Positions 1 to 64,000 of a DNA stretch of 64,000 nt are shown one piece after another. This stretch comes from Kineosporia mesophila (GTDB lineage: Bacteria; Actinomycetota; Actinomycetes; Actinomycetales; Kineosporiaceae): assembly GCF_021129235.1 (NCBI RefSeq), contig NZ_JAJOMA010000025.1, positions 46,084 to 110,083 on the forward strand. The letters are read 5' to 3'. Positions within the stretch are counted from its first letter, which is position 1, and each line of letters starts with the position of its first letter. A program made the translations under genes and the position numbers. The notes beneath the pieces were generated by a model. It was not told the origin of the DNA, did no database searches, and was given only the letters and a program-made list of their open reading frames with translations.

Positions 1-1
1 C

Positions 2-583
2 GCGGGTTCGGTCGAGGCTCTGGAAGACGCGCTGCTCCAGATCGACGTCGGCGAAGAGGTCGAGCTTCGGATCATCGACCGTGGTGTCGGTGCGATCACG
101 AAGAACAACATCAACCTGGCTGTGGCCTCCAACGCCATCATCATCGGCTTCAACGTGAAGTCCGAGGGCCAGAACGCCGAGTACGCCGACCGTGAGGGCG
201 TCGACCTGCGCTTCTACTCGGTCATCTACCAGGCGATCGAAGAGGTCGAGGCGTCCCTCAAGGGCCTCCTCAAGCCGGAGTACGAAGAGGCCGAGCTGGG
301 CCGCGCGGAGATCCGCGAGATCTTCCGCTCCAGCCGGTTCGGCAACATCGCGGGCTGCATCGTTCGCTCCGGGGAGATCCGGCGCAACAGCAAGGCCCGG
401 GTGTTCCGCGGCGAGAAGATGGTCGCCGAGGGCCTCTCGATCGAGTCGCTCAAGCGGTTCAAGGACGACGCGACCGAGGTCCGCGAAGGTTTCGAGTGCG
501 GTATCGGACTGGGGTCGTTCAACGACATCCAGAACGAGGACGTCATTCAGACCTACGAAATGCGCGAGAAGGCACGCGCCTGA
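2..583 (+). CDS. infB: translation initiation factor IF-2, C-terminal part (5' end outside window)
   Basis: IF-2 is the cytoplasmic GTPase that places fMet-tRNA on the 30S subunit and promotes subunit joining. The frame is open from the first base of the window and yields 193 residues up to TGA at 581-583, so only the C-terminal end of the protein is here. The GTPase domain is outside. What is visible matches the end of domain III and the C-terminal fMet-tRNA-binding domain IV: the segment [15 protein letters not shown], the SLKRFKDD stretch and the [13 protein letters not shown] block near the end are typical of IF-2. It heads the conserved cluster infB, DUF503, rbfA, truB. The identity is secure from sequence and synteny. 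Confidence 0.96.
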
Positions 584-598
584 TCGAGCTGAAGGCAG

Positions 599-627
599 GT
601 GAGGCCGGCCGCACCGGCCGGCCTCAC
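599..627 (+). terminator. hairpin after infB, terminator-like
   Basis: A perfect inverted repeat with 13-bp arms (GTGAGGCCGGCCG and its complement) and a 3-nt loop starts 15 bp after the infB stop. There is no T-run, so it may be a T-less actinobacterial terminator or a processing or attenuation structure between infB and the downstream rbfA-truB genes. Confidence 0.6.
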
Positions 628-650
628 CGCCGTCAACTGCCGGAGGTGCC

Positions 651-950
651 GTGTACATCGGATCTCTGACGCTCGACCTTCTGCTGGGCGACGTTCACTC
701 GCTCAAGGAGAAGCGGTCGGTGATCAAACCGGTCGTGGCCGAGCTGCGCCGTAAGTTCGAGGTGCACGCCGCCGAGACCGGCGAGGCGAATCTTCACCGG
801 CGCGCCGAGATCGGCGTCGCCCTGGTCTCTTCCGAGTCCGGCCAGTGCCGCGAGGTGCTCGAGTCCTGCGAGCGGCTGGTGGCCGGCCGGCCCGAACTGC
901 AAGTGCTCTCCGCCCGTCTGCGGGTGTGGAGCGACACTGACGACGATTGA
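651..950 (+). CDS. DUF503 family protein (YlxP-like)
   Basis: A 99-residue protein starting at GTG, with a GGAGG Shine-Dalgarno 4 nt upstream. It matches the small DUF503/YlxP family, found between infB and rbfA in Gram-positive bacteria. Family hallmarks visible are the N-terminal beta strand followed by SLKEKRSVIKPVV, and the late segment with RRAEIGVALV. The family has no settled biochemical function. Its fixed place between a translation factor and a ribosome-maturation factor suggests a role in ribosome assembly or translation, but that is inference from context only. It lies 15 bp before rbfA, so the two are probably cotranscribed. Confidence 0.85.
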   Translation: MYIGSLTLDLLLGDVHSLKEKRSVIKPVVAELRRKFEVHAAETGEANLHRRAEIGVALVSSESGQCREVLESCERLVAGRPELQVLSARLRVWSDTDDD

Positions 951-965
951 CGAGCGGGACGGACG

Positions 966-1412
966 ATGACCGACACGGCACGGGCACGCAAGCTGGCTGA
1001 CCGGGTGCGCGAGGTGGTGGCCGAGGCCCTGGAGAAGCGGATCAAAGATCCGCGTCTGGGGTTCATCACGGTCACCGATGCCCGGGTGACGGGTGACCTG
1101 CAGCACGCCACGGTTTTCTACACCGTCTTCGGTGACGACACCGAGCGGGCTTCGACCGCCGCGGCCCTGGAGAGCGCCAAGGGCGTTCTGCGGTCCGAGG
1201 TGGGCAAGCGCACCGGGATCCGGCTCACGCCGACCCTGGAGTTCATCGCCGACGCCCTGCCGGAGACGGCGGCGCAGATGGCCGAGCTCCTGACCAAGGC
1301 GCACGAGAAGGACGCTCAGGTCGCGGCCCTGGCGAACGGCAAGCAGTACGCCGGCGACGCCGACCCGTACAAGAAGCCCGCCGTGGTGGCGGACGAGGAC
1401 GACGACGCGTGA
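966..1412 (+). CDS. rbfA: 30S ribosome-binding factor RbfA
   Basis: RbfA binds the immature 30S subunit and helps mature the 16S rRNA 5' end, and it is needed for cold adaptation in many bacteria. The 148-residue product has the single KH-like domain of the family: the opening [30 protein letters not shown] is diagnostic, followed by HATVFYTV and the [19 protein letters not shown] segment. The last 30 residues are acidic (ending DEDDDA) and probably disordered, as in other actinobacterial RbfA proteins. It starts at ATG, and its stop overlaps the truB GTG start by 4 bp, so the two are translationally coupled. Confidence 0.96.
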
Positions 1413-2308
1413 AGTCCCGTGAGCCGGGTCCCAGCGGCCTGGTGATCGTGGACAAGCCGGCCGGGATGACGTCGCACGACGTCGTCAGCCGGATCCGCCG
1501 GCTGGCCGGCACCCGTCGTGTCGGCCACGCCGGCACGCTCGACCCGATGGCCACCGGCGTGCTGGTGATCGGGGTCGAGCGGGCCACCCGGCTGCTGACC
1601 TACCTGGTCGGCGCGGACAAGGCCTACGCGGCGACGATGCGTCTGGGGATCGGCACGATCACCGACGACGCCGAGGGCACGACGTCGTCGTCGCCGGGGC
1701 AGTCGCCGCTCACGCCGGAAGAGGTCGATGCGGCCGCGGAGTTCCTGCGCGGCCAGATCCAGCAGGTGCCGAGCTCGGTCAGCGCGATCAAGAAAGACGG
1801 CAAACGGGCCTACACCCGGGTGCGCGAGGGCGAGGACGTGCAGCTCGAGGCGCGCCCGGTCACGGTGTCCGAGCTGAGCGTGCTGGCGGTGCGCCCGGCG
1901 GAGCAGGACGGCACGCCGGTGCTGGATGTGGACGTGCACGTGGTCTGCTCGTCCGGCACCTACATCCGGGCCCTGGCCCGCGACCTCGGTGCGTCCCTGG
2001 GCAGCGCCGGGCACCTGACCGCGCTGCGGCGCACCCGGGTCGGTCCCTACCGGCTCGACGGCGCGCACACACTGCCGGAGCTGGAGGAGTCGTTCGCCCT
2101 GCTGCCCATCGCGGACGCCGCGCGGGCAGCGTTCACCGGGCGGGACCTCACCCAGGACGAGGCGCGCAAGCTGGCGCACGGCCAGCGGCTGGAAGCGAGT
2201 GAGCTGGGCCCGGGACCCGTGGCGGCGTACGCCCCGGACGGGTCACTGGTGGCTCTCATCGCCGACGCCGGGCTGACCGCGCGCCCGCTCGTGGTTCTGA
2301 CCGGCTGA
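1409..2308 (+). CDS. truB: tRNA pseudouridine(55) synthase TruB
   Basis: TruB converts uridine 55 in the T-loop of tRNAs to pseudouridine. The 299-residue protein begins with the family motif [17 protein letters not shown] and carries the catalytic aspartate (D45) in GTLDPMATG. The later [12 protein letters not shown] segment is the conserved motif III region. The C-terminal part beyond about residue 220 matches the actinobacterial TruB C-terminal extension. The GTG start overlaps the rbfA stop (GTGA), which supports this start and coupled expression. Length and motifs are normal for the family. Confidence 0.96.
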
Positions 2309-2311
2309 GAC

Positions 2312-2348
2312 GTACTGACAGGCGGAGAGGTACTGAACAGGCGGGGAG
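2312..2348 (+). repeat. two-copy tandem repeat after truB
   Basis: Immediately after the truB stop, GTACTGACAGGCGGAGAG (2312-2329) is followed by GTACTGAACAGGCGGGGAG (2330-2348), a slightly diverged 18/19-bp direct repeat. No function is evident. It lies in the 3' untranslated region of truB. Confidence 0.6.
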
Positions 2349-2353
2349 CCGGA

Positions 2354-2527
2354 TCAGCGGCTGCTGGTCGCCAGGGTCTTCTCGTCGCTGCTCTGCGGAG
2401 CGGCCTGGCTGCACGGCCAGACGGTTCCGCAGATCACGCAGAAGCCCCCGCCACTGCTGTGGAGAAAACTGTCGATCCCTCGTTGGGCGGGCATCGGGGC
2501 CCGTCCGGCGACACGCTGGCTTTCCAT
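2354..2527 (-). CDS. small Cys-containing peptide, family not recognised
   Basis: A 57-codon reading frame on the minus strand lies in the gap between truB and ribF. It starts at ATG 2527, 8 nt after an AGGA Shine-Dalgarno. The first 24 residues are polar, and a Gly-rich stretch (SSGGG) is followed by a compact segment FCVICGTVWPC with cysteines at 30, 33 and 39. The rest is Ser/Thr-rich and polar. The CxxC pair could bind zinc or form a disulfide, and a leader plus a Cys/Ser/Thr core could also be a modified-peptide precursor, but no modification enzyme lies nearby. I do not recognise a family. The supported points are the ribosome binding site, the intergenic position and the cysteine cluster, so it could still be a chance ORF. 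Confidence 0.4.
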   Translation of the reverse strand: MESQRVAGRAPMPAQRGIDSFLHSSGGGFCVICGTVWPCSQAAPQSSDEKTLATSSR

Positions 2528-2695
2528 AGTGGTGTCCTCGCTGGACTTGGTTAACTGAACGTGCTTTCTCAATCGCCGATCGTGAGGGGCTTGTTACCTT
2601 GCTCTCACGACGAGCGTCTGATTTCACCACATCGGAGCACCGAACGTGGAACTGAAGTGGCCACCTGGCAGAGTTGTCCCGTGAAAGAGAGCCAG

Positions 2696-3685
2696 GTGCA
2701 CGTGTGGCGGGAACTGAGCGAGGTTCCTCCCGGCTTCGGCCCCTCGGCGGTGACCATCGGGAACTTCGACGGTGTGCACCGGGGTCATCTCGCCGTTCTG
2801 GACCGGACCGTGCAGGCCGCGGCCGCCCACGGCTGGCGTGCGGTGGCGATCACCTTCGCCCCGCACCCCTTGGCGGTGCTGCATCCGGAGCGGGCTCCCC
2901 AGCCGCTCTCGACGGTGGAGCACCGGCTCGAGCTGCTGGCCGACACCGGCCTGGACGCCGTGCTGATGCTGCCGTTCACCGCGGAGCTGGCGCAGTGGAG
3001 CCCGCGGCGGTTCGTCCAGGAAGTGATGGCGGACGCCCTCGGCGCCCATGAGGTGGTGGTCGGCTCCGACACCCGGTTCGGCCGCCGCAACGCCGGTGAC
3101 ATCGGCACGCTGCGCGAACTCGGGTCGGAACTGGGCTTCTCGGTGGACGAGGTGGCCGACCGGCTGGCGGCGGACGGCGCCCGGCGCTGGTCCTCGACGC
3201 TGGCCCGGGAGCTGATCGCCTCGGGCGAGGTGCTCGAGGCCGCCGACGTGCTGGGCCGTCCGCACCGGGTGACCGGCGTGGTCGTGCACGGCGATCACCG
3301 CGGTCGGGAACTGGGTTTCCCGACCGCCAACCTGACCACCGACGCGATCGGGGCCGTGCCCTCCGACGGGGTGTACGCCGGCTGGCTGGTGCGCCCGGGC
3401 GAGAACGGTGAGCCCGGGGCCTGTTCCCGGCACGACACCGGTGAGCGGCTGCCCGCGGCGATCTCGGTCGGCACCAACCCGACGTTCGACGGTGAGGAAC
3501 GCCGGGTCGAGGCCTACGTGCTCGGCCGGACCGACCTCGACCTGTACGGCGAGCGGGTCGCCGTGGAGTTCGTCGAGAGGCTGCGGCCCACGCTGCGGTT
3601 CGACGGTATCGAGTCGCTCGTCGACCAGATGAACGCCGATGTGGCCCGGTGCCGTGAGGTGCTGGGAGTGAACACACCGGCTTGA
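2696..3685 (+). CDS. ribF: bifunctional riboflavin kinase / FAD synthetase
   Basis: RibF phosphorylates riboflavin to FMN and adenylylates FMN to FAD. The N-terminal FAD-synthetase domain (about residues 15-180) shows the nucleotidyltransferase signature GNFDGVHRGH at 22-31 and a later VVVGSDTRFG segment. The C-terminal riboflavin kinase domain (about 200-325) has GRELGFPTANL, the YAGW block and AISVGTNPTF. I place the start at GTG 2696 (VHVWREL), because homologues begin right at this point and a GAGAG lies just upstream. GTG 2681 and 2702 are alternatives, and an upstream ATG extension looks non-coding. It lies between truB and rpsO as in other actinomycetes. Length is about 329 residues, normal for the family. 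Confidence 0.93.
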   Translation: MHVWRELSEVPPGFGPSAVTIGNFDGVHRGHLAVLDRTVQAAAAHGWRAVAITFAPHPLAVLHPERAPQPLSTVEHRLELLADTGLDAVLMLPFTAELAQWSPRRFVQEVMADALGAHEVVVGSDTRFGRRNAGDIGTLRELGSELGFSVDEVADRLAADGARRWSSTLARELIASGEVLEAADVLGRPHRVTGVVVHGDHRGRELGFPTANLTTDAIGAVPSDGVYAGWLVRPGENGEPGACSRHDTGERLPAAISVGTNPTFDGEERRVEAYVLGRTDLDLYGERVAVEFVERLRPTLRFDGIESLVDQMNADVARCREVLGVNTPA

Positions 3686-3829
3686 TCGGCACAACACCCG
3701 TTGCTCAATTGGGATGACTGCCCGTTGCGCTGTTAACGTAGCGGGTGCCGTTAGATCGGCCGCGGATTCCAGAGTGCCCGGGTGGATGTGCCCCGGCGCG
3801 CCGCGCAGCGATTTTCAGGAGGACATCGA

Positions 3830-4099
3830 GTGCCGCTCGACGCCGAAAAGAAGCAGAGCATCATCGCGGAGTACGCGACTGTCGAGGGTGACACCGGTTC
3901 CCCCGAGGTCCAGATCGCGATGCTGACGCAGCGCATCAAGGACCTGACCGAGCACCTCAAGGAGCACAAGCACGACCACCACAGCCGTCGTGGTCTGCTG
4001 CTGCTGGTCGGTCAGCGTCGTCGCCTTCTGAAGTACGTCCAGAAGAAGGACATCACCCGCTACCGGGCGCTGATCGAGCGCCTCGGCCTGCGCCGCTAA
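3830..4099 (+). CDS. rpsO: 30S ribosomal protein S15
   Basis: S15 binds 16S rRNA early in assembly of the 30S platform. The product is 89 residues, exactly the usual size, with the conserved [28 protein letters not shown] and [12 protein letters not shown] blocks. The GTG start is chosen because it gives the family length and is preceded by a strong AGGAGG 7-8 nt upstream. Its transcript ends at a clear hairpin with a T-run, so rpsO is probably largely its own transcript, with pnp downstream from a separate leader. In many bacteria S15 represses its own translation. No matching regulatory RNA is identified here. Confidence 0.96.
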
Positions 4100-4107
4100 C
4101 TGAAGTG

Positions 4108-4141
4108 AGGCCGTGACCGGGGCTCCCGGGCACGGCCTTTT
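4108..4141 (+). terminator. rho-independent terminator of rpsO
   Basis: Arms AGGCCGTG/CACGGCCT enclose a second stem CCGGG/CCCGG with a GCT loop, separated by one A-G mismatch, and the structure is followed by TTTT. It begins 9 bp after the rpsO stop. This is a classical intrinsic terminator, one of the few in the window with a T-run. Confidence 0.85.
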
Positions 4142-4444
4142 CGGTGTGTCAGGTTGTGTCTTCGGCCCATCGTTACCCGATCATCGGGTCATCGGTGGGC
4201 CGTAGCGCAAAGCAGCACCGGCGTATCACCTGCACCAAGCACCAACCTCAGGCAAGAAAACAGGAGGGGTCGGCGAGCACCGGTCACCGGTCCTCGGTAG
4301 TGGCCTCCGCGAGATGCCGTCAGTAACAGCGACAGGCGACCCGCGTGGGCCTCGATCGAAGACCGGAACGCCTCGACCACGACTCCCGCACCACTCCTGA
4401 CCGATGCCGCGGCGAAGAGCCGCGGAAGAACAGGAGAGTGACCC
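4142..4444 (+). other. pnp leader region, no gene
   Basis: About 300 bp between the rpsO terminator and pnp hold no convincing gene. Just upstream of the pnp ribosome binding site lies a hairpin CCGCGGC / GAAGA / GCCGCGG (4407-4425) with a GNRA-like pentaloop. Leaders of pnp in other bacteria contain stem-loops used for self-regulation by RNase III and PNPase, so a similar role is possible here. I see no convincing -35/-10 pair. A short ORF that can be read through the region lacks a ribosome binding site and recognisable features. Confidence 0.5.
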
Positions 4445-6682
4445 TTGGAGGGTCCCGAGATCACCGCGGCCGAGGCCGTCATCGACAACGGCTCGTTCGG
4501 CCGGCGCACGGTCCGGTTCGAGACCGGCCGCCTCGCCAAGCAGGCCGCCGGTTCCGTCGCCGTCTACCTGGACAACGACACGATGCTTCTGTCGGCCACC
4601 ACGGTCGGCAAGCAGCCGAAGGACCAGTTCGACTTCTTCCCCCTCACGATCGACGTCGAGGAGCGGATGTACGCGGCCGGGAAGATCCCCGGCTCGTTCT
4701 TCCGCCGCGAGGGCCGGCCCAGCACCGACGCGATTCTGGCCTGCCGCCTGATCGACCGCCCGCTGCGCCCGACCTTCGTCAAGGGCCTGCGCAACGAGGT
4801 CCAGGTCGTCGTCACCGTGCTGGCGCTCAACCCGGAAGACCCGTACGACGTCGTCGCGATCAACGCCGCGTCGCTGTCCACGCAGATCTCCGGCCTGCCC
4901 TTCTCCGGCCCGATCGGTGGCGTGCGCATCGCCCTGATCGACGGCCAGTGGGTCGGCTTCCCCCGTCACAGCGAGATCGAGCGGGCCGTCTTCGACATGG
5001 TCGTCGCCGGTCGCGTCGTCACGCTGGAAGACGGCACCGAGGACGTCGCGATCATGATGGTCGAGGCGGAGGCCACCGAGGGCTCCTGGACCCTGATCAA
5101 GGACCAGGGCGTCGAGGCCCCCACCGAAGACGTCGTGGCCGCCGGCCTCGAGGCCGCCAAGCCGTTCATCTCCGCGCTGTGCAAGGCGCAGGCCGAGGTC
5201 GCAGCGGCCGCCGCCAAGCCGACCGCCGTGTTCCCGCTGTTCCCGGACTACCAGGACGACGTGTTCCAGGCCGTCTCCGCCGCGGCGTCCGACGACGTGT
5301 CGCAGGCGCTGACGATCGCCGGCAAGCAGGAGCGCGAGAGCCGTCTCGACGAGCTCAAGGACGGCATCAAGGCCAAGTTCGCGGCCGAGTTCGAGGGTCG
5401 CGACAAGGAGGTGTCGGCCGCCTTCCGCGCCGTCAACAAGAAGCTGATCCGTCAGCGCATCCTCAAGGACAAGGTCCGCATCGACGGCCGGGGCCTGGCG
5501 GACATCCGTCAGCTCGGCGCCGAGGTCGAGGTCATCCCGCGCGTGCACGGCTCGGCCCTGTTCGAGCGCGGCGAGACCCAGATCATGGGTGTCACCACGC
5601 TGAACATGCTGCGCATGGAGCAGCAGCTGGACACCCTCTCCCCGGTGACCCGCAAGCGCTACATGCACAACTACAACTTCCCGCCCTACAGCACCGGTGA
5701 GACCGGCCGCGTCGGTTCGCCGAAGCGCCGCGAGATCGGTCACGGCGCCCTGGCCGAGCGCGCGCTCGTCCCGGTCCTGCCGAGCCGGGAAGACTTCCCG
5801 TACGCGATCCGTCAGGTCTCCGAGGCCCTCGGCTCCAACGGTTCCACCTCGATGGGCTCGGTCTGCGCCTCGACCCTGTCCATGCTGAACGCCGGTGTGC
5901 CGCTGCGCGCCCCGGTCGCCGGTATCGCGATGGGCCTGGTGTCCGACACGGTCGACGGCAAGACCGAGTACGCCGCGCTCACCGACATCCTCGGCGCCGA
6001 AGACGCTTTCGGTGACATGGACTTCAAGGTCGCCGGCACGTCGGAGTTCGTCACGGCGATCCAGCTCGACACGAAGCTCGACGGCATCCCGGCGTCGGTG
6101 CTCGCGAGCGCGCTGACCCAGGCCCGCGACGCGCGTCTGCACATCCTCGACGTGATGAGCGAGGCGATCGACCGGCCGGACGAGATGTCCCCGTTCGCGC
6201 CCCGCGTGATCAGCGTGAAGGTCCCCGTCGACAAGATCGGCGAGGTCATCGGGCCCAAGGGCAAGATGATCAACCAGATCCAGGACGACACCGGCGCCGA
6301 CATCTCGATCGAGGACGACGGCACGGTGTACATCGGTGCGGTCGACGGCCCCTCGGCCGAGGCCGCCCGGACGGCGATCAACGCGATCGCCAACCCGACC
6401 ATGCCCGAGGTCGGGGAGCGCTACCTGGGTACCGTCGTGAAGACGACGACCTTCGGTGCGTTCGTCTCGCTGGTGCCGGGCAAGGACGGTCTGCTGCACA
6501 TCTCGCAGATCCGCCGCATGGTCGGTGGCAAGCGGGTGGAGAACGTCGAGGACGTTCTCAGCATCGGCCAGAAGGTCCAGGTCCAGATCGCCGAGATCGA
6601 CCCGCGGGGGAAGCTCTCGCTGGCGCCGGTCCTGGAGGAAGACGCCGAGGGCAAGTCCGAAGCGGCCGACGCGACCGCCTGA
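4445..6682 (+). CDS. pnp: polyribonucleotide nucleotidyltransferase (PNPase)
   Basis: PNPase degrades RNA 3' to 5' by phosphorolysis and can also add 3' tails. In actinomycetes it is part of the main RNA-decay machinery. The 745-residue protein has both RNase PH domains (about 15-150 and 350-570), a helical linker, then a KH domain (about 590-650, with [15 protein letters not shown]) and an S1 domain (about 660-730, [28 protein letters not shown]). The start is a rare TTG at 4445, 8 nt after AGGAG. The N-terminus [16 protein letters not shown] matches homologues exactly there, while the nearby GTG at 4438 is out of frame. The M16 peptidase gene begins 1 bp after the stop. Confidence 0.97.
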
Positions 6683-6683
6683 C

Positions 6684-8060
6684 GTGACGGCGACTCCTCT
6701 GCCGCTGGTCGCAGCGGGAGCCTCCGGATCGTCCCAGATCATCGCTGGGGAGGACGGCGGCGCCATCGTGCGCCGTACCGTTCTCCCCGGCGGGGTCCGG
6801 GTCCTGTCCGAGGCCATGCCCGGCCTGCGCTCGGCCACGATCGGTTTCTGGGTCGGGGTCGGCTCGCGCGACGAGACCACCGGGCACCACGGTTCCACGC
6901 ACTTCCTCGAGCACCTGCTGTTCAAGGGCACGAGCCGGCGTACGGCGATGGACATCGCCACCGCGTTCGACCGGGTGGGCGGTGAGTCGAACGCCGTCAC
7001 GGGCAAGGAGCACACCTGCTACTACGCCCGGGTGCTCGACGACGACCTGCCGATGGCCGTCGACGTGCTCTGCGACATGGTGACCGGCGCCAAGCTCGAC
7101 GCCGGTGACGTGGAGAGCGAGCGCGGGGTCATCCTCGAGGAACTCGCGATGAACGACGACGACCCCGCGGACGTCGTGCACGAGCGGTTCGCCGAGCTCG
7201 TCCTGGGGCAGCATCCCCTGGGCCGGCCCATCGGTGGCACGCCCGAGACGATCCGCGCCGTCGTGCGTGACAACATCGTCGACCACTACGCCGAGCACTA
7301 CCGGGCTCCCGGCCTGGTCGTCACGGTGGCCGGGGGCGTCGACCACGACCGGGTCTGCGAGCTGGTCTCCGCCAGCCTCGCCCGGTCCGGCTGGGCACTC
7401 GATGCCGGTCACAGCCCGAAGGCGCGGCGCAACGTCTCCCTCCCCGAGCGGGAGGCGGCACAGCTCCCCGCCGACGGTTCCCCGCACCGGCTCGTGGTGG
7501 TCAACCGCCACACCGAGCAGGCGCACGTCGTGGCCGGCACCACCTCGCTGGTCGCGACCGACCCTCGCCGTTACGCGATGTCGGTGCTCAATGCCGTGCT
7601 CGGTGGCGGCATGAGCAGCCGGTTGTTCCAGGAGATCCGTGAGCAGCGGGGCCTGGCCTACTCGGTCTACTCGTTCGCGAGCGGCTACTCCGACAGCGGT
7701 TACTTCGGTCTCTACGCGGGCTGCACGCCGGCGCGCGTCGACGAGGTCATCACCCTGATGGTCGCCGAACTGCGGCGTCTGGCCGCCGACGGTGTGCCGG
7801 AAGAAGAGCTGTACCGGGCCCACGGCCAGCTGGCCGGCGGTCTGGTGCTGGGCCTCGAAGACACCGGTTCGCGCATGTCCCGTCTGGGCAAGGCGGAACT
7901 GGTGCACGGCGAGTACCTGGGCCTGGACAAGGCACTGACCCGGATCCGTTCGGTCAGTGCGCAGGACGTGCAGGACCTCGCCACAGACCTGGCGTCCCGC
8001 CCGCTGTCCCTGTCAGTGGTGGGCCCTTTCGAGGAGGACCGCCCCTTCCGGGTCGGCTGA
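6684..8060 (+). CDS. M16 family zinc peptidase (processing-peptidase-like)
   Basis: A zinc-dependent peptidase of the pitrilysin/insulinase superfamily, in the group found directly after pnp in Gram-positive bacteria. The inverted zinc motif HFLEH is at residues 73-77 (His73, catalytic Glu76, His77), and the third ligand is expected in ERGVILEEL around Glu152-153. The 458-residue product contains both halves of an M16 subunit: the active N-terminal domain and the inactive C-terminal partner with the Arg/Tyr-containing SSRLFQEIREQRGLAYSVYSF block. The GTG start lies one base after the pnp stop, so it is cotranscribed and coupled. Substrates in actinomycetes are not established. It has no signal peptide and is probably cytosolic. 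Confidence 0.92.
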   Translation: MTATPLPLVAAGASGSSQIIAGEDGGAIVRRTVLPGGVRVLSEAMPGLRSATIGFWVGVGSRDETTGHHGSTHFLEHLLFKGTSRRTAMDIATAFDRVGGESNAVTGKEHTCYYARVLDDDLPMAVDVLCDMVTGAKLDAGDVESERGVILEELAMNDDDPADVVHERFAELVLGQHPLGRPIGGTPETIRAVVRDNIVDHYAEHYRAPGLVVTVAGGVDHDRVCELVSASLARSGWALDAGHSPKARRNVSLPEREAAQLPADGSPHRLVVVNRHTEQAHVVAGTTSLVATDPRRYAMSVLNAVLGGGMSSRLFQEIREQRGLAYSVYSFASGYSDSGYFGLYAGCTPARVDEVITLMVAELRRLAADGVPEEELYRAHGQLAGGLVLGLEDTGSRMSRLGKAELVHGEYLGLDKALTRIRSVSAQDVQDLATDLASRPLSLSVVGPFEEDRPFRVG

Positions 8061-8076
8061 CCGAACCACCTGCATG

Positions 8077-8116
8077 AAGGACGCCCACCAGCCCACGGGC
8101 TGGTGGGCGTCCTTCG
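8077..8116 (+). terminator. strong bidirectional-type hairpin ending the pnp operon
   Basis: A perfect 19-bp inverted repeat (arms GAAGGACGCCCACCAGCCC and complement) with a minimal loop starts 17 bp after the M16 peptidase stop and is followed by GTTTCC. It marks the boundary between the conserved infB-pnp block and the accessory region. Confidence 0.85.
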
Positions 8117-8173
8117 TTTCCGGTGGGGTTCGCAGCCCGTTATCCTCCCTGGCTCTTCGGGACGGGGAGGGTG

Positions 8174-9340
8174 ATGACGCGGCTGCGGGGGCGGGCGGCG
8201 GAGGCTTACGGCGAGGTCGGGGCACTGTTCGCGAGAGCCCGGGCGCTGCGGGACGACGCGGTCGGGCATGGCTGGGACAGCCTGGCCGAGGGCCTGCAGG
8301 CCTGTTCGGAGGCCCTGGACGTGGCCGTGGCCCAGCTGGACGAGGCCCTCGATGCGATCAGCGAGACGGCCGATCCCCTCGAGACCGCGATGCCGGCGGC
8401 CCCGGGCCTCACCGAGGTGGCGGCGATCCTGACGGCGACCCACGAACGCCTGATGGATGCGGCCCGCGCACTGCACTCGGCCGCGGAGTACCTGGAGGAG
8501 GCCCGGAACTGGGCCGAAATCACGGATTTCGAGGTGCTGGCCGGGCGGATCGAGCAGGTCCGCGACGAGATCGAGGAACTGCACCAGGACACCGAGACCT
8601 GGGCGGAGCAGGTCCGCACCGACCTGGGCCGGGCGCGTGAGGAGTCCGGCTCGGCCCTGGAAGCTCCTCGGCGAACGCCGCCCTCGGAGGCCGCAAAGAA
8701 CCCACCGGGTTGCACCGGCCTCCCGGATGTCGTGGATCTGCTCGACCCGCGTCGTTTCGTGGAACCACCAGACACTGAGGACAGCCAGGATGCCGAGGTA
8801 ATGCGCATCTACACGCGCATCATTCAGATGGCCGACGACGTCCCGCGCATTGCTCAGGTGCTCGGTGCCCCGATCGAGGTCATTGCGACGGTGAAGCGCC
8901 ACTTTTTCCTGACCCGGCATGTCACACCGACTGGCCCCGGACAGACCGCCTACGGGTATTTCTCACCGGACGGAACTCAAGCCTCGCGGTGGGAATCAGT
9001 GGCGACCGGGTGTGAGCTGGATGCCGGCAACCTCGAGCTCCTGAGGAAATTCGTGGCGCACGAGTACGTCGAGGCCAGACTGATGGCCAGAGGGCTGCCG
9101 TACAGATCGCCGCATCCGGACTGTTACGCGAATCCGACGGCCAGCAATCAGGCCACCCGGAAGCATTATGGAGCCCATGACGTGGCTCCGAACGCACACG
9201 CCTCCGACGTCCTGAAGCACTGGCGACGATGGGGCCTGACCAGGCCGTCCGCCGGGGTGGTCGGCGATCTCTCCCGCATCGACGAGATAGTGGAAGCAGC
9301 CATGACCTTACTCAGGGAGGCCGGACGAGATGTTCGATGA
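8174..9340 (+). CDS. coiled-coil protein with unrecognised C-terminal domain, possible polymorphic toxin
   Basis: A 388-residue protein with no signal peptide or membrane segment. Residues 1 to about 165 are predicted to be almost entirely helical, with heptad-like spacing and many Ala, Leu and Glu. Residues 165-195 are a Pro-rich linker. The C-terminal 190 residues are more mixed, and the DNA there is slightly less GC-rich. This part contains HEYVEARLMARG and HPDCYANP followed by many histidines (KHYGAHDVAPNAH), which could line a metal or catalytic site. The layout of helical N-terminus, linker and variable His-rich end resembles actinobacterial secreted polymorphic toxins, but I cannot name the domain. 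It overlaps the next gene by 11 bp, which would suit a toxin and its immunity partner. Start ATG 8174 follows GGGAGG; GTG 8171 is an alternative. Confidence 0.55.
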   Translation: MTRLRGRAAEAYGEVGALFARARALRDDAVGHGWDSLAEGLQACSEALDVAVAQLDEALDAISETADPLETAMPAAPGLTEVAAILTATHERLMDAARALHSAAEYLEEARNWAEITDFEVLAGRIEQVRDEIEELHQDTETWAEQVRTDLGRAREESGSALEAPRRTPPSEAAKNPPGCTGLPDVVDLLDPRRFVEPPDTEDSQDAEVMRIYTRIIQMADDVPRIAQVLGAPIEVIATVKRHFFLTRHVTPTGPGQTAYGYFSPDGTQASRWESVATGCELDAGNLELLRKFVAHEYVEARLMARGLPYRSPHPDCYANPTASNQATRKHYGAHDVAPNAHASDVLKHWRRWGLTRPSAGVVGDLSRIDEIVEAAMTLLREAGRDVR

Positions 9341-9986
9341 GAAGATCGGCCTGACCGGCACCAGCCCCGCGATGATCAAGGCGGCTGAGGATCTGGTCGA
9401 CCGGATCCAGCAGATCGTCTGGGACATCGAGTACGACGATGACGGGAAAGACCCGGTCACGTCCCGGGTGTTGCTCATGCGGGAACATCTGCGCAGGTCG
9501 GCGGTCTGGTGCACGACGATCGAGTCGCACCTGCCCGAGGGCCGGGTCCACCGGCAGTGGTACTTCAGAGACCTCGCGCAGCTCGTCGCGCCGGGGATCC
9601 GGGCGGAACAGGCCACGTTGGACCGGTTCCGGGCGCACTGGGCCGGGCGGATCAGCGGAGTGCACACGATCAACTCGATCTACCAGGCGTTGCATTGGTC
9701 TGCGCTCTCGGCATCCGGCGATCCTCGCTACGACAATGTGGCGCATCAGCTCGGCCCGGATGCCGACCCTTATGAACCCCTCCTGCGTTTCTTCGAGCGC
9801 GGGGGGGCCTACAGCCTGGCCGGTGGTGGTGAGATCGACATCGACTTCTACACCGGATTCCGGCCCGGCCAGACCCAGGACGTTCTCGCCCACGAACCCC
9901 TGCACGACCTCTCCCAGGAGAATCTCGACCGCATCGACGGCTTTCGCTGGGTCGCGCCCGGGCCCTCGCAGCCGCTGCTGTCCTGA
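9330..9986 (+). CDS. hypothetical protein coupled to the preceding coiled-coil gene
   Basis: A 218-residue protein of unknown family. It begins at ATG 9330, 11 bp inside the upstream gene, so the pair is very likely cotranscribed and coupled. The composition is acidic and mixed alpha/beta, without signal peptide, membrane segments or familiar motifs. Noted segments are RVHRQWYFRDLAQLVAPGI and an aspartate-rich IDIDFYTGF near the C-terminus. If the upstream gene is a toxin, this acidic overlapping partner would be the natural immunity-protein candidate. It could equally be a structural partner. There is no direct functional evidence in the sequence. Confidence 0.6.
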   Translation: MFDEKIGLTGTSPAMIKAAEDLVDRIQQIVWDIEYDDDGKDPVTSRVLLMREHLRRSAVWCTTIESHLPEGRVHRQWYFRDLAQLVAPGIRAEQATLDRFRAHWAGRISGVHTINSIYQALHWSALSASGDPRYDNVAHQLGPDADPYEPLLRFFERGGAYSLAGGGEIDIDFYTGFRPGQTQDVLAHEPLHDLSQENLDRIDGFRWVAPGPSQPLLS

Positions 9987-10039
9987 GGGGTTCGCCGGCT
10001 CGCGAAACACAGCGACCCATGACCGAAACGGCCCGTTCG

Positions 10040-10068
10040 TTGACGATGTCGGCACCCGGTGATGGGAT
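10040..10068 (+). promoter_or_regulatory. possible eutBC promoter
   Basis: TTGACG at 10040-10045 and TGGGAT at 10063-10068 are separated by 17 bp, 29 bp before the eutB start. The -35 element is good and the -10 is weak (3 of 6 matches to TATAAT). Confidence 0.3.
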
Positions 10069-10096
10069 GCGGTAAACAGACGGATGAGGGCGTGCC

Positions 10097-11512
10097 ATGA
10101 GCGTTTACACGCAGACGAGCAGGGGCACGACGTACCGGTTCGACGGGCTGGTCGAGCTGATGGCGAAGGCCACGCCGGCGCGCTCGGGTGACGAGCTGGC
10201 CGGATGCGCCGCCGGCAGCGATGCCGAGCGGGTGGCAGCGCAACTGGCGCTGGCAGACGTCCCCCTTTCGCAGTTTCTCGAAGAGCCGCTGGTGCCGTAC
10301 GAGACGGACGAGGTCACGCGGCTCATTCTCGACACGCACGACGCGGTGGCGTTCGAGCCGGTGAGGTCGCTGACGGTGGGAGCGTTCCGGGACTGGCTGC
10401 TGGAGCTGGCGCCGCGTCCTGAAGCGGGTTCGGTGATGGGCGCGCTCGCCCCCGGGCTGACCCCGGAGATGGTCGCGGCCGTCAGCAAGCTCATGCGGAA
10501 CCAGGACCTGATCGCGGTGGCGAAGGCGACCCGGGTGACCACGGCGTTCCGGTCGACCGTGGGGCTGCCGGGCCGGCTCGCCACCCGGTTGCAACCCAAC
10601 CATCCCACCGACGACCTGCGGGGCATTGCCGCCGCGACCCTCGACGGGCTGCTGCTGGGGTGTGGTGACGCGGTGATCGGCGTGAATCCGGCGGGGGACT
10701 CGCCGCAGACCTGCGCCGATCTGCTGCACCTGCTCGACGGGATCCGCTCGGAGTACGAAATTCCCACGCAGACCTGCGTTCTCACGCACGTGACGACCAC
10801 CATCGGGTTGATCGAGGCGGGGGTGCCGGTCGACCTGGTGTTCCAGTCGGTGGCGGGTACGCAGGCGGCGAACGAGGGGTTCGGGGTCTCGCTGTCGATG
10901 CTGAAGGAGGGCTACGAGGCGGGGTTGTCGCTGGGGCGGGGGACGGTCGGCAAGAACGTCATGTACATGGAGACCGGGCAGGGCTCGGCGCTGTCGGCAG
11001 ACGCCCACCGGGGTGTGGGGGACCGGCCCGTGGATCAGCAGACCCTTGAGGCCAGGGCCTACGCGGTGTGCCGGGAGTACAAGCCGCTGCTTGTCAACAC
11101 CGTGGTCGGTTTCATCGGCCCGGAATATCTGTACGACGGCAAGCAGATCATCCGGGCCGGGCTGGAAGACCACTTCTGCGGCAAGCTGCTCGGCCTGCCG
11201 ATGGGCGTCGACGTCTGCTACACCAACCACGCCGAGGCCGACCAGGACGACATGGACACCCTGCTGACCCTGCTCGGCGTCGCCGGTTGCTCGTTCGTCA
11301 TCGCGGTCCCCGGGGCCGACGACGTGATGCTCGGCTACCAGAGCACGTCGTTCCACGACGCGCTCTACACCCGGCAGGCACTCGGGATGCGTCCCGCGCC
11401 GGAGTTCGAGGCCTGGTTGCGGAAGATGCAGATGATGGACGACGACGGGCGGGTGCTGCCGGTCGAGGCGTCGTCCTCCGCTCTGCGGGCCCTGACGGGA
11501 GTGTCGCGGTGA
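10097..11512 (+). CDS. eutB: ethanolamine ammonia-lyase large subunit EutB
   Basis: EutB is the catalytic TIM-barrel subunit of adenosylcobalamin-dependent ethanolamine ammonia-lyase, which converts ethanolamine to acetaldehyde and ammonia. The 471-residue product is the usual length and matches along its length, for example FRDWLL early, the PTQTCVLTHVTTT and VFQSVAGTQAANEGFG blocks of the active-site barrel, and MYMETGQGSALSADAHRG. The gene overlaps eutC by 4 bp. There is no reactivase eutA, aldehyde dehydrogenase, transporter or microcompartment shell gene beside it, so this is the minimal cytosolic type of ethanolamine utilisation as a nitrogen or carbon source. Cobalamin supply must come from elsewhere. 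Confidence 0.95.
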   Translation: MSVYTQTSRGTTYRFDGLVELMAKATPARSGDELAGCAAGSDAERVAAQLALADVPLSQFLEEPLVPYETDEVTRLILDTHDAVAFEPVRSLTVGAFRDWLLELAPRPEAGSVMGALAPGLTPEMVAAVSKLMRNQDLIAVAKATRVTTAFRSTVGLPGRLATRLQPNHPTDDLRGIAAATLDGLLLGCGDAVIGVNPAGDSPQTCADLLHLLDGIRSEYEIPTQTCVLTHVTTTIGLIEAGVPVDLVFQSVAGTQAANEGFGVSLSMLKEGYEAGLSLGRGTVGKNVMYMETGQGSALSADAHRGVGDRPVDQQTLEARAYAVCREYKPLLVNTVVGFIGPEYLYDGKQIIRAGLEDHFCGKLLGLPMGVDVCYTNHAEADQDDMDTLLTLLGVAGCSFVIAVPGADDVMLGYQSTSFHDALYTRQALGMRPAPEFEAWLRKMQMMDDDGRVLPVEASSSALRALTGVSR

Positions 11513-12345
11513 CGGACTTCTGGGACGAGCTGCGCGCGACCACCCAGGCCCGGATCGGGCTCGGCCGCGCCGGTGACGGCATGCCGACCTCGCGGGTGCT
11601 GGAGTTCCGGCTGGCCCATGCGGTGGCGCGGGATGCGGTGCACGATCCGCTGGACGTGGACGCACTGGTGGGTGAGTTGGTGCGTTCGGGCGTCTGTGCG
11701 GGAATTGAGGACGACGCTGGCACCGGCGCGGTCAGAGCGCCGGTGATCGAGGGGGAGCCCGGGAGGGCTCGGCTCGGTGCTCCGGTCGTGGTGACGAGCC
11801 GGGCGGCGAACCGTGCGGAGTACCTCCGGCGGCCCGACCGGGGCCGGCTGCCCCGGGATCTCGCGGGTCTGCCCGCGACCGGTGCGGACGTCGGATTCGT
11901 CCTGGCGGACGGTCTTTCCGCCCGGGCCCTGCAGACCCACGGCCCGGCTCTGCTCAAGGCGCTGGTCGAGGCCCTGCCCGCGACCTTCACCCTGGCCCCG
12001 CCGGTGATCGCCACCCAGGCCCGGGTCGGCCTGGGAGATCACATCGGCGCGGCCCTCGGTGTGAAGACGGTGCTCGTGCTCATCGGTGAACGTCCCGGCC
12101 TGTCGGTGGCGGACAGCCTGGGCGTCTACCTGACCCACCACCCGGAACCGGGCCGCCCGGACTCCGACCGTAACTGTGTCTCGAACATCCACAGCCCGGG
12201 CGGTCTGCCGTACGAGGCCGCGGCCCGGGTGATCGGTGGCCTGATCGCCGGGGCCCGTCAGCTGGGCCGCTCCGGCGTGGCCCTGAAAGACACCAGCCGC
12301 GAGGCCGCGATCGCCGCGTCCACCCCGGACGTCGCCCTGCCGTAG
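11509..12345 (+). CDS. eutC: ethanolamine ammonia-lyase small subunit EutC
   Basis: EutC is the small subunit that, with EutB, binds adenosylcobalamin in ethanolamine ammonia-lyase. The 278-residue protein shows family blocks: ARIGLGRAGDGMPTSRVLEFRLAHAVARDAVH near the start, GADVGFVLADGLSARA in the middle and ERPGLSVADSLGVYLTHHPEPGRPDSDRNCVSNI in the Rossmann-like cobalamin domain. The GTG start overlaps the eutB stop (GTGA), so the subunits are coupled for equal synthesis. A short variable linker around residues 65-100 is Gly/Ala-rich. There is no further eut gene downstream. The unit is closed by a weak hairpin before the convergent marR genes. Confidence 0.94.
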   Translation: MTDFWDELRATTQARIGLGRAGDGMPTSRVLEFRLAHAVARDAVHDPLDVDALVGELVRSGVCAGIEDDAGTGAVRAPVIEGEPGRARLGAPVVVTSRAANRAEYLRRPDRGRLPRDLAGLPATGADVGFVLADGLSARALQTHGPALLKALVEALPATFTLAPPVIATQARVGLGDHIGAALGVKTVLVLIGERPGLSVADSLGVYLTHHPEPGRPDSDRNCVSNIHSPGGLPYEAAARVIGGLIAGARQLGRSGVALKDTSREAAIAASTPDVALP

Positions 12346-12353
12346 GCGCCTGT

Positions 12354-12391
12354 CGCCTGAAGGTCGGCACCTTCCGGTTCGTCGTCAGGCG
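12354..12391 (+). terminator. possible terminator between eutC and convergent marR
   Basis: Two overlapping hairpins lie between the convergent genes: CGCCTGA/TCAGGCG (12354-12360 and 12385-12391) and GAAGGT/CGGC/ACCTTC (12359-12374). There is no T-run. Either fold could act on both strands. Confidence 0.4.
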
Positions 12392-12431
12392 ATCCCCCGC
12401 CTCCGGCCGGGAGGTGCCCCCACTTCCCTGG

Positions 12432-12854
12432 TCACCCGAGCGCGGCGTCCGCCCGCTCGGTGACCTTGAGCAGAACGCTTGCCGCCGTGGCCTTCTCGGC
12501 CTCGGTGAAACCATCGAACAGGTAGCTGGTGACGGGCCTGACCTCGTCACTGATCCGGGTCCAGAGTTGCCGCCCGGAGTCGGTGAGGGCGAGCGCGTGC
12601 TTCTCGTCCGTAGCGAGATACCCGGCCTCGATCAGTGTGGTGACGCCGTCGCGGGCCCGTTGCTCGCTGATCCTGAGCCCGCCGGTGACGAAGGCGATCA
12701 GGTCGGGCTGCGGGATCGGGCCGCCGGTGCCGACGGCATTCAGCGGGATCCAGGTCTCGAAGCCGAATCCGGCCGGGGCGAGTTTCCTCTCCAGCAGGGC
12801 GCGGACGGCGTAGTGGGCACGGCCGATGTGCTGACCGGTGAGGGCAGTGCTCAT
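12432..12854 (-). CDS. MarR-like winged-helix regulator, second of a pair
   Basis: A 140-residue cytosolic protein with the size and architecture of a small winged-helix regulator: an N-terminal helix, an HTH around residues 50-90 (LIAFVTGGLRISEQRARDGVTTLIEAGYLATDEKHALALTDSG forms recognition helix and wing), then C-terminal dimerisation helices. The ATG overlaps the stop of the upstream MarR gene by 4 bp, so both are made from one transcript. It is shorter and more divergent than its neighbour, and may act with it as a heteromeric regulator. The target is unknown. The nearest metabolic genes, eutBC, are convergent, so control of them would be in trans. Confidence 0.75.
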   Translation of the reverse strand: MSTALTGQHIGRAHYAVRALLERKLAPAGFGFETWIPLNAVGTGGPIPQPDLIAFVTGGLRISEQRARDGVTTLIEAGYLATDEKHALALTDSGRQLWTRISDEVRPVTSYLFDGFTEAEKATAASVLLKVTERADAALG

Positions 12855-13363
12855 GGTGCTGCTCCTTCGGGTGCCGGGTCGGGGTCGGGGTCTGGGCCGA
12901 GCAGGGTGCTGAGGTCTTCGCGGAACTGTTGGGCGCGAGGGCTTTCCGCGCCACCGAGAGGTTCCAGCAACTGGGCGACGAGCTGCCGGACGACGTCCAC
13001 GGACCTCGCCGTGACCTCGGCCCCCTGAGGGGTGAGGGATAGCCGGACCGCCCGGGTGTCGGCCGGATCGGGCTCCCGCACGATCAGCCCGGTCGCCTCG
13101 AGCCCGCGCGCCAGTTTGGAGACGTAGAGCGGCTCCAGCCCGGTGTGGTCGGCGAGAACGCGCTGGCTGGGCGCACCGCCGTCGGCGCTCAGGGCGGAGA
13201 GCGAGGACAGGGCGACGTACTGGGCGTGGGTCAGGCCGAGTGAGGTCAGGGCCCGGTCGACGGCTACCCGCCAGCGCAGGGAGAGCCGCCAGATCAGGTG
13301 GCCGTGGGGGTGGACGGGTTCCGGGGGCGCCATGAATTCACGGTACATGGCGATAGTAGCCAT
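12851..13363 (-). CDS. MarR family transcriptional regulator
   Basis: A MarR-type dimeric DNA-binding regulator of about 160-170 residues. The winged HTH is clear: LTHAQYVALSSL, then QRVLADHTGLEPLYVSKLARGLEATGLI as the HTH and REPDPADTRAVRLSLTPQG as the wing with its conserved Asp-Arg pair. The start is uncertain: ATG 13363, 13348 and 13333 are all in frame and none has a good Shine-Dalgarno, so a leaderless transcript is possible. A 20-bp imperfect palindrome (13353-13372) spans the first of these codons, which points to autorepression and perhaps to one of the later starts. Its stop overlaps the next marR gene, and it is divergent from dapB. Confidence 0.85.
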   Translation of the reverse strand: MATIAMYREFMAPPEPVHPHGHLIWRLSLRWRVAVDRALTSLGLTHAQYVALSSLSALSADGGAPSQRVLADHTGLEPLYVSKLARGLEATGLIVREPDPADTRAVRLSLTPQGAEVTARSVDVVRQLVAQLLEPLGGAESPRAQQFREDLSTLLGPDPDPDPAPEGAAP

Positions 13364-13372
13364 GGCTAGTAA
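13353..13372 (-). promoter_or_regulatory. putative MarR operator overlapping its own start
   Basis: A 20-bp imperfect palindrome (8 of 10 positions paired) contains the perfect 12-bp palindrome TAGCCATGGCTA. On the minus strand it includes TACTAG and TACTAT, either of which could be a -10 element. Its size and position fit an autoregulatory MarR site. This is inference from symmetry and location. Confidence 0.5.
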
Positions 13373-13411
13373 GCGATGGCGGCGGGCCGGGGTCCGTCGC
13401 GACCGCCGTGA

Positions 13412-15405
<1,994 letters not shown>

Positions 15406-15599
15406 CGGGGGAGGGCCGTGGGGTGGGCAGGGAGCGGGAAAGTTCTACCGGCCAGGACTACGGCCCAGACAGGAGGTGTCACCGGAGAGATACTCGTGGA
15501 ACGAGTCGGTTCCGCGCAGTGGTCCAGGTGCTGGGTGCCGGCGCGGGACGCGCGAAAGGTGGGCCGCGCACGTCCATCATGGCCCGGTGTCGCACTGCC

Positions 15600-15694
15600 C
15601 ACCCGCGGACCGGGCTCAGTCACCCGCGGACCGGGCTCAGTCACCCGCGGACCGGGCTCAGTCACCCGCGGACCGGGCTCAGCCACCCGCGGAC
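15600..15694 (-). repeat. 21-bp tandem repeat carrying repeated stop codons of the GNAT gene
   Basis: Four and a half copies of a 21-bp unit (plus strand CACCCGCGGACCGGGCTCAG plus one base) sit at 15600-15620, 15621-15641, 15642-15662, 15663-15683 and 15684-15694. The array starts inside the last codons of the minus-strand GNAT gene, and each unit repeats its TGA in the same frame. The first three copies are identical and the fourth has one change, so the expansion is recent. It is too short and spacer-free for a CRISPR array. Confidence 0.95.
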
Positions 15695-16233
15695 TCCGCG
15701 ATGTCCGCGCTGTAGCGCGCCTCGGTGACCGTGGCCCCGTCGGCGCCGGCGAACGAGCGGCGGGCGCCGTCGGCGACCATGCCGGCGGAGGCGAAGAAGG
15801 TGGCGCGGGGCTCGTCGGCCTCGGGGACCCAGACCGTCATCGAGGTCAGGCCGTGACCCCGGAGATGGTCGACCGCCGCCGCCAGGAGCCGCGAGCCGTG
15901 CCCCTCGCGCTGGTGCCCGGGATCGACCGCGAGCACGCCCAGGGCGCCGACCCCTTCGGTCGCGTCTTTGTCGTCGCTCGGCGCGACCGCGGCGAAGCCG
16001 ATCACCAGGTCGTCGGAGACGGCCACGAACACGCCGTGTTTCGGGCTCGGCGGCCGCAGCACCGCCTCCCGCCAGACCGGGGTGAGTTCTTCGGGGTTGA
16101 GCGCGGCCAGGGCCGGCGCGGGCAGCAGACTCGCGTACGCCAGCCCCCAGGCGCGGGCCTGGATGGAGCCGATGACGGCGGGATCGCCGCCGTGGGCGGG
16201 CCGGACCAGGACGTTCGATGCCATGTGAGACAT
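15679..16233 (-). CDS. GNAT family N-acetyltransferase
   Basis: A GCN5-type acetyltransferase of about 180 residues that would transfer an acetyl group from acetyl-CoA to an unknown small molecule or protein amine. The fold is seen in order: N-terminal [18 protein letters not shown], the central strand [19 protein letters not shown], then the acetyl-CoA loop in [27 protein letters not shown] (Q/R-x-x-G-x-G/S form), and the C-terminal [11 protein letters not shown]. Start choice: ATG 16233 follows GGTGGA by a few bases; 16236 and 16224 are alternatives. Its last codons are the first unit of a 21-bp tandem repeat. It is divergent from the HAD phosphatase gene. Confidence 0.88.
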
Positions 16234-16281
16234 CATTCCACCCGGCACCGACAGTTCTGGGGCGCTGGCTAGTCTGGCTCC

Positions 16282-16953
16282 GTGGCCGACACCGTTTCCC
16301 TGGGCTCGCTGACCGGGCGCACCTTCTCCGCCGTCCTGTTCGACATGGACGGCACGCTGATCGACTCGACCCCCGCCGTGGAGCGTTCCTGGCTGCGCTG
16401 GGCCGACGAGTTCGGCGTCCACCTGACCGGTTTCGGCAGCTGGCACGGCATTCCGGCGGCGCAGATCGTGACCCGGTTCCTGCCCGAGGAACAGTGGGAG
16501 ACCGCCGTCCGGCGGATCGAGGAGATCGAGACCCAGGACGTCGAGGGCATCGTGGTCCTGCCCGGCGCCGCCGGCGCCCTGGCCGCGCTGGCTCCTTCGG
16601 GCCGTTCGGCGATCGCCACCTCCTGCGTGCGCGACCTGGCCCTGGCCCGGATCGGGGTCACCGGCCTGGTCCCGCCGCAGGTACTGGTGACCGCGGACAT
16701 GGTGAAGGTGGGCAAGCCCGATCCAGAGCCCTACCTCCTGGCGGCGCGGCGGCTCGGGGTGGACGCCTCGGACTGCCTGGTGGTGGAGGACGCCCCGGCC
16801 GGCCTGGCCTCCGGCCGGGACGCCGGTGCCGCCCGGCTCGCGCTCGCGACCACGCACCCGGCCGACGCGCTGGAGGCCGAGGCCGTGGTGAAGGACCTCT
16901 CCGCGGTGCGTTTCGTGGTGACCGACGAGGGCGTCCAGGTCGTCCCGGCCTGA
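16282..16953 (+). CDS. HAD superfamily phosphatase (beta-phosphoglucomutase-like subfamily)
   Basis: A 223-residue cytosolic phosphohydrolase. The nucleophile motif DMDGTLIDS has Asp21 and the general acid Asp23. A helical cap follows (about 32-85). Thr/Ser motif II is in AIATSC, Lys145 is in [14 protein letters not shown], and the metal-binding acidic pair is in [12 protein letters not shown] (Glu169, Asp170). The sequence resembles sugar-phosphate and glycerol-phosphate phosphatases of the YfbT/GPP type, but the substrate cannot be assigned. It starts with GTG at 16282, divergent from the GNAT gene and about 50 bp before thyA, so it may be transcribed together with thyA-folA. Confidence 0.88.
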
Positions 16954-17003
16954 CCCGGGAAGGCTCACCGGAACTGTCGGTGGGTCCGCGTACGATCCCA
17001 GCC

Positions 17004-17801
17004 ATGAAGTCGACGCAGTACGAAGACCTGCTCAGGCACGTGATGGCCACCGGCGTCACCAAGTCCGACCGGACCGGTACCGGCACGCGCAGCGTCTTCG
17101 GTCACCAGATGCGCTTCCACATGAGCGACGGCTTTCCGCTGATCACCACGAAGAAGGTGCACTTCAAATCGGTGGCGGTCGAGCTGCTCTGGTTCCTGCG
17201 CGGCGACTCGAACATCAGCTGGCTGCACGAGAACGGCGTCACCATCTGGGACGAGTGGGCCTCCCCGGAGGGTGAGCTCGGCCCGGTGTACGGCGTGCAG
17301 TGGCGCTCGTGGCCCAGGCCGCAGGGCGGCCACGTCGACCAGATCGCCGACCTGGTGCAGACCATCCGCACCAACCCCGACTCGCGCCGCATGATCGTGT
17401 CGGCCTGGAACGTCGCCGAGATCGAGAACATGGCGCTGCCGCCGTGTCACCTGCTCTTCCAGTTCTACGTCGCGAACGGCGAGCTGAGCGTGCAGGTCTA
17501 CCAGCGCAGCGCCGACCTGTTCCTCGGCGTGCCGTTCAACATCGCCAGTTACGCCCTGCTGCTGCACCTGGTCGCCCAGCAGACCGGCCTGGTCCCGGGC
17601 GAGCTGATCTGGACCGGCGGCGACTGCCACATCTACGACAACCACGTTGATCAGGTCACCGAACAGCTGGGTCGTGACGTGCGTCCGTTCGCCGAACTGA
17701 AGGTCAGCAAGGCCGCGAGCCTCTTCGAGTACACCTACGCAGACCTCGAGCTGGTCGGGTACGACCCGCACCCGCTGATCCGCGGGAAGGTGGCGGTGTG
17801 A
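17004..17801 (+). CDS. thyA: thymidylate synthase ThyA
   Basis: ThyA methylates dUMP to dTMP with methylenetetrahydrofolate, producing dihydrofolate. The 265-residue product is a complete E. coli-type enzyme: [11 protein letters not shown] near the start, the catalytic cysteine (Cys148) in [33 protein letters not shown] for dUMP binding, and GDCHIYDNH. It starts at ATG 17004 and overlaps folA by 4 bp, so the dihydrofolate it makes is recycled by the coupled reductase. Many actinomycetes use the flavin-dependent ThyX instead or in addition; only ThyA is in this window. Confidence 0.97.
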
Positions 17802-18280
17802 CGCTCTCGCTGATCTGGGCGCAGGCCCGCGGCGGGGTGATCGGGCGCGACGGCGACATCCCCTGGCACGTCCCGGAAGACCAGGCGAACTTCCGCCGTC
17901 TCACCCGGGGGTGCGCCGTGATCATGGGTCGTGCCACCTGGGACTCCCTGCCCGAACGCTTCCGTCCCCTGCCCGATCGGGTCAACGTGGTGATCACCCG
18001 TGACCCGTCGTGGAAGGCCGACGGCGCGGTCGTGGCCCACACGGCGCGGCAGGCCCGGGAGCTGGCCGGTGACGGTGACGTCTGGGTGATCGGCGGGGGA
18101 GCGGTCTACGCCGAGTACCTGCCGGCCGCCGACCAGCTCGTGGTCACCGAGGTCGACCTGGACCCAGCCGGCGATACATACGCCCCGGAGACCGGTCCCG
18201 GATGGGCGCCGGATGCCGGTGACTGGCTGGAGTCAAGAACGGGCATCCGATATCGGTTCATCACGTACCGTCGCCGGTAA
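17798..18280 (+). CDS. folA: dihydrofolate reductase
   Basis: Reduces dihydrofolate to tetrahydrofolate with NADPH, closing the cycle opened by ThyA. The 160-residue protein is of normal length. Visible motifs are the N-terminal [27 protein letters not shown], with the substrate-protonating acid at Asp28, [10 protein letters not shown] for NADPH binding, [10 protein letters not shown], and [13 protein letters not shown]. The GTG start overlaps the thyA stop (GTGA). The two genes are ended by a long hairpin at 18394. It is the expected trimethoprim target in this organism, and no resistance-type substitutions can be judged from sequence alone. Confidence 0.96.
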
Positions 18281-18709
18281 TCAATCACGCAGCGTGGGGG
18301 AGGGAACCGTGTACTACGAATTGCCATGTGACCCGCATCACTTCTCGGCGGTTTCCGTAACATCCCTGCGTGGCAGACCGATGAGCCTGGCGGGTCCCGA
18401 CGCTGCTCGAACCCCCGAGCGAGCCAGCGTCGGGACTCACTGTTTTGCCGCACGCCCCGGGAATATTCACTGTCGGCGCGGTCCGGTCCGGGGTGCCGGA
18501 TTTGCGGTCCGGCCCGGCGGCGCACCTCGCATCCTCCGGTCGTCGCGGAGGGTGGGCAGGAGCACTTACGGTGCGCGGATGGCCGGGGACCGCGGACGGT
18601 GCCCGTCGCTTCCCGCGAACCCGGTGACGCTGGGCGGCTGCTCACCGTGACAGCGAGCCCCCGGGCGGCCGTCATCGAACAGGCCCCCGCGCCCGGTACC
18701 TTTGGCGCC
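18281..18709 (+). other. gap between folA and dapA, no gene supported
   Basis: About 430 bp without a convincing gene on either strand. It holds the folA terminator hairpin (18394-18446). Downstream is a GC-rich stretch with several CCGGTCC/GGTCCGG-type short repeats around 18480-18530 but no clear -35/-10 pair for dapA. A 61-codon minus-strand ORF here lacks a ribosome binding site and family features. Confidence 0.6.
18394..18446 (+). terminator. terminator of thyA-folA
   Basis: Perfect 12-bp arms GTCCCGACGCTG/CAGCGTCGGGAC (18394-18405, 18425-18436) enclose an inner CTCG/CGAG stem. TCACTGTTTT follows a few bases later. This is long and stable enough to be an intrinsic terminator. Confidence 0.75.
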
Positions 18710-19609
18710 ATGCCCGTGGAACCTGTCACCCGTTCGTTCGGTTCTGTCGGCGTGGCCATGGTCACGCCCCTCACCGACACCGGGGAACTCGATCTGGACG
18801 CCGCCCAGCACCTGGCGACGCACCTGATCGACGACGGGTGCGACGCCCTGGTGGTCTCCGGCACCACCGGCGAGTCGCCCACCACGAGCGACGTGGAGAA
18901 GGAGCAGCTCCTGCGGGCGGTCGTGGAGGCGGTGGGGGAGCGCGCGGTGATCATCGCGGGCATCGGCACGAACGACACGGCCCACACCCTCGAGCTGAGC
19001 CGTCAGGCCGCCAAGGCCGGGGCCCACGGCCTGCTGGCCGTGACGCCCTACTACTCCAAGCCCTCGCAGGCCGGCCTGACCGCGCACTTCACCGCGGTCG
19101 CCGACGCGACCGGGCTGCCCGTGATGCTGTACGACATCCCGGGCCGGTCGGGCATCCCGATCCAGACCGAGACCCTCCTGCGGCTGGCCGAGCACCCGCG
19201 CATCGTCGCGGTGAAAGACGCCAAGGACGACCTGTACGCCGGGTCCTGGCTGCTCGACCGGACGGGTCTCGAGGTGTACTCGGGCTCCGATCAGCTGAAC
19301 CTGCCCTGGCTCAGCATCGGCGGCTCCGGCATGATCAGTGTGGTCGGCCATGTCGCGGCCGCGCAGTACCGGCGGATGGTCGAGGCCGTCGACGCAGGTG
19401 ACCTGGTCACCGCGCGACGGATCAACTCCGAGGTACTGCCTGCGGTCCGTGGCGTCATGACCCGCGCACAGGGCGCGGTGATGGCGAAGGCCGCCCTGGA
19501 ACTCATGGGTGTACTGCCCAACAGAACAGTACGACTGCCGCAGACGGCGGCGACGAACGAGGAGGTAGCGCTGCTGCGCAGCGACCTCGAGGAGGCAAAA
19601 CTTCTTTGA
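18710..19609 (+). CDS. dapA: 4-hydroxy-tetrahydrodipicolinate synthase
   Basis: DapA condenses pyruvate with aspartate semialdehyde, the committed step to diaminopimelate and lysine. The 299-residue TIM-barrel protein has GTTGESPTTS (pyruvate carboxylate binding), VTPYYSKP with the proton-relay tyrosine, YDIPGRSG (Tyr141) and the Schiff-base Lys169 in IVAVKDAKDD. I start it at ATG 18710 (MPVEPVTRSFGSVGVAMVTPL), where homologues begin; the frame is open further upstream but that part lacks similarity. It precedes the RNase J gene by about 70 bp, as in other actinomycetes. Confidence 0.95.
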   Translation: MPVEPVTRSFGSVGVAMVTPLTDTGELDLDAAQHLATHLIDDGCDALVVSGTTGESPTTSDVEKEQLLRAVVEAVGERAVIIAGIGTNDTAHTLELSRQAAKAGAHGLLAVTPYYSKPSQAGLTAHFTAVADATGLPVMLYDIPGRSGIPIQTETLLRLAEHPRIVAVKDAKDDLYAGSWLLDRTGLEVYSGSDQLNLPWLSIGGSGMISVVGHVAAAQYRRMVEAVDAGDLVTARRINSEVLPAVRGVMTRAQGAVMAKAALELMGVLPNRTVRLPQTAATNEEVALLRSDLEEAKLL

Positions 19610-19676
19610 ACCTGGCAATTGAGACCGGTGCCTCACAGCAGCGCGCCGGTAATGGCGCCTGCCGCGAGGTGACCGC

Positions 19677-21368
19677 GTGAACAAGACCCCGAACGAGCAG
19701 CTCGGCCTGCCCAAGCCCATGAAAGACGGCGCGCTGCGCGTCGTCGCTCTCGGCGGCCTGGGCGAGGTCGGCCGCAACATGGCCGTCCTGGAGCACAAGG
19801 GCAAGCTCCTGATCGTCGACTGCGGAGTCCTCTTCCCCGAGGACCACCAGCCCGGCGTCGACCTGATCCTGCCCGACTTCTCCTACATCGCCGATCGCCT
19901 CGACGACGTGGTCGCCGTGGTGCTCACGCACGGCCACGAAGACCACATCGGCGCCGTGCCGTACCTCCTGCGCCTGAAGAACGACCTGCCGCTGATCGGT
20001 TCCCAGCTCACCCTGGCCCTGGTCGAGGCGAAGCTGAAGGAACACCGCATCACCCCCATCACGCTCGCCGTGAAGGAGGGGCAGACCGAGACCTTCGGTC
20101 CGTTCGAGTGCGAGTTCGTCGCGGTCAACCACTCGATCCCGGACGCGCTCGCGGTCGCCGTCAAGACCAGCGCCGGCACCGTGCTGCACACCGGTGACTT
20201 CAAGATGGACCAGCTGCCGCTGGACGGCCGGATCACCGACCTGCGCGCCTTCGCCCGCCTGGGCGAGGCCGGCGTCGACCTGTTCATGCCGGACAGCACC
20301 AACGCCGAGGTGCCGGGCTTCACGATCTCCGAGCGGGAGATCACGCCGGTCCTGAACTCGGTGTTCGGCGCGGCCGAGCGCCGCATCATCGTGGCCTCGT
20401 TCGCCTCGCACGTGCACCGGGTGCAGCAGGTCCTCGACGCCGCGCACGCGCACAACCGCCGGGTGGCCCTGGTCGGCCGCTCCATGGTGCGCAACATGGG
20501 CATCGCCCGTGACCTGGGCTACCTGAACGTGCCGCCGGGCGTCCTGATCGACATCAAGGCCGTGGGCGACCTGCCCGACGAGCGCGTCGTGCTGATGTGC
20601 ACGGGTTCGCAGGGTGAGCCGATGGCCGCGCTGTCCCGGATGGCCAACCGCGACCACCGCGTCGAGGTGGGGGTGGGCGACACCGTGGTGCTCGCCTCGT
20701 CCCTCATCCCCGGCAACGAGAACTCGGTCTTCCGCGTGATCAACGGGCTGACCCGCCTCGGTGCGAAGGTCGTGCACCAGGGCAACGCCCGGGTGCACGT
20801 CTCCGGCCACGCCAGCGCCGGCGAGCTGCTGTACTGCTACAACATCATCAGGCCGAAGAACGTCATGCCGGTGCACGGCGAGATGCGGCACCTGGTGGCG
20901 AACGCGGAGCTGGCCGTCAAGACCGGCGTCCCGCGCGAGCGCGTGCTGGTGGCGGAAGACGGTGTGGTCGTCGACCTGATCGACGGCAAGGCCGCGGTCG
21001 TCGGCAAGGTCGAGTGCGGCATGGTCTACGTGGACGGTTCCACCGTCGGCGAGATCACCGAGGCCGACCTGAAAGACCGCCGCATCCTCGGTGAGGAGGG
21101 CTTCATCTCCATCATCGTGGTGGTCGACCCGACCAGCGGCAAGGTGGTGGCCGGGCCGGAGATCCATGCCCGGGGCTTCGCCGAGACCGAGGCCGTGTTC
21201 GACAAGGTCCGTCCCCGCATCGTCGACGCCCTGCGCGACGCGGCGAACAACGGCACCAACACCGACACGCACCAGCTCCAGCAGATCGTGCGCCGTGTCG
21301 TCGGCCGGTGGGTGAACGAGTCCTACCGCCGTCGTCCGATGATCATTCCCCTGGTGATCGAGGCCTGA
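19677..21368 (+). CDS. rnj: ribonuclease J
   Basis: RNase J is a metallo-beta-lactamase-fold ribonuclease with both endonuclease and 5' to 3' exonuclease activity, central to mRNA decay and rRNA maturation in Gram-positives. The 563-residue product has the zinc motif HGHEDH at residues 85-90, HTGDFKMD, the beta-CASP region with SFASHVHRVQQVLDAA, and HVSGHAS plus PVHGEMRHL as later metal-binding histidines. The C-terminal domain (about 460-560) is present. It starts with GTG at 19677. The kinase gene psuK begins 10 bp after the stop, so the two may share a transcript. Confidence 0.96.
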   Translation: MNKTPNEQLGLPKPMKDGALRVVALGGLGEVGRNMAVLEHKGKLLIVDCGVLFPEDHQPGVDLILPDFSYIADRLDDVVAVVLTHGHEDHIGAVPYLLRLKNDLPLIGSQLTLALVEAKLKEHRITPITLAVKEGQTETFGPFECEFVAVNHSIPDALAVAVKTSAGTVLHTGDFKMDQLPLDGRITDLRAFARLGEAGVDLFMPDSTNAEVPGFTISEREITPVLNSVFGAAERRIIVASFASHVHRVQQVLDAAHAHNRRVALVGRSMVRNMGIARDLGYLNVPPGVLIDIKAVGDLPDERVVLMCTGSQGEPMAALSRMANRDHRVEVGVGDTVVLASSLIPGNENSVFRVINGLTRLGAKVVHQGNARVHVSGHASAGELLYCYNIIRPKNVMPVHGEMRHLVANAELAVKTGVPRERVLVAEDGVVVDLIDGKAAVVGKVECGMVYVDGSTVGEITEADLKDRRILGEEGFISIIVVVDPTSGKVVAGPEIHARGFAETEAVFDKVRPRIVDALRDAANNGTNTDTHQLQQIVRRVVGRWVNESYRRRPMIIPLVIEA

Positions 21369-21378
21369 CATCACCCAG

Positions 21379-22245
21379 GTGCTGTGCGCCGGCGGCGCGG
21401 TGGTGGATCTCAAGATCCGTTTCACCGCGCCGTCCGTCGTCGGCACGTCCAACCCGGGCACCGGGGTCACCTCGCTGGGCGGGGTGGCCCGCAACGTCGC
21501 GGAGAACCTGGCGGTGCTGGGTGTTCCCGTGAGCCTGCTGTCGGCCGTCGGTGACGACGCGCCGGGTGCGGTGCTGCTCGAGCTGTCCCGCGAGCGCGGC
21601 ATCGGGACCGAGCACGTCGCCGTGCTGGCGGGCCGGACGACCGCGCAGTACGTGGCCCTGCTCGAACCCGGCGGTGATCTGACCATCGGCGCCGCCGCGA
21701 TGGAGGTGCTCGACGGCATCACCGTCGAGCACCTGCGCTCCGCGTGGCCCCCGATGAAGGACGCGTGGGTCTTCTGCGACGGGAACCTCAGTTCCGCGGT
21801 GGTCGCCGAGGCCCTGGGCCGCGATCTGCCCGTGGTCTTCGACGCCGTCTCGACCCACAAGGTGATCCGGCTGCCGCGCGATCTGACCGGACTGACCCTG
21901 CTCAGCTGCAACCGTGACGAGGCCCGGGCCTGGCTGACGCACCACGGTCTGCCCGCCGATGACGACGATCCCGTGCTGGCCCGGCGCCTGCTCGACGCGG
22001 GAGCACAGTCCGTGCTGCTCACCCGCGGCGCCGACGGCGTGGTCGTGGCCGGTGACGGGGTGATGGTCCAGCTCCCGGCCGTCCCCGCCACCCCGATCGA
22101 CGTGACCGGTGCCGGCGACGCGATGGTCGCGGGCACCCTGGCCGCCCTGGTCGAGGGCCTCGACCTGGTGAGTGCTGCGCACCGGGGTGCTCAGCGCGCG
22201 GCGAGAACGGTCGAGAGCGAGTTCAGCGTGCTCCCGCACCCCTGA
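21379..22245 (+). CDS. psuK: PfkB family kinase, probable pseudouridine kinase
   Basis: A 288-residue ribokinase-fold sugar/nucleoside kinase. PfkB signature 1 is LGGVARNVAENLAVLGVPVSLLSAVGDDAPG (near 34-65) and signature 2, with the catalytic Asp, is DVTGAGDAMVAGTLAALVEG (near 239-258). The assignment to pseudouridine kinase rests on the gene directly downstream, pseudouridine-5'-phosphate glycosidase: in E. coli the homologous pair phosphorylates pseudouridine and then splits the product. The start GTG 21379 has no Shine-Dalgarno and lies 10 bp after rnj, suggesting translation by coupling. Without the neighbour, only PfkB kinase could be claimed. Confidence 0.85.
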   Translation: MLCAGGAVVDLKIRFTAPSVVGTSNPGTGVTSLGGVARNVAENLAVLGVPVSLLSAVGDDAPGAVLLELSRERGIGTEHVAVLAGRTTAQYVALLEPGGDLTIGAAAMEVLDGITVEHLRSAWPPMKDAWVFCDGNLSSAVVAEALGRDLPVVFDAVSTHKVIRLPRDLTGLTLLSCNRDEARAWLTHHGLPADDDDPVLARRLLDAGAQSVLLTRGADGVVVAGDGVMVQLPAVPATPIDVTGAGDAMVAGTLAALVEGLDLVSAAHRGAQRAARTVESEFSVLPHP

Positions 22246-22292
22246 CCGCGAACCGCAGGTGACGCGCGTCCTCCATCGTGCGTCCTCAACCA

Positions 22293-22368
22293 TTCGTGAT
22301 CAGGCAGAGCGTCCCCGGAGTTCTGGATCTCCTGACTCCCGGAGACCTGGGGAAAGCCTTGGCACGAC
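22293..22368 (+). repeat. decayed copy of the CGTGATCATGC palindromic repeat
   Basis: Between psuK and psuG, TTCGTGATCAGGC is followed by CCCCGGAGTTCTGGATCTC and then a partly complementary right side (CTCCCGGAGACCTGGGGAAAG). Its left half aligns closely with the well preserved element at 33514, differing by scattered substitutions, while the right arm has lost most pairing. Confidence 0.6.
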
Positions 22369-22394
22369 CCCGCCGGCGGGGGAGGATTCGTCGG

Positions 22395-23393
22395 GTGACC
22401 TCTTTCTCCGAGTTCGCCGGCCGTCACCCCTTTCTCGATGTCGGCGACGAGGTCGCCGCCGCCCTGTCGCAGGGAAAGGCCGTGGTGGCGCTGGAGTCGA
22501 CGATCATCAGCCACGGCATGCCCTACCCGCAGAACCTGGCCACGGCCCGGGCCGTCGAGCAGGTCGTGCGTGAGCACGGCGCCGTGCCCGCCACCATCGC
22601 CCTGATCAGGGGCCGGCTGCGGGCGGGGCTGGACGACGCCGCGCTGGAGAACCTGGCCCGGCCCGGTGACGTGGCCAAGGCCTCCCGCCGCGACCTCGCC
22701 GCCCTGATCGCGACCGGGGCCACGGCGGGCACGACGGTCGCCGCCACGATGTACGTCGCGGCGCAGGCCGGTATCGGCGTCTTCGCCACGGGCGGCATCG
22801 GTGGTGTGCACCGGGGCGCCGACCAGACCTTCGACATCTCCGCCGACCTGATCGAGCTCGGCAGTACCCCGGTGACCGTGGTCTGCGCGGGGGCCAAGTC
22901 GATCCTCGACCTCCCGAAGACCCTGGAGGTGCTGGAGACGTACGGGGTGCCGGTGGTCGGCGTGGGCACGCACGAGTTCCCGGCGTTCTTCTCCCGCACC
23001 AGCGGCCTACCGGTCGCGCACCGCGTGGAGACGGCGGCCGACCTGGCCCGGCTCGTCGACGCGCAACGCCGGCTCGGCCTGGCGCAGGGAGTGCTGGTCG
23101 CCAACCCGATCCCTCAGGCCGATGCCCTGGCCCCGGACGAGATCGACGGCATCATCGAGCAGGCCCTGACCGACGCCGACGGGCAGGGCGTGACCGGCAA
23201 GGACGTGACGCCCTACCTGCTGGCCCGCGTCAGCGAACTCACCGGCGGGCGCAGCCTGACCGCCAATGTGGCTCTGATCCGCAACAACGCCGCGTTCGCC
23301 GCCGACCTGGCCGTCGAGGTGGCAGGCCTATCCGCAGCCCAGGTCCGCGGCGTCGCCGAGGGCCTTGACGTAGATCGGGATCCCGGCCGGTGA
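22395..23393 (+). CDS. psuG: pseudouridine-5'-phosphate glycosidase
   Basis: PsuG reversibly cleaves the C-C glycosidic bond of pseudouridine 5'-phosphate to uracil and ribose 5-phosphate, salvaging pseudouridine from RNA turnover. The 332-residue protein shows the family pattern: VVALESTIISHGMPYPQN (active-site Glu and His) near residues 34-51, a glycine-rich FATGGIGGVHRGA, and VCAGAKSILDLPKTLEVLETYGVPVVG with the catalytic lysine. The GTG start at 22395 follows GGAGG by 9 nt and gives the normal N-terminus; the open frame upstream runs through a repeat and is not coding. Its last 66 bp overlap the convergent SGNH hydrolase gene. Confidence 0.94.
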   Translation: MTSFSEFAGRHPFLDVGDEVAAALSQGKAVVALESTIISHGMPYPQNLATARAVEQVVREHGAVPATIALIRGRLRAGLDDAALENLARPGDVAKASRRDLAALIATGATAGTTVAATMYVAAQAGIGVFATGGIGGVHRGADQTFDISADLIELGSTPVTVVCAGAKSILDLPKTLEVLETYGVPVVGVGTHEFPAFFSRTSGLPVAHRVETAADLARLVDAQRRLGLAQGVLVANPIPQADALAPDEIDGIIEQALTDADGQGVTGKDVTPYLLARVSELTGGRSLTANVALIRNNAAFAADLAVEVAGLSAAQVRGVAEGLDVDRDPGR

Positions 23394-24605
23394 CAGGTGG
23401 ATGGTGTCGGCGCCGAACCAGGCGTCCGCCGTGCCGAGCGCGTGCTGGTCGGCCTGTGTGCCCCAGTCGTAGAAGGCCAGGCGCGGCTGGGACTCGGCGT
23501 TGGAGCGCAGCACCGCGTTGATCCGGGCCGCGGCTAGCTCGAACCGGTTGCCCCGGGGCGTGCCCGCGTACCTCTTGCCCTGGCTGGCCATGCTGACCAG
23601 CACGGTGCAGTGACCGTGCTGGGCCATTTCGTCGAGCGTCGCCTGCAACTTCGACAGGGTCCAGCTGAGCCGGACCTCGAACTGCGCGTCGTTGGGGGCG
23701 AGGCTGGCGTAGGTGGAGTCGTTCGTGCCCAGCGCCACGACCACGGTGCCGGCCTCCCGCAGCCCCCGCAGCTCGTCGAGCATGGTGCCGTTGGCCAGGT
23801 CCAGCGCGTCGGAGGTCTCCTGGGCGACCACCCAGCGGCGCCCACCCTGCCCGTCCACCTGCGGCCGCAGCCCCTCCGACGTCAGCCGGGACACCAGGGG
23901 TCCCGAGCCGGCGGTGCCGACCGTGGCCTGCGCGGTCGACGTGCTCGAGGGGGAGGGGGACTCCGTCGGCTCACCCGGGATCGGGGAGACCGTGGCCCCG
24001 GACGAGCCGAACTCGGTGCCGTTGGAGGGGATCAGCTGGGCGATCAGGCTGTCACCGACCACCGCGACCGACCCGCGACCGGCGGCGCCGGGCCCGTAGG
24101 CCGCGGCGTAGACCGTGCAGGCGCCGTCCGGGGTGACGAACCGCGGCGACAGCGAGGCCGAGATCGCGACCTGTGAGAGGCCGGACAGCGGGGCGGTCAG
24201 GGAGTGGTCCCAGGCGAAGTCGGTTCCGGCCACCTCGGCCGGGGCCTGGTTCCAGCGCAGCTGCCACTGGTCGGCGCCGCGGTCGGTCCAGGCGCCGTCG
24301 GGCAGCGTGCGCACCGCCATCGCGGTGGGCAGCACCCCGGTCCGGTCGGACACGGTCCACGACACCCGCCACTGCTGGTTCGCGGACGGGTCGGTGCAGG
24401 TGGACGAGCCGTTCTGGTCGGCCTGCGCGGGGTAGGTGGGCACCGGGTCGGGTGTCAGCCGCCGGACCCCGACCACCCCGGCGATGAGGGCGATCGCGAC
24501 GAGCACGATCACGAAGAGGGCCGGACGGGTGAACGGGTGGTCGTGGGACGTCCGGGCCGGGCTGTTCCCCGGTTCGGCGTCGATCCACTCCTGCTGGGCC
24601 GGCAC
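23328..24605 (-). CDS. membrane-anchored SGNH/GDSL-type hydrolase
   Basis: A single-pass extracytoplasmic esterase/acyl-hydrolase candidate of about 425 residues. A short cytoplasmic N-terminus is followed by a membrane helix (ALFVIVLVAIALIAGVVGV, near 28-48). A variable domain and a Ser/Pro/Thr linker follow. SGNH blocks are VVGDSLIAQL (catalytic Ser), VALGTNDS (Asn block) and GADTIHLSPAG (catalytic Asp-x-x-His). The GDS motif lies before the Ser/Pro/Thr segment, so a variable insertion interrupts the catalytic domain. Start GTG 24605 is preferred because a TACATT -10-like hexamer lies 7 bp upstream, fitting leaderless transcription; GTG 24647 is the alternative. The substrate is unknown. 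It overlaps psuG convergently. Confidence 0.8.
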   Translation of the reverse strand: MPAQQEWIDAEPGNSPARTSHDHPFTRPALFVIVLVAIALIAGVVGVRRLTPDPVPTYPAQADQNGSSTCTDPSANQQWRVSWTVSDRTGVLPTAMAVRTLPDGAWTDRGADQWQLRWNQAPAEVAGTDFAWDHSLTAPLSGLSQVAISASLSPRFVTPDGACTVYAAAYGPGAAGRGSVAVVGDSLIAQLIPSNGTEFGSSGATVSPIPGEPTESPSPSSTSTAQATVGTAGSGPLVSRLTSEGLRPQVDGQGGRRWVVAQETSDALDLANGTMLDELRGLREAGTVVVALGTNDSTYASLAPNDAQFEVRLSWTLSKLQATLDEMAQHGHCTVLVSMASQGKRYAGTPRGNRFELAAARINAVLRSNAESQPRLAFYDWGTQADQHALGTADAWFGADTIHLSPAGIPIYVKALGDAADLGCG

Positions 24606-24745
24606 GCCCCTGAATGTAGAGGGGACGGGCGCGAGCGGGTAACGCACAGGGGCGGTGTGTCCGTCTCGGACGGGTAAAGAGTTGACTGCGGGCCCCGGAG
24701 AACTACCCGGCGGCGGGCCGCCGCCGCTGACCGTGACGCTCGGCG

Positions 24746-24774
24746 TTGCACCCGTGATCGGACGTGCCTATCGC
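24746..24774 (+). promoter_or_regulatory. possible ftsK promoter
   Basis: TTGCAC (24746-24751) and TATCGC (24769-24774) are spaced 17 bp, with ATG 14 bp after the -10. The transcript would have a leader of only a few bases and no Shine-Dalgarno. Confidence 0.35.
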
Positions 24775-24788
24775 GTAACCTCGCCACC

Positions 24789-27518
24789 ATGGCGACCCGT
24801 ACGTCCACATCTGGCGGCAGTTCGGCACGCTCGAATGCCTCCCGGAGTGCGTCGGGCCGGGGCCGCGGGACCGCTGCGTCCAAGGGCCGCACCACCAAGC
24901 CCCGGGCCACGTCGAAGACCACCACGAAGGCCGCGGCGAAGCCGGCCGCCCGGGGCACCACGAGGGCGCCGGCCCGGCGCACCGCCGCGTCCCGCCCGTC
25001 CCTCCCCTTCCGGATGGTCCGCAGCGTCTACCTGGGCGTCGCGCATCTGATCGGTGGGGGAGCCCGGGCCGTCGGGCAGGGCGCCCGGGACCTCGATCCG
25101 GACCACCGGCGCGACGGCGTCGGCTTCATCCTCGTCGCCGCCGCGATCGTGGTCGCCTCGCGGGAATGGTGGGGCCTGCCGGGGAACCTGGGCGTGGCCG
25201 TACACGCGGTCGCCGCCGGCACCGTCGGCAAGGTCGCGCTGGTCCTGCCGATCCTCCTGCTGATCGGCGGCTGGCTGGTGATGCGCCGCCCCGACGAGAT
25301 GGCCTCGGTGCACCGGATGGCGATCGGCACCACCGCGATCGTCGTCTCCGCCACCGGCCTGACCCACCTGGCCTCCGGCCTGCCCAGCCCCTCCGACGGG
25401 GCGCGGGAGATGCGCGGCGCCGGCGGCATGATCGGCTACCTGGCCTCCGCTCCGCTGAACGCCGGGGTGAGCGCCTGGGCCGCCGTGCCGATCCTGTTGC
25501 TGCTCGCGTTCTTCGGCATCCTCGTCGTCACCGCCACTCCCGTCTACGCCATCCCGGAACGCCTGCGGTACGTGCACGACATGCTCACCGGGATGGGCAC
25601 GGACGAGGACGTGCACCACCGCAACCGCCGTAACCGCCGTTTCGACGACGAGGGCCCCCTGCACGGCGACGAGGCCTACGCGACACCTCTCCTGAAACCC
25701 GACGACGAGGAAGAACCCCAGCCCGCCCGCGTCCGCAAGAACAAGGCGCAGCGCGTCTTCGACGTCGATGCCGCGGAACAGGCCGACCGGGACCGTGACG
25801 TCAACGAGGTGGACCTGCAGGATCTGCTCGACGCGGGCCGGGGAACCCCTCTCAAGAAGCCCCCACCTCCGCCGCCCCCGCCGGTCGAGCGCACCCAGCC
25901 GGTCCCCGTCGCCCCGGTGCCCTCCACCCCGCCCGAGCCCCCGGAGACCACCCAGCTGCCCGGCCGGGTGGAGCAGTTGCTGCTCGCGGGCGACGTGACC
26001 TATCACCTGCCGCCCTCGGACATCCTCAGCGCCGGCCCGCCGCCGAAGGAGCGGAGCGAGGCGAACGACAAGGTGGTCGAGTCGCTGACCCGGGTGTTCG
26101 AGGACTTCGGCATCGACGCGCACGTCACCGGCTTCAGCCGGGGCCCGACGGTGACCCGGTACGAGGTCGAGGTCGGCCAGGCCGTGAAGGTCGAGAAGGT
26201 CACGGCGCTCAGCAAGAACATCTCCTACGCGGTGGCCAGCGCCGACGTGCGCATCCTGTCGCCGATCCCGGGTAAGTCGGCGATCGGCATCGAGATCCCG
26301 AACACCGACCGCGAGACGGTGGCGCTCGGCGACGTGCTGCGCAGCCAGACGGCGCGGCGCTCCGAGCACCCGATGGTGATGGGCGTGGGCAAGGACGTCG
26401 AGGGCGGCTTCGTCATCGCGAACCTCGCCAAGATGCCCCACCTCCTGGTGGCCGGGGCCACCGGCGCCGGTAAGTCGTCCTTCGTGAACTCGATGATCAC
26501 GTCGTTGCTCATGCGCTCGACACCGGACGAGGTCCGGATGGTGCTGGTCGACCCCAAACGGGTCGAGCTGACCGCCTACGAGGGCATCCCGCACCTGATC
26601 ACGCCGATCATCACCAACCCCAAGAAGGCCGCCGAGGCCCTGCAGTGGGTGGTGAAGGAGATGGACACCCGCTACGACGACCTGTCGGCGTTCGGGTTCA
26701 AGCACATCGACGACTTCAACAAGGCCATCCGCAACAACAGCGTGGTGCTCCCGCCCGGCAGCGACCGCGCGCTCCAGCCCTATCCCTACCTGCTGGTGGT
26801 GGTGGACGAGCTCGCCGACCTGATGATGGTCGCTCCGCGTGACGTCGAAGACGCCATCGTCCGCATCACTCAGCTCGCCCGGGCTGCCGGTATCCATCTG
26901 GTGCTGGCCACCCAGCGGCCCTCGGTCGACGTCGTCACCGGTCTCATCAAGGCCAACGTGCCGAGCCGGATGGCCTTCGCGACCAGCTCGGTCACCGACT
27001 CCCGGGTGGTGCTCGACCAGCCCGGCGCGGAGAAGCTGATCGGTCAGGGTGACGGTCTCTTCCTGCCGATGGGCGCGTCGAAGCCGATGCGCGTGCAGGG
27101 TGCTTGGGTCACCGAGAGTGAGATCGAGCGGGTTGTCGAGCATGTGAAGGAACAGCTCCAGCCGGTCTATCGTGAAGACGTGGCCGTCGTGGCGGTGCGC
27201 AGGGAGATCGACGAGGACATCGGTGACGATCTTGAGTTGCTGCTCGCGGCTGCCGAACTCATCGTCACCTCCCAGTTCGGGTCGACCTCGATGCTTCAGC
27301 GCAAGCTGCGGGTCGGGTTCGCGAAGGCGGGCCGGCTGATGGATCTGCTGGAGTCCCGTGGCGTAGTGGGACCGAGTGAGGGCAGCAAAGCTCGTGACGT
27401 CCTGGTGAAACCTGACGATCTTCCTGGCACGCTGGCCCTTATTCGGGGGGAGACCCCGCCGGATGACGATGCCGGGCGGGTAGAAGATCTATGGGAACCA
27501 GGTATGGATGATGATTGA
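24789..27518 (+). CDS. ftsK: DNA translocase FtsK/SpoIIIE
   Basis: FtsK pumps double-stranded DNA at the division septum and loads XerCD action at dif; in sporulating actinomycetes the homologue helps clear DNA from closing septa. The 909-residue protein has a basic Ser/Ala/Thr/Lys-rich N-tail (1-75), four to five membrane helices (about 110-260), an acidic and Pro-rich linker with PPPPPPPPV (about 355-400), then the RecA-like motor with Walker [13 protein letters not shown] (near 555-565) and Walker [14 protein letters not shown] (near 668), and the DNA-orienting gamma winged-helix domain at the C-terminus ([38 protein letters not shown]). Full length for the family. It overlaps the NYN gene by 11 bp. 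Confidence 0.97.
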
Positions 27519-28167
27519 TGACATGGGCGACGACGCCCCCCCTTCGGTGGACGACCTGATTCCGGGCGGCACCGAGCTTGATCTTCTGGTGTGGGACGCA
27601 CCCAACATCGACATGACGCTCTCGAACGTGATCGGCGGCCGTCCCTCGGCGCAGTCCCGGCCCCGGTTCGACGCGGTGGCGAAGTGGCTGCTGGCGCAGG
27701 CGGGTGAGCGTGAGGTCGAGGGTGCGGTGTTCGCCAACGTGCCGCCCGGAGGTGCCGCGACCATGCGGGGCTGGGTCGAGGCCATCCGCTCGTTCGGTTA
27801 CGCCGTCTTCGCCCGGCCCAAGCTGGGCCCGCTCGACGACGTGGACGCCGACATGCTGGCCCACATCGCCGAGCGCCACCGCACGCACCGGCTGCGCCGT
27901 CTGGTCGTGGCCAGCGGTGACGGGCGGAACTTCAACGAGCCGCTCGAAGAGCTGGCCCGTGAGGGTGTCGACGTCACGGTGCTGTCGTTCGTCGAGGTCG
28001 CGGGCTACGCCCAGGAGTCCGACGTGATCCGGTTCGTCGATCTGGAGGACGTGCCCGGCGCGTTCACCACCCCGCTCCCGCGGGTGCGGCTCGACAACCT
28101 GCCCGCCGGTGGTGCGTGGCTCCAGCCGACCCGTTCGATGCGGTCTCTGCTCAGCGAGAACGCCTGA
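27508..28167 (+). CDS. NYN domain protein (PIN-like putative ribonuclease)
   Basis: A 219-residue protein with a NYN domain, a PIN-like fold of predicted metal-dependent ribonucleases. The N-terminal strand [19 protein letters not shown] carries the first acidic residue with the typical DxxN pattern; the second acidic cluster is in [13 protein letters not shown] and the third in [25 protein letters not shown], matching the family (D, D, SGDxxF). The start ATG 27508 lies 11 bp inside the ftsK 3' end, so it is coupled to ftsK, an arrangement shared with other actinomycetes. The RNA target is unknown. A stable hairpin follows at 28235. Confidence 0.85.
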
Positions 28168-28234
28168 TCAACCACAGATTGAGGACGCGCTGACCGGCGC
28201 CCGCACGAGGGTGGACGCCGGTGGTGGTGCAGTT

Positions 28235-28269
28235 CGGAGGGCCCCGGTCGGGACGACCGGGGCCCTCCG
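28235..28269 (+). terminator. hairpin terminator after the ftsK-NYN unit
   Basis: A 15-bp perfect stem (core GGAGGGCCCCGGTC and complement, loop GGGAC) is nested inside a weaker outer CGCCGGTG/CACCGGCG stem. It has no T-run. It separates ftsK-NYN from rimO. Confidence 0.75.
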
Positions 28270-28347
28270 GCGCTCACCGGCGTTCAGGAGGTATCCGGGG
28301 CGCATCTGACCAGGGCAGAACCGCGACCCCGAAACGGCCAGTAGTCT

Positions 28348-29862
28348 GTGGGCGTGGTTGCCCCTCGTTCCAACACCCGCTCCGTCGCACTGGTCACTCT
28401 GGGATGCGCCCGGAACGAGGTCGATTCGGAGGAATTGGCCGGCCGCCTGGCAGCAGCCGGGTGGGAGCTCGTCGACGACGCCGAGAATGCCGACGTCGCG
28501 GTGGTCAACACCTGCGGCTTCGTCGAGCAGGCGAAGAAGGACTCCATCGATGTGCTGATGGAGGCCGCCGAGCTGAAAGACAGCCCCGCCCGTACGAAGG
28601 CCGTGGTGGCCGTGGGCTGTATGGCCGAGCGCTACGGCGAGCAGCTGGCCGACTCGCTGCCCGAGGCCGACGCGGTGCTGGGCTTCGATTCCTACGCCGA
28701 CCTCTCCAGTCACCTCGACGCGATCCTGCACGGTGAGAAGCCGAAGTCGCACGTGCCGGTCGACCGGCGCACGCTGCTGCCGCTGACGCCGTCCGCGCGC
28801 TCCGCCGCCAACGTGGCCGTGCCCGGGCACAGCTCCGACCCGGTGATCATCGACGACCTGCCGACCGGCCTGGCGCCGGTCAGTGGCCCGCGGGTCATCC
28901 GCCGTCGGCTCGACGGTCGTCCCTGGTCCCCGCTGAAGCTGGCCTCCGGCTGCGACCGGCGGTGCACGTTCTGCGCCATCCCGGCCTTCCGCGGCGCCTT
29001 CCTCTCACGCCGCCCGGCCGAGGTGGTCAACGAGGCCCGCTGGCTGGCCGAGCAGGGCGTCAAGGAGCTGTTCCTGGTCAGCGAGAACTCGACCTCCTAC
29101 GGCAAGGACCTCGGTGACCTGCGGCTGCTCGAGACGATGCTGCCCGAGCTGGCGGCCATCGACGGCATCGACCGGGTGCGCGTGTCCTACCTGCAGCCCG
29201 CCGAGCTGCGTCCCGGCCTGATCGACGCGATCGCGGCCACCGAGGGTGTGGCGCCCTACTTCGACATCTCGTTCCAGCACTCGGCCAACACCGTGCTGCG
29301 CCGCATGCGCCGCTTCGGCAGCACCGGCGACTTCACCACCCTGTTGCGCGGCATCCGCGAGCGCAGTCCGCAGGCCGGCATCCGCTCCAACGTGATCGTC
29401 GGTTTCCCGGGTGAGACCGAGGCCGAGTTCGAGGAGCTCGCGGGCTTCCTCACGCAGGCCCGGCTCGACGTGGTCGGCGTGTTCGGCTACTCCGACGAGG
29501 ACGGCACCGAGGCGGCCACGCTCGAGGGCAAGCTGCCCGACGAGGAGATCGCCGCCCGGGTCGCGCACATCACCGGCCTGGTCGAGGAGCTCACCGCCCA
29601 GCGGGCGGAGGAGCGCATCGGCGAGCGGGTGCGGGTGCTGATCGAGGGCGTGGACGAGGACGACCCGGACACGGTCGTCGGCCGGGCCGCCCATCAGGGC
29701 CCGGAGGTCGACGGTCAGATGCTGCTGCCGGGCGTGAAGGCTTCACCGGGCGACTGGATCGACGCCGTGGTCACCGAGTCCCTGGGTGTCGACCTGATCG
29801 CGGTCCCGGCCGACGATGCGGTCACGTCCGCCACTTCTGCCTCGGTGATCTCAGCAGGGTGA
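28348..29862 (+). CDS. rimO: ribosomal protein uS12 methylthiotransferase RimO
   Basis: RimO is a radical-SAM enzyme that adds a methylthio group to an aspartate of ribosomal protein S12. The 504-residue product has the N-terminal UPF0004 domain with cluster cysteines C20, C56 and C91, the radical-SAM CxxxCxxC at C202/C206/C209 ([10 protein letters not shown]), and a C-terminal TRAM domain (about 435-495, RVRVLIEGV to VDAVV). It is somewhat longer than usual because of a 25-30-residue insertion before the radical-SAM domain ([16 protein letters not shown]). GTG 28348 or 28354 is the start; a TAGTCT hexamer immediately upstream suggests a leaderless transcript from 28354. It overlaps pgsA by 4 bp. 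MiaB at 62249 is its paralogue. Confidence 0.95.
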
Positions 29863-30434
29863 GCGCCACGACCACGGCGCCCAGCAACTGGAACATCGCC
29901 AATGCGCTGACGGGGCTGCGCATCGTGCTGGTGCCGTTCTTCGCCGTGCTGATGCTGCACGAAGACGGGCAGCAGACCAGCTGGCGGATCGCGGCCACCG
30001 TGGCCTTCGCCGCTGCGATCATCACCGATCGCATCGACGGGGACCTGGCGCGCAGCCGTGGTCTGGTCACCGACCTGGGCAAGATCGCCGACCCGATCGC
30101 CGACAAGGCCCTGATCGGTGCCGCGCTGATCTCGCTGTCGATCATCGGGTCGCTGTGGTGGTGGGTGACGGTGATCGTGCTCGTGCGCGAGCTCGGCATC
30201 ACGATCATGCGGTTCTTCATGATCCGGTACGGCGTGATGGCGGCCTCGAGGGGCGGCAAGGTGAAGACGGTCGCCCAGTCGGTCGCGATCCTGCTGATGA
30301 TCTGCCCGCTGCCCGACGCGGTGGAGCCGGTGTCGTTCGCCGCCATGGGCATCGCCGTCGCCCTGACGATGATCACCGGGCTGGACTACGTGTTCCAGGC
30401 CATGCGCCTGCGACGGGCCGGACGGCCGTCCTGA
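29859..30434 (+). CDS. pgsA: CDP-diacylglycerol-glycerol-3-phosphate 3-phosphatidyltransferase
   Basis: PgsA makes phosphatidylglycerophosphate, the first step to phosphatidylglycerol and cardiolipin in the membrane. The 191-residue protein has about five membrane helices and the CDP-alcohol phosphotransferase signature with all key acids: [20 protein letters not shown] followed by ADPIADK (D-G-x2-A-R-x8-G-x3-D-x3-D). The GTG start overlaps the rimO stop (GTGA). In actinomycetes this rimO-pgsA-cinA-clgR order is conserved, and M. tuberculosis pgsA3 occupies the same place. Confidence 0.94.
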
Positions 30435-30985
30435 CCGGCGTCACAGCTGCGGATGTCGACCGGGCCGCGGCCCGGATCGTTTCAGCCCTCAGCGAACAGG
30501 GGCGAACCCTGGCGGTCGCCGAATCCCTCACCGGGGGCCTGGTCTCGGCTTCTCTGGTGGCGGTTCCGGGTGCGTCGGCGGTGCTGCGCGGGGCTGTCGT
30601 CGCTTACGCAACTGAGGTCAAGAAAGACGTCCTGAGGGTCGATCCGGATCTGCTCTCGGCGAAAGGCCCGGTCGATCCGGACGTCGCGGCGCAGATGGCA
30701 ACCGGTGTCCGGCGCCTGCTGAAGGCCGATATCGGCATCGCCACGACCGGCGTCGCGGGGCCCGGGCCGGCCGACGGGGCACCCGCCGGACGGGTCTTCG
30801 TGGCCGTCGCCGGCCACCCGTCCGGTGATCATGAACCTGCGACTGATCAGCACTTTTACCCAGTCGTAGGTCACGACGGGGTCACGGCGCGGGTGGTCCG
30901 GCTCGACCTGCCCGGCGATCGCCCGGCTGTGCGGCTGGGCAGCGCCCTCCGGGTGCTCGAACTCCTCGCCGACGCCGTCGGCTGA
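30431..30985 (+). CDS. CinA family protein, nicotinamide-nucleotide amidohydrolase type
   Basis: A 184-residue stand-alone CinA C-terminal domain, the PncC type that deamidates nicotinamide mononucleotide in NAD salvage. Diagnostic blocks are TLAVAESLTGGLVSASLVAVPGAS, VVAYATEVKKDVL and GIATTGVAGPGPADGAPAGRVFVAV. Homologues start about 15-20 residues before TLAVAES. In this frame the only initiation-like codon there is CTG 30431, which overlaps the pgsA stop as CTGA; no ATG, GTG or TTG is available without entering pgsA by far. I therefore infer a coupled CTG start, with a sequencing error or an upstream start as alternatives. Confidence 0.88.
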   Translation: MTGVTAADVDRAAARIVSALSEQGRTLAVAESLTGGLVSASLVAVPGASAVLRGAVVAYATEVKKDVLRVDPDLLSAKGPVDPDVAAQMATGVRRLLKADIGIATTGVAGPGPADGAPAGRVFVAVAGHPSGDHEPATDQHFYPVVGHDGVTARVVRLDLPGDRPAVRLGSALRVLELLADAVG

Positions 30986-31392
30986 GACGGGCCCGGCGGC
31001 GCCACACCGGGTGCCTTTCGTCAAGAGCCCATCAAAGATGAGTCGGGTAGCCTCAACCCCGGAACACCACGGCCTCGTCTGCCGTTGATGCTCACATGTC
31101 GCCAGCTGCCAACCGGTCCGAAAGCGCTGTCTCGGCACGCGCAGTTCGGACTCCTACGCGACCGTTGTCGGTGCCGCGGGGTACGGTAAAACCACCACGA
31201 CGTCCATCGGCCGGTCCCCACGATCCGCGCACGCTGAACGACCGGGGTACAGAACAGTCCGTCAAGACGAACGGACGCCGGACTGTCGGCCACACGGTCG
31301 TAACGGTTCGGGGGCAAGATGGTGTCAACACCGTCGAGTCCCGTCTTCCGGGCGGGGCGCCGAGGGTAGGACCACAGAAAGGAGGGCGCGCC
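30986..31392 (+). other. clgR upstream region, no gene
   Basis: About 400 bp with no convincing ORF in register with codon bias. It must hold the clgR promoter. I looked for a ClgR-type site (CGCY-N3-RGCG) for autoregulation and found no convincing match. A short palindrome GGTGT/CA/ACACC lies at about 31320. Several short GTCGG-rich stretches occur, but no clear -35/-10 pair. Confidence 0.5.
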
Positions 31393-31704
31393 ATGGTGCT
31401 TCTACGGCAGGAGATCGGCGACGTGCTCCGTGATGCCAGGCGCCAGCAGGGTCGCACTCTGCGAGAGGTGTCATCGGTGGCCCGTGTCTCCCTCGGCTAT
31501 TTGAGCGAGGTCGAGCGCGGACAGAAGGAAGCGTCGTCCGAACTGTTGGCCTCGATCTGCGGAGCGCTCGCCGTTCCGCTGTCCTCGGTGCTGCACGAGG
31601 TGAGTGAACGGGTCGCCGCGGCCGAGAGCCTGGTGCCCGCCGCCGTCCGCGTGCCCGACACCGTTCCCGACGGGCTGGCCGACGAGCTGGCCGGAGCCGC
31701 ATAA
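31393..31704 (+). CDS. clgR: transcriptional regulator ClgR (XRE family)
   Basis: ClgR activates the clp protease genes and related proteostasis genes in actinomycetes and is itself removed by Clp proteolysis. The 103-residue protein is a single XRE helix-turn-helix: [57 protein letters not shown], which matches ClgR closely, including the [14 protein letters not shown] recognition helix. The ATG follows an ideal AAAGGAGG by 7 nt. It lies after pgsA and cinA as in Streptomyces and Mycobacterium. The C-terminus ends in Ala-Ala (ELAGAA), consistent with the Clp-dependent turnover known for ClgR. A classic terminator follows at once. Confidence 0.92.
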
Positions 31705-31719
31705 ACCCAGAGCTTTGCC

Positions 31720-31765
31720 AACGGCACTGTCCCCGGACCACAGGGTCCGGGGACAGTGCCGTTTT
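31720..31765 (+). terminator. rho-independent terminator of clgR
   Basis: A perfect 20-bp stem (arm AACGGCACTGTCCCCGGACC) with an ACAG loop is followed by a TTTT run at 31762-31765. It starts 16 bp after the clgR stop and also faces the convergent EamA gene. Confidence 0.95.
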
Positions 31766-31848
31766 CGTCGGTGGCCAGGTTCGCCGCACCGCAGGCTGCC
31801 TCTGTGCTGCCTGGCCCACCTTGCCTGATCACGCACAGGGGGAAGCGG

Positions 31849-32814
31849 TCAGAGGCGCTGGGTGGACCGGGGTTGTCGGGGTAGGTCGTCGGGGCGTTCT
31901 GCCGGCTCCGGGCCTTCGTTCGTGTCCGTGCTGACGTCCGGGTCATCGCCCACACCGAGCAGGACGACCGCCCCGGCACTGATCAGCAGACCGAGAACCG
32001 TCGAGATCCTCAGCGGCTGACCGAACATCGGCACCGCCCACAGGGCCGTGGCCCCGGGCGTCAGGTAGAGCAGGACGCTGGCGCGGGCCGCCCCGTCGCG
32101 GGCGGTGACGAGGTAGTAGAGGCAGTAGCTGCCGATGCCGGCCGCGACCGACCAGGCCACGGCCATCCAGAAGCCCACGGTCAGGGGAGGCGTCAGGTGG
32201 CCCGCGCCGGCGGCGTAGACGGTGAAGAAGCCCGCGGTGAAAACGGCCTGCACGGCCAGGGTCTGCATGAGCGGCGGGGTGGGCGGCGCCGACCAGTGTT
32301 GCTGCAGCAGGGTTCCGGCGGTCAGGGCCAGCATGGCCAGCAGGGGCAGGAGCAGGGCCACCCCGGAGACCCCGGCGCGCAGGTCCCCGGCCGCGGTCAG
32401 CGCCACTCCGGCGGTCCCCAGCACCAGTCCGGCCAGATGCCGGACCTGAAGCCTCTGCGCGTTCAGCAGGACAGCGGCTGTGAACACCAGAGCCGGTTGC
32501 AGCGCGGCGATCAGGGCCGAGGTGCCGGCCGGAACCCCGGCCGAGGCGGCCCAGAAGACGCCGCCCAGATAGAGACACTGGCACAGCAGCGAGAGCACGG
32601 CCTGGCGGATCCATTCCTGCCGGTCCAGGCGGGTGGCGGCGCGCAGGGCCCAGGGCAGCAGGACGACCGCAGTCACCAGGCAGCGCCAGGTCAGCAGCGT
32701 GTCCGGGGCGGCGTGCCGCGCTCCGAGCTCGGCCCCGATGAAGCCCGAACTCCACACCGCGACGATGGCGGAGCCACGCAGCGCAGCGTTCGACAGAGGG
32801 TTTCCGATAGCCAT
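31849..32814 (-). CDS. EamA/DMT family transporter (drug/metabolite exporter)
   Basis: A 321-residue inner-membrane protein with ten hydrophobic helices arranged as two EamA repeats (about 10-140 and 150-290). The start of each repeat carries the family pattern: AIVAVWSSGFIGAELGARHAAPDTLLTWRCLVTA in the first, and a related YLTPGATALWAVPMFGQPL in the second. The C-terminal 35 residues are acidic, polar and cytoplasmic. Substrates of this family are amino acids, metabolites or drugs and cannot be predicted here. ATG 32814 is chosen because the upstream open frame runs across the divergent promoter. It is divergent from a TetR gene, the probable regulator. Confidence 0.87.
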   Translation of the reverse strand: MAIGNPLSNAALRGSAIVAVWSSGFIGAELGARHAAPDTLLTWRCLVTAVVLLPWALRAATRLDRQEWIRQAVLSLLCQCLYLGGVFWAASAGVPAGTSALIAALQPALVFTAAVLLNAQRLQVRHLAGLVLGTAGVALTAAGDLRAGVSGVALLLPLLAMLALTAGTLLQQHWSAPPTPPLMQTLAVQAVFTAGFFTVYAAGAGHLTPPLTVGFWMAVAWSVAAGIGSYCLYYLVTARDGAARASVLLYLTPGATALWAVPMFGQPLRISTVLGLLISAGAVVLLGVGDDPDVSTDTNEGPEPAERPDDLPRQPRSTQRL

Positions 32815-32830
32815 GGCGGCAGGTAACCAC

Positions 32831-32845
32831 ACCGGTCGGTATACT
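32831..32845 (+). promoter_or_regulatory. possible tetR promoter and operator
   Basis: The 61-bp divergent gap contains ACCGGTCGGT directly followed by TATACT, a good -10 for the tetR direction. CGGTCGGTAT resembles one half of palindromes bound by TetR proteins, but the other half is poorly conserved. The placement between regulator and exporter supports an operator. Confidence 0.35.
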
Positions 32846-32875
32846 CGCAGTGCACCGACGACGAGGAGAACTCCT

Positions 32876-33493
32876 GTGCTGCAGATACCCACGACCCTCG
32901 ACGAGACCACGCCGGCCTCGCTACGTCCGGTGCTGACGCCGATGCCGGTGATGACCCAGGCGGGCACGCGGCTTCTGGATGCGGCGGGTGATCTCTTCTA
33001 CGACCGCGGGGTGCGGGCCGTTGGGGTGGACCTGATCGCCGAGACCGCCGGCACAACGAAGAAAACCCTCTACGACCGGTTCGGCTCCAAGGACGCGCTC
33101 GTGCGGCTGTACCTGCTGCAACGGGCCGGCCGCTGGCGCGAGCACCTGCTGGCCCGGCTCGAGAGCGCTCCCGCAGACAGCGAGTCCCAGGTGCTGACGG
33201 TCTTCGACGTGCTGGAGGCATGGATGGGACCCCAGCGACGCGGCTGCGCCTTCGTCAATGCCTATGCCGAACTCGGCGACACCGACCACCCCGCCGTCCC
33301 CGTCATCCGCGCCGAGAAAGCCTGGATGCGCACCCTGTTCGACATACTCACCGGTGACCCGGTCCTCGGCGGCCACCTGCACCTGCTCTACGAGGGCACC
33401 CTCGTCCTCCTCACCGCTGGCGCGAATCCGCAAGCGGTGCCGGAGGGCCGAGCCGCAGCCCGGTCAGCGATGGCAGCCCACCACCACCCCTGA
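32876..33493 (+). CDS. TetR family transcriptional regulator
   Basis: A 205-residue one-component repressor. The TetR HTH is near residues 28-70: LLDAAGDLFYDRGVRAVGVDLIAETAGTTKKTLYDRFGSKDALV, with recognition helix TTKKTLYDRF. The C-terminal ligand domain is helical and carries RGCAFVNAYAELGD, a feature of a TetR subgroup often beside transporters. The GTG start follows GAGGAG by 7 nt. It is divergent from the EamA exporter by 61 bp, so it most likely represses that exporter and itself. The ligand is unknown. Confidence 0.88.
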   Translation: MLQIPTTLDETTPASLRPVLTPMPVMTQAGTRLLDAAGDLFYDRGVRAVGVDLIAETAGTTKKTLYDRFGSKDALVRLYLLQRAGRWREHLLARLESAPADSESQVLTVFDVLEAWMGPQRRGCAFVNAYAELGDTDHPAVPVIRAEKAWMRTLFDILTGDPVLGGHLHLLYEGTLVLLTAGANPQAVPEGRAAARSAMAAHHHP

Positions 33494-33513
33494 CCCTTCC
33501 CCCCTCCTTGTTC

Positions 33514-33594
33514 GTGATCATGCAAAATCTCCCCGGAGTTCTAGAACTCTCACTCAGGGAGTTCTAGAACTCGGGGAAGATTTTGCATGATCAC
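33514..33594 (+). repeat. long palindromic repeat, CGTGATCATGC family
   Basis: Two 36-nt arms (33514-33549 and 33559-33594) are near-perfect reverse complements around a 9-nt centre. Each arm runs GTGATCATGCAAAATCT, then CCCCG, then the 14-bp self-palindrome GAGTTCTAGAACTC. It lies between the convergent tetR and nei2 genes, where it would form a strong hairpin in either transcript. Confidence 0.93.
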
Positions 33595-33683
33595 GGAGGG
33601 GTGGGTGCCTGGCTCGGGGAACCGGTGGCAGGCCGGGGACTGCGTGGTCACGAGGGGAGCGTTCACCGCACGAGCTGACCTGA

Positions 33684-34583
33684 TCAGCGGCGGTAGGGCG
33701 CCCGGCCGGGCCGGCGGGCGGCGGAACGCACGCCGGGGCCGTCGCGACGGACCGCACCCAAGGGGCGCCGTGCGCGTCCATCATCGGTAGGGACGACCCC
33801 CGGCTGGCAGTGGGGACACCAGAAGATCGGTCGGTCGGTCGGGGGCTCGCCCAGCGGGGCGACCCGGATCGTGGTGCCGCAGCGACGGCAGGGCCGGCCC
33901 GAGCGGGCGTGCACGTACGCTTCCTGCCCCTTGCGCGCATTGCCGGTGGTGACCTGGGTGGCGCGGTCGACGTTCACCGTCATCAACCGGTGTGCCATCT
34001 GCACGAGTTCGGGGAGCCGGGTGACCTCGGCGGTCGGCGTCCAGGGATTCACGCCCCGCAGGAAAGCCGCCTCACTCATGAAGAACGTGCCGATCCCGGC
34101 GATCACCCGCTGGTCGAGCAGCACCAGGCCGATTTCTCGTTGTCCCTGGTCGCGCACGCGTTGCGTGGCAATGGCGGTGTCCCAGCCGGGCGCGAGGATG
34201 TCCAGGCCCAGATGGCCGACCAGCGTGTGCTCGCGGTCGGTGGCGACCAGATCCATCATGCCGAGGTGGTGGCCGATCGCCGTCCACTCCGGGTTGGCCA
34301 GGATCGCCCGGATCTCGTGCTCGGTGCGCGCCTGTCGCCACGGTTCGCCGGTGCGGTGGACGTGCCACGAGCCCTCCATCCGCAGATGGCTGTGCAGCGT
34401 GGCGTTCTGCTCCAGGCGCATGAGCAGGTGCTTCCCGGTAGCCACGACCTCGAGCACCTCGAGCCCGACCAGGTTCTCGTCGGCGAGGGAGGGCCAGCGC
34501 AGGTCGGCGGTGATCAGCTTCCGCCCGGCCAGTGCGGCGTGCAGCCGGCGCGCGGTCCGCAGCACCACATCACCTTCGGGCAT
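33684..34583 (-). CDS. Fpg/Nei family DNA glycosylase, Nei2-like
   Basis: A base-excision-repair glycosylase/AP lyase for oxidised bases. The 299-residue protein starts MPEGD, placing the catalytic Pro2 and Glu3 exactly, and VVLRTARRLHAALAG matches actinobacterial Nei2 (endonuclease VIII type). The helix-two-turn-helix region is IAGIGTFFMSEAAFLRGVNP (about 161-180). A zinc finger with C232, C235, C256 and C259 ends the core. The last 40 residues are Arg-rich and probably bind DNA non-specifically. ATG 34583 is chosen because cleavage of the initiator Met must expose Pro2. Its role is oxidative DNA damage repair. Confidence 0.92.
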   Translation of the reverse strand: MPEGDVVLRTARRLHAALAGRKLITADLRWPSLADENLVGLEVLEVVATGKHLLMRLEQNATLHSHLRMEGSWHVHRTGEPWRQARTEHEIRAILANPEWTAIGHHLGMMDLVATDREHTLVGHLGLDILAPGWDTAIATQRVRDQGQREIGLVLLDQRVIAGIGTFFMSEAAFLRGVNPWTPTAEVTRLPELVQMAHRLMTVNVDRATQVTTGNARKGQEAYVHARSGRPCRRCGTTIRVAPLGEPPTDRPIFWCPHCQPGVVPTDDGRARRPLGAVRRDGPGVRSAARRPGRAPYRR

Positions 34584-34656
34584 CCGCCCAGCATGCCCGC
34601 AGGTTCCGGGTGCGTCGTGCCGACGTGGCCGGGGGAATATCAACAAGGAGTGTTGT

Positions 34657-34670
34657 ACAAGAAATCTTGT
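34657..34670 (+). promoter_or_regulatory. putative ArsR operator
   Basis: The perfect inverted repeat ACAAGA/AA/TCTTGT lies 18 bp before the regulator start, overlapping a TTGTACAAG element. It is AT-rich compared with everything around it. Size and position suit an ArsR/winged-helix autoregulatory site. Confidence 0.5.
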
Positions 34671-34687
34671 GGAAGTACCATGATCTC

Positions 34688-35422
34688 ATGGCGCGGTCTA
34701 GTGAGCGGGATGAACAGGGGACGCCCCGGGAGGCTGGGGCGCACGAGGTCACCGTGTCCGGTGAGGGCGGCGGGGAATTGAGGACGCCCCCCACCAGGTC
34801 GGTGGGCGGTCCCGTCCCGGAGTCGGGAGGCACGGCGGAAACGCCCCGCTCCGGAGCCGGCACGGTCAACCTCAGTGACCCGAAAGCGATGCGGGCGCTG
34901 GCTCATCCGCTCCGGATCGCGGTGCTCGGCGAGCTGCGGGTGCGGGGGCCGCAGAGCGTGGGCATGCTCGGCGACCTGCTCGACGAGGCTCCCGGATCGA
35001 TCAGCTATCACGTGGGCAAGCTGGCCCAGTTCGGGTTCGTCGAAGAGGCGCCCGAGCTGGCGCGTGATCGGCGCGAGCGCTGGTGGAGGGCCTCGCACAC
35101 GCACACCTCGTGGTCGCCGGCCGAAGACCTGAAAGACCCCGAAAGGCTGCTGGCCTCGGGGGCTCTGCGCCGGACGATCGCGCAGCGCTACGCCCAGACC
35201 TTCGACCAGTACCTGACCGCGGAGCCGGCGATGGCCCCGGACTGGGTGGCCGCCGCGACCACCGGGGACTCGTTCCTGCACCTGACCCTCGAGCAAATGC
35301 GTGAACTGCAGGACGAGCTCAACGGTCTGGTGGGGCGCTGGGAGGAGAAGGCGGCCCAAGGTGCCCAGGACGGGACGGAGACGGTCATCCTCATCTACCA
35401 GCTCTTCCGGAGGCCGGAATGA
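34688..35422 (+). CDS. ArsR-like winged-helix regulator of the downstream MFS transporter
   Basis: A 244-residue regulator. Residues 1-60 are polar, Gly/Glu/Pro-rich and probably disordered. The winged helix is at about 65-135: MRALAHPLRIAVLGELRVRGPQSVGMLGDLLDEAPGSISYHVGKLAQFGFVEEAPE, then the wing RDRRERWWRASHTH. This matches the ArsR/HTH_20 type often paired with MFS exporters. The remaining helices, including YAQTFDQYL and ALEQMRELQDELNGLV-like segments, form the dimer/ligand part. Its stop overlaps the MFS start (ATGA). A palindrome upstream suggests autoregulation. Confidence 0.87.
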   Translation: MARSSERDEQGTPREAGAHEVTVSGEGGGELRTPPTRSVGGPVPESGGTAETPRSGAGTVNLSDPKAMRALAHPLRIAVLGELRVRGPQSVGMLGDLLDEAPGSISYHVGKLAQFGFVEEAPELARDRRERWWRASHTHTSWSPAEDLKDPERLLASGALRRTIAQRYAQTFDQYLTAEPAMAPDWVAAATTGDSFLHLTLEQMRELQDELNGLVGRWEEKAAQGAQDGTETVILIYQLFRRPE

Positions 35423-36813
35423 CGCTCGGGACGAAGCGCGCCACACCGCTCTTCGCGCTCTATGCGGCGCACACGATCTCGCTGACCGGCAACATGATCA
35501 CGCTGATCTCGCTGCCTCTCTACGTGCTCGCGCGCACCGGGTCGGCCTCTGCCACCGGGGTCGCGGGCGTGGTCGCGACGCTGCCCATCGTGCTGGGCGA
35601 TCTGTTCGGCGGGGCGGTGGTCGACCGGCTCGGCTACCGGCGGGCGAGCATCCTCACCGATGTGTTCGGCGGCAGCATGATCGCGATGGTGCCGCTGCTG
35701 CACGTGAGTGTCGGCATTCCGCTGTGGGCGGTGTTCGCGTTCGCCTTCGTCGGATCCCTGGTCGACGCGCCGGGGCAGACCGCACGCCGGGCCCTGCTGC
35801 CCGACGTCGCCCAGGAGGCCGGTGTTCCCCTGGAACGCGCCGTCGGCTGGATGGAGGCGGCCGAGCGCGGGGCCCGGTTGCTCGGGGCACCCGCGGCCGG
35901 CTTCCTGGTCGTGGTGCTGGGTTCCCTGGAGGCCCTCTTCGTCGACACTGCCACGTTCCTCGTCTCGGCGCTGCTCGTGGCCCGCCTCGTGACCTTCCGG
36001 ACAACAATGGTGGACGCCCACGAGGACGCGGTTCCCTCGTCCACCATCAGTGCGGGGCCGGTGGACGAGGGCTACTGGAGAGGCCTGAAGGAAGGGCTGG
36101 TGTTTCTCGTCCACGACCGGTTGCTGCGGGCCATCGTGCTCCTCGTCGTGGTCACGAATCTCTTCGACGCCGCGAGCAGCACCGTGCTGATGCCGGTCTA
36201 CGCGCAACGGGAGCTCGGGGGAGCGGTCGCGCTCGGCCTGCTGATCGGGGCCATGGGCGGTGGGGCCATGGTCGGATCGCTGCTGTTCGGGGTGATCGGT
36301 CATCGGCTGCCGCGACGGCCCACCCTCGTCATTGCCTTCACCCTGGCCGGCGGACCGGTGTTCCTGGCACTGGCGGCCGGGGTGCCGTTCTGGATGCTGC
36401 TCGTGGTGAAGGCCCTGGCCGGGCTCAGTGCCGGGGCGGTCAACCCGATCCTCGGCACCGTGGAGCTGGAACGCATCCCGCCCCGGATGCGGGCCCGGGT
36501 GTTCGGCCTGGTCGGCGCCGGATGCTGGGCCGGGATGCCGCTCGGCAGCCTGTTCGCGGGGTTCGCCGTCGATCACGCGGGGCTGCGCCCGACCCTGGTC
36601 TTCATCGGCATCTTCTACATCGTCATGACTCTCCAGCCCCTGCGGGGCGGTGCCTGGCGGGAGATGGATCGTCAGATCCCGGCGGTCCCGGAACTCCAGC
36701 CTGTCATCGGGAAGGTCGAGGTCCAGGACCTGTCCTGTGGCCCGGCCGCAGGCCCGGACGGCCGCTTGCGGTCGCCCTCCGTGCGGTGCTGTACTGACGC
36801 TCGCACGAAGTAA
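35419..36813 (+). CDS. MFS transporter coupled to the ArsR-type regulator
   Basis: A 464-residue transporter with 12 predicted membrane helices. Residues 1-30 contain LFALYAAHTISLTGNMITLISLPLYVL, and the loop between helices 2 and 3 carries DLFGGAVVDRLGYRRA (the G-x-x-x-D-R-x-G-x-R/K motif of the family). A central cytoplasmic loop lies at about 195-230. The C-terminal 60 residues are polar with two adjacent cysteines and probably cytoplasmic. It resembles small-molecule/drug exporters of the enterobactin-exporter-like group, but no substrate can be named. The ATG overlaps the regulator stop by 4 bp, so the regulator and pump form one operon. Confidence 0.87.
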   Translation: MTLGTKRATPLFALYAAHTISLTGNMITLISLPLYVLARTGSASATGVAGVVATLPIVLGDLFGGAVVDRLGYRRASILTDVFGGSMIAMVPLLHVSVGIPLWAVFAFAFVGSLVDAPGQTARRALLPDVAQEAGVPLERAVGWMEAAERGARLLGAPAAGFLVVVLGSLEALFVDTATFLVSALLVARLVTFRTTMVDAHEDAVPSSTISAGPVDEGYWRGLKEGLVFLVHDRLLRAIVLLVVVTNLFDAASSTVLMPVYAQRELGGAVALGLLIGAMGGGAMVGSLLFGVIGHRLPRRPTLVIAFTLAGGPVFLALAAGVPFWMLLVVKALAGLSAGAVNPILGTVELERIPPRMRARVFGLVGAGCWAGMPLGSLFAGFAVDHAGLRPTLVFIGIFYIVMTLQPLRGGAWREMDRQIPAVPELQPVIGKVEVQDLSCGPAAGPDGRLRSPSVRCCTDARTK

Positions 36814-36825
36814 TTGAGTTCTCAA
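36814..36825 (+). promoter_or_regulatory. palindrome before the FMN reductase gene
   Basis: TTGAG/TT/CTCAA, a perfect 12-bp inverted repeat, ends 2 bp before the ATG at 36828 in an unusually AT-rich patch (TAATTGAGTTCTCAAG). It could be an operator for an unidentified regulator, overlapping the ribosome loading site. Confidence 0.4.
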
Positions 36826-36827
36826 GT

Positions 36828-37406
36828 ATGGAGAAGATCATGAAGATCGGCATCATCGTCGGATCCATCCGTGACGGCGCGCGGCGCAGCGAGTCGATCG
36901 CCAAGTGGGTGCTGTCGGCGACCGACGGGCGTACCGACGCGCAGTTCGAGCTGATCGACCTGAAGGCGTTCGACGTGCCGCTGCTGACCTCGCCCGTGGT
37001 CCCGGCCGCGGCCGGCAGGCAGTACGAGTCGGAGAACGTGCGCCGCTGGAGCGCCGCCATCGACGCCTGCGACGGGTACGTCTTCGTGACGCCCGAGTAC
37101 AACCACAGCGTCCCGGGCGCCTTCAAGAACGCCGTCGACTCGCTCGGGTCGGAATGGGCCGGCAAGCCCGTCGGTTTCGTCTCCTTCGGGGCCGACGGGG
37201 GCATCCGCGCCGTCGAGCACTGGCGCCAGATCGTGGCGAACTTTCACATGGTCGACGTGCGGGCCCAGGTGGCGTTCTCGATGTTCTTCGACGTCGAGGG
37301 GAGCACCCAGGAGTTCGCCCCGCTGGAGCGCCGTCAGGGTGAGATCCAGGGGCTGCTCGACCAGCTCGTCGCATCCGTGAAGCTGCACGCGCAGTCCCCG
37401 GCCTGA
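36828..37406 (+). CDS. NAD(P)H-dependent FMN reductase
   Basis: A 192-residue flavodoxin-fold reductase (NADPH-dependent FMN reductase/azoreductase family), which passes electrons from NAD(P)H through bound FMN to quinones, azo dyes, chromate or similar acceptors. The FMN phosphate loop is IGIIVGSIRDGARRSESIA, and TPEYNHSVPGAFKNAVDSLG is the conserved FMN isoalloxazine-binding block; SFGADGGIRAVEHWRQIV follows. ATG 36828 or 36840 can be the start, the latter giving MKIGIIVGS. The gene stands alone after the MFS gene, with a short palindrome in front. Its physiological acceptor is unknown. Confidence 0.9.
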   Translation: MEKIMKIGIIVGSIRDGARRSESIAKWVLSATDGRTDAQFELIDLKAFDVPLLTSPVVPAAAGRQYESENVRRWSAAIDACDGYVFVTPEYNHSVPGAFKNAVDSLGSEWAGKPVGFVSFGADGGIRAVEHWRQIVANFHMVDVRAQVAFSMFFDVEGSTQEFAPLERRQGEIQGLLDQLVASVKLHAQSPA

Positions 37407-37480
37407 TCAGCCCGCAGGGCTGAACGCTGTCACCGGCCCGGTCGGCCGGCGCCGGGAGGGGCTTCTCCGGCCGGCCGCCT

Positions 37481-37537
37481 CTGCGTGATCGTGCCCGTCC
37501 TGCTGGCGATCCCTGGGCTGAGGGCATGATCACGCAG
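37481..37537 (+). repeat. palindromic repeat, CGTGATCATGC family
   Basis: CTGCGTGATCGTGCCC (37481-37496) pairs with GGGCATGATCACGCAG (37522-37537) with one mismatch, around a 25-nt centre. It lies between the FMN reductase gene and the phosphatase gene and shares only the CGTGATC(A/G)TGC core with the other copies. Confidence 0.75.
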
Positions 37538-37560
37538 GTGATGCAGCGACACGGTGAGGG

Positions 37561-38031
37561 ATGCGGCACCCCGGAACGGGTGTGGTTCACGTGAGCGGGG
37601 ACCCGGCCTGGGAGCCGGGTGCCCGGGGCGTGCTGGAGCTGCCCTCCGGTCGCCTCGTGCGGGGCCGGGGCCTGCGTGAGGGCCCACCGGTCGGCCCTGA
37701 CCCGCACTTCGGCGTCTACCTGCTGGGACAGTCGCCACCGGCAGTGGTGTGGGAGTCCCGCTGGATCCGCTGGCCCGACTTCCGCCTGCCCGCCGACCGC
37801 AACGCCGCCCGCAACACCTTGCGCGAGGTCTGGTCCCGGGCGGGCGACGAACGCGTCGAGCTGGCCTGCCGGGGTGGACGCGGGCGCACCGGCACAGCGC
37901 TGGCCTGCCTCGCGGTGCTCGACGGGGTGCCGCCCGGGCTCGCCGTGGCCTACGTGCGGGAGCGGTACTCCCGGCACGCCGTCGAAACACCTTGGCAGAG
38001 AAGGTACGTGGAGCGCTTCGGTCCGGCCTGA
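37561..38031 (+). CDS. small protein-tyrosine-phosphatase-like protein
   Basis: A 156-residue protein with the hallmarks of a cysteine-based phosphatase: WPDF at 71-74 is a WPD-type loop with general acid Asp73, and the P-loop CRGGRGRTG has nucleophile Cys103 and Arg109 (C-x5-R). The product is shorter than classical tyrosine phosphatases and close to the compact DSP-like phosphatases. It is cytosolic with no signal peptide. ATG 37561 is used, though GTG 37582 or 37591 would shorten it by 7-10 residues without harming the fold. No kinase lies nearby, so its substrate is open. Confidence 0.8.
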   Translation: MRHPGTGVVHVSGDPAWEPGARGVLELPSGRLVRGRGLREGPPVGPDPHFGVYLLGQSPPAVVWESRWIRWPDFRLPADRNAARNTLREVWSRAGDERVELACRGGRGRTGTALACLAVLDGVPPGLAVAYVRERYSRHAVETPWQRRYVERFGPA

Positions 38032-38045
38032 GGTTCGGGCACCCG

Positions 38046-39200
38046 TCAGACCAGGATGACCGGGTTGGTCAGCGCGGCCATCGAGCCGTCGCGGTGCCGG
38101 ATCTCGGCGCGGGCGAATCTCACACCGTCGGCCTCCGTTGTCCAGGCCAGGACGTGTCGTGGGCCGCGAAAGGACTCCCGGTACACCTCGCCGCGGTCGG
38201 TGTGGATGACAGCCGTGCCGTCCGGTACTCCGCTTACCTCCAGATGCACCACGACCGGTCGTCCGCGGGTGGTCAGACGTTCGCCGATCCCGGCGAGGTC
38301 GTCACCGGCGCTCGCCCCGAAGGACAGTTCGACGGCGCGGGACCCGGCGATCCAGCTCCGTCCCGCTCGGATCCCGGCGAGGACGGCACCGGCGCCGAGG
38401 TTTTCCGCGGCTACGACGGTGTGGGGGACCCCGATCTGGTGCTCCAGGTGGGTGTCGCTGCCGCCGATCGCGGGCCGCCACCGCCCATCGGGGACATCGA
38501 CGGCCAGGTTCCGGGCCCAGTCTCCGAGTGCGGCCTCGTTGTCCGCGTTCCAGGGACGGTCCGACGTCCACCGGCCGTTCCACACCTCGACGACATCGAA
38601 GTCGCGCCAGGGGTACTCGAAGGTTCCCGTCGGGAAGGGCGCGTGGGGATGGGCCACCACACCCAGGCCTCCGGAACTGTGCACCTCGTCCAGGTGCCGG
38701 CCGATGACGTCGTCGTCTGCTCCGTACCGCCAGTCGATCACCCGCCCGGTGGCGATGCCCAGGGCGAGCCAGTGCCCGGTCCGGGTGGTGACCTCCTCGC
38801 CCGTGATGACCAGGAGGTCGTCGCCCGTGTACGGCGCCCAGACGTCGTGGGCCGCGGCGGTGTTGTGATCGGTCGTGGCGATGAAGTCCAGGCCGGCGGC
38901 GCGGGCCGCGGTGACCAGTTGCCGGGGAGCCAGTTCGCCGTCGGAGTACACGGAATGGATGTGGCAGTCGCCTCGGTACCAGTTCGCGGGCAAGGGTGTG
39001 CTCCTGGTTGCTTCCGGGGTGGAACCGTCGGTGGCCCTCGGGCAGGCTTCGACGGTCGTCCGATGTGCTTGGCCCGGGCGGTCGTCCGCGACGGCCGTCT
39101 GGTGCTGCCGTCCGGTGTGGTTGGCTGCGGCGGCCGTCTGGTGTCGGCGTGCGGGGGACGCCGCCCACTGGGCGGGTACGGGTACCTCGAGGATCGCCAC
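38046..39200 (-). CDS. PHP domain metallohydrolase (CehA/McbA-like)
   Basis: A 384-residue metal-dependent hydrolase. All PHP metal-binding motifs are present in order: GDCHIHS (His80, His82), TTDHN (Asp111, His112), Glu135 in ITGEEV, HPH (His184, His186) and SDTH near 260. The first 70 residues are an unusual His/Thr/Ala/Arg-rich, probably disordered tail. The C-terminal 90 residues form a beta-rich domain. Relatives hydrolyse phosphoesters or, in CehA/McbA, carbamate/naphthyl esters; the substrate is unknown here. The GTG start lies 3 bp after the lhr stop, so translation is coupled to the helicase gene. Confidence 0.86.
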   Translation of the reverse strand: MAILEVPVPAQWAASPARRHQTAAAANHTGRQHQTAVADDRPGQAHRTTVEACPRATDGSTPEATRSTPLPANWYRGDCHIHSVYSDGELAPRQLVTAARAAGLDFIATTDHNTAAAHDVWAPYTGDDLLVITGEEVTTRTGHWLALGIATGRVIDWRYGADDDVIGRHLDEVHSSGGLGVVAHPHAPFPTGTFEYPWRDFDVVEVWNGRWTSDRPWNADNEAALGDWARNLAVDVPDGRWRPAIGGSDTHLEHQIGVPHTVVAAENLGAGAVLAGIRAGRSWIAGSRAVELSFGASAGDDLAGIGERLTTRGRPVVVHLEVSGVPDGTAVIHTDRGEVYRESFRGPRHVLAWTTEADGVRFARAEIRHRDGSMAALTNPVILV

Positions 39201-39203
39201 TTC

Positions 39204-42200
39204 TCACGCCCTCAGTCGTAGCCCCCGGGGGGTCGCCCGGAAGCCGGCCTGTTCCAGGGCCAGGGAGAGGGGATTGTCGCGGCTGAGAACTCCTTCTCCG
39301 TCGGCCTTCTCGACAGTCAATCGACCGAGGGCACCCTCCCGTACCGCCAGGGCGAGGGCGTCGGCGGCCGCGCCGAGCAGCTCTTCCTCGTCGGTCCAGG
39401 AGAGCAGGGTCCGCCCGCCGCGCTCGACGTACAGGGTGAGCGCGCCGTCGACCAGGATCACGATCGACCCGGCCTTGCGGCCCGGGCGGTGCCCGGCGTT
39501 GTCGGCCGGGCGCTCGGGCCAGGGCAGCGCCGCGCCGTACGGATTGGCCGGGTCGGCGGCCGCGAGAACCACGGTGCGCAGCCCGCCCTCGGAGGCGAAC
39601 GTCTCGCCGGTGGGCCGCGCCGACGCCCGGAGCCGGTCGACCGCTCCGGTGCCGGCGAACTGGGAAGCCCCCAGCCCTTCGACGAAGTAGCCGCGCCGCA
39701 CCCGGCCGGCGTCCTCGAACCCGGCCAGCACCCGGTAGGCCGCAGCGAAGCCGCCGGCCACCCGCTCGGCCATCACCGCGCCCCGGGTGACCACCCCGTG
39801 CCGTTCCAGCAGCACCTCCGCCTGGGCGTGGGCCCGGGCGGTCGGGTCGCCCTCCCGTTCGGGCAGCAGCGACCAGCGCCCGGCGGCGAGCGGTGGCCCG
39901 GTGCGGCTGGGCATCGCGGCCCGCCCGGCTCCCGCCCCGGCCCGGCCCGCGCGCAGACCGCCGTACCGCCCGTACCGGGCCCGCGGGGCGCTGGGACGGG
40001 TCTTGTGGGCCGTTCTGCCCCCGGCCAGTTTCGCCCGCAGCGCGGTCAGGGTGTCGTTGCCGATCTGCCCGGCCCAGACCAGGTCCCACAGGGTCTGCGT
40101 GAGCTGCTGGTCGTCGGTGCTCGCCACCGCGTCGCTGAGGGCGCGGAAGAAGTAGGCCCCGCCCCCGGCCAGGGCGTCGAGCACCGCCAGATGCTTCTCT
40201 TCGGGCTCGAACTCGGCGTCGGGTGCGGCCAGCGTGAGCGGCGCCAGGTCGGCCGGGTGCAGCGAGACCCAGCCGTCGTCACCGGGCAGGCTGCCGTGAC
40301 CGGCCCAGACCACCTCACCCGCCGAGGTCAGCTCGTCGAGCATCGACGGGGTGTAGCCGGGCACCCGGCCGGGGATCACGAGAGTCTCCAGGGCGCTGGC
40401 CGGGAGCCAGGCCCCGGCCAGTTGCTCGACCGCCCGCATCACCCCGTCCACGCCCCGGGTGCGACCGCCGACGCCCTGCCAGCCGGGCAGGAACCTGGCC
40501 AGGTCGATCGCGGGCACCGGTTCCACCTCGGCCCGCAGCGCCGCCAGCGACCGCCGCCGCAAGGTGCGCAGGACCTCCGCGTCGCAGTGGTCCATGCCCT
40601 GCCCGCCACCGCATTCCAGCGGACGCAGCTCGCCCTGTACCAGCCGGCCGCTGTCGACGAGCCGGCGCAGGCCGTCGACCACCACGACCGATCCGAGCCC
40701 GAGCCGCGTCGCGAGGTCGCCGGCGGTGAAGGGGCCGTGCGAGCGCGCGTACCGGGACAGCAGATCGCCCAGCGGATCAGGCACCGGCTCGGTGAACACC
40801 TCCGCCACCCCGACCGGCAGCGCCGTGCCCAGGGCGTCGCGCAGGCGGCCCGCGTCTTCCACGGCCGCCCAGCGTTCCTCCCCGGCCACCCGCACCCGGA
40901 TCAGCCGCCGCGCACCCTCGAGCTCACTGAGCCAGCGCGACACCTCACCCGCATCGGCGGTCGGGACCCGTGGTGACACCGTCCGCTGCTGAACCACCGG
41001 TCCCGACGCCGTAGGGACGGAGCCCGCCAACAGTCCTTCGCCGGCACTGGATTCCGCTGATGCCGAAGGATTCTCGACGTCGGTCGAGAAGGCTCCCGGA
41101 GAGGCTGGGTCGGCTTCCGGGGAGGCTGGTTCGGCTTTCGGAGAAGCGGAATCACCGCCCGCAGCGGCGATCTCGGCTTCGGTCGCGTCGTCGCCCCAGC
41201 CCTCCTGGGCACCCGGCGAGCCCGGTCCGCCCGGTTCGCCCGGCGCGGACTCCAGGGCCGCCCCCGCCTCGACCAGTGCCCAGGCCTCGGCGTCGATCGT
41301 GCGGTCGACCACCTCGGCGGTGGACAGCGGCCCGATCATCCGGACCAGGTCGGCGACCTGCTCCAGGGTGCGGGCCCGGCGGTTCGGGGCCAGACGCTGC
41401 AGTTCCTCCTCGGTGCGCCGCAACGCGTCCGGGTCGAGCAGATCACGCAGCGACGCGCCCTCGCCGCGACCGAGAAGCTCGGCCAGCAGCGCGGGGTCGA
41501 GGGACAGGGCCGCGGCCCGGCGCTCGGCCAGCGGCGAGTCACCCTCGTAGAGGAACTGGGCCACGTAACCGAACAGCAGGCTGCGCGCGAACGGCGACGG
41601 CTGCTGCGTGGTCACCTCCAGCACCTTCACCGAACGGGCCCGCACGTCGCGCATCAGCGACTCCAGACCCGGAACGTCGAACACGTCTTGCAGGCACTCG
41701 CGCAGGGTCTCCAGCACGATCGGGAAACTGCCGTACCGGGAGGCGACCTCGAGCAGCTGGGCCGAGCGCTGACGCTGCTGCCACAACGGCTGGCGCTTGC
41801 CCGGCTGACGACGGGGCAGCAGCAGGGCCCGCGCCGCGCATTCGCGGAACCGGGAGGCGAACAGCGCCGAGCCACCGAGCTCGGCGGTCACCATCTCCTC
41901 GATGTCTTCCGGATCGAGCACGATCAGGTCGATGACGTCGGGCGCGGAACCGTCGTCGGTCTCGATGTCGGGCAGGCGCAGCACGATGCCGTCGTCACCC
42001 GGCGCGGCCTGCACATCGACCCCGAAGCGCTCGCGGAACCGGGCGGCCAGGGCCAGGGCCCAGGGGGAGTGCACCTGACCGCCGAACGGCGAGTGCACCA
42101 CCACCCGCCAGTCACCGATCTCGTCGCGGAAGCGTTCCACGACGATGGTCTTGTCGTCGGGCAGATGACCCGTGGCCTGCTTCTGCTCGGCCAGGTAGCC

Positions 42201-44246
42201 GAGAAGATTGTCGGCCGCCCACTCGTCCAGGCCGGAGGTCATCACCCGCTCGCGCGCGGCGTCTTCCTTCATCCGGCCGACCGAGCGCACGTAGGCCCCG
42301 ACGGCGCGGCCCAGCTCGGCGGGACGGCCCTGCTGGTCGCCCTTCCAGAACGGCAGCCGGCCCGGCTGGCCCGGTGCCGGGGTGACGAGAACCCGGTCGT
42401 GGGTGATGTCTTCGATGCGCCAGGCCGAGGAACCGAGAGTGAAGACGTCACCCACACGCGACTCGTAGACCATCTCCTCGTCCAGCTCGCCGACCCGCCG
42501 CCCGGCCCCCTTGCGGGCCTCGTCACCACCGGCCAGGAAGACGCCGAACAGCCCTCGGTCGGGGATCGTGCCGCCGCTGGTGACCGCGAGCCGCTGGGCC
42601 CCGGGCCGGGCGGTGAGCACGTCACCGTGCCGGTCCCAGACGAGCCGGGGCCGTAGCTCGGCGAACTCGTCGCTGGGGTAGCGGCCGGCCAGCATGTCGA
42701 GCACCGACTCCAGCACGCCGCGGGTGAGCCCGGCGAAGGGCGCCGACCGGCGTACCAGCTCTTCCAGCTCGGCGACGGGCCACTCGTCCATCGCCACCAT
42801 GGCGACGATCTGCTGGGCCAGGACGTCGAGCGGGCTGGCGGGCACGGCGAGCTGCTCGATCGCGCCCTCCCGCATGCGCTCGACCACGACCGCCGTCTGC
42901 ACCAGGTCGCCGCGGTACTTCGGGAACAGCGCCCCCTGGGACACCGCCCCCACCTGGTGCCCGGCCCGGCCCACGCGCTGCAGGCCGCTGGCCACGCTGG
43001 GCGGCGACTCGACCTGCACGACCAGGTCGACCGCGCCCATGTCGATGCCCAGCTCCAGGCTGGAGGTGGCGACCACGGCCGGCAGCCGCCCGGCCTTCAA
43101 CTCACCCTCGATGATGGCCCGCTGCTCCTTGCTGACCGAGCCGTGGTGGGCCCGCGCCAGCACCGGAAGGGCCCCGGCCGAGGCACCCGACCCGCCCATC
43201 AGCTCGGCCGGGCGCACCGCGCCGTGATCGGGCAGCGGATCCGCGGCCTCCCCGGCGCCCGGCTCCCCGGCCTGGAGCGCGAGCCGCTCGGTCCAGATCT
43301 CGTTGAGCCGGGCGGTGAGCCGTTCGGCCAGCCGCCGTGAGTTGGCGAAGACCAGCGTGGAGCGGTGCTCCGCGATCAGATCGACGATCCGCTCCTCGAC
43401 GTGCGGCCAGATCGACGGTCGGCGGGCCGCGCCGGCCGCTGCGCCGGTCAGGTCGTCGCCGGGATCGGCGCCCGCCCCCGGCACCCCGTTCGCGTGGTTG
43501 TCGAGCTCGGCCATGTCGGCCACCGGCACGACGACCTTCAGGTCCCACTGCTTGGTCGAGGGCGGCTGCACGATCTCGACCGGGTTGCGCCCACCCAGCC
43601 ACCGGGCGATCTCCTCGATCGGGCGCACGGTGGCGGACAGCCCGACCCGCTGGGCCGGACGATCGAGCAGCGCGTCGAGTCGTTCCAGTGAAAGTGCCAA
43701 ATGGGCGCCACGTTTCGACCCGGCAACGGCGTGCACCTCGTCGATGATCACGGTCTCGACGCCGGTCAGCATCTCCCTGGCCTGCGAGGTGAGCAGCAGG
43801 AACAGCGACTCGGGCGTGGTGATCAGCACATCGGGCGGGTTGCGCGTGAAGGCCCGGCGTTCGTCGGCCGGGGTGTCGCCCGAGCGCAGCGCCACCTTCA
43901 CCTCAGGGAGCGGCAGCCCCAGACGGCCCGCGGCCTGGCGGATGCCGGCCAGTGGTGAGCGCAGGTTGCGCTCGACGTCGACCGCGAGTGCCTTCAGCGG
44001 CGACACGTACAGCACCCGGCAGCGCCGCTTGGGCTCTTCGGGGGCGGGTGTGGAGGTGAGCCGGTCGAGTGCCCAGAGGAACGCCGAGAGCGTCTTGCCG
44101 GAACCGGTGGGCGCGACGACCAGTGCGTGGCGGCCCGCGCTCACCGCGTTCCACGCCCCGGCCTGGGCGGCCGTGGGCGCTGCGAAGGCCCCGGTGAACC
44201 ACGCACGCGTGGCCGGGGAGAAGCGCTCGAGCACCTGATCCGTCAC
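39204..44246 (-). CDS. lhr: Lhr family ATP-dependent DNA helicase
   Basis: A 1680-residue superfamily-2 helicase of the Lhr type, a 3' to 5' ATP-dependent DNA/RNA-DNA translocase linked to DNA repair in mycobacteria. Walker A APTGSGKT is at 45-52, with motif II IIDEVHAV, SATV and the VGRAGHQ motif VI further on. The Lhr-core (helicase, winged helix and beta domain) fills about 1-870. A Pro/Ser/Glu-rich disordered insert (about 1010-1090) separates it from the long C-terminal part with further winged-helix domains. I choose GTG 44246, 8 nt after AGGA, giving MTDQVLERFSPATRAWF, where homologues begin; ATG 44291 is upstream. Full length for actinobacterial Lhr. Confidence 0.94.
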   Translation of the reverse strand: MTDQVLERFSPATRAWFTGAFAAPTAAQAGAWNAVSAGRHALVVAPTGSGKTLSAFLWALDRLTSTPAPEEPKRRCRVLYVSPLKALAVDVERNLRSPLAGIRQAAGRLGLPLPEVKVALRSGDTPADERRAFTRNPPDVLITTPESLFLLLTSQAREMLTGVETVIIDEVHAVAGSKRGAHLALSLERLDALLDRPAQRVGLSATVRPIEEIARWLGGRNPVEIVQPPSTKQWDLKVVVPVADMAELDNHANGVPGAGADPGDDLTGAAAGAARRPSIWPHVEERIVDLIAEHRSTLVFANSRRLAERLTARLNEIWTERLALQAGEPGAGEAADPLPDHGAVRPAELMGGSGASAGALPVLARAHHGSVSKEQRAIIEGELKAGRLPAVVATSSLELGIDMGAVDLVVQVESPPSVASGLQRVGRAGHQVGAVSQGALFPKYRGDLVQTAVVVERMREGAIEQLAVPASPLDVLAQQIVAMVAMDEWPVAELEELVRRSAPFAGLTRGVLESVLDMLAGRYPSDEFAELRPRLVWDRHGDVLTARPGAQRLAVTSGGTIPDRGLFGVFLAGGDEARKGAGRRVGELDEEMVYESRVGDVFTLGSSAWRIEDITHDRVLVTPAPGQPGRLPFWKGDQQGRPAELGRAVGAYVRSVGRMKEDAARERVMTSGLDEWAADNLLGYLAEQKQATGHLPDDKTIVVERFRDEIGDWRVVVHSPFGGQVHSPWALALAARFRERFGVDVQAAPGDDGIVLRLPDIETDDGSAPDVIDLIVLDPEDIEEMVTAELGGSALFASRFRECAARALLLPRRQPGKRQPLWQQRQRSAQLLEVASRYGSFPIVLETLRECLQDVFDVPGLESLMRDVRARSVKVLEVTTQQPSPFARSLLFGYVAQFLYEGDSPLAERRAAALSLDPALLAELLGRGEGASLRDLLDPDALRRTEEELQRLAPNRRARTLEQVADLVRMIGPLSTAEVVDRTIDAEAWALVEAGAALESAPGEPGGPGSPGAQEGWGDDATEAEIAAAGGDSASPKAEPASPEADPASPGAFSTDVENPSASAESSAGEGLLAGSVPTASGPVVQQRTVSPRVPTADAGEVSRWLSELEGARRLIRVRVAGEERWAAVEDAGRLRDALGTALPVGVAEVFTEPVPDPLGDLLSRYARSHGPFTAGDLATRLGLGSVVVVDGLRRLVDSGRLVQGELRPLECGGGQGMDHCDAEVLRTLRRRSLAALRAEVEPVPAIDLARFLPGWQGVGGRTRGVDGVMRAVEQLAGAWLPASALETLVIPGRVPGYTPSMLDELTSAGEVVWAGHGSLPGDDGWVSLHPADLAPLTLAAPDAEFEPEEKHLAVLDALAGGGAYFFRALSDAVASTDDQQLTQTLWDLVWAGQIGNDTLTALRAKLAGGRTAHKTRPSAPRARYGRYGGLRAGRAGAGAGRAAMPSRTGPPLAAGRWSLLPEREGDPTARAHAQAEVLLERHGVVTRGAVMAERVAGGFAAAYRVLAGFEDAGRVRRGYFVEGLGASQFAGTGAVDRLRASARPTGETFASEGGLRTVVLAAADPANPYGAALPWPERPADNAGHRPGRKAGSIVILVDGALTLYVERGGRTLLSWTDEEELLGAAADALALAVREGALGRLTVEKADGEGVLSRDNPLSLALEQAGFRATPRGLRLRA

Positions 44247-44388
44247 ATCAGGGATCCTCACACGGACCACCGACAATTTCGGTTCGATCATCGTCCCCGC
44301 AGGTCAGAACCCCTGAAATGGACGCCCAGGGTGGGGTGGGCAGGGCTGTCGGGAGCGCACCCGGCCGGACGGGTGGCATGCTCGTGAG

Positions 44389-44616
44389 GTGCGCGAGAGT
44401 GAGTTCTGGGAACTGGTGGATGGCGAGTTCGGTGCTGCTGGAGGGCGCACACTGGTCCGGGACCACGTGCTGCTGGAGCTGGGCAACAGGACGGCTCAGG
44501 AGGCCATGGAGGCCGGCGAACCGGTGCGCGAGGTCTGGTTCGCGTTGTGCGATTCACTGGACGTGCCCCGCGAACGCCGTTGGGGCAAGGACGAGAAGGA
44601 GCACCGCCGGGGATGA
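44389..44616 (+). CDS. DUF3046 family protein
   Basis: A 75-residue small actinobacterial protein. The pattern EFWELVDGEFGAAGGRTLVRDHVLLELGNRTAQEAMEAGEPVREVWFALCDSLDVPRERR matches DUF3046, whose members are encoded just upstream of recA in many actinomycetes. There is no known function. It is all-helical in appearance and cytosolic. It starts with GTG. Its TGA overlaps the ATG of the ABC ATPase frame at 44613, so in this genome an ABC exporter has come to lie between DUF3046 and recA. Confidence 0.88.
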   Translation: MRESEFWELVDGEFGAAGGRTLVRDHVLLELGNRTAQEAMEAGEPVREVWFALCDSLDVPRERRWGKDEKEHRRG

Positions 44617-46349
44617 CAGGACGGGCAGGGGAAGGGCCCACGACCGGTTCACGGAAGACCGGCGCGGCGCCCACCCAGCCAGGGGCGGGGCAGGACGACC
44701 TGAGGATCGTGCATGATGCCGATCCGGGTCAGGGGCAGGACGACGCCGGCCGCGGTGCGGGCGTCGCCGAGCCGGACGACAACCATGACTGGGCGCACCT
44801 CGTCCACCCGGAGAATTCACAGGCCACCCGGTCGCCGGAGTCCTCTGGCCGGTCAGGCGCCCGTCACCAGGCGGAGGCCGGTCAGCGCTCGGGGAGCCCG
44901 GGCAGTTCGGGGACTTCGGGCCGGCCGGTCGGACCGCGAGCCACAGAGGCCGACCGGACCGCGGACGTCCCGCGGCTGTCGGCTGCCCCAGATCGGAATC
45001 ACGTTCTGCGGCAGCCGGATGCCGACGCCACCCGGTCGGACCACGGGCACGGACCGGAAGATGCATCTGGGTCGGCCCGGATCCCTCAGCCGCCTGGCGA
45101 GAGTGGACCCGGCGACGTGACCGGGCGGGTCGGCGTCTCTCGCCGGAGCGACGAAGGTGGGATTGGGGGCGTGACCGGGCGGGAGGACGTTCGCCGTTCG
45201 GCGGCCGAAGGTGGGCCTGACCGTGTGATCGGGCGGGCAAGCGTCCCCCGTTCGACGGCCGAAGGTGGGCCTGACCGTGTGATCGGGCGGGCAAGCGTCC
45301 CCCGTTCGACGACCGAAGGTGAGCCCGACGATGTGACCGTGAGGAAACGCGTCCCTCATCGGACCGACGGGGGTGAGGCGGCCCGCGCACGCGCCCACCA
45401 GCCGGAAACCGATTCCGATCCGGACGTTCTCATCAGTGCTCGCGGCCTGACCAAGGAGTTCGGCGACTTCGTCGCCGTCGACGGTATCGACATCGACGTG
45501 CGCCGCGGGGAGGCCTTCGGTTTCCTCGGCCCGAACGGGGCCGGCAAGAGCTCGACCATGCGCATGATCGGCTGTGTCTCGCCGCTGACGGAAGGGTCGC
45601 TGACGCTGTTCGGGATGGATCCTGAGGCCGACGGCCCGGCGATCCGCGGACGGCTCGGGGTGGTGCCGCAGAAAGACCTGCTCGACGAGGAACTGACGGT
45701 CCGCGAGAACCTGCTGGTGTACGGCCGGTACTTCGGGCTGTCCCGCTCGGTGGTCGCGGGGCGCGCCGATGAGCTGCTGCGGTTCGCCCAGCTCAGCGAT
45801 CGGGCCGACAGTCCGGTGGAACCGCTCTCGGGAGGGATGAAACGCCGGCTGACGATTGCCCGCGCGCTGATCAACGCCCCCGAGATCCTGCTGCTCGACG
45901 AGCCCACCACCGGCCTCGACCCGCAGGCCCGGCACGTGCTCTGGGACCGGCTCTACCGGCTCAAGCAGCAGGGCGTCACGCTGGTGCTGACCACGCACTA
46001 CATGGACGAGGCGGAGCAGCTGTGCGACCGCCTGGTGGTCATGGACGGCGGCCGGATCGTGGCGGAGGGCTCGCCCCGGGAACTGATCGAGCGCTACTCC
46101 AGCCGTGAGGTGGTGGAGGTGCGGTACCCCGACTTCGATCTCGAACCGCACCGTGACCAGCTGGATCTCGGCGATCTGGCCGAGCGGGTGGAAGTGCTTC
46201 CCGATCGGCTGCTGATCTACACCCACGACGGTGACGCGGTCTCCCGGATCGTCGATCAGAGCCCGGACCGCCCGGTGTCGGTGCTGGTCCGGCGCAGTTC
46301 GCTGGAAGACGTCTTTCTGCAGCTGACCGGCCGTTCGCTGGCCGGCTGA
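44613..46349 (+). CDS. ABC-2 type exporter ATP-binding protein with long repeat-containing N-terminal extension
   Basis: The last 305 residues are a complete DrrA/CcmA-type ATPase: Walker A FLGPNGAGKSS, signature LSGGMKRRLTIARAL, Walker B ILLLDEPTTGLDPQ and the H-loop THYMDEAEQL, ending in the exporter-type C-terminal domain. Before it the frame is open for about 270 residues of Gly/Pro/Arg/Asp-rich, low-complexity sequence with 18-residue repeats (for example AEGGPDRVIGRASVPRST twice). ATG 44613 overlaps the DUF3046 stop as ATGA, which supports translation of the extension. GTG 45333, after a GGTGAG, is an alternative start that removes most of it. The two permeases follow directly. Substrate unknown. 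Confidence 0.85.
   Translation: MTGRAGEGPTTGSRKTGAAPTQPGAGQDDLRIVHDADPGQGQDDAGRGAGVAEPDDNHDWAHLVHPENSQATRSPESSGRSGARHQAEAGQRSGSPGSSGTSGRPVGPRATEADRTADVPRLSAAPDRNHVLRQPDADATRSDHGHGPEDASGSARIPQPPGESGPGDVTGRVGVSRRSDEGGIGGVTGREDVRRSAAEGGPDRVIGRASVPRSTAEGGPDRVIGRASVPRSTTEGEPDDVTVRKRVPHRTDGGEAARARAHQPETDSDPDVLISARGLTKEFGDFVAVDGIDIDVRRGEAFGFLGPNGAGKSSTMRMIGCVSPLTEGSLTLFGMDPEADGPAIRGRLGVVPQKDLLDEELTVRENLLVYGRYFGLSRSVVAGRADELLRFAQLSDRADSPVEPLSGGMKRRLTIARALINAPEILLLDEPTTGLDPQARHVLWDRLYRLKQQGVTLVLTTHYMDEAEQLCDRLVVMDGGRIVAEGSPRELIERYSSREVVEVRYPDFDLEPHRDQLDLGDLAERVEVLPDRLLIYTHDGDAVSRIVDQSPDRPVSVLVRRSSLEDVFLQLTGRSLAG
45149..45364 (+). repeat. 54-bp in-frame tandem repeat in the ABC ATPase N-terminus
   Basis: Two identical 54-bp units (45203-45256 and 45257-45310) are flanked by degenerate copies at about 45149-45202 and 45311-45364. 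The 54-bp period is 18 codons and keeps the frame, giving the protein repeat EGGPDRVIGRASVPRST. The perfect identity of the central pair, including third codon positions, indicates recent duplication. Confidence 0.9.
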
Positions 46350-46358
46350 GGGGGTGCC

Positions 46359-47168
46359 ATGACCACGACAACACTGAAAGTCCCGCCTTTGGGCGATTTC
46401 TCACGATCGATGGCGGCCTTGGAATACTGGCTGCGCGCCTACCGGCGTACCTGGCGATCCAGTGCGGTGACCGCCTTCGTGATGCCCCTGGTGTTTCTGG
46501 GGGCATTCGGCGCGGGGCTGGGGAGTCTGGTGGACACCGACCGGGCCGGTGGGCTCGGTGATGTCTCCTACCTGGCGTTCGTTGCGCCGGGCATCCTCGC
46601 CGGGGCCGCGATGCAGAGCGCGTTCAGTGAGTCGACCTGGCCGATCCTGTCCAGCCGCAAATGGAACGGCCACTACCACGCCCAGGCGGCCTCCCCGCTG
46701 ACCATGCCCGACATCGTCACCGGGCACCTGCTGTTCATCGTGTTCCGCCTGACGTTGGGGGCCGTCGCGTTCGTGTTGATCGGTGCGCTGTTCGGCGCCT
46801 TCGGTTCGGCCTGGGTGGTTCTCGCCGTGCCGGCCGCGGTGCTCACCGGCCTGGCCCACGCCGCCCCGCTCATCGCCTTCGCCGTCACCCGGGAGTCCGA
46901 CACCGACTTCTCGATGCTCGTGCGCTTCGTGATGACCCCGCTCTTCCTCTTCGCGGGCACCTTCTTCCCCGTCAGCCAGCTTCCGGCGGCCGTGGAGTTC
47001 CTCGCCTGGCTCACCCCGCTGTGGCACGGAACACAGCTCTGTCGCGGACTTTCCATGGGGGACGCCGGTCTGCTCGGATCGGTGGGTCACCTCGTCTACC
47101 TGCTGGTGTGGGTGGTGGGCGGCTACGCGCTCGCCCTGCGCTCCTACCGGAAGATGCTGCTGTCGTGA
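46359..47168 (+). CDS. ABC-2 type transporter permease, first of two
   Basis: A 269-residue inner-membrane permease with six predicted helices, of the ABC-2 family that pairs with DrrA-like ATPases. Visible blocks are the amphipathic N-terminus with EYWLRAYRRTWRS, then VTAFVMPLVFLGAFGAGLG, SYLAFVAPGILAGAAMQSAFSESTWPI, and the C-terminal FLFAGTFFPVSQLPAAVEFLAWLTPLWHGTQLCRGL typical of these exporters. It starts 9 bp after the ATPase and overlaps the second permease by 4 bp. With one ATPase and two permeases, a heteromeric exporter of lipid, drug or glycan is likely. Confidence 0.88.
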   Translation: MTTTTLKVPPLGDFSRSMAALEYWLRAYRRTWRSSAVTAFVMPLVFLGAFGAGLGSLVDTDRAGGLGDVSYLAFVAPGILAGAAMQSAFSESTWPILSSRKWNGHYHAQAASPLTMPDIVTGHLLFIVFRLTLGAVAFVLIGALFGAFGSAWVVLAVPAAVLTGLAHAAPLIAFAVTRESDTDFSMLVRFVMTPLFLFAGTFFPVSQLPAAVEFLAWLTPLWHGTQLCRGLSMGDAGLLGSVGHLVYLLVWVVGGYALALRSYRKMLLS

Positions 47169-48004
47169 GTGCGCTCGCGGACGCGTCGGCGGACCAGGAG
47201 CAGGCGGCGGGCTGGGCATACCGGCTGGCGGCGGAATTCGGGCAGTTCCGTGGGGCCGGGTCCGTGGTCGCGCGCAACGGACTGGCCGCCCGGCGGGGAC
47301 TGCCGGTGCTGCTGTCCGGGTTCTTCGAGCCGCTCTTCTACCTGCTCTCCCTGGGTACCGGCATCGGTGTGCTGGTGGGAGGCGTGGAGTACGGGGGGAA
47401 GTCGTTCAGTTATCAGGAGTTCATCGCACCCGCGCTGCTCGCGGCCTCGGCCATGAACGGTGCGGTGGCGGACTCGACGTTCAACGTGTTCTGGAAACTC
47501 AAATACGCGCGGGTCTACGACGGCATGCTCGCCACACCTCTGGGGCCACGCGCGGTGGCGGCGGGGGAGATCTGCTGGGCACTGCTGCGGGGAGCGGGCT
47601 ACGCCACGGCGTTCCTGCTGATCCTGCTGGTGGCCGGCTATGTGCAGTCGTGGTGGGCGGTACTGGCGGTACCGGCGGCCACGCTCGTCGGGCTGGCCTT
47701 CGCCGGGGCGGGCATGGCGGCGACCACGTTCATGCGCTCGTGGCAGGACTTCGACCTGGTGCACCTCGTGGTGCTGCCGTTGCTCCTGCTGAGCACCACC
47801 TTCTATCCGCTCTCCACCTACCCGCAGCCCTTCGGCGTGCTCGTTCAGCTCACCCCGCTCTATCACGGGGTTGAGCTGGAGCGGGCGCTGGTGCTCGGCA
47901 CGATGGACGCATCGGCGGTCGTGCACGTGCTGTACCTGCTGGTGCTGGGTACGGCCGGGTTGTTGATGGCCGGCCGTCGGCTGGAGCGGTTACTGCTGTC
48001 CTGA
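47165..48004 (+). CDS. ABC-2 type transporter permease, second of two
   Basis: A 279-residue permease paralogous to the preceding gene, with six membrane helices. Matching blocks are PVLLSGFFEPLFYLLSLGTGIG, FIAPALLAASAMNGAVADSTFNVFWKLKYARVYDGMLATPLGPR and LLLSTTFYPLSTYPQPFGVLVQLTPLYHGVELERAL. The GTG start overlaps the first permease stop, so the three exporter genes form a tightly coupled operon. The gene ends 28 bp before the convergent ankyrin gene. Similarity to Nod-factor exporter NodJ-type permeases is noticeable, but the substrate cannot be inferred. Confidence 0.88.
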   Translation: MSALADASADQEQAAGWAYRLAAEFGQFRGAGSVVARNGLAARRGLPVLLSGFFEPLFYLLSLGTGIGVLVGGVEYGGKSFSYQEFIAPALLAASAMNGAVADSTFNVFWKLKYARVYDGMLATPLGPRAVAAGEICWALLRGAGYATAFLLILLVAGYVQSWWAVLAVPAATLVGLAFAGAGMAATTFMRSWQDFDLVHLVVLPLLLLSTTFYPLSTYPQPFGVLVQLTPLYHGVELERALVLGTMDASAVVHVLYLLVLGTAGLLMAGRRLERLLLS

Positions 48005-48032
48005 CCCGGTGCTGGTGATGGACCGGGACAGC

Positions 48033-48491
48033 TCAGTCGCGCTGACGGGGGAGGGCGAACGAACCGGTGGGCGGGCTGCTGGTGACCCGGGTGCTGGTCA
48101 GCTCGCCCAGGCCCATGCGCTGCGCGAGACGGCGCGGGCTGATGCCGGTGGAGTTGGCGGCGTCCGGGTCGGCGCCGTGGGCCAGCAGGGCGTTCGCGGC
48201 CGCGCGCTGCCCGTGCGCGGTGAAGATCGCGCGCCACAGCGGGGTGTTGCCCCAGCGGTCGGTCGCCGTGGTGGCGGACCCGGCGGCGATCAGCAGGGCG
48301 ATCACCTCGGGGTGCTGCTCCTGGGCGGCGAAGTGCAGCGGCGTGAAGCGGACGGCGTCGGGCTGGCTCGGGTCGGCACCCTCGGCCAGGAGACGCGCCA
48401 CCTCGGCGGCATCGCCGTCAGCAGCGGCGTAGTGGAGCGGGGAACGCCCGAACTCGTCGGTTTCGCGGAGAGCATCGATCATGTCCGTCAT
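48033..48491 (-). CDS. ankyrin repeat protein
   Basis: A 152-residue protein with about four ankyrin repeats between residues 10 and 130: FGRSPLHYAAADGDAAEVARLLAEGADPSQPD, RFTPLHFAAQEQHPEVIALLIAAGSATTATD, WGNTPLWRAIFTAHGQRAAANALLAHGADPDAAN and a degenerate last unit with SPRRLAQRMG. It is a protein-interaction scaffold with no enzymatic motif or export signal. ATG 48491 (MTDMIDALRETD) is chosen; an upstream in-frame start would add 16 basic residues without family support. It is convergent with the ABC exporter and upstream-facing to the recA control region. The partner is unknown. Confidence 0.87.
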   Translation of the reverse strand: MTDMIDALRETDEFGRSPLHYAAADGDAAEVARLLAEGADPSQPDAVRFTPLHFAAQEQHPEVIALLIAAGSATTATDRWGNTPLWRAIFTAHGQRAAANALLAHGADPDAANSTGISPRRLAQRMGLGELTSTRVTSSPPTGSFALPRQRD

Positions 48492-48795
48492 TGTGCCTCT
48501 AAGTAACGTCCGTCGCCACCCCTTAGAAGCATGTGTCACTCCGTGTTCCTGAATTTGTCATCCTTGTCTTGGCCAGTGATGATGCTGGGTCGGTGGGGAA
48601 CTACGGGGCGAGAGTGGCATGACTTTGGGGCCTGTTCCGCGTGCGTTCCGTGATCACTCAACGTGTTGGGCTGCGATTGCAGAGAGTTAAAATTCCAGGT
48701 CCCCGAGTTCCTTGGCCGCGAATGCAATGTGGGCGTTTTCGCGCATTTGCCTGGTTCGCGTGACGGCTCGATCGCTGGGCGTGTCGAGGTGTTCG
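48492..48795 (+). other. distal recA upstream region, no gene seen
   Basis: About 300 bp between the ankyrin gene and the LexA box hold no supported gene. The stretch is less GC-rich than the surroundings, with an AT patch GAGAGTTAAAATTCC at about 48682-48696 and TTGTCATCCTTGTCTTGG near 48555, which may belong to the ankyrin promoter. No convincing ORF with a ribosome binding site is present. Confidence 0.5.
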
Positions 48796-48813
48796 TCCGA
48801 ACACTTGTTCGGA
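48796..48813 (+). promoter_or_regulatory. LexA-binding SOS box of recA
   Basis: TCCGAAC/ACTT/GTTCGGA is a perfect palindrome containing the Gram-positive SOS consensus CGAAC-N4-GTTCG. TAGAGT at 48814-48819 directly follows and can act as the -10 element, with TTCGTC at 48792-48797 as a weak -35 (16-bp spacer), so LexA would occlude the promoter. Confidence 0.92.
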
Positions 48814-48915
48814 TAGAGTCCCCGTGTTCCGGTGGGCGTGGGTCGACGAGGATCGTGCTTTCCACCGGTGCATCGAGTGCCCGGTTTTCCACAGGGCGAA
48901 GTTACTCGGCGAAGA

Positions 48916-48938
48916 TTGTCGGTGGTCGCGTCTAGCGT
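48916..48938 (+). promoter_or_regulatory. RecA-NDp (PafBC-dependent) promoter of recA
   Basis: TTGTCGGTG (48916-48924), 8 bp, then TAGCGT (48933-48938) matches the mycobacterial RecA-NDp consensus TTGTCRGTG-N8-TAnnnT exactly. It lies about 70 bp before the recA ATG and downstream of the LexA box, so recA should respond to DNA damage by both the LexA and the PafBC routes. Confidence 0.88.
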
Positions 48939-49009
48939 CTCCACCGACGCGAAGAACCCCGGCGCACCGCGACACCTCGCGAAGCCGGCCGACTGTGAGG
49001 TGAACCTCC

Positions 49010-50044
49010 ATGCCCGCTCCCGCGGACCGTGAAAAGGCTCTCGAAGCCGCTCTTGCCCAGATCGACCGGCAGTTCGGCAAGGGCTCGGTGATGCGTCTCG
49101 GCGACGACACGCGTCCCCCCATCGAGATCATTCCGACCGGCTCCATCGCGCTCGACATCGCCCTCGGCATCGGTGGCCTGCCGCGCGGCCGTGTGGTCGA
49201 GATCTACGGCCCGGAATCGTCCGGTAAGACGACCGTGGCCCTGCACGCCGTGGCCAGCGCCCAGCGCGCCGGGGGTATCGCCGCCTTCATCGACGCCGAG
49301 CACGCCCTCGACCCGGCCTACGCGGAGAAGCTCGGTGTCGACACCGACGCCCTGCTGGTCTCCCAGCCCGACACCGGTGAGCAGGCGCTGGAGATCGCGG
49401 ACATGCTGGTCCGCTCCGGCGCGCTCGACATCATCGTCATCGACTCCGTTGCGGCCCTGGTGCCGAAGGCCGAGATCGAGGGCGAGATGGGTGACAGCCA
49501 CGTCGGTCTGCAGGCCCGCCTGATGTCGCAGGCTCTGCGGAAGATCACCGGTGCGCTGAACAACTCGGGCACCACCGCGATCTTCATCAACCAGCTGCGC
49601 GAGAAGATCGGTGTGATGTTCGGGTCTCCCGAGACCACCACCGGTGGTAAGGCGCTGAAGTTCTATGCCTCGGTCCGGCTCGACGTCCGTCGCATTGAGA
49701 CCCTGAAAGACGGTACCGACGCTGTCGGTAACCGCACCCGGGTCAAGGTCGTCAAGAACAAGATGAGCCCGCCGTTCAAGCAGGCCGAGTTCGACATCAT
49801 CTACGGCCAGGGCATCTCCCGTGAGGGAGGCCTGATCGACATGGGCGTCGAGCACTCGTTCATCCGTAAGTCGGGCGCCTGGTACACGTACGAGGGCGAC
49901 CAGCTCGGCCAGGGTAAGGAGAACGCGCGCGGGTTCCTGCGCGACAACCCCGACCTGGCGAACGAGCTGGAGAAGAAGATCAAGGAAAAGCTTGGTGTGG
50001 GCGCAAAGGTGGACGCCCCCGCCGAGGTCGCGGTCAGCTTCTGA
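49010..50044 (+). CDS. recA: recombinase RecA
   Basis: RecA forms ATP-dependent filaments on single-stranded DNA, drives strand exchange and triggers LexA self-cleavage. The 344-residue product is intact with no intein: Walker A GPESSGKT at 67-74, the catalytic Glu in [10 protein letters not shown], Walker [15 protein letters not shown], loop L1 with [19 protein letters not shown] and loop L2 [22 protein letters not shown], ending in a short acidic C-tail. It starts at ATG 49010. It is controlled by the upstream LexA box and RecA-NDp promoter and followed by recX after a hairpin. Confidence 0.98.
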
Positions 50045-50058
50045 TCCCGTTGACAGCA

Positions 50059-50108
50059 CGCCCAGGGTTCCGGCCGACCTCCTCCGGTACCGGTCGGAAC
50101 CCTGGGCG
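50059..50108 (+). terminator. hairpin between recA and recX
   Basis: Arms CGCCCAGGGTTCCG (50059-50072) and complement (50095-50108) form a perfect 14-bp stem, extended with a bulge by GACC/GGTC inside. There is no T-run. As in other actinomycetes, it probably lets only part of recA transcription continue into recX. Confidence 0.75.
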
Positions 50109-50164
50109 GGCCCATCATTGGGCGCACCTCCCGACCCTCCGGGGTCAGAAAAGGTGAAGTAGGC

Positions 50165-51406
50165 ATGACCGAAGACCAGCGACGGTCCCGGGGTGTCCCG
50201 GAGGGGGGCACCTCGGGACTGGCGTCTGTCCACGATCTCTTCTCCGGCCGTCAGGCCGGCACCGCGAAACGCGGCGCAGGGAAGAGCGCCACGAAAAACG
50301 ATGCTTCCGGCAGCGAGGTCGTCAGTCTCGACGGCACGAAGCTGAACCAGCACGACCTGCGCGACATGATCGCCCAGAAGGAAGCCGAGTGGCGTGAAGC
50401 CCCGGCCAGTAGCGACGATCCCGGTCAGGCCACCACCGGGCCGGAGTCCCAGCCGCAGTGGTCCAACCCCGACTGGGTGCCTCGGGCCGGCCAGGTCACG
50501 GACGATGATCCGGCGGGTACTCGCGGCGGTGGTGCCGGCCAGGGATCCGAGGGCAGGACCCGCGGGGGCCGAACGGCTTCGGGCGGTCGCGGTTTTTCCG
50601 GCCGGGGTTCCCGGGGCCGTGACTCCGACCGCGATGCCTTCGACCGTGACTCTTCAGAGGGTGACTCTTCAGAGGGTGACTCTTCAGGGCGTGACGCTTC
50701 GGATCGTGACGGTCCGGACCAGGGGTCCCCGGGTCGGGGTCGCTCGCGCCGTGGTCCCTCCGGGGGAGGCTTCGGGCGACGTGGCGGTCTGAACCGCGGC
50801 GGTGGTTTCGGCCGGCCGGGGGCGTCGCGGGACCGGGACGCTGGTCCCGAGGGTTCCGACGAGGTCGACGGTAGTGCCGGGAAGACCCGTCGGGCCCGAC
50901 CGCCGGCCGACCCTACGGAAGAGGCCCGGGAGATCCTGCTCAAGCAGCTCTCGGCCGGTCCACGCACCCGTGCGCAACTGGCGAAAGTGCTGGTGCAGAA
51001 GGAGATTCCCGACGACGTCGCGGCTGCGGTGCTCGACCGGTTCGAAGAGGTCGATCTGGTGGACGACGCGGCCTTCTCCCACCAGTACGTCGAGAACCGG
51101 CATACCGGGCGAGGGCTGGCCAAACGTGCGCTGGCCTACGAGCTGCGGCAGAAGGGCGTCGCCGAGGAGACGGCCCGCGAGGCACTCGACACCCTCAGCT
51201 CCGACGACGAGCTCGCCACGGCCCGCGAACTCGTGCGGAAAAAGGCCCGCAGCATGACGAAAGACGACCCGGAACGCCGCCTGCGCCGCCTGGCCGGCAT
51301 GCTCGCCCGCAAGGGATACAGCTCAGGCGTCGCCTATCAGGCCATCCGCGAGGAACTGGCCGATCTGGGCGCCCAGGGCGTGTTCGACCACCCGGACTTC
51401 GACTGA
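50165..51406 (+). CDS. recX: RecA regulator RecX with very long disordered N-terminus
   Basis: RecX caps or disassembles RecA filaments and dampens recombination. The RecX fold is in the C-terminal 165 residues (about 245-410): AREILLKQLSAGPRTRAQLAKVLVQKEIP, AVLDRFEEVDLVDDAAFSHQYVENR, LAKRALAYELRQKGV and RLRRLAGMLARKGYSSGVAYQAIREEL, the tandem three-helix repeats of the family. The first 240 residues are a low-complexity tail rich in Gly, Arg, Asp and Ser with a short DNA-level tandem repeat; typical RecX proteins are 150-270 residues. ATG 50165 follows AAAAGGTGA. No shorter start close to the RecX domain has a good ribosome binding site. Confidence 0.92.
   Translation: MTEDQRRSRGVPEGGTSGLASVHDLFSGRQAGTAKRGAGKSATKNDASGSEVVSLDGTKLNQHDLRDMIAQKEAEWREAPASSDDPGQATTGPESQPQWSNPDWVPRAGQVTDDDPAGTRGGGAGQGSEGRTRGGRTASGGRGFSGRGSRGRDSDRDAFDRDSSEGDSSEGDSSGRDASDRDGPDQGSPGRGRSRRGPSGGGFGRRGGLNRGGGFGRPGASRDRDAGPEGSDEVDGSAGKTRRARPPADPTEEAREILLKQLSAGPRTRAQLAKVLVQKEIPDDVAAAVLDRFEEVDLVDDAAFSHQYVENRHTGRGLAKRALAYELRQKGVAEETAREALDTLSSDDELATARELVRKKARSMTKDDPERRLRRLAGMLARKGYSSGVAYQAIREELADLGAQGVFDHPDFD
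50646..50705 (+). repeat. 15-bp in-frame tandem repeat in recX
   Basis: GTGACTCTTCAGAGG occurs at 50646-50660 and 50661-50675, with diverged copies at 50676-50690 and 50691-50705. In the protein it encodes the repeating acidic/serine motif SSEGD in the disordered N-terminal tail. Confidence 0.85.
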
Positions 51407-51539
51407 GCCCCGATCGCCGTTGTGTTCGGTGGAATCAGCCGGCGAAGGCGCGGTGTGCTGACGCGAGTGCCCAGAGCTTGAGCCGGATCCAGCCCGTGGA
51501 CCACTGGCCTGGCCGCCGGAAGGGGATGGCCCCCTCCTC

Positions 51540-51640
51540 ATCCGTGATCGTGCAACCCCTCAGCCTTTGGTCGGGAGATGTCCCCCGGTTCCCCGGGAAT
51601 GAGGGTGTCTACCGGCGGGGGCTGAGGGCCTGCCCGATCA
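51540..51640 (+). repeat. decayed palindromic repeat, CGTGATCATGC family
   Basis: TCCGTGATCGTGC followed by CCCCTCAGCC (near 51540-51565) pairs imperfectly with GGCTGAGGG and CCCGATCACGCGC (near 51616-51650). Only the CCCTCAGCC/GGCTGAGGG part is a perfect match. It lies in the convergent gap after recX. Confidence 0.55.
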
Positions 51641-51665
51641 CGCGCAAGGGTGAATAGCTCATGCC

Positions 51666-51834
51666 GGAAGGGTTTGCATGATCACGAACGGCGTTGGCCG
51701 ACCACGTCCGGGGAGGGTCTGCATATTCACGAACGGGGTTGGCCCACCGGGTTCGGGGAGGTTTTGCATGATCACGAAAGGGTTGGGGGCCCCGGCCGAA
51801 GGCTGGGGGATCGCATGATCGCGGAGGGGATGGG
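51666..51834 (+). repeat. 45-bp tandem array containing the GCATGATCACG motif
   Basis: Units at 51666-51710, 51711-51755 and about 51756-51802, plus a fourth degenerate one to about 51834, share the pattern GGGGAGGGTTTGCATGATCA, then CGAACGGGGTTGGCC. The GCATGATCACG core recurs at 51676, 51721, 51766 and 51813. Together with the decayed palindrome before it, this fills the 507-bp gap between recX and the first PRC-barrel-like gene; no gene is supported there. Confidence 0.88.
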
Positions 51835-51913
51835 TCACCGCGCGGGGAATGGACGGGCAAACCGCCGCGAGCGATGAGGCCGGTTCGCCTCATCGCTCGC
51901 GTACGGCGGGTGG

Positions 51914-52396
51914 TCAGGGCGCGTAGTTTCCGTTGCCCTGCAGGGTCACGTCGTGGGGTTCGTCCGCACGAGGGGCTCCGGTGCCGAAGGCGGCCTCGTG
52001 GCCTCGCCCGGTGAAGGGCACGTCCTCGTCCGGTGAAGAGGCGACGAGGGGTTCGCCCTCGGTCGCGGTGGTGATGCGGGTGTGCCCGTCAAAGGTGTGG
52101 AAGAACTCGTGCAGCCGCGCCACCTGCGCATTCGACAGGGCCCCATCGTGCGGCTCGATGTGGGGCTGGTTGTCCAGCACGTCACCGGAGAAGGGCAGGG
52201 TCAGCCGATCCTGGTCGTCGCGGAGTCCGCCGGCCGGTACGAAGGCCGTCGCGTCGCCGGAGACGATGGACAGCCAGTCGAAGGTATGACCGGAATCGTT
52301 GAAATACACCCCGCTGATGTCTCCGAGGTGCTCACCCCGGGCGTCGTGAATCGGACGGCCCACCAGCTCACGGGCCTCTTGAGGCTTCAGGTTCAC
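51914..52396 (-). CDS. PRC-barrel-like protein, copy 1
   Basis: A 160-residue cytosolic protein. The N-terminal 80 residues look like a PRC-barrel (VNLKPQEARELVGRPIHDARGEHLGDISGVYFNDSGHTFDWLSIV), a small beta domain that binds RNA or protein partners. The C-terminal half is not a known domain to me: VARLHEFFHTFDGHT is followed by an acidic stretch and the closing motif DEPHDVTLQGNGNYAP. GTG 52396 has a strong GGAGGAG just upstream. A paralogue with the same C-terminal motif lies at 53219-53716 in the same orientation. Stress-related roles are common for PRC-barrel proteins, but nothing here shows one. Confidence 0.75.
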   Translation of the reverse strand: MNLKPQEARELVGRPIHDARGEHLGDISGVYFNDSGHTFDWLSIVSGDATAFVPAGGLRDDQDRLTLPFSGDVLDNQPHIEPHDGALSNAQVARLHEFFHTFDGHTRITTATEGEPLVASSPDEDVPFTGRGHEAAFGTGAPRADEPHDVTLQGNGNYAP

Positions 52397-52523
52397 GTCT
52401 CCTCCTTCATCGTGCAGCCCGGGAGTCCCGGGAAGGCCCAGTCTGCTGCGGCACCCCGGGAACACCACTCGAGACCGCCACGGCTGAAATCCCTCTGAGA
52501 TCAACGACCTACCGTCGCAGTCA

Positions 52524-53190
52524 TGACTGGCACGGTCGATTACCTGATCATCGGAGCGGGTCCGGCGGGGCTGGAGCCGGCAGCCGGGTTCGAGCGCTCG
52601 GGCCGGAACCACCTGGTGCTGGAGGCATGACCCGGGCCCGGCACCTTCTTCGAGACCTCCCCACGGCACCGCCGGCTGATCGCGATCAACAAGAGACGCA
52701 CCGGCTCGCCGCATCCCGAGTTCAACCTGCGGATGGACTGGAACTCGAACCTCAGCGGTGACGACAACGACCTGGAGCTGCTGTTCCCGGCCTGCACTCT
52801 GTCGTGCGGTTCGACCGCCACCGCGAGCCGGTGGCCACGCACCACCTCGCCGAGAACCTGGAGAACGAGTGAGACCGGGCCGCCGTGCACCAGGAACCAC
52901 TCACGGCCATCCTCACTGAACAGCTGAGCCAGGAGGCCGTGAGCGCCCATGTGGTGGGTGTGCCCGACGAGACCACGGGTGAGGCGGTGGTCGCCTTCCG
53001 GGTGCTGCGGGAGCCCGCGGGTGCGCAGCCCGAGTCGGAGCTTGAGGACGAGGTCCGCGGGCATCTGGGGGCCTCGTCCGTCCCGAGTGCTTTCACCGTG
53101 ATCGACAGGCTCCCGCACACTCCGGGGAAAAGCCCGGCAGGAGATCGTCCCCTCCTCCTCGTTCGTGATCATGCCAACGTTCCCCGGGGA
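52524..53190 (+). pseudogene. remnant of an FAD-dependent oxidoreductase joined to an acetyl-CoA synthetase C-terminal fragment
   Basis: From ATG 52524 the frame reads MTGTVDYLIIGAGPAGL, a clear FAD dinucleotide-binding start, but hits TGA at codon 36. It resumes in the same frame with [17 protein letters not shown] and [11 protein letters not shown], typical of a flavoprotein oxidoreductase, and stops resembling it near 52800. Another frame then gives [12 protein letters not shown], a second TGA near 52870 and [13 protein letters not shown], which look like the C-terminus of the same enzyme, so an internal deletion occurred. After it VVGVPDETTGEAVVAFRVLRE and LPHTPGKS match the C-terminal domain of acyl/acetyl-CoA synthetases, cut off at the palindrome at 53157. 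Two nonsense codons, a frame change and a fusion make a functional product very unlikely. Confidence 0.8.
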
Positions 53191-53214
53191 ACGTTGGCAT
53201 GATCACGAACGAGG
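53157..53214 (+). repeat. 58-bp perfect palindrome, CGTGATCATGC family
   Basis: Two 29-nt arms (53157-53185 and 53186-53214) are perfect reverse complements with no spacer. Each arm reads CCTCGTTCGTGATCATGCC then AACGTTCCCC. It truncates the pseudogene and ends 4 bp before the stop codon of the convergent PRC-barrel-like gene, where it would act as a terminator hairpin. Confidence 0.96.
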
Positions 53215-53218
53215 AAGA

Positions 53219-53716
53219 CTACGGCGCGTGGTTGCCGGTGCCCTGCAACGTTACGTCGTGGGGTTCGTTGGGGCCGGGAGTGCCCGTGCCGAAAGCGGTT
53301 TCGTGGGCACGTCCCTTGAACAGCGTGTGCGGGTCGGGCACCGTGCTCGGCTGCGGGAACTGGGGCGCGCCCTCGTGCGCGCTGGTGAGGTGCTCGCCCG
53401 CGAAGGTGCCGAAGAACTCGTGCAGCCGGGCCACCTGCACGCCCGACAGGGCGTGGTCACGCGGCTTGATGCGGGGCATGTTGCGGATGTCGTCGCGGAC
53501 CAGGGGCACGAGCAGACCCCGGGCGAACGGCGTGATCCGCGCGGCCGGGACGAAGGCGTCCCGTTCCACGAAGAAACTGGTGCTGAACGACATCCAGGCC
53601 GGGACGCCGGTGGCGTCGTCGAACCAGATCCCGTCGGCCTTGCCCACCATCATCTCGGTGGCGTCGAAAACCGTGAGGCCGACGTACGTCCGGACTTCTT
53701 CACCGGTCAGAGTCAT
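53219..53716 (-). CDS. PRC-barrel-like protein, copy 2
   Basis: A 165-residue paralogue of the gene at 51914-52396. The N-terminal half is PRC-barrel-like (MTLTGEEVRTYVGLTVFDATEMMVGKADGIWFDD), and the C-terminal half shares VARLHEFFGTFAGEH, HETAFGTG and the closing NEPHDVTLQGTGNHAP motif with copy 1. The ATG at 53716 has GGAGGA upstream (AAGGAGGAGCC). The two copies are in tandem on the same strand, separated by a pseudogene and a palindrome. The conserved C-terminal motif across diverged proteins implies it is functional, but the function is unknown. Confidence 0.77.
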   Translation of the reverse strand: MTLTGEEVRTYVGLTVFDATEMMVGKADGIWFDDATGVPAWMSFSTSFFVERDAFVPAARITPFARGLLVPLVRDDIRNMPRIKPRDHALSGVQVARLHEFFGTFAGEHLTSAHEGAPQFPQPSTVPDPHTLFKGRAHETAFGTGTPGPNEPHDVTLQGTGNHAP

Positions 53717-53817
53717 GGCTCCTCCTTCGCCGGAGCGCCCCTGCGAAGGGCGCCGGTGCGAGGAGCCCAGTCTCCCGCGCACCGGCGCCCTTGGCAGGGG
53801 GTGTTCGCCCGATCGGG

Positions 53818-54726
53818 TCAGAGGGTGGTGTTGCCTGCGCTGCCCGGATCGAGGTGGATCGGGTTTATCCCGCGCCCGGCCGACCGGCGCGACATCCGCC
53901 GCTGCGCAAGGTTCGCCAGCCAGGACAGCGTGAAGTTCACCGCAATGAAGATGATGGCGACGAAAAGCAGGGTCTGCAGCGGATTCTTCAGGTTCAGATA
54001 GACGAACTGGCCCTTGCGCAGCAGTTCCTCGTAACCGCCGATGAAGGCGATCAGCGAGGTGTCTTTCAGCACGACGACCATCTGGCTGATGATGGCCGGC
54101 AGCATGGTCCGGAAGGCCTGGGGCAGCTGGATCATCCGCATGGTCTGCAGCGGGGTGAGCCCGATGACCAGACCGGCCTCGCGCTGGCCGCCTGGCAGCG
54201 AGTTGACCCCGGCCCGGAGGATCTCGGCGAAGATCACCGAGTTGTAGGCGACCAGACCGACGACCATCCACCAGAACGCGTCCGGTCCGGGCAGCGGCTC
54301 GTAGTTGACGCCGAGGTCGGGCAGCAGCTGGTAGGCCATGTACATCAGCACGACGACGGGCAGACCGCGGAAGAACTCGATCACGGCGACCAGTGGAACC
54401 CGTGATCGACGTCCGAGCATCACCCGGGCGATCCCGAGGACGATGCCGATGGCCACCGAGAGGGTGATCGCGACCAGCGCGCCCACGAGCGTGTTGCGTA
54501 GCCCGGTGCCGAGCTGCTTCCAGACCGCCTGGAAGCTCTCGTCGGACGGGTCGAGCAGCGGCGACCAGCGATCGCTCTCGAACTGTCCCTGGTCGTCGAG
54601 CCGGGCATAGATCAGGTAGAGCACGGCGAGCGTGAGCAGCCCGACGACGACGCTGCCGACCAGTGCCCTCCGGCGGGCCCGGGGTCCGGGAACGTCGTAG
54701 AGGACGGAGAGATTGGTATCGCTCAT
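53818..54726 (-). CDS. gluD: glutamate-type amino acid ABC transporter permease GluD
   Basis: A 302-residue membrane subunit of a polar-amino-acid importer, like GluD of Corynebacterium and Streptomyces. It has a longer cytoplasmic N-terminus, then five to six helices; the coupling region contains LPGGQREAGLVIGLTPLQTMRMIQLPQAFRTMLPAIISQ, the EAA loop that contacts the ATPase. The start of the transmembrane domain is LRNTLVGALVAITLSVAIGIVLG. Its ATG overlaps the gluC stop by 4 bp. It is last in the gluA-B-C-D operon. Confidence 0.93.
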   Translation of the reverse strand: MSDTNLSVLYDVPGPRARRRALVGSVVVGLLTLAVLYLIYARLDDQGQFESDRWSPLLDPSDESFQAVWKQLGTGLRNTLVGALVAITLSVAIGIVLGIARVMLGRRSRVPLVAVIEFFRGLPVVVLMYMAYQLLPDLGVNYEPLPGPDAFWWMVVGLVAYNSVIFAEILRAGVNSLPGGQREAGLVIGLTPLQTMRMIQLPQAFRTMLPAIISQMVVVLKDTSLIAFIGGYEELLRKGQFVYLNLKNPLQTLLFVAIIFIAVNFTLSWLANLAQRRMSRRSAGRGINPIHLDPGSAGNTTL

Positions 54727-55373
54727 CGCAGGATCACCGCCTTACGCTCGAGGTACTGCAGGATCAGACCGGCCGGGATCGTGATCAGCAGGAAGAAGAA
54801 GCCGATGCCCAGGTAGACCGCCGTCGGGTCCTGACCCCGGGAGCTGGTCAGCAGGATCGCGTTGCCGAGAAGGTCGCCGCTGACCCCGAAGGCACCGAGG
54901 ATGGCCGAGTTCTTGAACATCGCGATGATCACGCTGCCCACCGGCGGGATCGCGGTGCGGAACGCCTGCGGCAGGATGATCGAGCCCAGGTTCTGGGTGA
55001 AGGTGAGGCCGATGGCCCGGGCCGCCTCGGCCTGGCCGGCCGGGATGGCGTTGATGCCGGAGCGCAGTGCCTCGCAGACGAAGGCGGCCGTGTAGACGAT
55101 CAGGGCCGCGCAGCCGAAAACATAGTACGACTGGTTGATCCCGATCTCCGGCAGACCGAACGCGATGAAGAACAGCACGACGGTCAGCGGGCAGTTGCGC
55201 ACCAGGTTCACGTAGGTCGTGCCGACACCCCGCAACGGGGCGACGGGGGATACCCGGAAGCCGGCGATTACCGTGCCGAGGATCAGTGCCCCGATCAGGC
55301 AGATGATGCAGATCCCCAGGGTTTTCAGGAATCCCTGGAAGAACAGGTCCAAGTTGTCAGTGATGACGTTCAT
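54723..55373 (-). CDS. gluC: glutamate-type amino acid ABC transporter permease GluC
   Basis: A 216-residue HisM/GluC-type permease with five helices. Visible are FLKTLGICIICLIGALILGTVIAGFRV at the start of the fold and the EAA loop IPAGQAEAARAIGLTFTQNLGSIILPQAFRTAIPPVG. It forms a heterodimer with GluD. It starts at ATG 55373, 87 bp after gluB, and that gap contains a very stable hairpin (55415-55452) which should reduce its expression relative to the binding protein. It overlaps gluD by 4 bp. Confidence 0.93.
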   Translation of the reverse strand: MNVITDNLDLFFQGFLKTLGICIICLIGALILGTVIAGFRVSPVAPLRGVGTTYVNLVRNCPLTVVLFFIAFGLPEIGINQSYYVFGCAALIVYTAAFVCEALRSGINAIPAGQAEAARAIGLTFTQNLGSIILPQAFRTAIPPVGSVIIAMFKNSAILGAFGVSGDLLGNAILLTSSRGQDPTAVYLGIGFFFLLITIPAGLILQYLERKAVILR

Positions 55374-55414
55374 GACCAGCGACTCCAGTCAGGGGACGTG
55401 CGACGGGCGCCGTC

Positions 55415-55452
55415 GGGCCGGTACCGGGGCTGGCGGCCCCCGGTACCGGCCC
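55415..55452 (-). terminator. intra-operon hairpin between gluB and gluC
   Basis: Perfect 15-bp arms GGGCCGGTACCGGGG and complement with an 8-nt loop begin 8 bp after the gluB stop. There is no T-run. It fits a partial terminator or a 3'-end stabiliser that yields more gluB mRNA than gluCD mRNA, as expected for a binding protein needed in excess. Confidence 0.75.
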
Positions 55453-55460
55453 ACGAGCGA

Positions 55461-56381
55461 TCAGGCGCAGGCGTCGGCGGTGGGCAGGGTCGGAACCGTC
55501 GAGCCCTCGACCTTGCCGGCGGTCTCGGTCCAGGCCTCTTCGTAGTCGCCGTCCTGCGACGCCTTCTTCAGCGTGTCGACGATGTACTGGCAGAAAGCGG
55601 TGTCGCCCTTCTTGACGCCGATGCCGTACGGCTCCTTGGTGAAGGTGTCGCCGACCACCTTGAAGGCGCCGTCCGAGTCGCCGACCAGGCCGAGCAGGAT
55701 GACATTGTCGGTCGTGACCGCGTCCACCTGCTTGTTGCGCAGGGCGTCCGCGCACTTGCTGTAGACGTCGAAGGTGGTGAGCTGGCTCTTGCTCGCCAGG
55801 TACGAGCTGATGTTGTCGGCGGGGGTGGAACCGGCGACCGAGCAGACCTTGAGGTCGGCGTTCGTCTTGAAGCTCTCCGGTCCGGTGATCGCGCTGTCGT
55901 CGCTGCGGACCATGACCTGCTGGCCGGCCTCGTAGTACGGACCGGCGAACGTGATCCGCTTCTTGCGCTCGTCGTTGATCGTGTAGGTGGCGGCGACCAG
56001 GCTGACCTCGCCGTCCTCGATCTTGGTCTCGCGCACGGCCGAAGGGGTCTCGACCCAGGTGATGTTGTCGTCGTCGATGCCCAGGCCCTCGGCGATGATC
56101 TTGGCGATCTCGACGTCGAAACCCTCGGGTTCGCCGGACAGGCCCTTGAGACCGAAGCCGGGCTGGTCGAACTTGGTGCCGATGGTGATCTTGCCGGCCT
56201 TCTGCAGGGTCTCCATCGTCGTGCCGGCCTCGAAAGTGGCCTGGGTGGCCTCCGCGTCGCCGTCGTCGTCGCTGTCGCTACCCCCGCCGCAGGCGGTGAG
56301 GGCCAGGACGCCGACCGCGACCACGGCCGCGACCTTGGCGGTGCGCAGGCGGCGTGTGGAACGCAGGGTGCTGGTCTTCAT
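55461..56381 (-). CDS. gluB: glutamate-binding lipoprotein GluB
   Basis: The extracellular substrate-binding protein of the importer, anchored as a lipoprotein. Signal peptide: basic MKTSTLRSTRRLRTAK, hydrophobic core, lipobox ALTAC with Cys31, then an acidic Ser/Asp linker. The SBP_bac_3 fold (about 55-300) shows ITIGTKFDQPGFGLKGLSGEPEGFDVEIAKIIAEGLG, then RKKRITFAGPYYEAGQQVMV and VDAVTTDNVILLG. ATG 56381 is preferred; a TTG four codons upstream is another option. The ligand is assigned as glutamate/acidic amino acids by similarity to actinobacterial GluB; the true ligand could differ. Confidence 0.92.
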   Translation of the reverse strand: MKTSTLRSTRRLRTAKVAAVVAVGVLALTACGGGSDSDDDGDAEATQATFEAGTTMETLQKAGKITIGTKFDQPGFGLKGLSGEPEGFDVEIAKIIAEGLGIDDDNITWVETPSAVRETKIEDGEVSLVAATYTINDERKKRITFAGPYYEAGQQVMVRSDDSAITGPESFKTNADLKVCSVAGSTPADNISSYLASKSQLTTFDVYSKCADALRNKQVDAVTTDNVILLGLVGDSDGAFKVVGDTFTKEPYGIGVKKGDTAFCQYIVDTLKKASQDGDYEEAWTETAGKVEGSTVPTLPTADACA

Positions 56382-56417
56382 CGTGTGCGCCAATCTCTTG
56401 GTTGGTGTCGAAAATGC

Positions 56418-57224
<807 letters not shown>

Positions 57225-57308
57225 TGCTGATTCCTCCTCCTGCATGGTGTGTCTGGAAGGTAGGGAAGATGGGGGTACACCGAAAAGGTGAATTGAGGAT
57301 CCTCTGAG

Positions 57309-57329
57309 GTCACGTACTGATTACGTGAC
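57309..57329 (+). promoter_or_regulatory. operator-like palindrome between gluA and the response regulator
   Basis: GTCACGTA/CTGAT/TACGTGAC is a perfect inverted repeat with 8-bp arms and a 5-bp spacer. Just beside it lies GAGGATCCTC (57295-57304), another palindrome. In a 140-bp divergent gap this is a likely binding site for the neighbouring response regulator or another glu regulator. Confidence 0.6.
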
Positions 57330-57364
57330 TTCCACGAAACACCCGAAGGGGCGATGGTAGGTGG

Positions 57365-58162
57365 ATGCGTGTGCTTCTGGTTGAGGACGATGCGCGGCTC
57401 GGTGCCGCGTTGTCCGACGTGCTGCGGGTGCACGGCATGGAGGTCGAGCACGTGACCACCGCCCGTCAGGCCCTCGCGCGCCTGACGGCTCAGACCGAGG
57501 CGGTCGTGCTCGACCTCGGGCTGCCCGACCGGGACGGCTTCGAGGTGTGCAGCCGGATCCGCCGCACCCACGACGTACCGATCCTCATCGCCACGGCACG
57601 CTCCGACCTCACGGCCCGCGTGCACGGGCTCAACCTGGGCGCCGACGACTACCTGGTGAAGCCGTACGACGTGCGCGAGCTGCTGGCGCGCCTGCACGCG
57701 ATCGCCCGTCGGCACCGGCGCGAGCCGGCGGTGGCCGGGGTCGGGGCCCCGGGGGCCACGGGGGGCTCGGGGGTGGTGGATCCGGTGGCCTACGAGCCCG
57801 AATTGCGGACGATGCACACGACCGACGACGCGCAGCCGGCCGAGGAGACCCCGCCGCTGTCCGCGGAGGAGGTCGTCATCGACGTCAGTAGCCGCACGGT
57901 GGTCAGGGGAGGGAAGGCCATCGCCCTGACCCGCAAGGAGTTCGACCTGCTGGCGCTCCTGGCCCGGCACCCGGGTGTGGTGTTCCGGCGGGAACAGATC
58001 ATCAGCGAGGTCTGGCAGTCCACCTGGGACGGCCTGGGCCGCACGCTGGAGGTGCACGTGGCCGCGGTGCGGTCCAAGACCAAGTCACCGGGCCTGATCG
58101 AGACGGTGCGCGGGGTGGGCTACCGTCTGGCGATCGGTGCCGCGAGCAGCACCTGGTCCTGA
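57365..58162 (+). CDS. OmpR/PhoB family response regulator
   Basis: A 265-residue two-component regulator. The receiver domain (1-115) has the acidic pocket VEDD, phosphoacceptor Asp50 in VVLDLGLPDRDGF and Lys99 in DDYLVKPYD. A long Gly/Pro/Ala-rich linker (about 120-170) separates it from the winged-helix output domain (about 175-260: LTRKEFDLLALLARHPGVVFRREQIISEVW, then the recognition helix in RTLEVHVAAVRSK and wing GVGYRLA). The linker is longer than usual. It is divergent from gluA and followed by its kinase after about 60 bp. Control of gluABCD is a natural guess from position, unproven. Confidence 0.93.
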   Translation: MRVLLVEDDARLGAALSDVLRVHGMEVEHVTTARQALARLTAQTEAVVLDLGLPDRDGFEVCSRIRRTHDVPILIATARSDLTARVHGLNLGADDYLVKPYDVRELLARLHAIARRHRREPAVAGVGAPGATGGSGVVDPVAYEPELRTMHTTDDAQPAEETPPLSAEEVVIDVSSRTVVRGGKAIALTRKEFDLLALLARHPGVVFRREQIISEVWQSTWDGLGRTLEVHVAAVRSKTKSPGLIETVRGVGYRLAIGAASSTWS

Positions 58163-58225
58163 GCATCCGGCAAACATCTGGCGCAGCAAGGTTCTGGTCG
58201 TGATCATGCACAGCTCGGCTCCTCG

Positions 58226-59740
58226 ATGAGGACACGTCTCTCCGCTCTGCTGTTGTTGCTGATGGGTGTGGTGCTCGCATCCCTGGGGGTGCCGCTGATG
58301 ACCGGTATCGCCTCCGACGAGGCGCGGACCCTGCACACCGACCGGATGGCCGACCTGTCGTTGTTCGTCAGCACCGTGCCGTTCGCCCCGGACGCCGGTG
58401 ACGTCGAGGTACAGACCCTCGAGCGGGACCTGAACCGCTACGAGGAGCTCTACGGCATCTCGGTGACCGTGTACGACGCCGCCCGGCGGCCCCGGTTCAG
58501 CGGCCACGACGACCCCACCACCGCGCTGAACCCGGCGGAGGACGCCGCCCTCGACACGGCCCTGTCCGGCCGGCTCACCGAGGTGTGGGACCAGATCCAG
58601 CCCTGGGACGACGAGCCCCTGGTGGCCGCCCAGCCGGTGGTGCGCGACGGGGACGTCGTGGGTGCGGTGGTGAGCGTCTCGCCGGTGGACCGGGCCGCGA
58701 ACCGGGTACTGCAACGCTGGTCGATCCTGATCGCCCTGGAACTGGTCGCCATGATCGGGGCGGTTGCGCTGGCCGACCGGCTGGCCCGCCGGCTGCTCAA
58801 ACCGGTCGGGCGCCTGGACGAGGCCGCGCACCAGATCTCCGCCGGCGACCTCTCCGCCCGGGTGCCCACCGGCTCCGGCCCTCCGGAACTGCGCCGTCTG
58901 GAGACCTCCTTCAACGAGATGGCGGTGCACGTGCAGGGCGCCGTCGAGGCCCAGCGCGCCTTCGTCGCCGACGCCAGCCACCAGCTGCGCAACCCGCTCG
59001 CCGCGCTGCTCATGCGGCTGGAGGCGCTGAACCTGGCCGCCGGGATGCCCGGCACCTCACCGGCCCGGCAGACCGAGGCGATGGAACGGGCCCTGGCCGA
59101 CGGCAAGCACCTGGCCGGCACCCTCGACCGGATGCTCGCGCTCGCCACGGTCGAGAACGCCGGCGCCCCCGCCGTCCTGCTCGACGCCGCCGCGGTGGTG
59201 GACGAGCGGCTGGCCTTCTGGATGGTCGTCGCCGACCGTCGCGACATCCATCTGGTGCGGCGGGGAATCGCGCACGCCCGCGCCCAGCACGACGCCGGGG
59301 CCCTGGCGGGGGCGCTGGACGCCGTGCTCGACAACGCCCTCAAGTACTCACCGGAAGGTGGCACCGTCACGGTCGACGTGCGTCCTGTGGCCCTGTTCCC
59401 CCCGACTCCTCCAGAACCGCCGCCGGTCCCGCTCGCCGGGCCCGGTTCGTCCTCTGTTCTGGCGCTGGTGACCGACCCCCCGAACCCACCGCGACCGGTG
59501 GACGACGGGGTGCTGGTGACGGTGACCGACGACGGACCCGGGGTGGCGGCCGAGGATCTGCCCCGGGTGTCGGACCGGTTCTGGCGCTCGCAGGACGCCG
59601 GGCAGGAGGGCACCGGGCTGGGCATGTCGATCGCGAAGACACTGGTGGAACGCCATCACGGCACGATGGAGGTGGACACGGGGGAGGAGGGCGGCCTGCG
59701 CGTGACGCTCTGGCTGCCGCCGGTGCCCGGACCCCGCTGA
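58226..59740 (+). CDS. sensor histidine kinase
   Basis: A 504-residue membrane kinase, partner of the preceding response regulator. The first membrane helix is at about 5-27, an extracytoplasmic sensor domain at about 28-163, and the second helix is ILIALELVAMIGAVALA (167-183). A HAMP domain (about 184-240) precedes the H-box ADASHQLRNPLAALLMRLEAL with phosphorylated His252. The ATPase has the N-box DAVLDNALKYSPEGG, a Pro-rich insertion, VTDDGPGV and GTGLGMSIAKTLVERHHG. The ATG is preceded by a stray CGTGATCATGCA core of the repeat family. The gene may sense through the TAXI binding protein encoded convergently next door. Confidence 0.93.
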   Translation: MRTRLSALLLLLMGVVLASLGVPLMTGIASDEARTLHTDRMADLSLFVSTVPFAPDAGDVEVQTLERDLNRYEELYGISVTVYDAARRPRFSGHDDPTTALNPAEDAALDTALSGRLTEVWDQIQPWDDEPLVAAQPVVRDGDVVGAVVSVSPVDRAANRVLQRWSILIALELVAMIGAVALADRLARRLLKPVGRLDEAAHQISAGDLSARVPTGSGPPELRRLETSFNEMAVHVQGAVEAQRAFVADASHQLRNPLAALLMRLEALNLAAGMPGTSPARQTEAMERALADGKHLAGTLDRMLALATVENAGAPAVLLDAAAVVDERLAFWMVVADRRDIHLVRRGIAHARAQHDAGALAGALDAVLDNALKYSPEGGTVTVDVRPVALFPPTPPEPPPVPLAGPGSSSVLALVTDPPNPPRPVDDGVLVTVTDDGPGVAAEDLPRVSDRFWRSQDAGQEGTGLGMSIAKTLVERHHGTMEVDTGEEGGLRVTLWLPPVPGPR

Positions 59741-59746
59741 GACCGG

Positions 59747-60712
59747 CTAGAGCTTCTGCCGTCGGTAGTACGCGACCGCCGCCGGGTGCAGATCCAGCCT
59801 CCCGGTGAGGATGGCCGAGCGTAGATCGGTCTGGTTCGCCGCCGGGGCCGCCCGCGCGATCGCCTCCCGGTGCTCGAAGATCGTCGAGATCACCGCCGTG
59901 ACCAGGTCGTCGTCCGCGTCCGCCCGGGCCACCAGCATGTTGGCCAGGGCGAGCGTGTCGACCTGCTCGGAGATGCCGTAGCGACCGGGCGGGATCGCCG
60001 CGGGCCGGTAGACGGAGCCGTACGTGGCCCGCATCCGGCGCGGCAGGTCGTCCAGTCCGATCAGGCGCAACGGGGTGGTGCGCCGGGCGTTCTCGACCGC
60101 AGTCGTGGGCACACCGCCCGACCAGAACACCGCGTCCACCTCCCCGTCGCGCAGGGCGCCCAGACCGTCGACGATCCCCAGCCCTTTCTCCTTCACCGTG
60201 ATCCCCGCCAGCCCGAGCAGCCGCCGCGCGATCAGTGCCGTGCCCGAGCCCGGGTCACCGACGGCCACCTTCTTCCCGGCCAGGTCCGAGAACGTCCGCA
60301 ACGACGATCCGGCGGGCACGACCACGTGGTAGTAGTCGTCGTAGATCCGGGCGATCGCCCGCAGCGGCACATCATTGCTCACGTCGTCGGCGGCCCCCAC
60401 CCCGTTGCGGTTCTCGGCCGCGTCCCCCGCGCTCACCGCCAGATCGGCCGTGCCCGCACTGAGCCGGGACAGGTTCTCGATGCTGCCCGACGAGGGCAGC
60501 ACCACCACGTCCAGCGAGGGGTGCGCCTTCTTCAGCTGCTCCTTCAGCGCCGTCGCCCAGGCGTAGTAGACACCGGCCGTGGTGCCCGCGGTGATCACGA
60601 TCCGGTCGGCGACCGGCTCACCGTCGCTGCGGGCCTGCTCACTGCCGGACGCCGAACAGGCCAGGGGCAGCACGAGGAGCACCGCGAGAACGAGTGCCCG
60701 GGCCTGCCGCAT
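59747..60712 (-). CDS. TAXI family TRAP-type solute-binding lipoprotein
   Basis: A 321-residue extracellular binding protein. Signal peptide with lipobox LPLACS (Cys19). The TAXI fold is recognised from ITAGTTAGVYYAWATALKEQLKKAHPSLDVVVLPSSGSIENLSRLSAGTADLAV, GKKVAVGDPGSGTALIARRLL and DAVFWSGGVPTTAV. TAXI proteins bind small carboxylates and usually feed TRAP membrane subunits, but none is encoded here. Next to a two-component system, such orphan binding proteins can serve as accessory sensors. It is convergent with the kinase gene, 6 bp apart, and divergent from an MFS gene. Confidence 0.9.
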   Translation of the reverse strand: MRQARALVLAVLLVLPLACSASGSEQARSDGEPVADRIVITAGTTAGVYYAWATALKEQLKKAHPSLDVVVLPSSGSIENLSRLSAGTADLAVSAGDAAENRNGVGAADDVSNDVPLRAIARIYDDYYHVVVPAGSSLRTFSDLAGKKVAVGDPGSGTALIARRLLGLAGITVKEKGLGIVDGLGALRDGEVDAVFWSGGVPTTAVENARRTTPLRLIGLDDLPRRMRATYGSVYRPAAIPPGRYGISEQVDTLALANMLVARADADDDLVTAVISTIFEHREAIARAAPAANQTDLRSAILTGRLDLHPAAVAYYRRQKL

Positions 60713-60907
60713 CGCCCCACCATGCCTGATCCCCTCAGCGTGGATCCACCTCGCAATCCGCCCGAAACATCTGGCACGCCGAACGGGGCGAGCATCCGGT
60801 GCGGTACAACATGGGGGTACGGGCCGGGGACGTCTTGTCGTTCCGGTCGTGTGCCGTGGGGACGACGGGAACACCGGCCTCCGGTCCCACTGAAGGAAAC
60901 GCGTCCC

Positions 60908-62206
60908 GTGAGCACCAGCCGGGCCTGGTTCGTCTGGTCCCTCGGCGTCATGGCCTACATCCTGGCCATCACCAGCCGCTCGTCCCTGTCCGCCGTCGCG
61001 GTCGAGACCTCCGACCGGTTCGGCGTAGCGGCCGCCACCCTCTCCACGTTCGCCGTGCTCCAGCTCGGCGTCTACGGCGCCATGCAACTGCCCGTCGGGG
61101 TGATCCTCGACCGGGCCGGCCCGCGCCGGGTCCTCACGGTCGGCCTCCTCGTGATGGCCTCCGGTCAGGCGCTGCTGGCCCTGACCGAGAGCGTGCCCGG
61201 GGCCTTCGCCGCCCGGATCCTGGTCGGGGCCGGCGACGCCACCGTCTTCGTCTCCGTGGTCCGGCTGATCATCGCCTGGTTCCCACCCTCCAGTGCGCCC
61301 CTGCTCACCCAGGTCACCGGGCTGGTCGCCCAGTCCGGGCAGATCATCAGCGTGGTCCCCTTCCTGGCCCTGGTCCACGCCCGCGGCTGGTCCTTCGCCT
61401 TCCTCGGCCTCGCCGCGCTCCTGCTGGTCTCCGCGCTCGCGGTGGGCCTGAGCGTGCGCAACGAGCCGCCTGGAAGGGTTGTGACCGACCTGCCTCCCAG
61501 CCCGGGTGTCCGCCACCAGCTGCGGGAGGTGTGGAGCAACCCGGGCACGCGCCTGGGTTTCTGGACCCACTTCGTCACCCCGCCCGCCGGTAACGTCTTC
61601 GCGCTGCTCTGGGGATTTCCCTACCTGACGGAGGGGGAGGGCCAGTCCACCGGCCGGGCCCAGGCGCTGCTCACGCTCTACGTGCTGGCCAACGCCGCCA
61701 CCGGACTCCTGGTCGGCCGGTTCGTGGGCCGACACCCGCTGCGCCGGTCGTGGGCGGTGCTGAGCATCGTCGGTGGGCAGGCGGTCATGCTGGCCGCGGT
61801 GCTGGCGCACCCGGGGGCGTCGCCGATGTGGCTGCTCGTCCTGCTGGTGGTCAGCATGGGTGCCGGCGGCCCGGGTTCGCTGGTGGGTCTCGACTTCGCC
61901 CGCACGTCCAACCCTCCGCATCTGATCAGCAGTGCCACCGGCATCGCCAACAGCGCCGGGTTCTTCGCCTCGCTGCTGGCCCTGCTGATGATCGGGACGC
62001 TGCTGGACGTTCAGGGTGCGGGTACCCCCGCGACCTATGACCTGGGTGCCTTCCGGGTCGCGTTCTGCAGCTTCTACCTGCTCTGGCTCGCCGGGGTGAC
62101 CGGGGTCCTGCACAACCGTCGCGGCCTGCGCCGGCTGATGGCGCAGGAGGGTGTGGTCGTGCCCCCGCTGCGGGATGTCCTGAACCGTTACCCCCGCGGC
62201 CGGTAG
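60908..62206 (+). CDS. MFS transporter
   Basis: A 432-residue transporter with 12 hydrophobic helices. RAWFVWSLGVMAYILAITSRSSLSAVAVETSDRFGVAAATLSTFAVLQLGVYGAMQLPVGVILDRAGPRR covers the first helices and the conserved MFS loop (G-x-x-x-D-R-x-G-x-R type). The halves are joined by a cytoplasmic loop near 195-225. It is most like the oxalate/nitrate/sugar-phosphate-like MFS group, with no assignable substrate. GTG 60908 follows AAGGAA. It lies between the TAXI protein (divergent) and miaB (same direction, 42 bp), and the TAXI-MFS neighbourhood could mean a shared carboxylate substrate. Confidence 0.88.
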   Translation: MSTSRAWFVWSLGVMAYILAITSRSSLSAVAVETSDRFGVAAATLSTFAVLQLGVYGAMQLPVGVILDRAGPRRVLTVGLLVMASGQALLALTESVPGAFAARILVGAGDATVFVSVVRLIIAWFPPSSAPLLTQVTGLVAQSGQIISVVPFLALVHARGWSFAFLGLAALLLVSALAVGLSVRNEPPGRVVTDLPPSPGVRHQLREVWSNPGTRLGFWTHFVTPPAGNVFALLWGFPYLTEGEGQSTGRAQALLTLYVLANAATGLLVGRFVGRHPLRRSWAVLSIVGGQAVMLAAVLAHPGASPMWLLVLLVVSMGAGGPGSLVGLDFARTSNPPHLISSATGIANSAGFFASLLALLMIGTLLDVQGAGTPATYDLGAFRVAFCSFYLLWLAGVTGVLHNRRGLRRLMAQEGVVVPPLRDVLNRYPRGR

Positions 62207-62248
62207 TGGAACTCACCCGTCATCCTGGCGTCGTAGAGTTGACCTGCT

Positions 62249-63775
62249 ATGACGACGATCGAACACGAGACCCCCGCGTCCGCTGAAGACACCACGACGC
62301 GTACCTATGAGGTGCGCACGTTCGGTTGTCAGATGAACGTGCACGACTCGGAGCGGCTGTCCGGCCTGCTGGACGCCGCCGGGTACGTCCCCGTCGAACC
62401 CGGGGGAGAGGGCGCCGACCTGGTCGTCTTCAACACCTGCGCGGTTCGCGAGAACGCCGACAACAAGCTCTACGGCAACCTGGGCCAGCTGGCTCCGGTG
62501 AAGGCCGGCAAGCCCGGCATGCAGATCGCGGTCGGTGGCTGTCTGGCGCAGAAAGACCGCGACACGATCGTGAAGAAGGCTCCCTGGGTGGATGTCGTCT
62601 TCGGCACCCACAACATCGGGTCGCTGCCGGTGCTGCTCGAGCGGGCCCGGCACAACGAGTCGGCCCAGGTCGAGATCCTGGAGTCACTCGAGGTCTTCCC
62701 CTCGACCCTGCCCACCCGGCGCGAGTCGGCCGCGGCGGCCTGGGTGTCGATCAGCGTCGGCTGCAACAACACCTGCACCTTCTGCATTGTGCCCTCGCTG
62801 CGTGGCAAGGAGCGCGACCGGCGTCCGGGCGAGATCCTGGCCGAGGTCGAGGCGCTGGTCGCCGAGGGCGTGGTCGAGGTGACACTGCTCGGGCAGAACG
62901 TGAACACCTACGGCGTGGAGTTCGGTGACAAGGGAGCCTTCGCGGCGCTGCTGCGGGCCTGCGGTGCGATCGAGGGGCTGGAGCGGGTGCGCTTCACCAG
63001 CCCGCACCCGGCCGCGTTCACCGACGATGTCATCGACGCGATGGCGCAGACCCCCAACGTGATGCCTCAGCTACACATGCCGCTGCAGTCGGGCTCCGAC
63101 CGCATGCTCAAGGAGATGCGGCGGTCGTACCGGTCGAGGAAGTTCCTCGGCATCCTCGAGCGGGTGCGCGAGCAGATCCCGCACGCGGCGATCTCGACGG
63201 ACATCATCGTCGGTTTCCCCGGGGAGACCGAGGAAGACTTCCAGGGCACGCTCGACGTGGTCGAACAGGCCCGTTTCGCACAGGCTTTCACCTTCCAGTA
63301 CTCGCAGCGCCCGGGTACCCCGGCCGCCACCCTGCCCGACCAGCTCCCGAAGCAGGTCGTGCAGGAGAGGTACGAGCGGCTGCTCAAGCTCCAGGAAGAG
63401 ATCTCCTGGCAGGAGAACCGCAAGCTGGAGGGGCGGGTGCTCGAGCTCCTGGTGATGGAGAGCAAGGGGCGGAAGGACGGCGCCACCACGCGCCTGTCCG
63501 GCCGCGCCCCCGACAACCGGCTCGTGCACTTCACCGTGCCCGAGGGCGGCGAGACGCCGCGCCCGGGTGACTTCGTGTCGGTCCGCATCTCCTACGGGGC
63601 CCCGCACCACCTGGTCGCCGACGACTCGGGTGAGGCCTACCGGGTGCGTCGGAGCCGATCAGGGGACGCGTGGGAGCGCCGTCAGATCGATGCGTGCGGT
63701 CCGTCGCCGGCGGCCTCCGCGGGTAGCGGCCCGCGTCCCGTCTCGCTCGGCGTCCCGGTGCTCCGCCGCGACTGA
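62249..63775 (+). CDS. miaB: tRNA-2-methylthio-N6-dimethylallyladenosine synthase MiaB
   Basis: MiaB is a radical-SAM methylthiotransferase that thiomethylates i6A37 in tRNAs reading UNN codons. The 508-residue protein has the N-terminal cluster cysteines C27, C64 and C98, the radical-SAM motif C172/C176/C179 (GCNNTCTFC), [12 protein letters not shown], and a C-terminal TRAM domain (about 395-465). The last 45 residues are an Arg/Ser/Pro-rich extension beyond the domain. A TAGAGT -10-like element (62234-62239) lies 9 bp before ATG 62249, so the transcript may have almost no leader. It is the paralogue of RimO at 28348. In Streptomyces too it follows the glu-two-component block. Confidence 0.95.
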
Positions 63776-64000
63776 TCAGCATGACCGCGTAGCCCTTTGG
63801 GGGTACGTCGGCGAGTAGATGTCACGTCGATTTGACCTGGTGGTCGGGCGTACGTAAAGTTCTACATGTTGGCAGCGCGGGAGGCACGGACACGAAAGTG
63901 GCCGGTCCCGGGTCGACTTCCTCAAGAACCTGCCGAGTTCCAGCCCGCAAGGGTTTGAGTTCGCGTGGTTCGCCTGGGAAATCCGGTTGGACAGAGCATC
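63776..64000 (+). promoter_or_regulatory. strong promoter and leader at the window end
   Basis: TTGACC (63832-63837), a 17-bp spacer and TAAAGT (63855-63860) form the best sigma-70-type promoter in the window. The following 140 bp contain no start codon with a ribosome binding site; the text GGGTTTGAGTTCGCG (near 63951) and a TTGGACA near the end could be a further promoter element. A long leader after a consensus promoter suits a stable-RNA operon, but the gene itself lies beyond 64000. Confidence 0.65.

What the first reader, a model, noticed from the sequence alone, without database searches (positions are those of the whole stretch)
33514..33594. Best-preserved long member of a dispersed palindromic element family with core CGTGATCATGC
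Five intergenic sites (22293, 33514, 37481, 51540-51834, 53157) share the core T-C-GTGATC(A/G)TGC facing inwards as an inverted repeat. In the well preserved copies (33514, 37481, 53157) the arms inside the core differ from copy to copy (AAAATCTCCCCG... at 33514, CAACGTTCCCC at 53157, CC at 37481), yet the two arms of a copy match each other. Such covariation means either strong selection for the hairpin or repeated creation by a copying process that keeps symmetry, as in REP/MITE-like elements. Three of the five lie between convergent gene ends, suggesting a terminator role. No transposase or REP-associated tyrosine transposase is in the window.
Basis: partly seen in the sequence, partly recalled or inferred. 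Interest (0 to 1): 0.75.

Follow-up and report, generated by a model that had tools for sequence, protein, structure and literature searches.

The report
Palindromic repeats paired with nuclease gene
A bacterium, likely of the genus Kineosporia, carries dozens of copies of a near-perfect DNA palindrome between its genes, and the same half-palindromes bracket one single-copy gene for a predicted DNA-cutting protein that likely spreads and re-copies them, which would make this a repeat-plus-enzyme system resembling REP elements but built on a different enzyme family.

Summary
The genome has 59 strict GTGATCRTGC…GCAYGATCAC palindromes (reversed control 0) and 461 half-sites (control 3). Inner arms vary between copies yet pair within a copy (0.86 against 0.54 when permuted). 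By my reading two, not three, of the five window sites lie between convergent genes, but the genome-wide bias to gene ends is real.

The new result lies outside the window. Half-palindromes bracket, in inverted orientation, one gene: an AbiEi-like DNA-binding domain fused to a predicted Vsr-type nuclease (pLDDT 93). Among 58 genomes, all 7 with a close homologue have the palindromes; none of 47 palindrome-free genomes has a close homologue. In one genome four paralogues each have their own flanking motif variant. Between two species the nuclease gene and the interiors of two further copies are inverted, and other interiors are swapped while the 10-mers stay.

This works like REPIN–RAYT but is not a member: the enzyme is no HUH/Y1 transposase. 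Binding, cutting and mobilisation are inferred, and no fresh insertion was shown. Exceptions are real (G007 with 65 copies and no matching gene; G001-G003; six class-wide genomes; G230, G420, G118). A terminator role remains possible but would not explain the gene association.

The parts
33514..33594 (.). 81-bp palindromic copy: GTGATCATGC, inner arm AAAATCTCCCCG, doubled GAGTTCTAGAACTC centre. The same architecture, with a 1.1-kb gene in place of the short spacer, is found at G000:C1:144960-146088
   Evidence: in G005 the orthologous site keeps only CATGATCACGG of it
53165..53206 (.). 42-bp perfect copy, inner arm CAACGTT, centre CCCCGGGG; symmetry runs on into CTCGTTC/GAACGAG
   Evidence: z -12.6
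37485..37533 (.). 49-bp copy with intact 10-mers (GTGATCGTGC and GTGATCATGC) and weakly paired interior
   Evidence: z -4.5; the G005 orthologue is decayed
51544..51822 (.). cluster of decayed half-sites (51544 +, 51632 -, 51676 -, 51766 -, 51813 -)
   Evidence: G005 has a related decayed cluster, none seen in the G003 stretch shown
22296..22365 (.). decayed copy (GTGATCAGGC) of a longer class
   Evidence: fold hardly better than shuffles (z -1.2, 25 of 200 shuffles as good)
58200..58209 (+). solitary half-site GTGATCATGC just upstream of an ORF starting at 58226

Best explanation
The window's palindromes are copies of a dispersed repeat family whose half-sites also bracket a single-copy gene for a predicted AbiEi-like DNA-binding and Vsr-like nuclease protein, which likely binds and cuts these sites and so would spread and re-copy them. 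Shown: the repeats, their number and placement, the arm covariation, the bracketing of the gene by inverted half-sites in several genomes, the co-occurrence of gene and repeats, different motif variants around paralogues of one genome, exchange and inversion of palindrome interiors between two species with the 10-mer kept, and few amino-acid changes relative to silent ones in the gene. Predicted: the protein fold. Inferred: the N-terminal domains recognise GTGATCATGC (or the cognate variant); the nuclease nicks or cuts the palindrome; repair from another copy, or across the hairpin, replaces or flips the interior and keeps both arms alike; occasional new copies survive mainly just after stop codons, where a hairpin is harmless or useful as a bidirectional terminator.
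Against: No new insertion was shown: of 12 loci with a facing pair in the aligned stretch 9 are present in both species, 1 has lost a half in G005, 2 are only in G005 and without a clean target duplication. G007 has 65 palindromes, but the four of its six AbiEi-like matches that I read are not flanked by that motif, and one at a locus shared with other genomes matches only query residues 48-198. G001, G002, G003 have 1, 10, 4 palindromes and no close homologue. Class-wide, G112, G128 (both 84% complete), G125, G143, G151, G434 have palindromes and no gene at E 1e-40 (only 5 candidates per genome were scored). Among the 10 overlapping class genomes, G118, G133 and G420 have one palindrome each; the G420 gene has no such flank, the G118 gene one half-site on one side only, and the best G230 gene another motif than its 25 palindromes. 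63 of 378 palindrome-free class genomes have the gene, with other motifs or none. Distant homologues are near-universal (51 of 58 genomes at E 0.001). Motifs taken from two other genes gave few palindromes: 2 in G019 and 1 each in G017 and G035, 0 in the other genomes of the 58. The close-homologue cut (186 against 114 bits) was set at a gap seen in the result, and the genomes are not independent. The nuclease-fold match by Foldseek alone is weak (3r3p_B E 0.16). An mscS gene is also bounded by half-sites 1.45 kb apart.
Confidence: 0.7

Rival explanations
1. The palindromes are bidirectional intrinsic terminators kept by selection on the RNA hairpin; conserved 10-mer and shared arms are history.
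For: Placement just after stop codons and between convergent genes; strong hairpins; arm covariation; in 9 loci a TGA stop lies inside the 10-mer.
Against: The same 10-mer recurs with different arms in several families of Actinomycetes, well above the reversed control, which a terminator does not need (the searches asked for the 10-mer, so copies with another foot are not counted); no T-tract; G.U to A.C 29:18, p 0.14; bracketing of one nuclease gene unexplained; perfect arms that differ at most positions between orthologous sites with 94% identical flanks (L151/L168) do not look like stepwise compensation.
Confidence: 0.13
2. The protein is a regulator: flanking repeats are its own operators, as for AbiEi and Rv2827c, and dispersed palindromes are operators of a regulon.
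For: AbiEi fold and known binding of inverted repeats by AbiEi proteins (PMC7319586, abstract read); arrays of about 22 or 31-44 bp period beside the gene.
Against: Repeats lie on both sides of the gene; dispersed copies sit after stops, only 1 of 47 classified copies between divergent genes; fused nuclease domain with invariant acidic and His residues; interiors swapped and inverted between species.
Confidence: 0.07
3. MITEs of a conventional insertion sequence that was not seen, with the nuclease gene a chance passenger.
For: Terminal inverted repeats, many non-autonomous copies, one gene-carrying copy.
Against: The same gene family is bracketed by different inverted motifs in many genomes; no clean target duplication at the two G005-only sites; few plasmid or phage records match the protein (5 of 72,556 and 1 of 50,697, none over 80% of the query).
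Confidence: 0.05
4. Chromosome-architecture or uptake signal bound by an unrelated conserved protein.
For: Conserved 10-mer, hundreds of half-sites.
Against: Patchy in close relatives: G004 0, G001 1, G005 73; only 16 of 394 class genomes.
Confidence: 0.03

Closest known systems
REP/REPIN elements with RAYT (TnpA-REP) genes
   Same: Dispersed extragenic palindromes that occur as inverted doublets; an enzyme gene flanked by its own repeat; several enzymes in one genome each with a private repeat (RAYT side from passages of PMC3116915 seen).
   Different: The enzyme has an AbiEi-like fold plus a Vsr-type nuclease and no Y1/HUH match in Pfam; foot of the palindrome is GTGATCATGC, not GTAG or CGTC; no transposition intermediate seen.
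AbiEi antitoxins and Rv2827c (type IV toxin-antitoxin)
   Same: N-terminal winged-helix plus AbiEi C-terminal fold (6y8q, 1zel); binding to inverted repeats is known for them (PMC7319586 abstract).
   Different: Fused to a nuclease domain; in G000 one neighbour is a methylmalonyl-CoA mutase gene and no toxin was recognised next to it; repeats are genome-wide.
Vsr endonuclease and the homing endonuclease I-Bth0305I
   Same: Predicted fold and acidic/His core of residues 205-310.
   Different: Another DNA-binding domain, chromosomal loci shared between genera, matching palindromes in many copies.
Tn7 and Mu ends (recalled, not tested)
   Same: Several directly repeated sites of about 22 bp at each end, inverted between ends.
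   Different: No DDE transposase recognised; one nuclease gene only.
Streptomyces GC-rich intergenic repeats (recalled, not tested)
   Same: The 70-bp class carries an AGCCTTCGGCCGGGAGGTGCCCCC-like centre.
   Different: Here only a filler between GTGATCATGC arms.

Membership tests
REPIN-RAYT | many extragenic palindromes in inverted doublets | tested here: met
   59 strict pairs, 461 half-sites, so many half-sites are outside strict pairs; 47 of 52 copies outside predicted genes
REPIN-RAYT | enzyme gene flanked by the same repeat, one copy of each enzyme | tested here: met
   G019 and G027 have several genes, each with its own motif variant
REPIN-RAYT | enzyme is a Y1 (HUH) tyrosine transposase | tested here: not met
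   Pfam gives AbiEi_4, MTES_1575 REase and AbiEi_1 only, the last two below their cut-offs; fold matches AbiEi and Vsr. Whether the genome has a separate RAYT was not searched
REPIN-RAYT | GTAG or CGTC tag at the palindrome foot (most REPs; PMC3733652, title and abstract start in a listing) | tested here: not met
   foot reads TTC-GTGATCATGC
MITE of an insertion sequence | target-site duplication | tested here: inconclusive
   two G005-only sites, no clean duplication
MITE of an insertion sequence | related element with a transposase | tested here: inconclusive
   the only gene-carrying copy in 240 kb encodes the AbiEi-Vsr protein; the rest of the genome was not read
Intrinsic terminator | hairpin after the stop codon | tested here: met
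   46 of 47 classified copies have a stop codon as neighbour, median 16.5 bp, 37 within 40 bp
Intrinsic terminator | T-tract after the hairpin | tested here: not met
   3' flanks are GAACGAAGG-like
Intrinsic terminator | mismatches of the G.U kind in the transcribed strand | tested here: inconclusive
   29:18, p 0.14
Type IV toxin-antitoxin AbiE | AbiEi fold | tested here: met
Type IV toxin-antitoxin AbiE | adjacent nucleotidyltransferase toxin gene | tested here: inconclusive
   one neighbour is a methylmalonyl-CoA mutase gene; the other gave no Pfam match in the frame submitted
Vsr-type endonuclease | Vsr fold with conserved acidic and His residues | tested here: met
   (predicted model; Foldseek alone weak)
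Vsr-type endonuclease | DNA nicking activity | not testable with these tools
   needs purified protein

The most novel reading that the evidence does not exclude
Actinomycetes hold a second, independently evolved kind of REP system: a large family of nucleases, now annotated as AbiEi antitoxins, DUF559 proteins or hypothetical proteins, each of which keeps and spreads its own palindromic repeat, cutting the palindromes so that their interiors flip or are copied from other copies. Many conserved intergenic hairpins of high-GC bacteria would then be traces of selfish nucleases rather than terminators.
Probability: 0.55. Interest if true: 0.92.

Novelty: new variant of a known kind. Interest (0 to 1): 0.85.

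Why it matters
The only described REP-type partnership of dispersed palindromes with a dedicated single-copy enzyme that I know of uses HUH transposases. Here the same layout recurs with an unrelated enzyme, in several actinomycete families, with several enzyme-motif pairs to test against each other in one genome. It offers a testable cause for unexplained intergenic hairpins, a possible function for a large family of so-called antitoxins without a recognised toxin, and a natural series of proteins whose flanking motif changes while gene position stays. The interior inversion and exchange also speak to the question of how bacterial palindromes keep both arms alike.

Tried and rejected
Rfam: no family at the palindromes at the gathering cut-off, only Actino-pnp at 4286-4367. 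Text search for the 10-mer: 179 papers hold one of the five short strings, 20 listed; I looked inside one only (PMC5839063: one string in a table of S. coelicolor sites). DUF559 Pfam model: one hit in the genome, another gene. NCBIfam: no match. PDB by sequence profile: none. RNA-level test by G.U against A.C: inconclusive. Outer-flank covariation: none. Assembly artefact as cause of the 1.1-kb inversion: unlikely, since the 51- and 61-bp interiors that are also inverted would fit in one read (inference). Literature: ten searches listed no paper that I could see to link AbiEi-like nucleases with palindromic repeats; the library is open-access only, and for nearly all hits I saw only the listing and the start of abstracts. 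Passages were seen in PMC5839063, PMC3710099 and PMC3116915; in PMC3733652 five words were looked for and none found; of PMC7319586 the abstract and outline were seen.

Rows dropped before counts: one search leaves out copies within 400 bp of a locus end, and its 5 of 52 'in gene' copies are kept out of the orientation test (at least 53165 is an artefact of my gene finder); one search leaves out copies shorter than 34 bp and duplicates; one search leaves out loci shorter than 3300 bp and the repeat loci L277-L279. Searches list only the first places. In one search one 'direct' pair (19767/39837) is weak because the two copies are of different classes.

Full report
What is in the window. The finding's site is an 81-bp palindrome that starts 20 bp after the stop of a TetR-family gene and ends 89 bp from the convergent stop of a formamidopyrimidine-glycosylase-like gene. 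Its outer 10 bp, GTGATCATGC, recur at four more places in the window (with one mismatch at 22293), two of them decayed, and once alone at 58200. The window belongs to a 7.78-Mb genome in 61 contigs, G000. The best database match of its nuclease protein is named as a Kineosporia protein on a contig of the same length as G005's contig C1, and G005 is of the same genus as G000, so I take G000 to be Kineosporia (inference).

A genome-wide family. G000 has 59 strict palindromes and 461 half-sites, reversed controls 0 and 3. Copies fall into length classes: about 42 bp (10-mer, 7 variable nt, CCCC/GGGG), about 58 bp (plus GAGTTCTAGAACTC), 70-72 bp (plus a GC-rich filler) and about 81 bp (two GAGTTCTAGAACTC around a short spacer). 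The 7 variable nt are complementary within a copy far beyond permutation. Other genomes have the same 10-mer and a different inner arm: ACTTTCGA in G007, ACGTTCGCCCC in G016, ACGCCAGCGCA in G034, AATCCCGCCACC in G013. These searches asked for the 10-mer, so palindromes with another foot are not counted.

Placement. With a simple codon-model gene finder, 22 of 52 copies lie between convergent genes, 24 between co-oriented genes, 1 between divergent genes, 5 in predicted genes; background gene pairs are 27, 116, 27 (convergent p 2e-5). Of 47 classified copies 46 have a stop codon as a neighbour, median distance 16.5 bp; in 19 of 24 co-oriented cases the copy is nearer the upstream stop than the next start. 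In 19 copies of four other genomes: 9 convergent, 7 co-oriented, 2 divergent, 1 in a predicted gene. Two loci of G005 and seven of the named set have a TGA stop inside the 10-mer.

Change between species. Twelve orthologous element pairs were aligned directly and 240 kb of G000 were compared with 234 kb of G005. Flanks of the twelve pairs are about 89-96% identical. The 10-mers hold, while interiors are replaced as a block: CGACCTT against GAAGTGT at L151/L168 with both arms perfect in each; a 70-bp against a 42-bp class at L134/L160. Of 20 pairs scored, 3 interiors are inverted (L001/L178, 1363/21633 and the 1.1-kb segment), 8 direct and 9 symmetric or not comparable. Presence is mostly shared: of 12 loci with a facing pair 9 are present in both, 1 is halved in G005, 2 are only in G005. 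The finding's own site is nearly gone in G005, and the four aligned window sites have no recognisable copy in the G001-G004 flanks that could be aligned (several flanks did not align).

The gene. The inverted 1.1-kb segment lies between a gene whose product resembles a cobalamin adenosyltransferase (recalled, no Pfam match in the frame I sent) and a methylmalonyl-CoA mutase gene. Its two ends are half-palindromes of the 81-bp class, and it encodes a 319-aa protein. Pfam finds AbiEi_4 above its cut-off and MTES_1575 REase and AbiEi_1 below theirs; the MTES_1575 domain was described as a Vsr-type REase (PMC3710099, passages). AlphaFold2 on 50 homologues gives pLDDT 93.1; residues 7-202 match AbiEi, and 205-310 match Vsr and the homing endonuclease I-Bth0305I. 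dN and dS between the two species are 0.041 and 0.227. The search finds the gene once in G000.

Gene and repeat go together. Distant homologues are near-universal (51 of 58 genomes), but the protein search separates close homologues (186 bits or more) from the rest (114 or less): close ones are in G000, G005, G013, G016, G019, G027, G034, all of which have palindromes (59, 73, 7, 24, 1, 3, 14); none is in the 47 genomes without palindromes. All 12 close homologues of these seven genomes are bracketed by inverted repeats, often in arrays of 2-5 spaced mostly 31-44 bp apart; in G000, G005, G013, G016 and G034 the arm is one found among the genome's dispersed palindromes. Four paralogues in G019 and three in G027 have private motif variants. 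For 394 genomes of the class the overlap is 10 of 16. Among the loci of the class-wide search the motif drifts: CTGATCATGC, TTGATCATGC, GCGATCATGC, and in one family (f45) motifs without GATC, several in 21-22-bp arrays. Control: exact inverted repeats of at least 16 bp within 300 bp on both sides are found for 18 of 32 close and 4 of 23 distant homologues, against 3 of 3000 random windows drawn from contigs of the G000 genus. Gene loci are shared between genera, so the gene is often inherited in place while its motif changes; plasmid and phage records have almost none.

Results against. G007 (65 palindromes), G001-G003, six class genomes, G230, G420 and G118 do not fit, as listed in the best explanation. 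In G007 the AbiEi-like gene at a locus shared with G146, G133 and others matches only query residues 48-198, which could be a broken partner, but that is a guess. Motifs taken from two other genes gave only 1-2 dispersed palindromes, so not every gene has an amplified repeat. No insertion event with a clean empty site was shown.

How it works, as I read it. Shown: a recombining palindrome whose recognition part is constant and whose interior is exchanged, tied to a conserved nuclease-like gene that sits inside the same repeat. Inferred: recognition, cutting, repair from another copy, survival after stop codons. Compared with what is known, the layout is that of REPIN-RAYT (passages of PMC3116915) without the HUH enzyme, so it works like that system and is not a member of it.

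Noticed in passing
window 4286-4367 (+): Actino-pnp cis-regulatory RNA, 58.5 bits
   Followed up: no
window 51914-52900 (-) and 53219-54271 (-): Two neighbouring genes with similar 3' ends and no Pfam match, both with palindrome copies after their stops
   Followed up: no
L324:1698-3148 (G000:C1): An mscS-type channel gene is bounded by inward-facing half-sites 1.45 kb apart, with further half-sites beyond; possibly two decayed copies
   Followed up: partly
L018, L050, L082, L088 and other Planotetraspora loci: The GTGATCATGC pair lies within a 200-400 bp stretch that is similar between loci, some hits in both orientations, with variable spacers between the 10-mers
   Followed up: partly
L287-L305: Many AbiEi-Vsr genes with direct-repeat arrays, several of 21-22 bp, on both sides and inverted to each other, with motifs unrelated to GTGATC
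   Followed up: partly
L316 (G007:C38): AbiEi-like gene whose match stops at query residue 198, next to a RelA/SpoT-like gene (recalled from the translation), in the genome with 65 palindromes and no matching partner
   Followed up: partly
L262, L274, L260, L255, L267: Distant homologues with palindromes on one or both sides of the gene, each with another motif
   Followed up: partly
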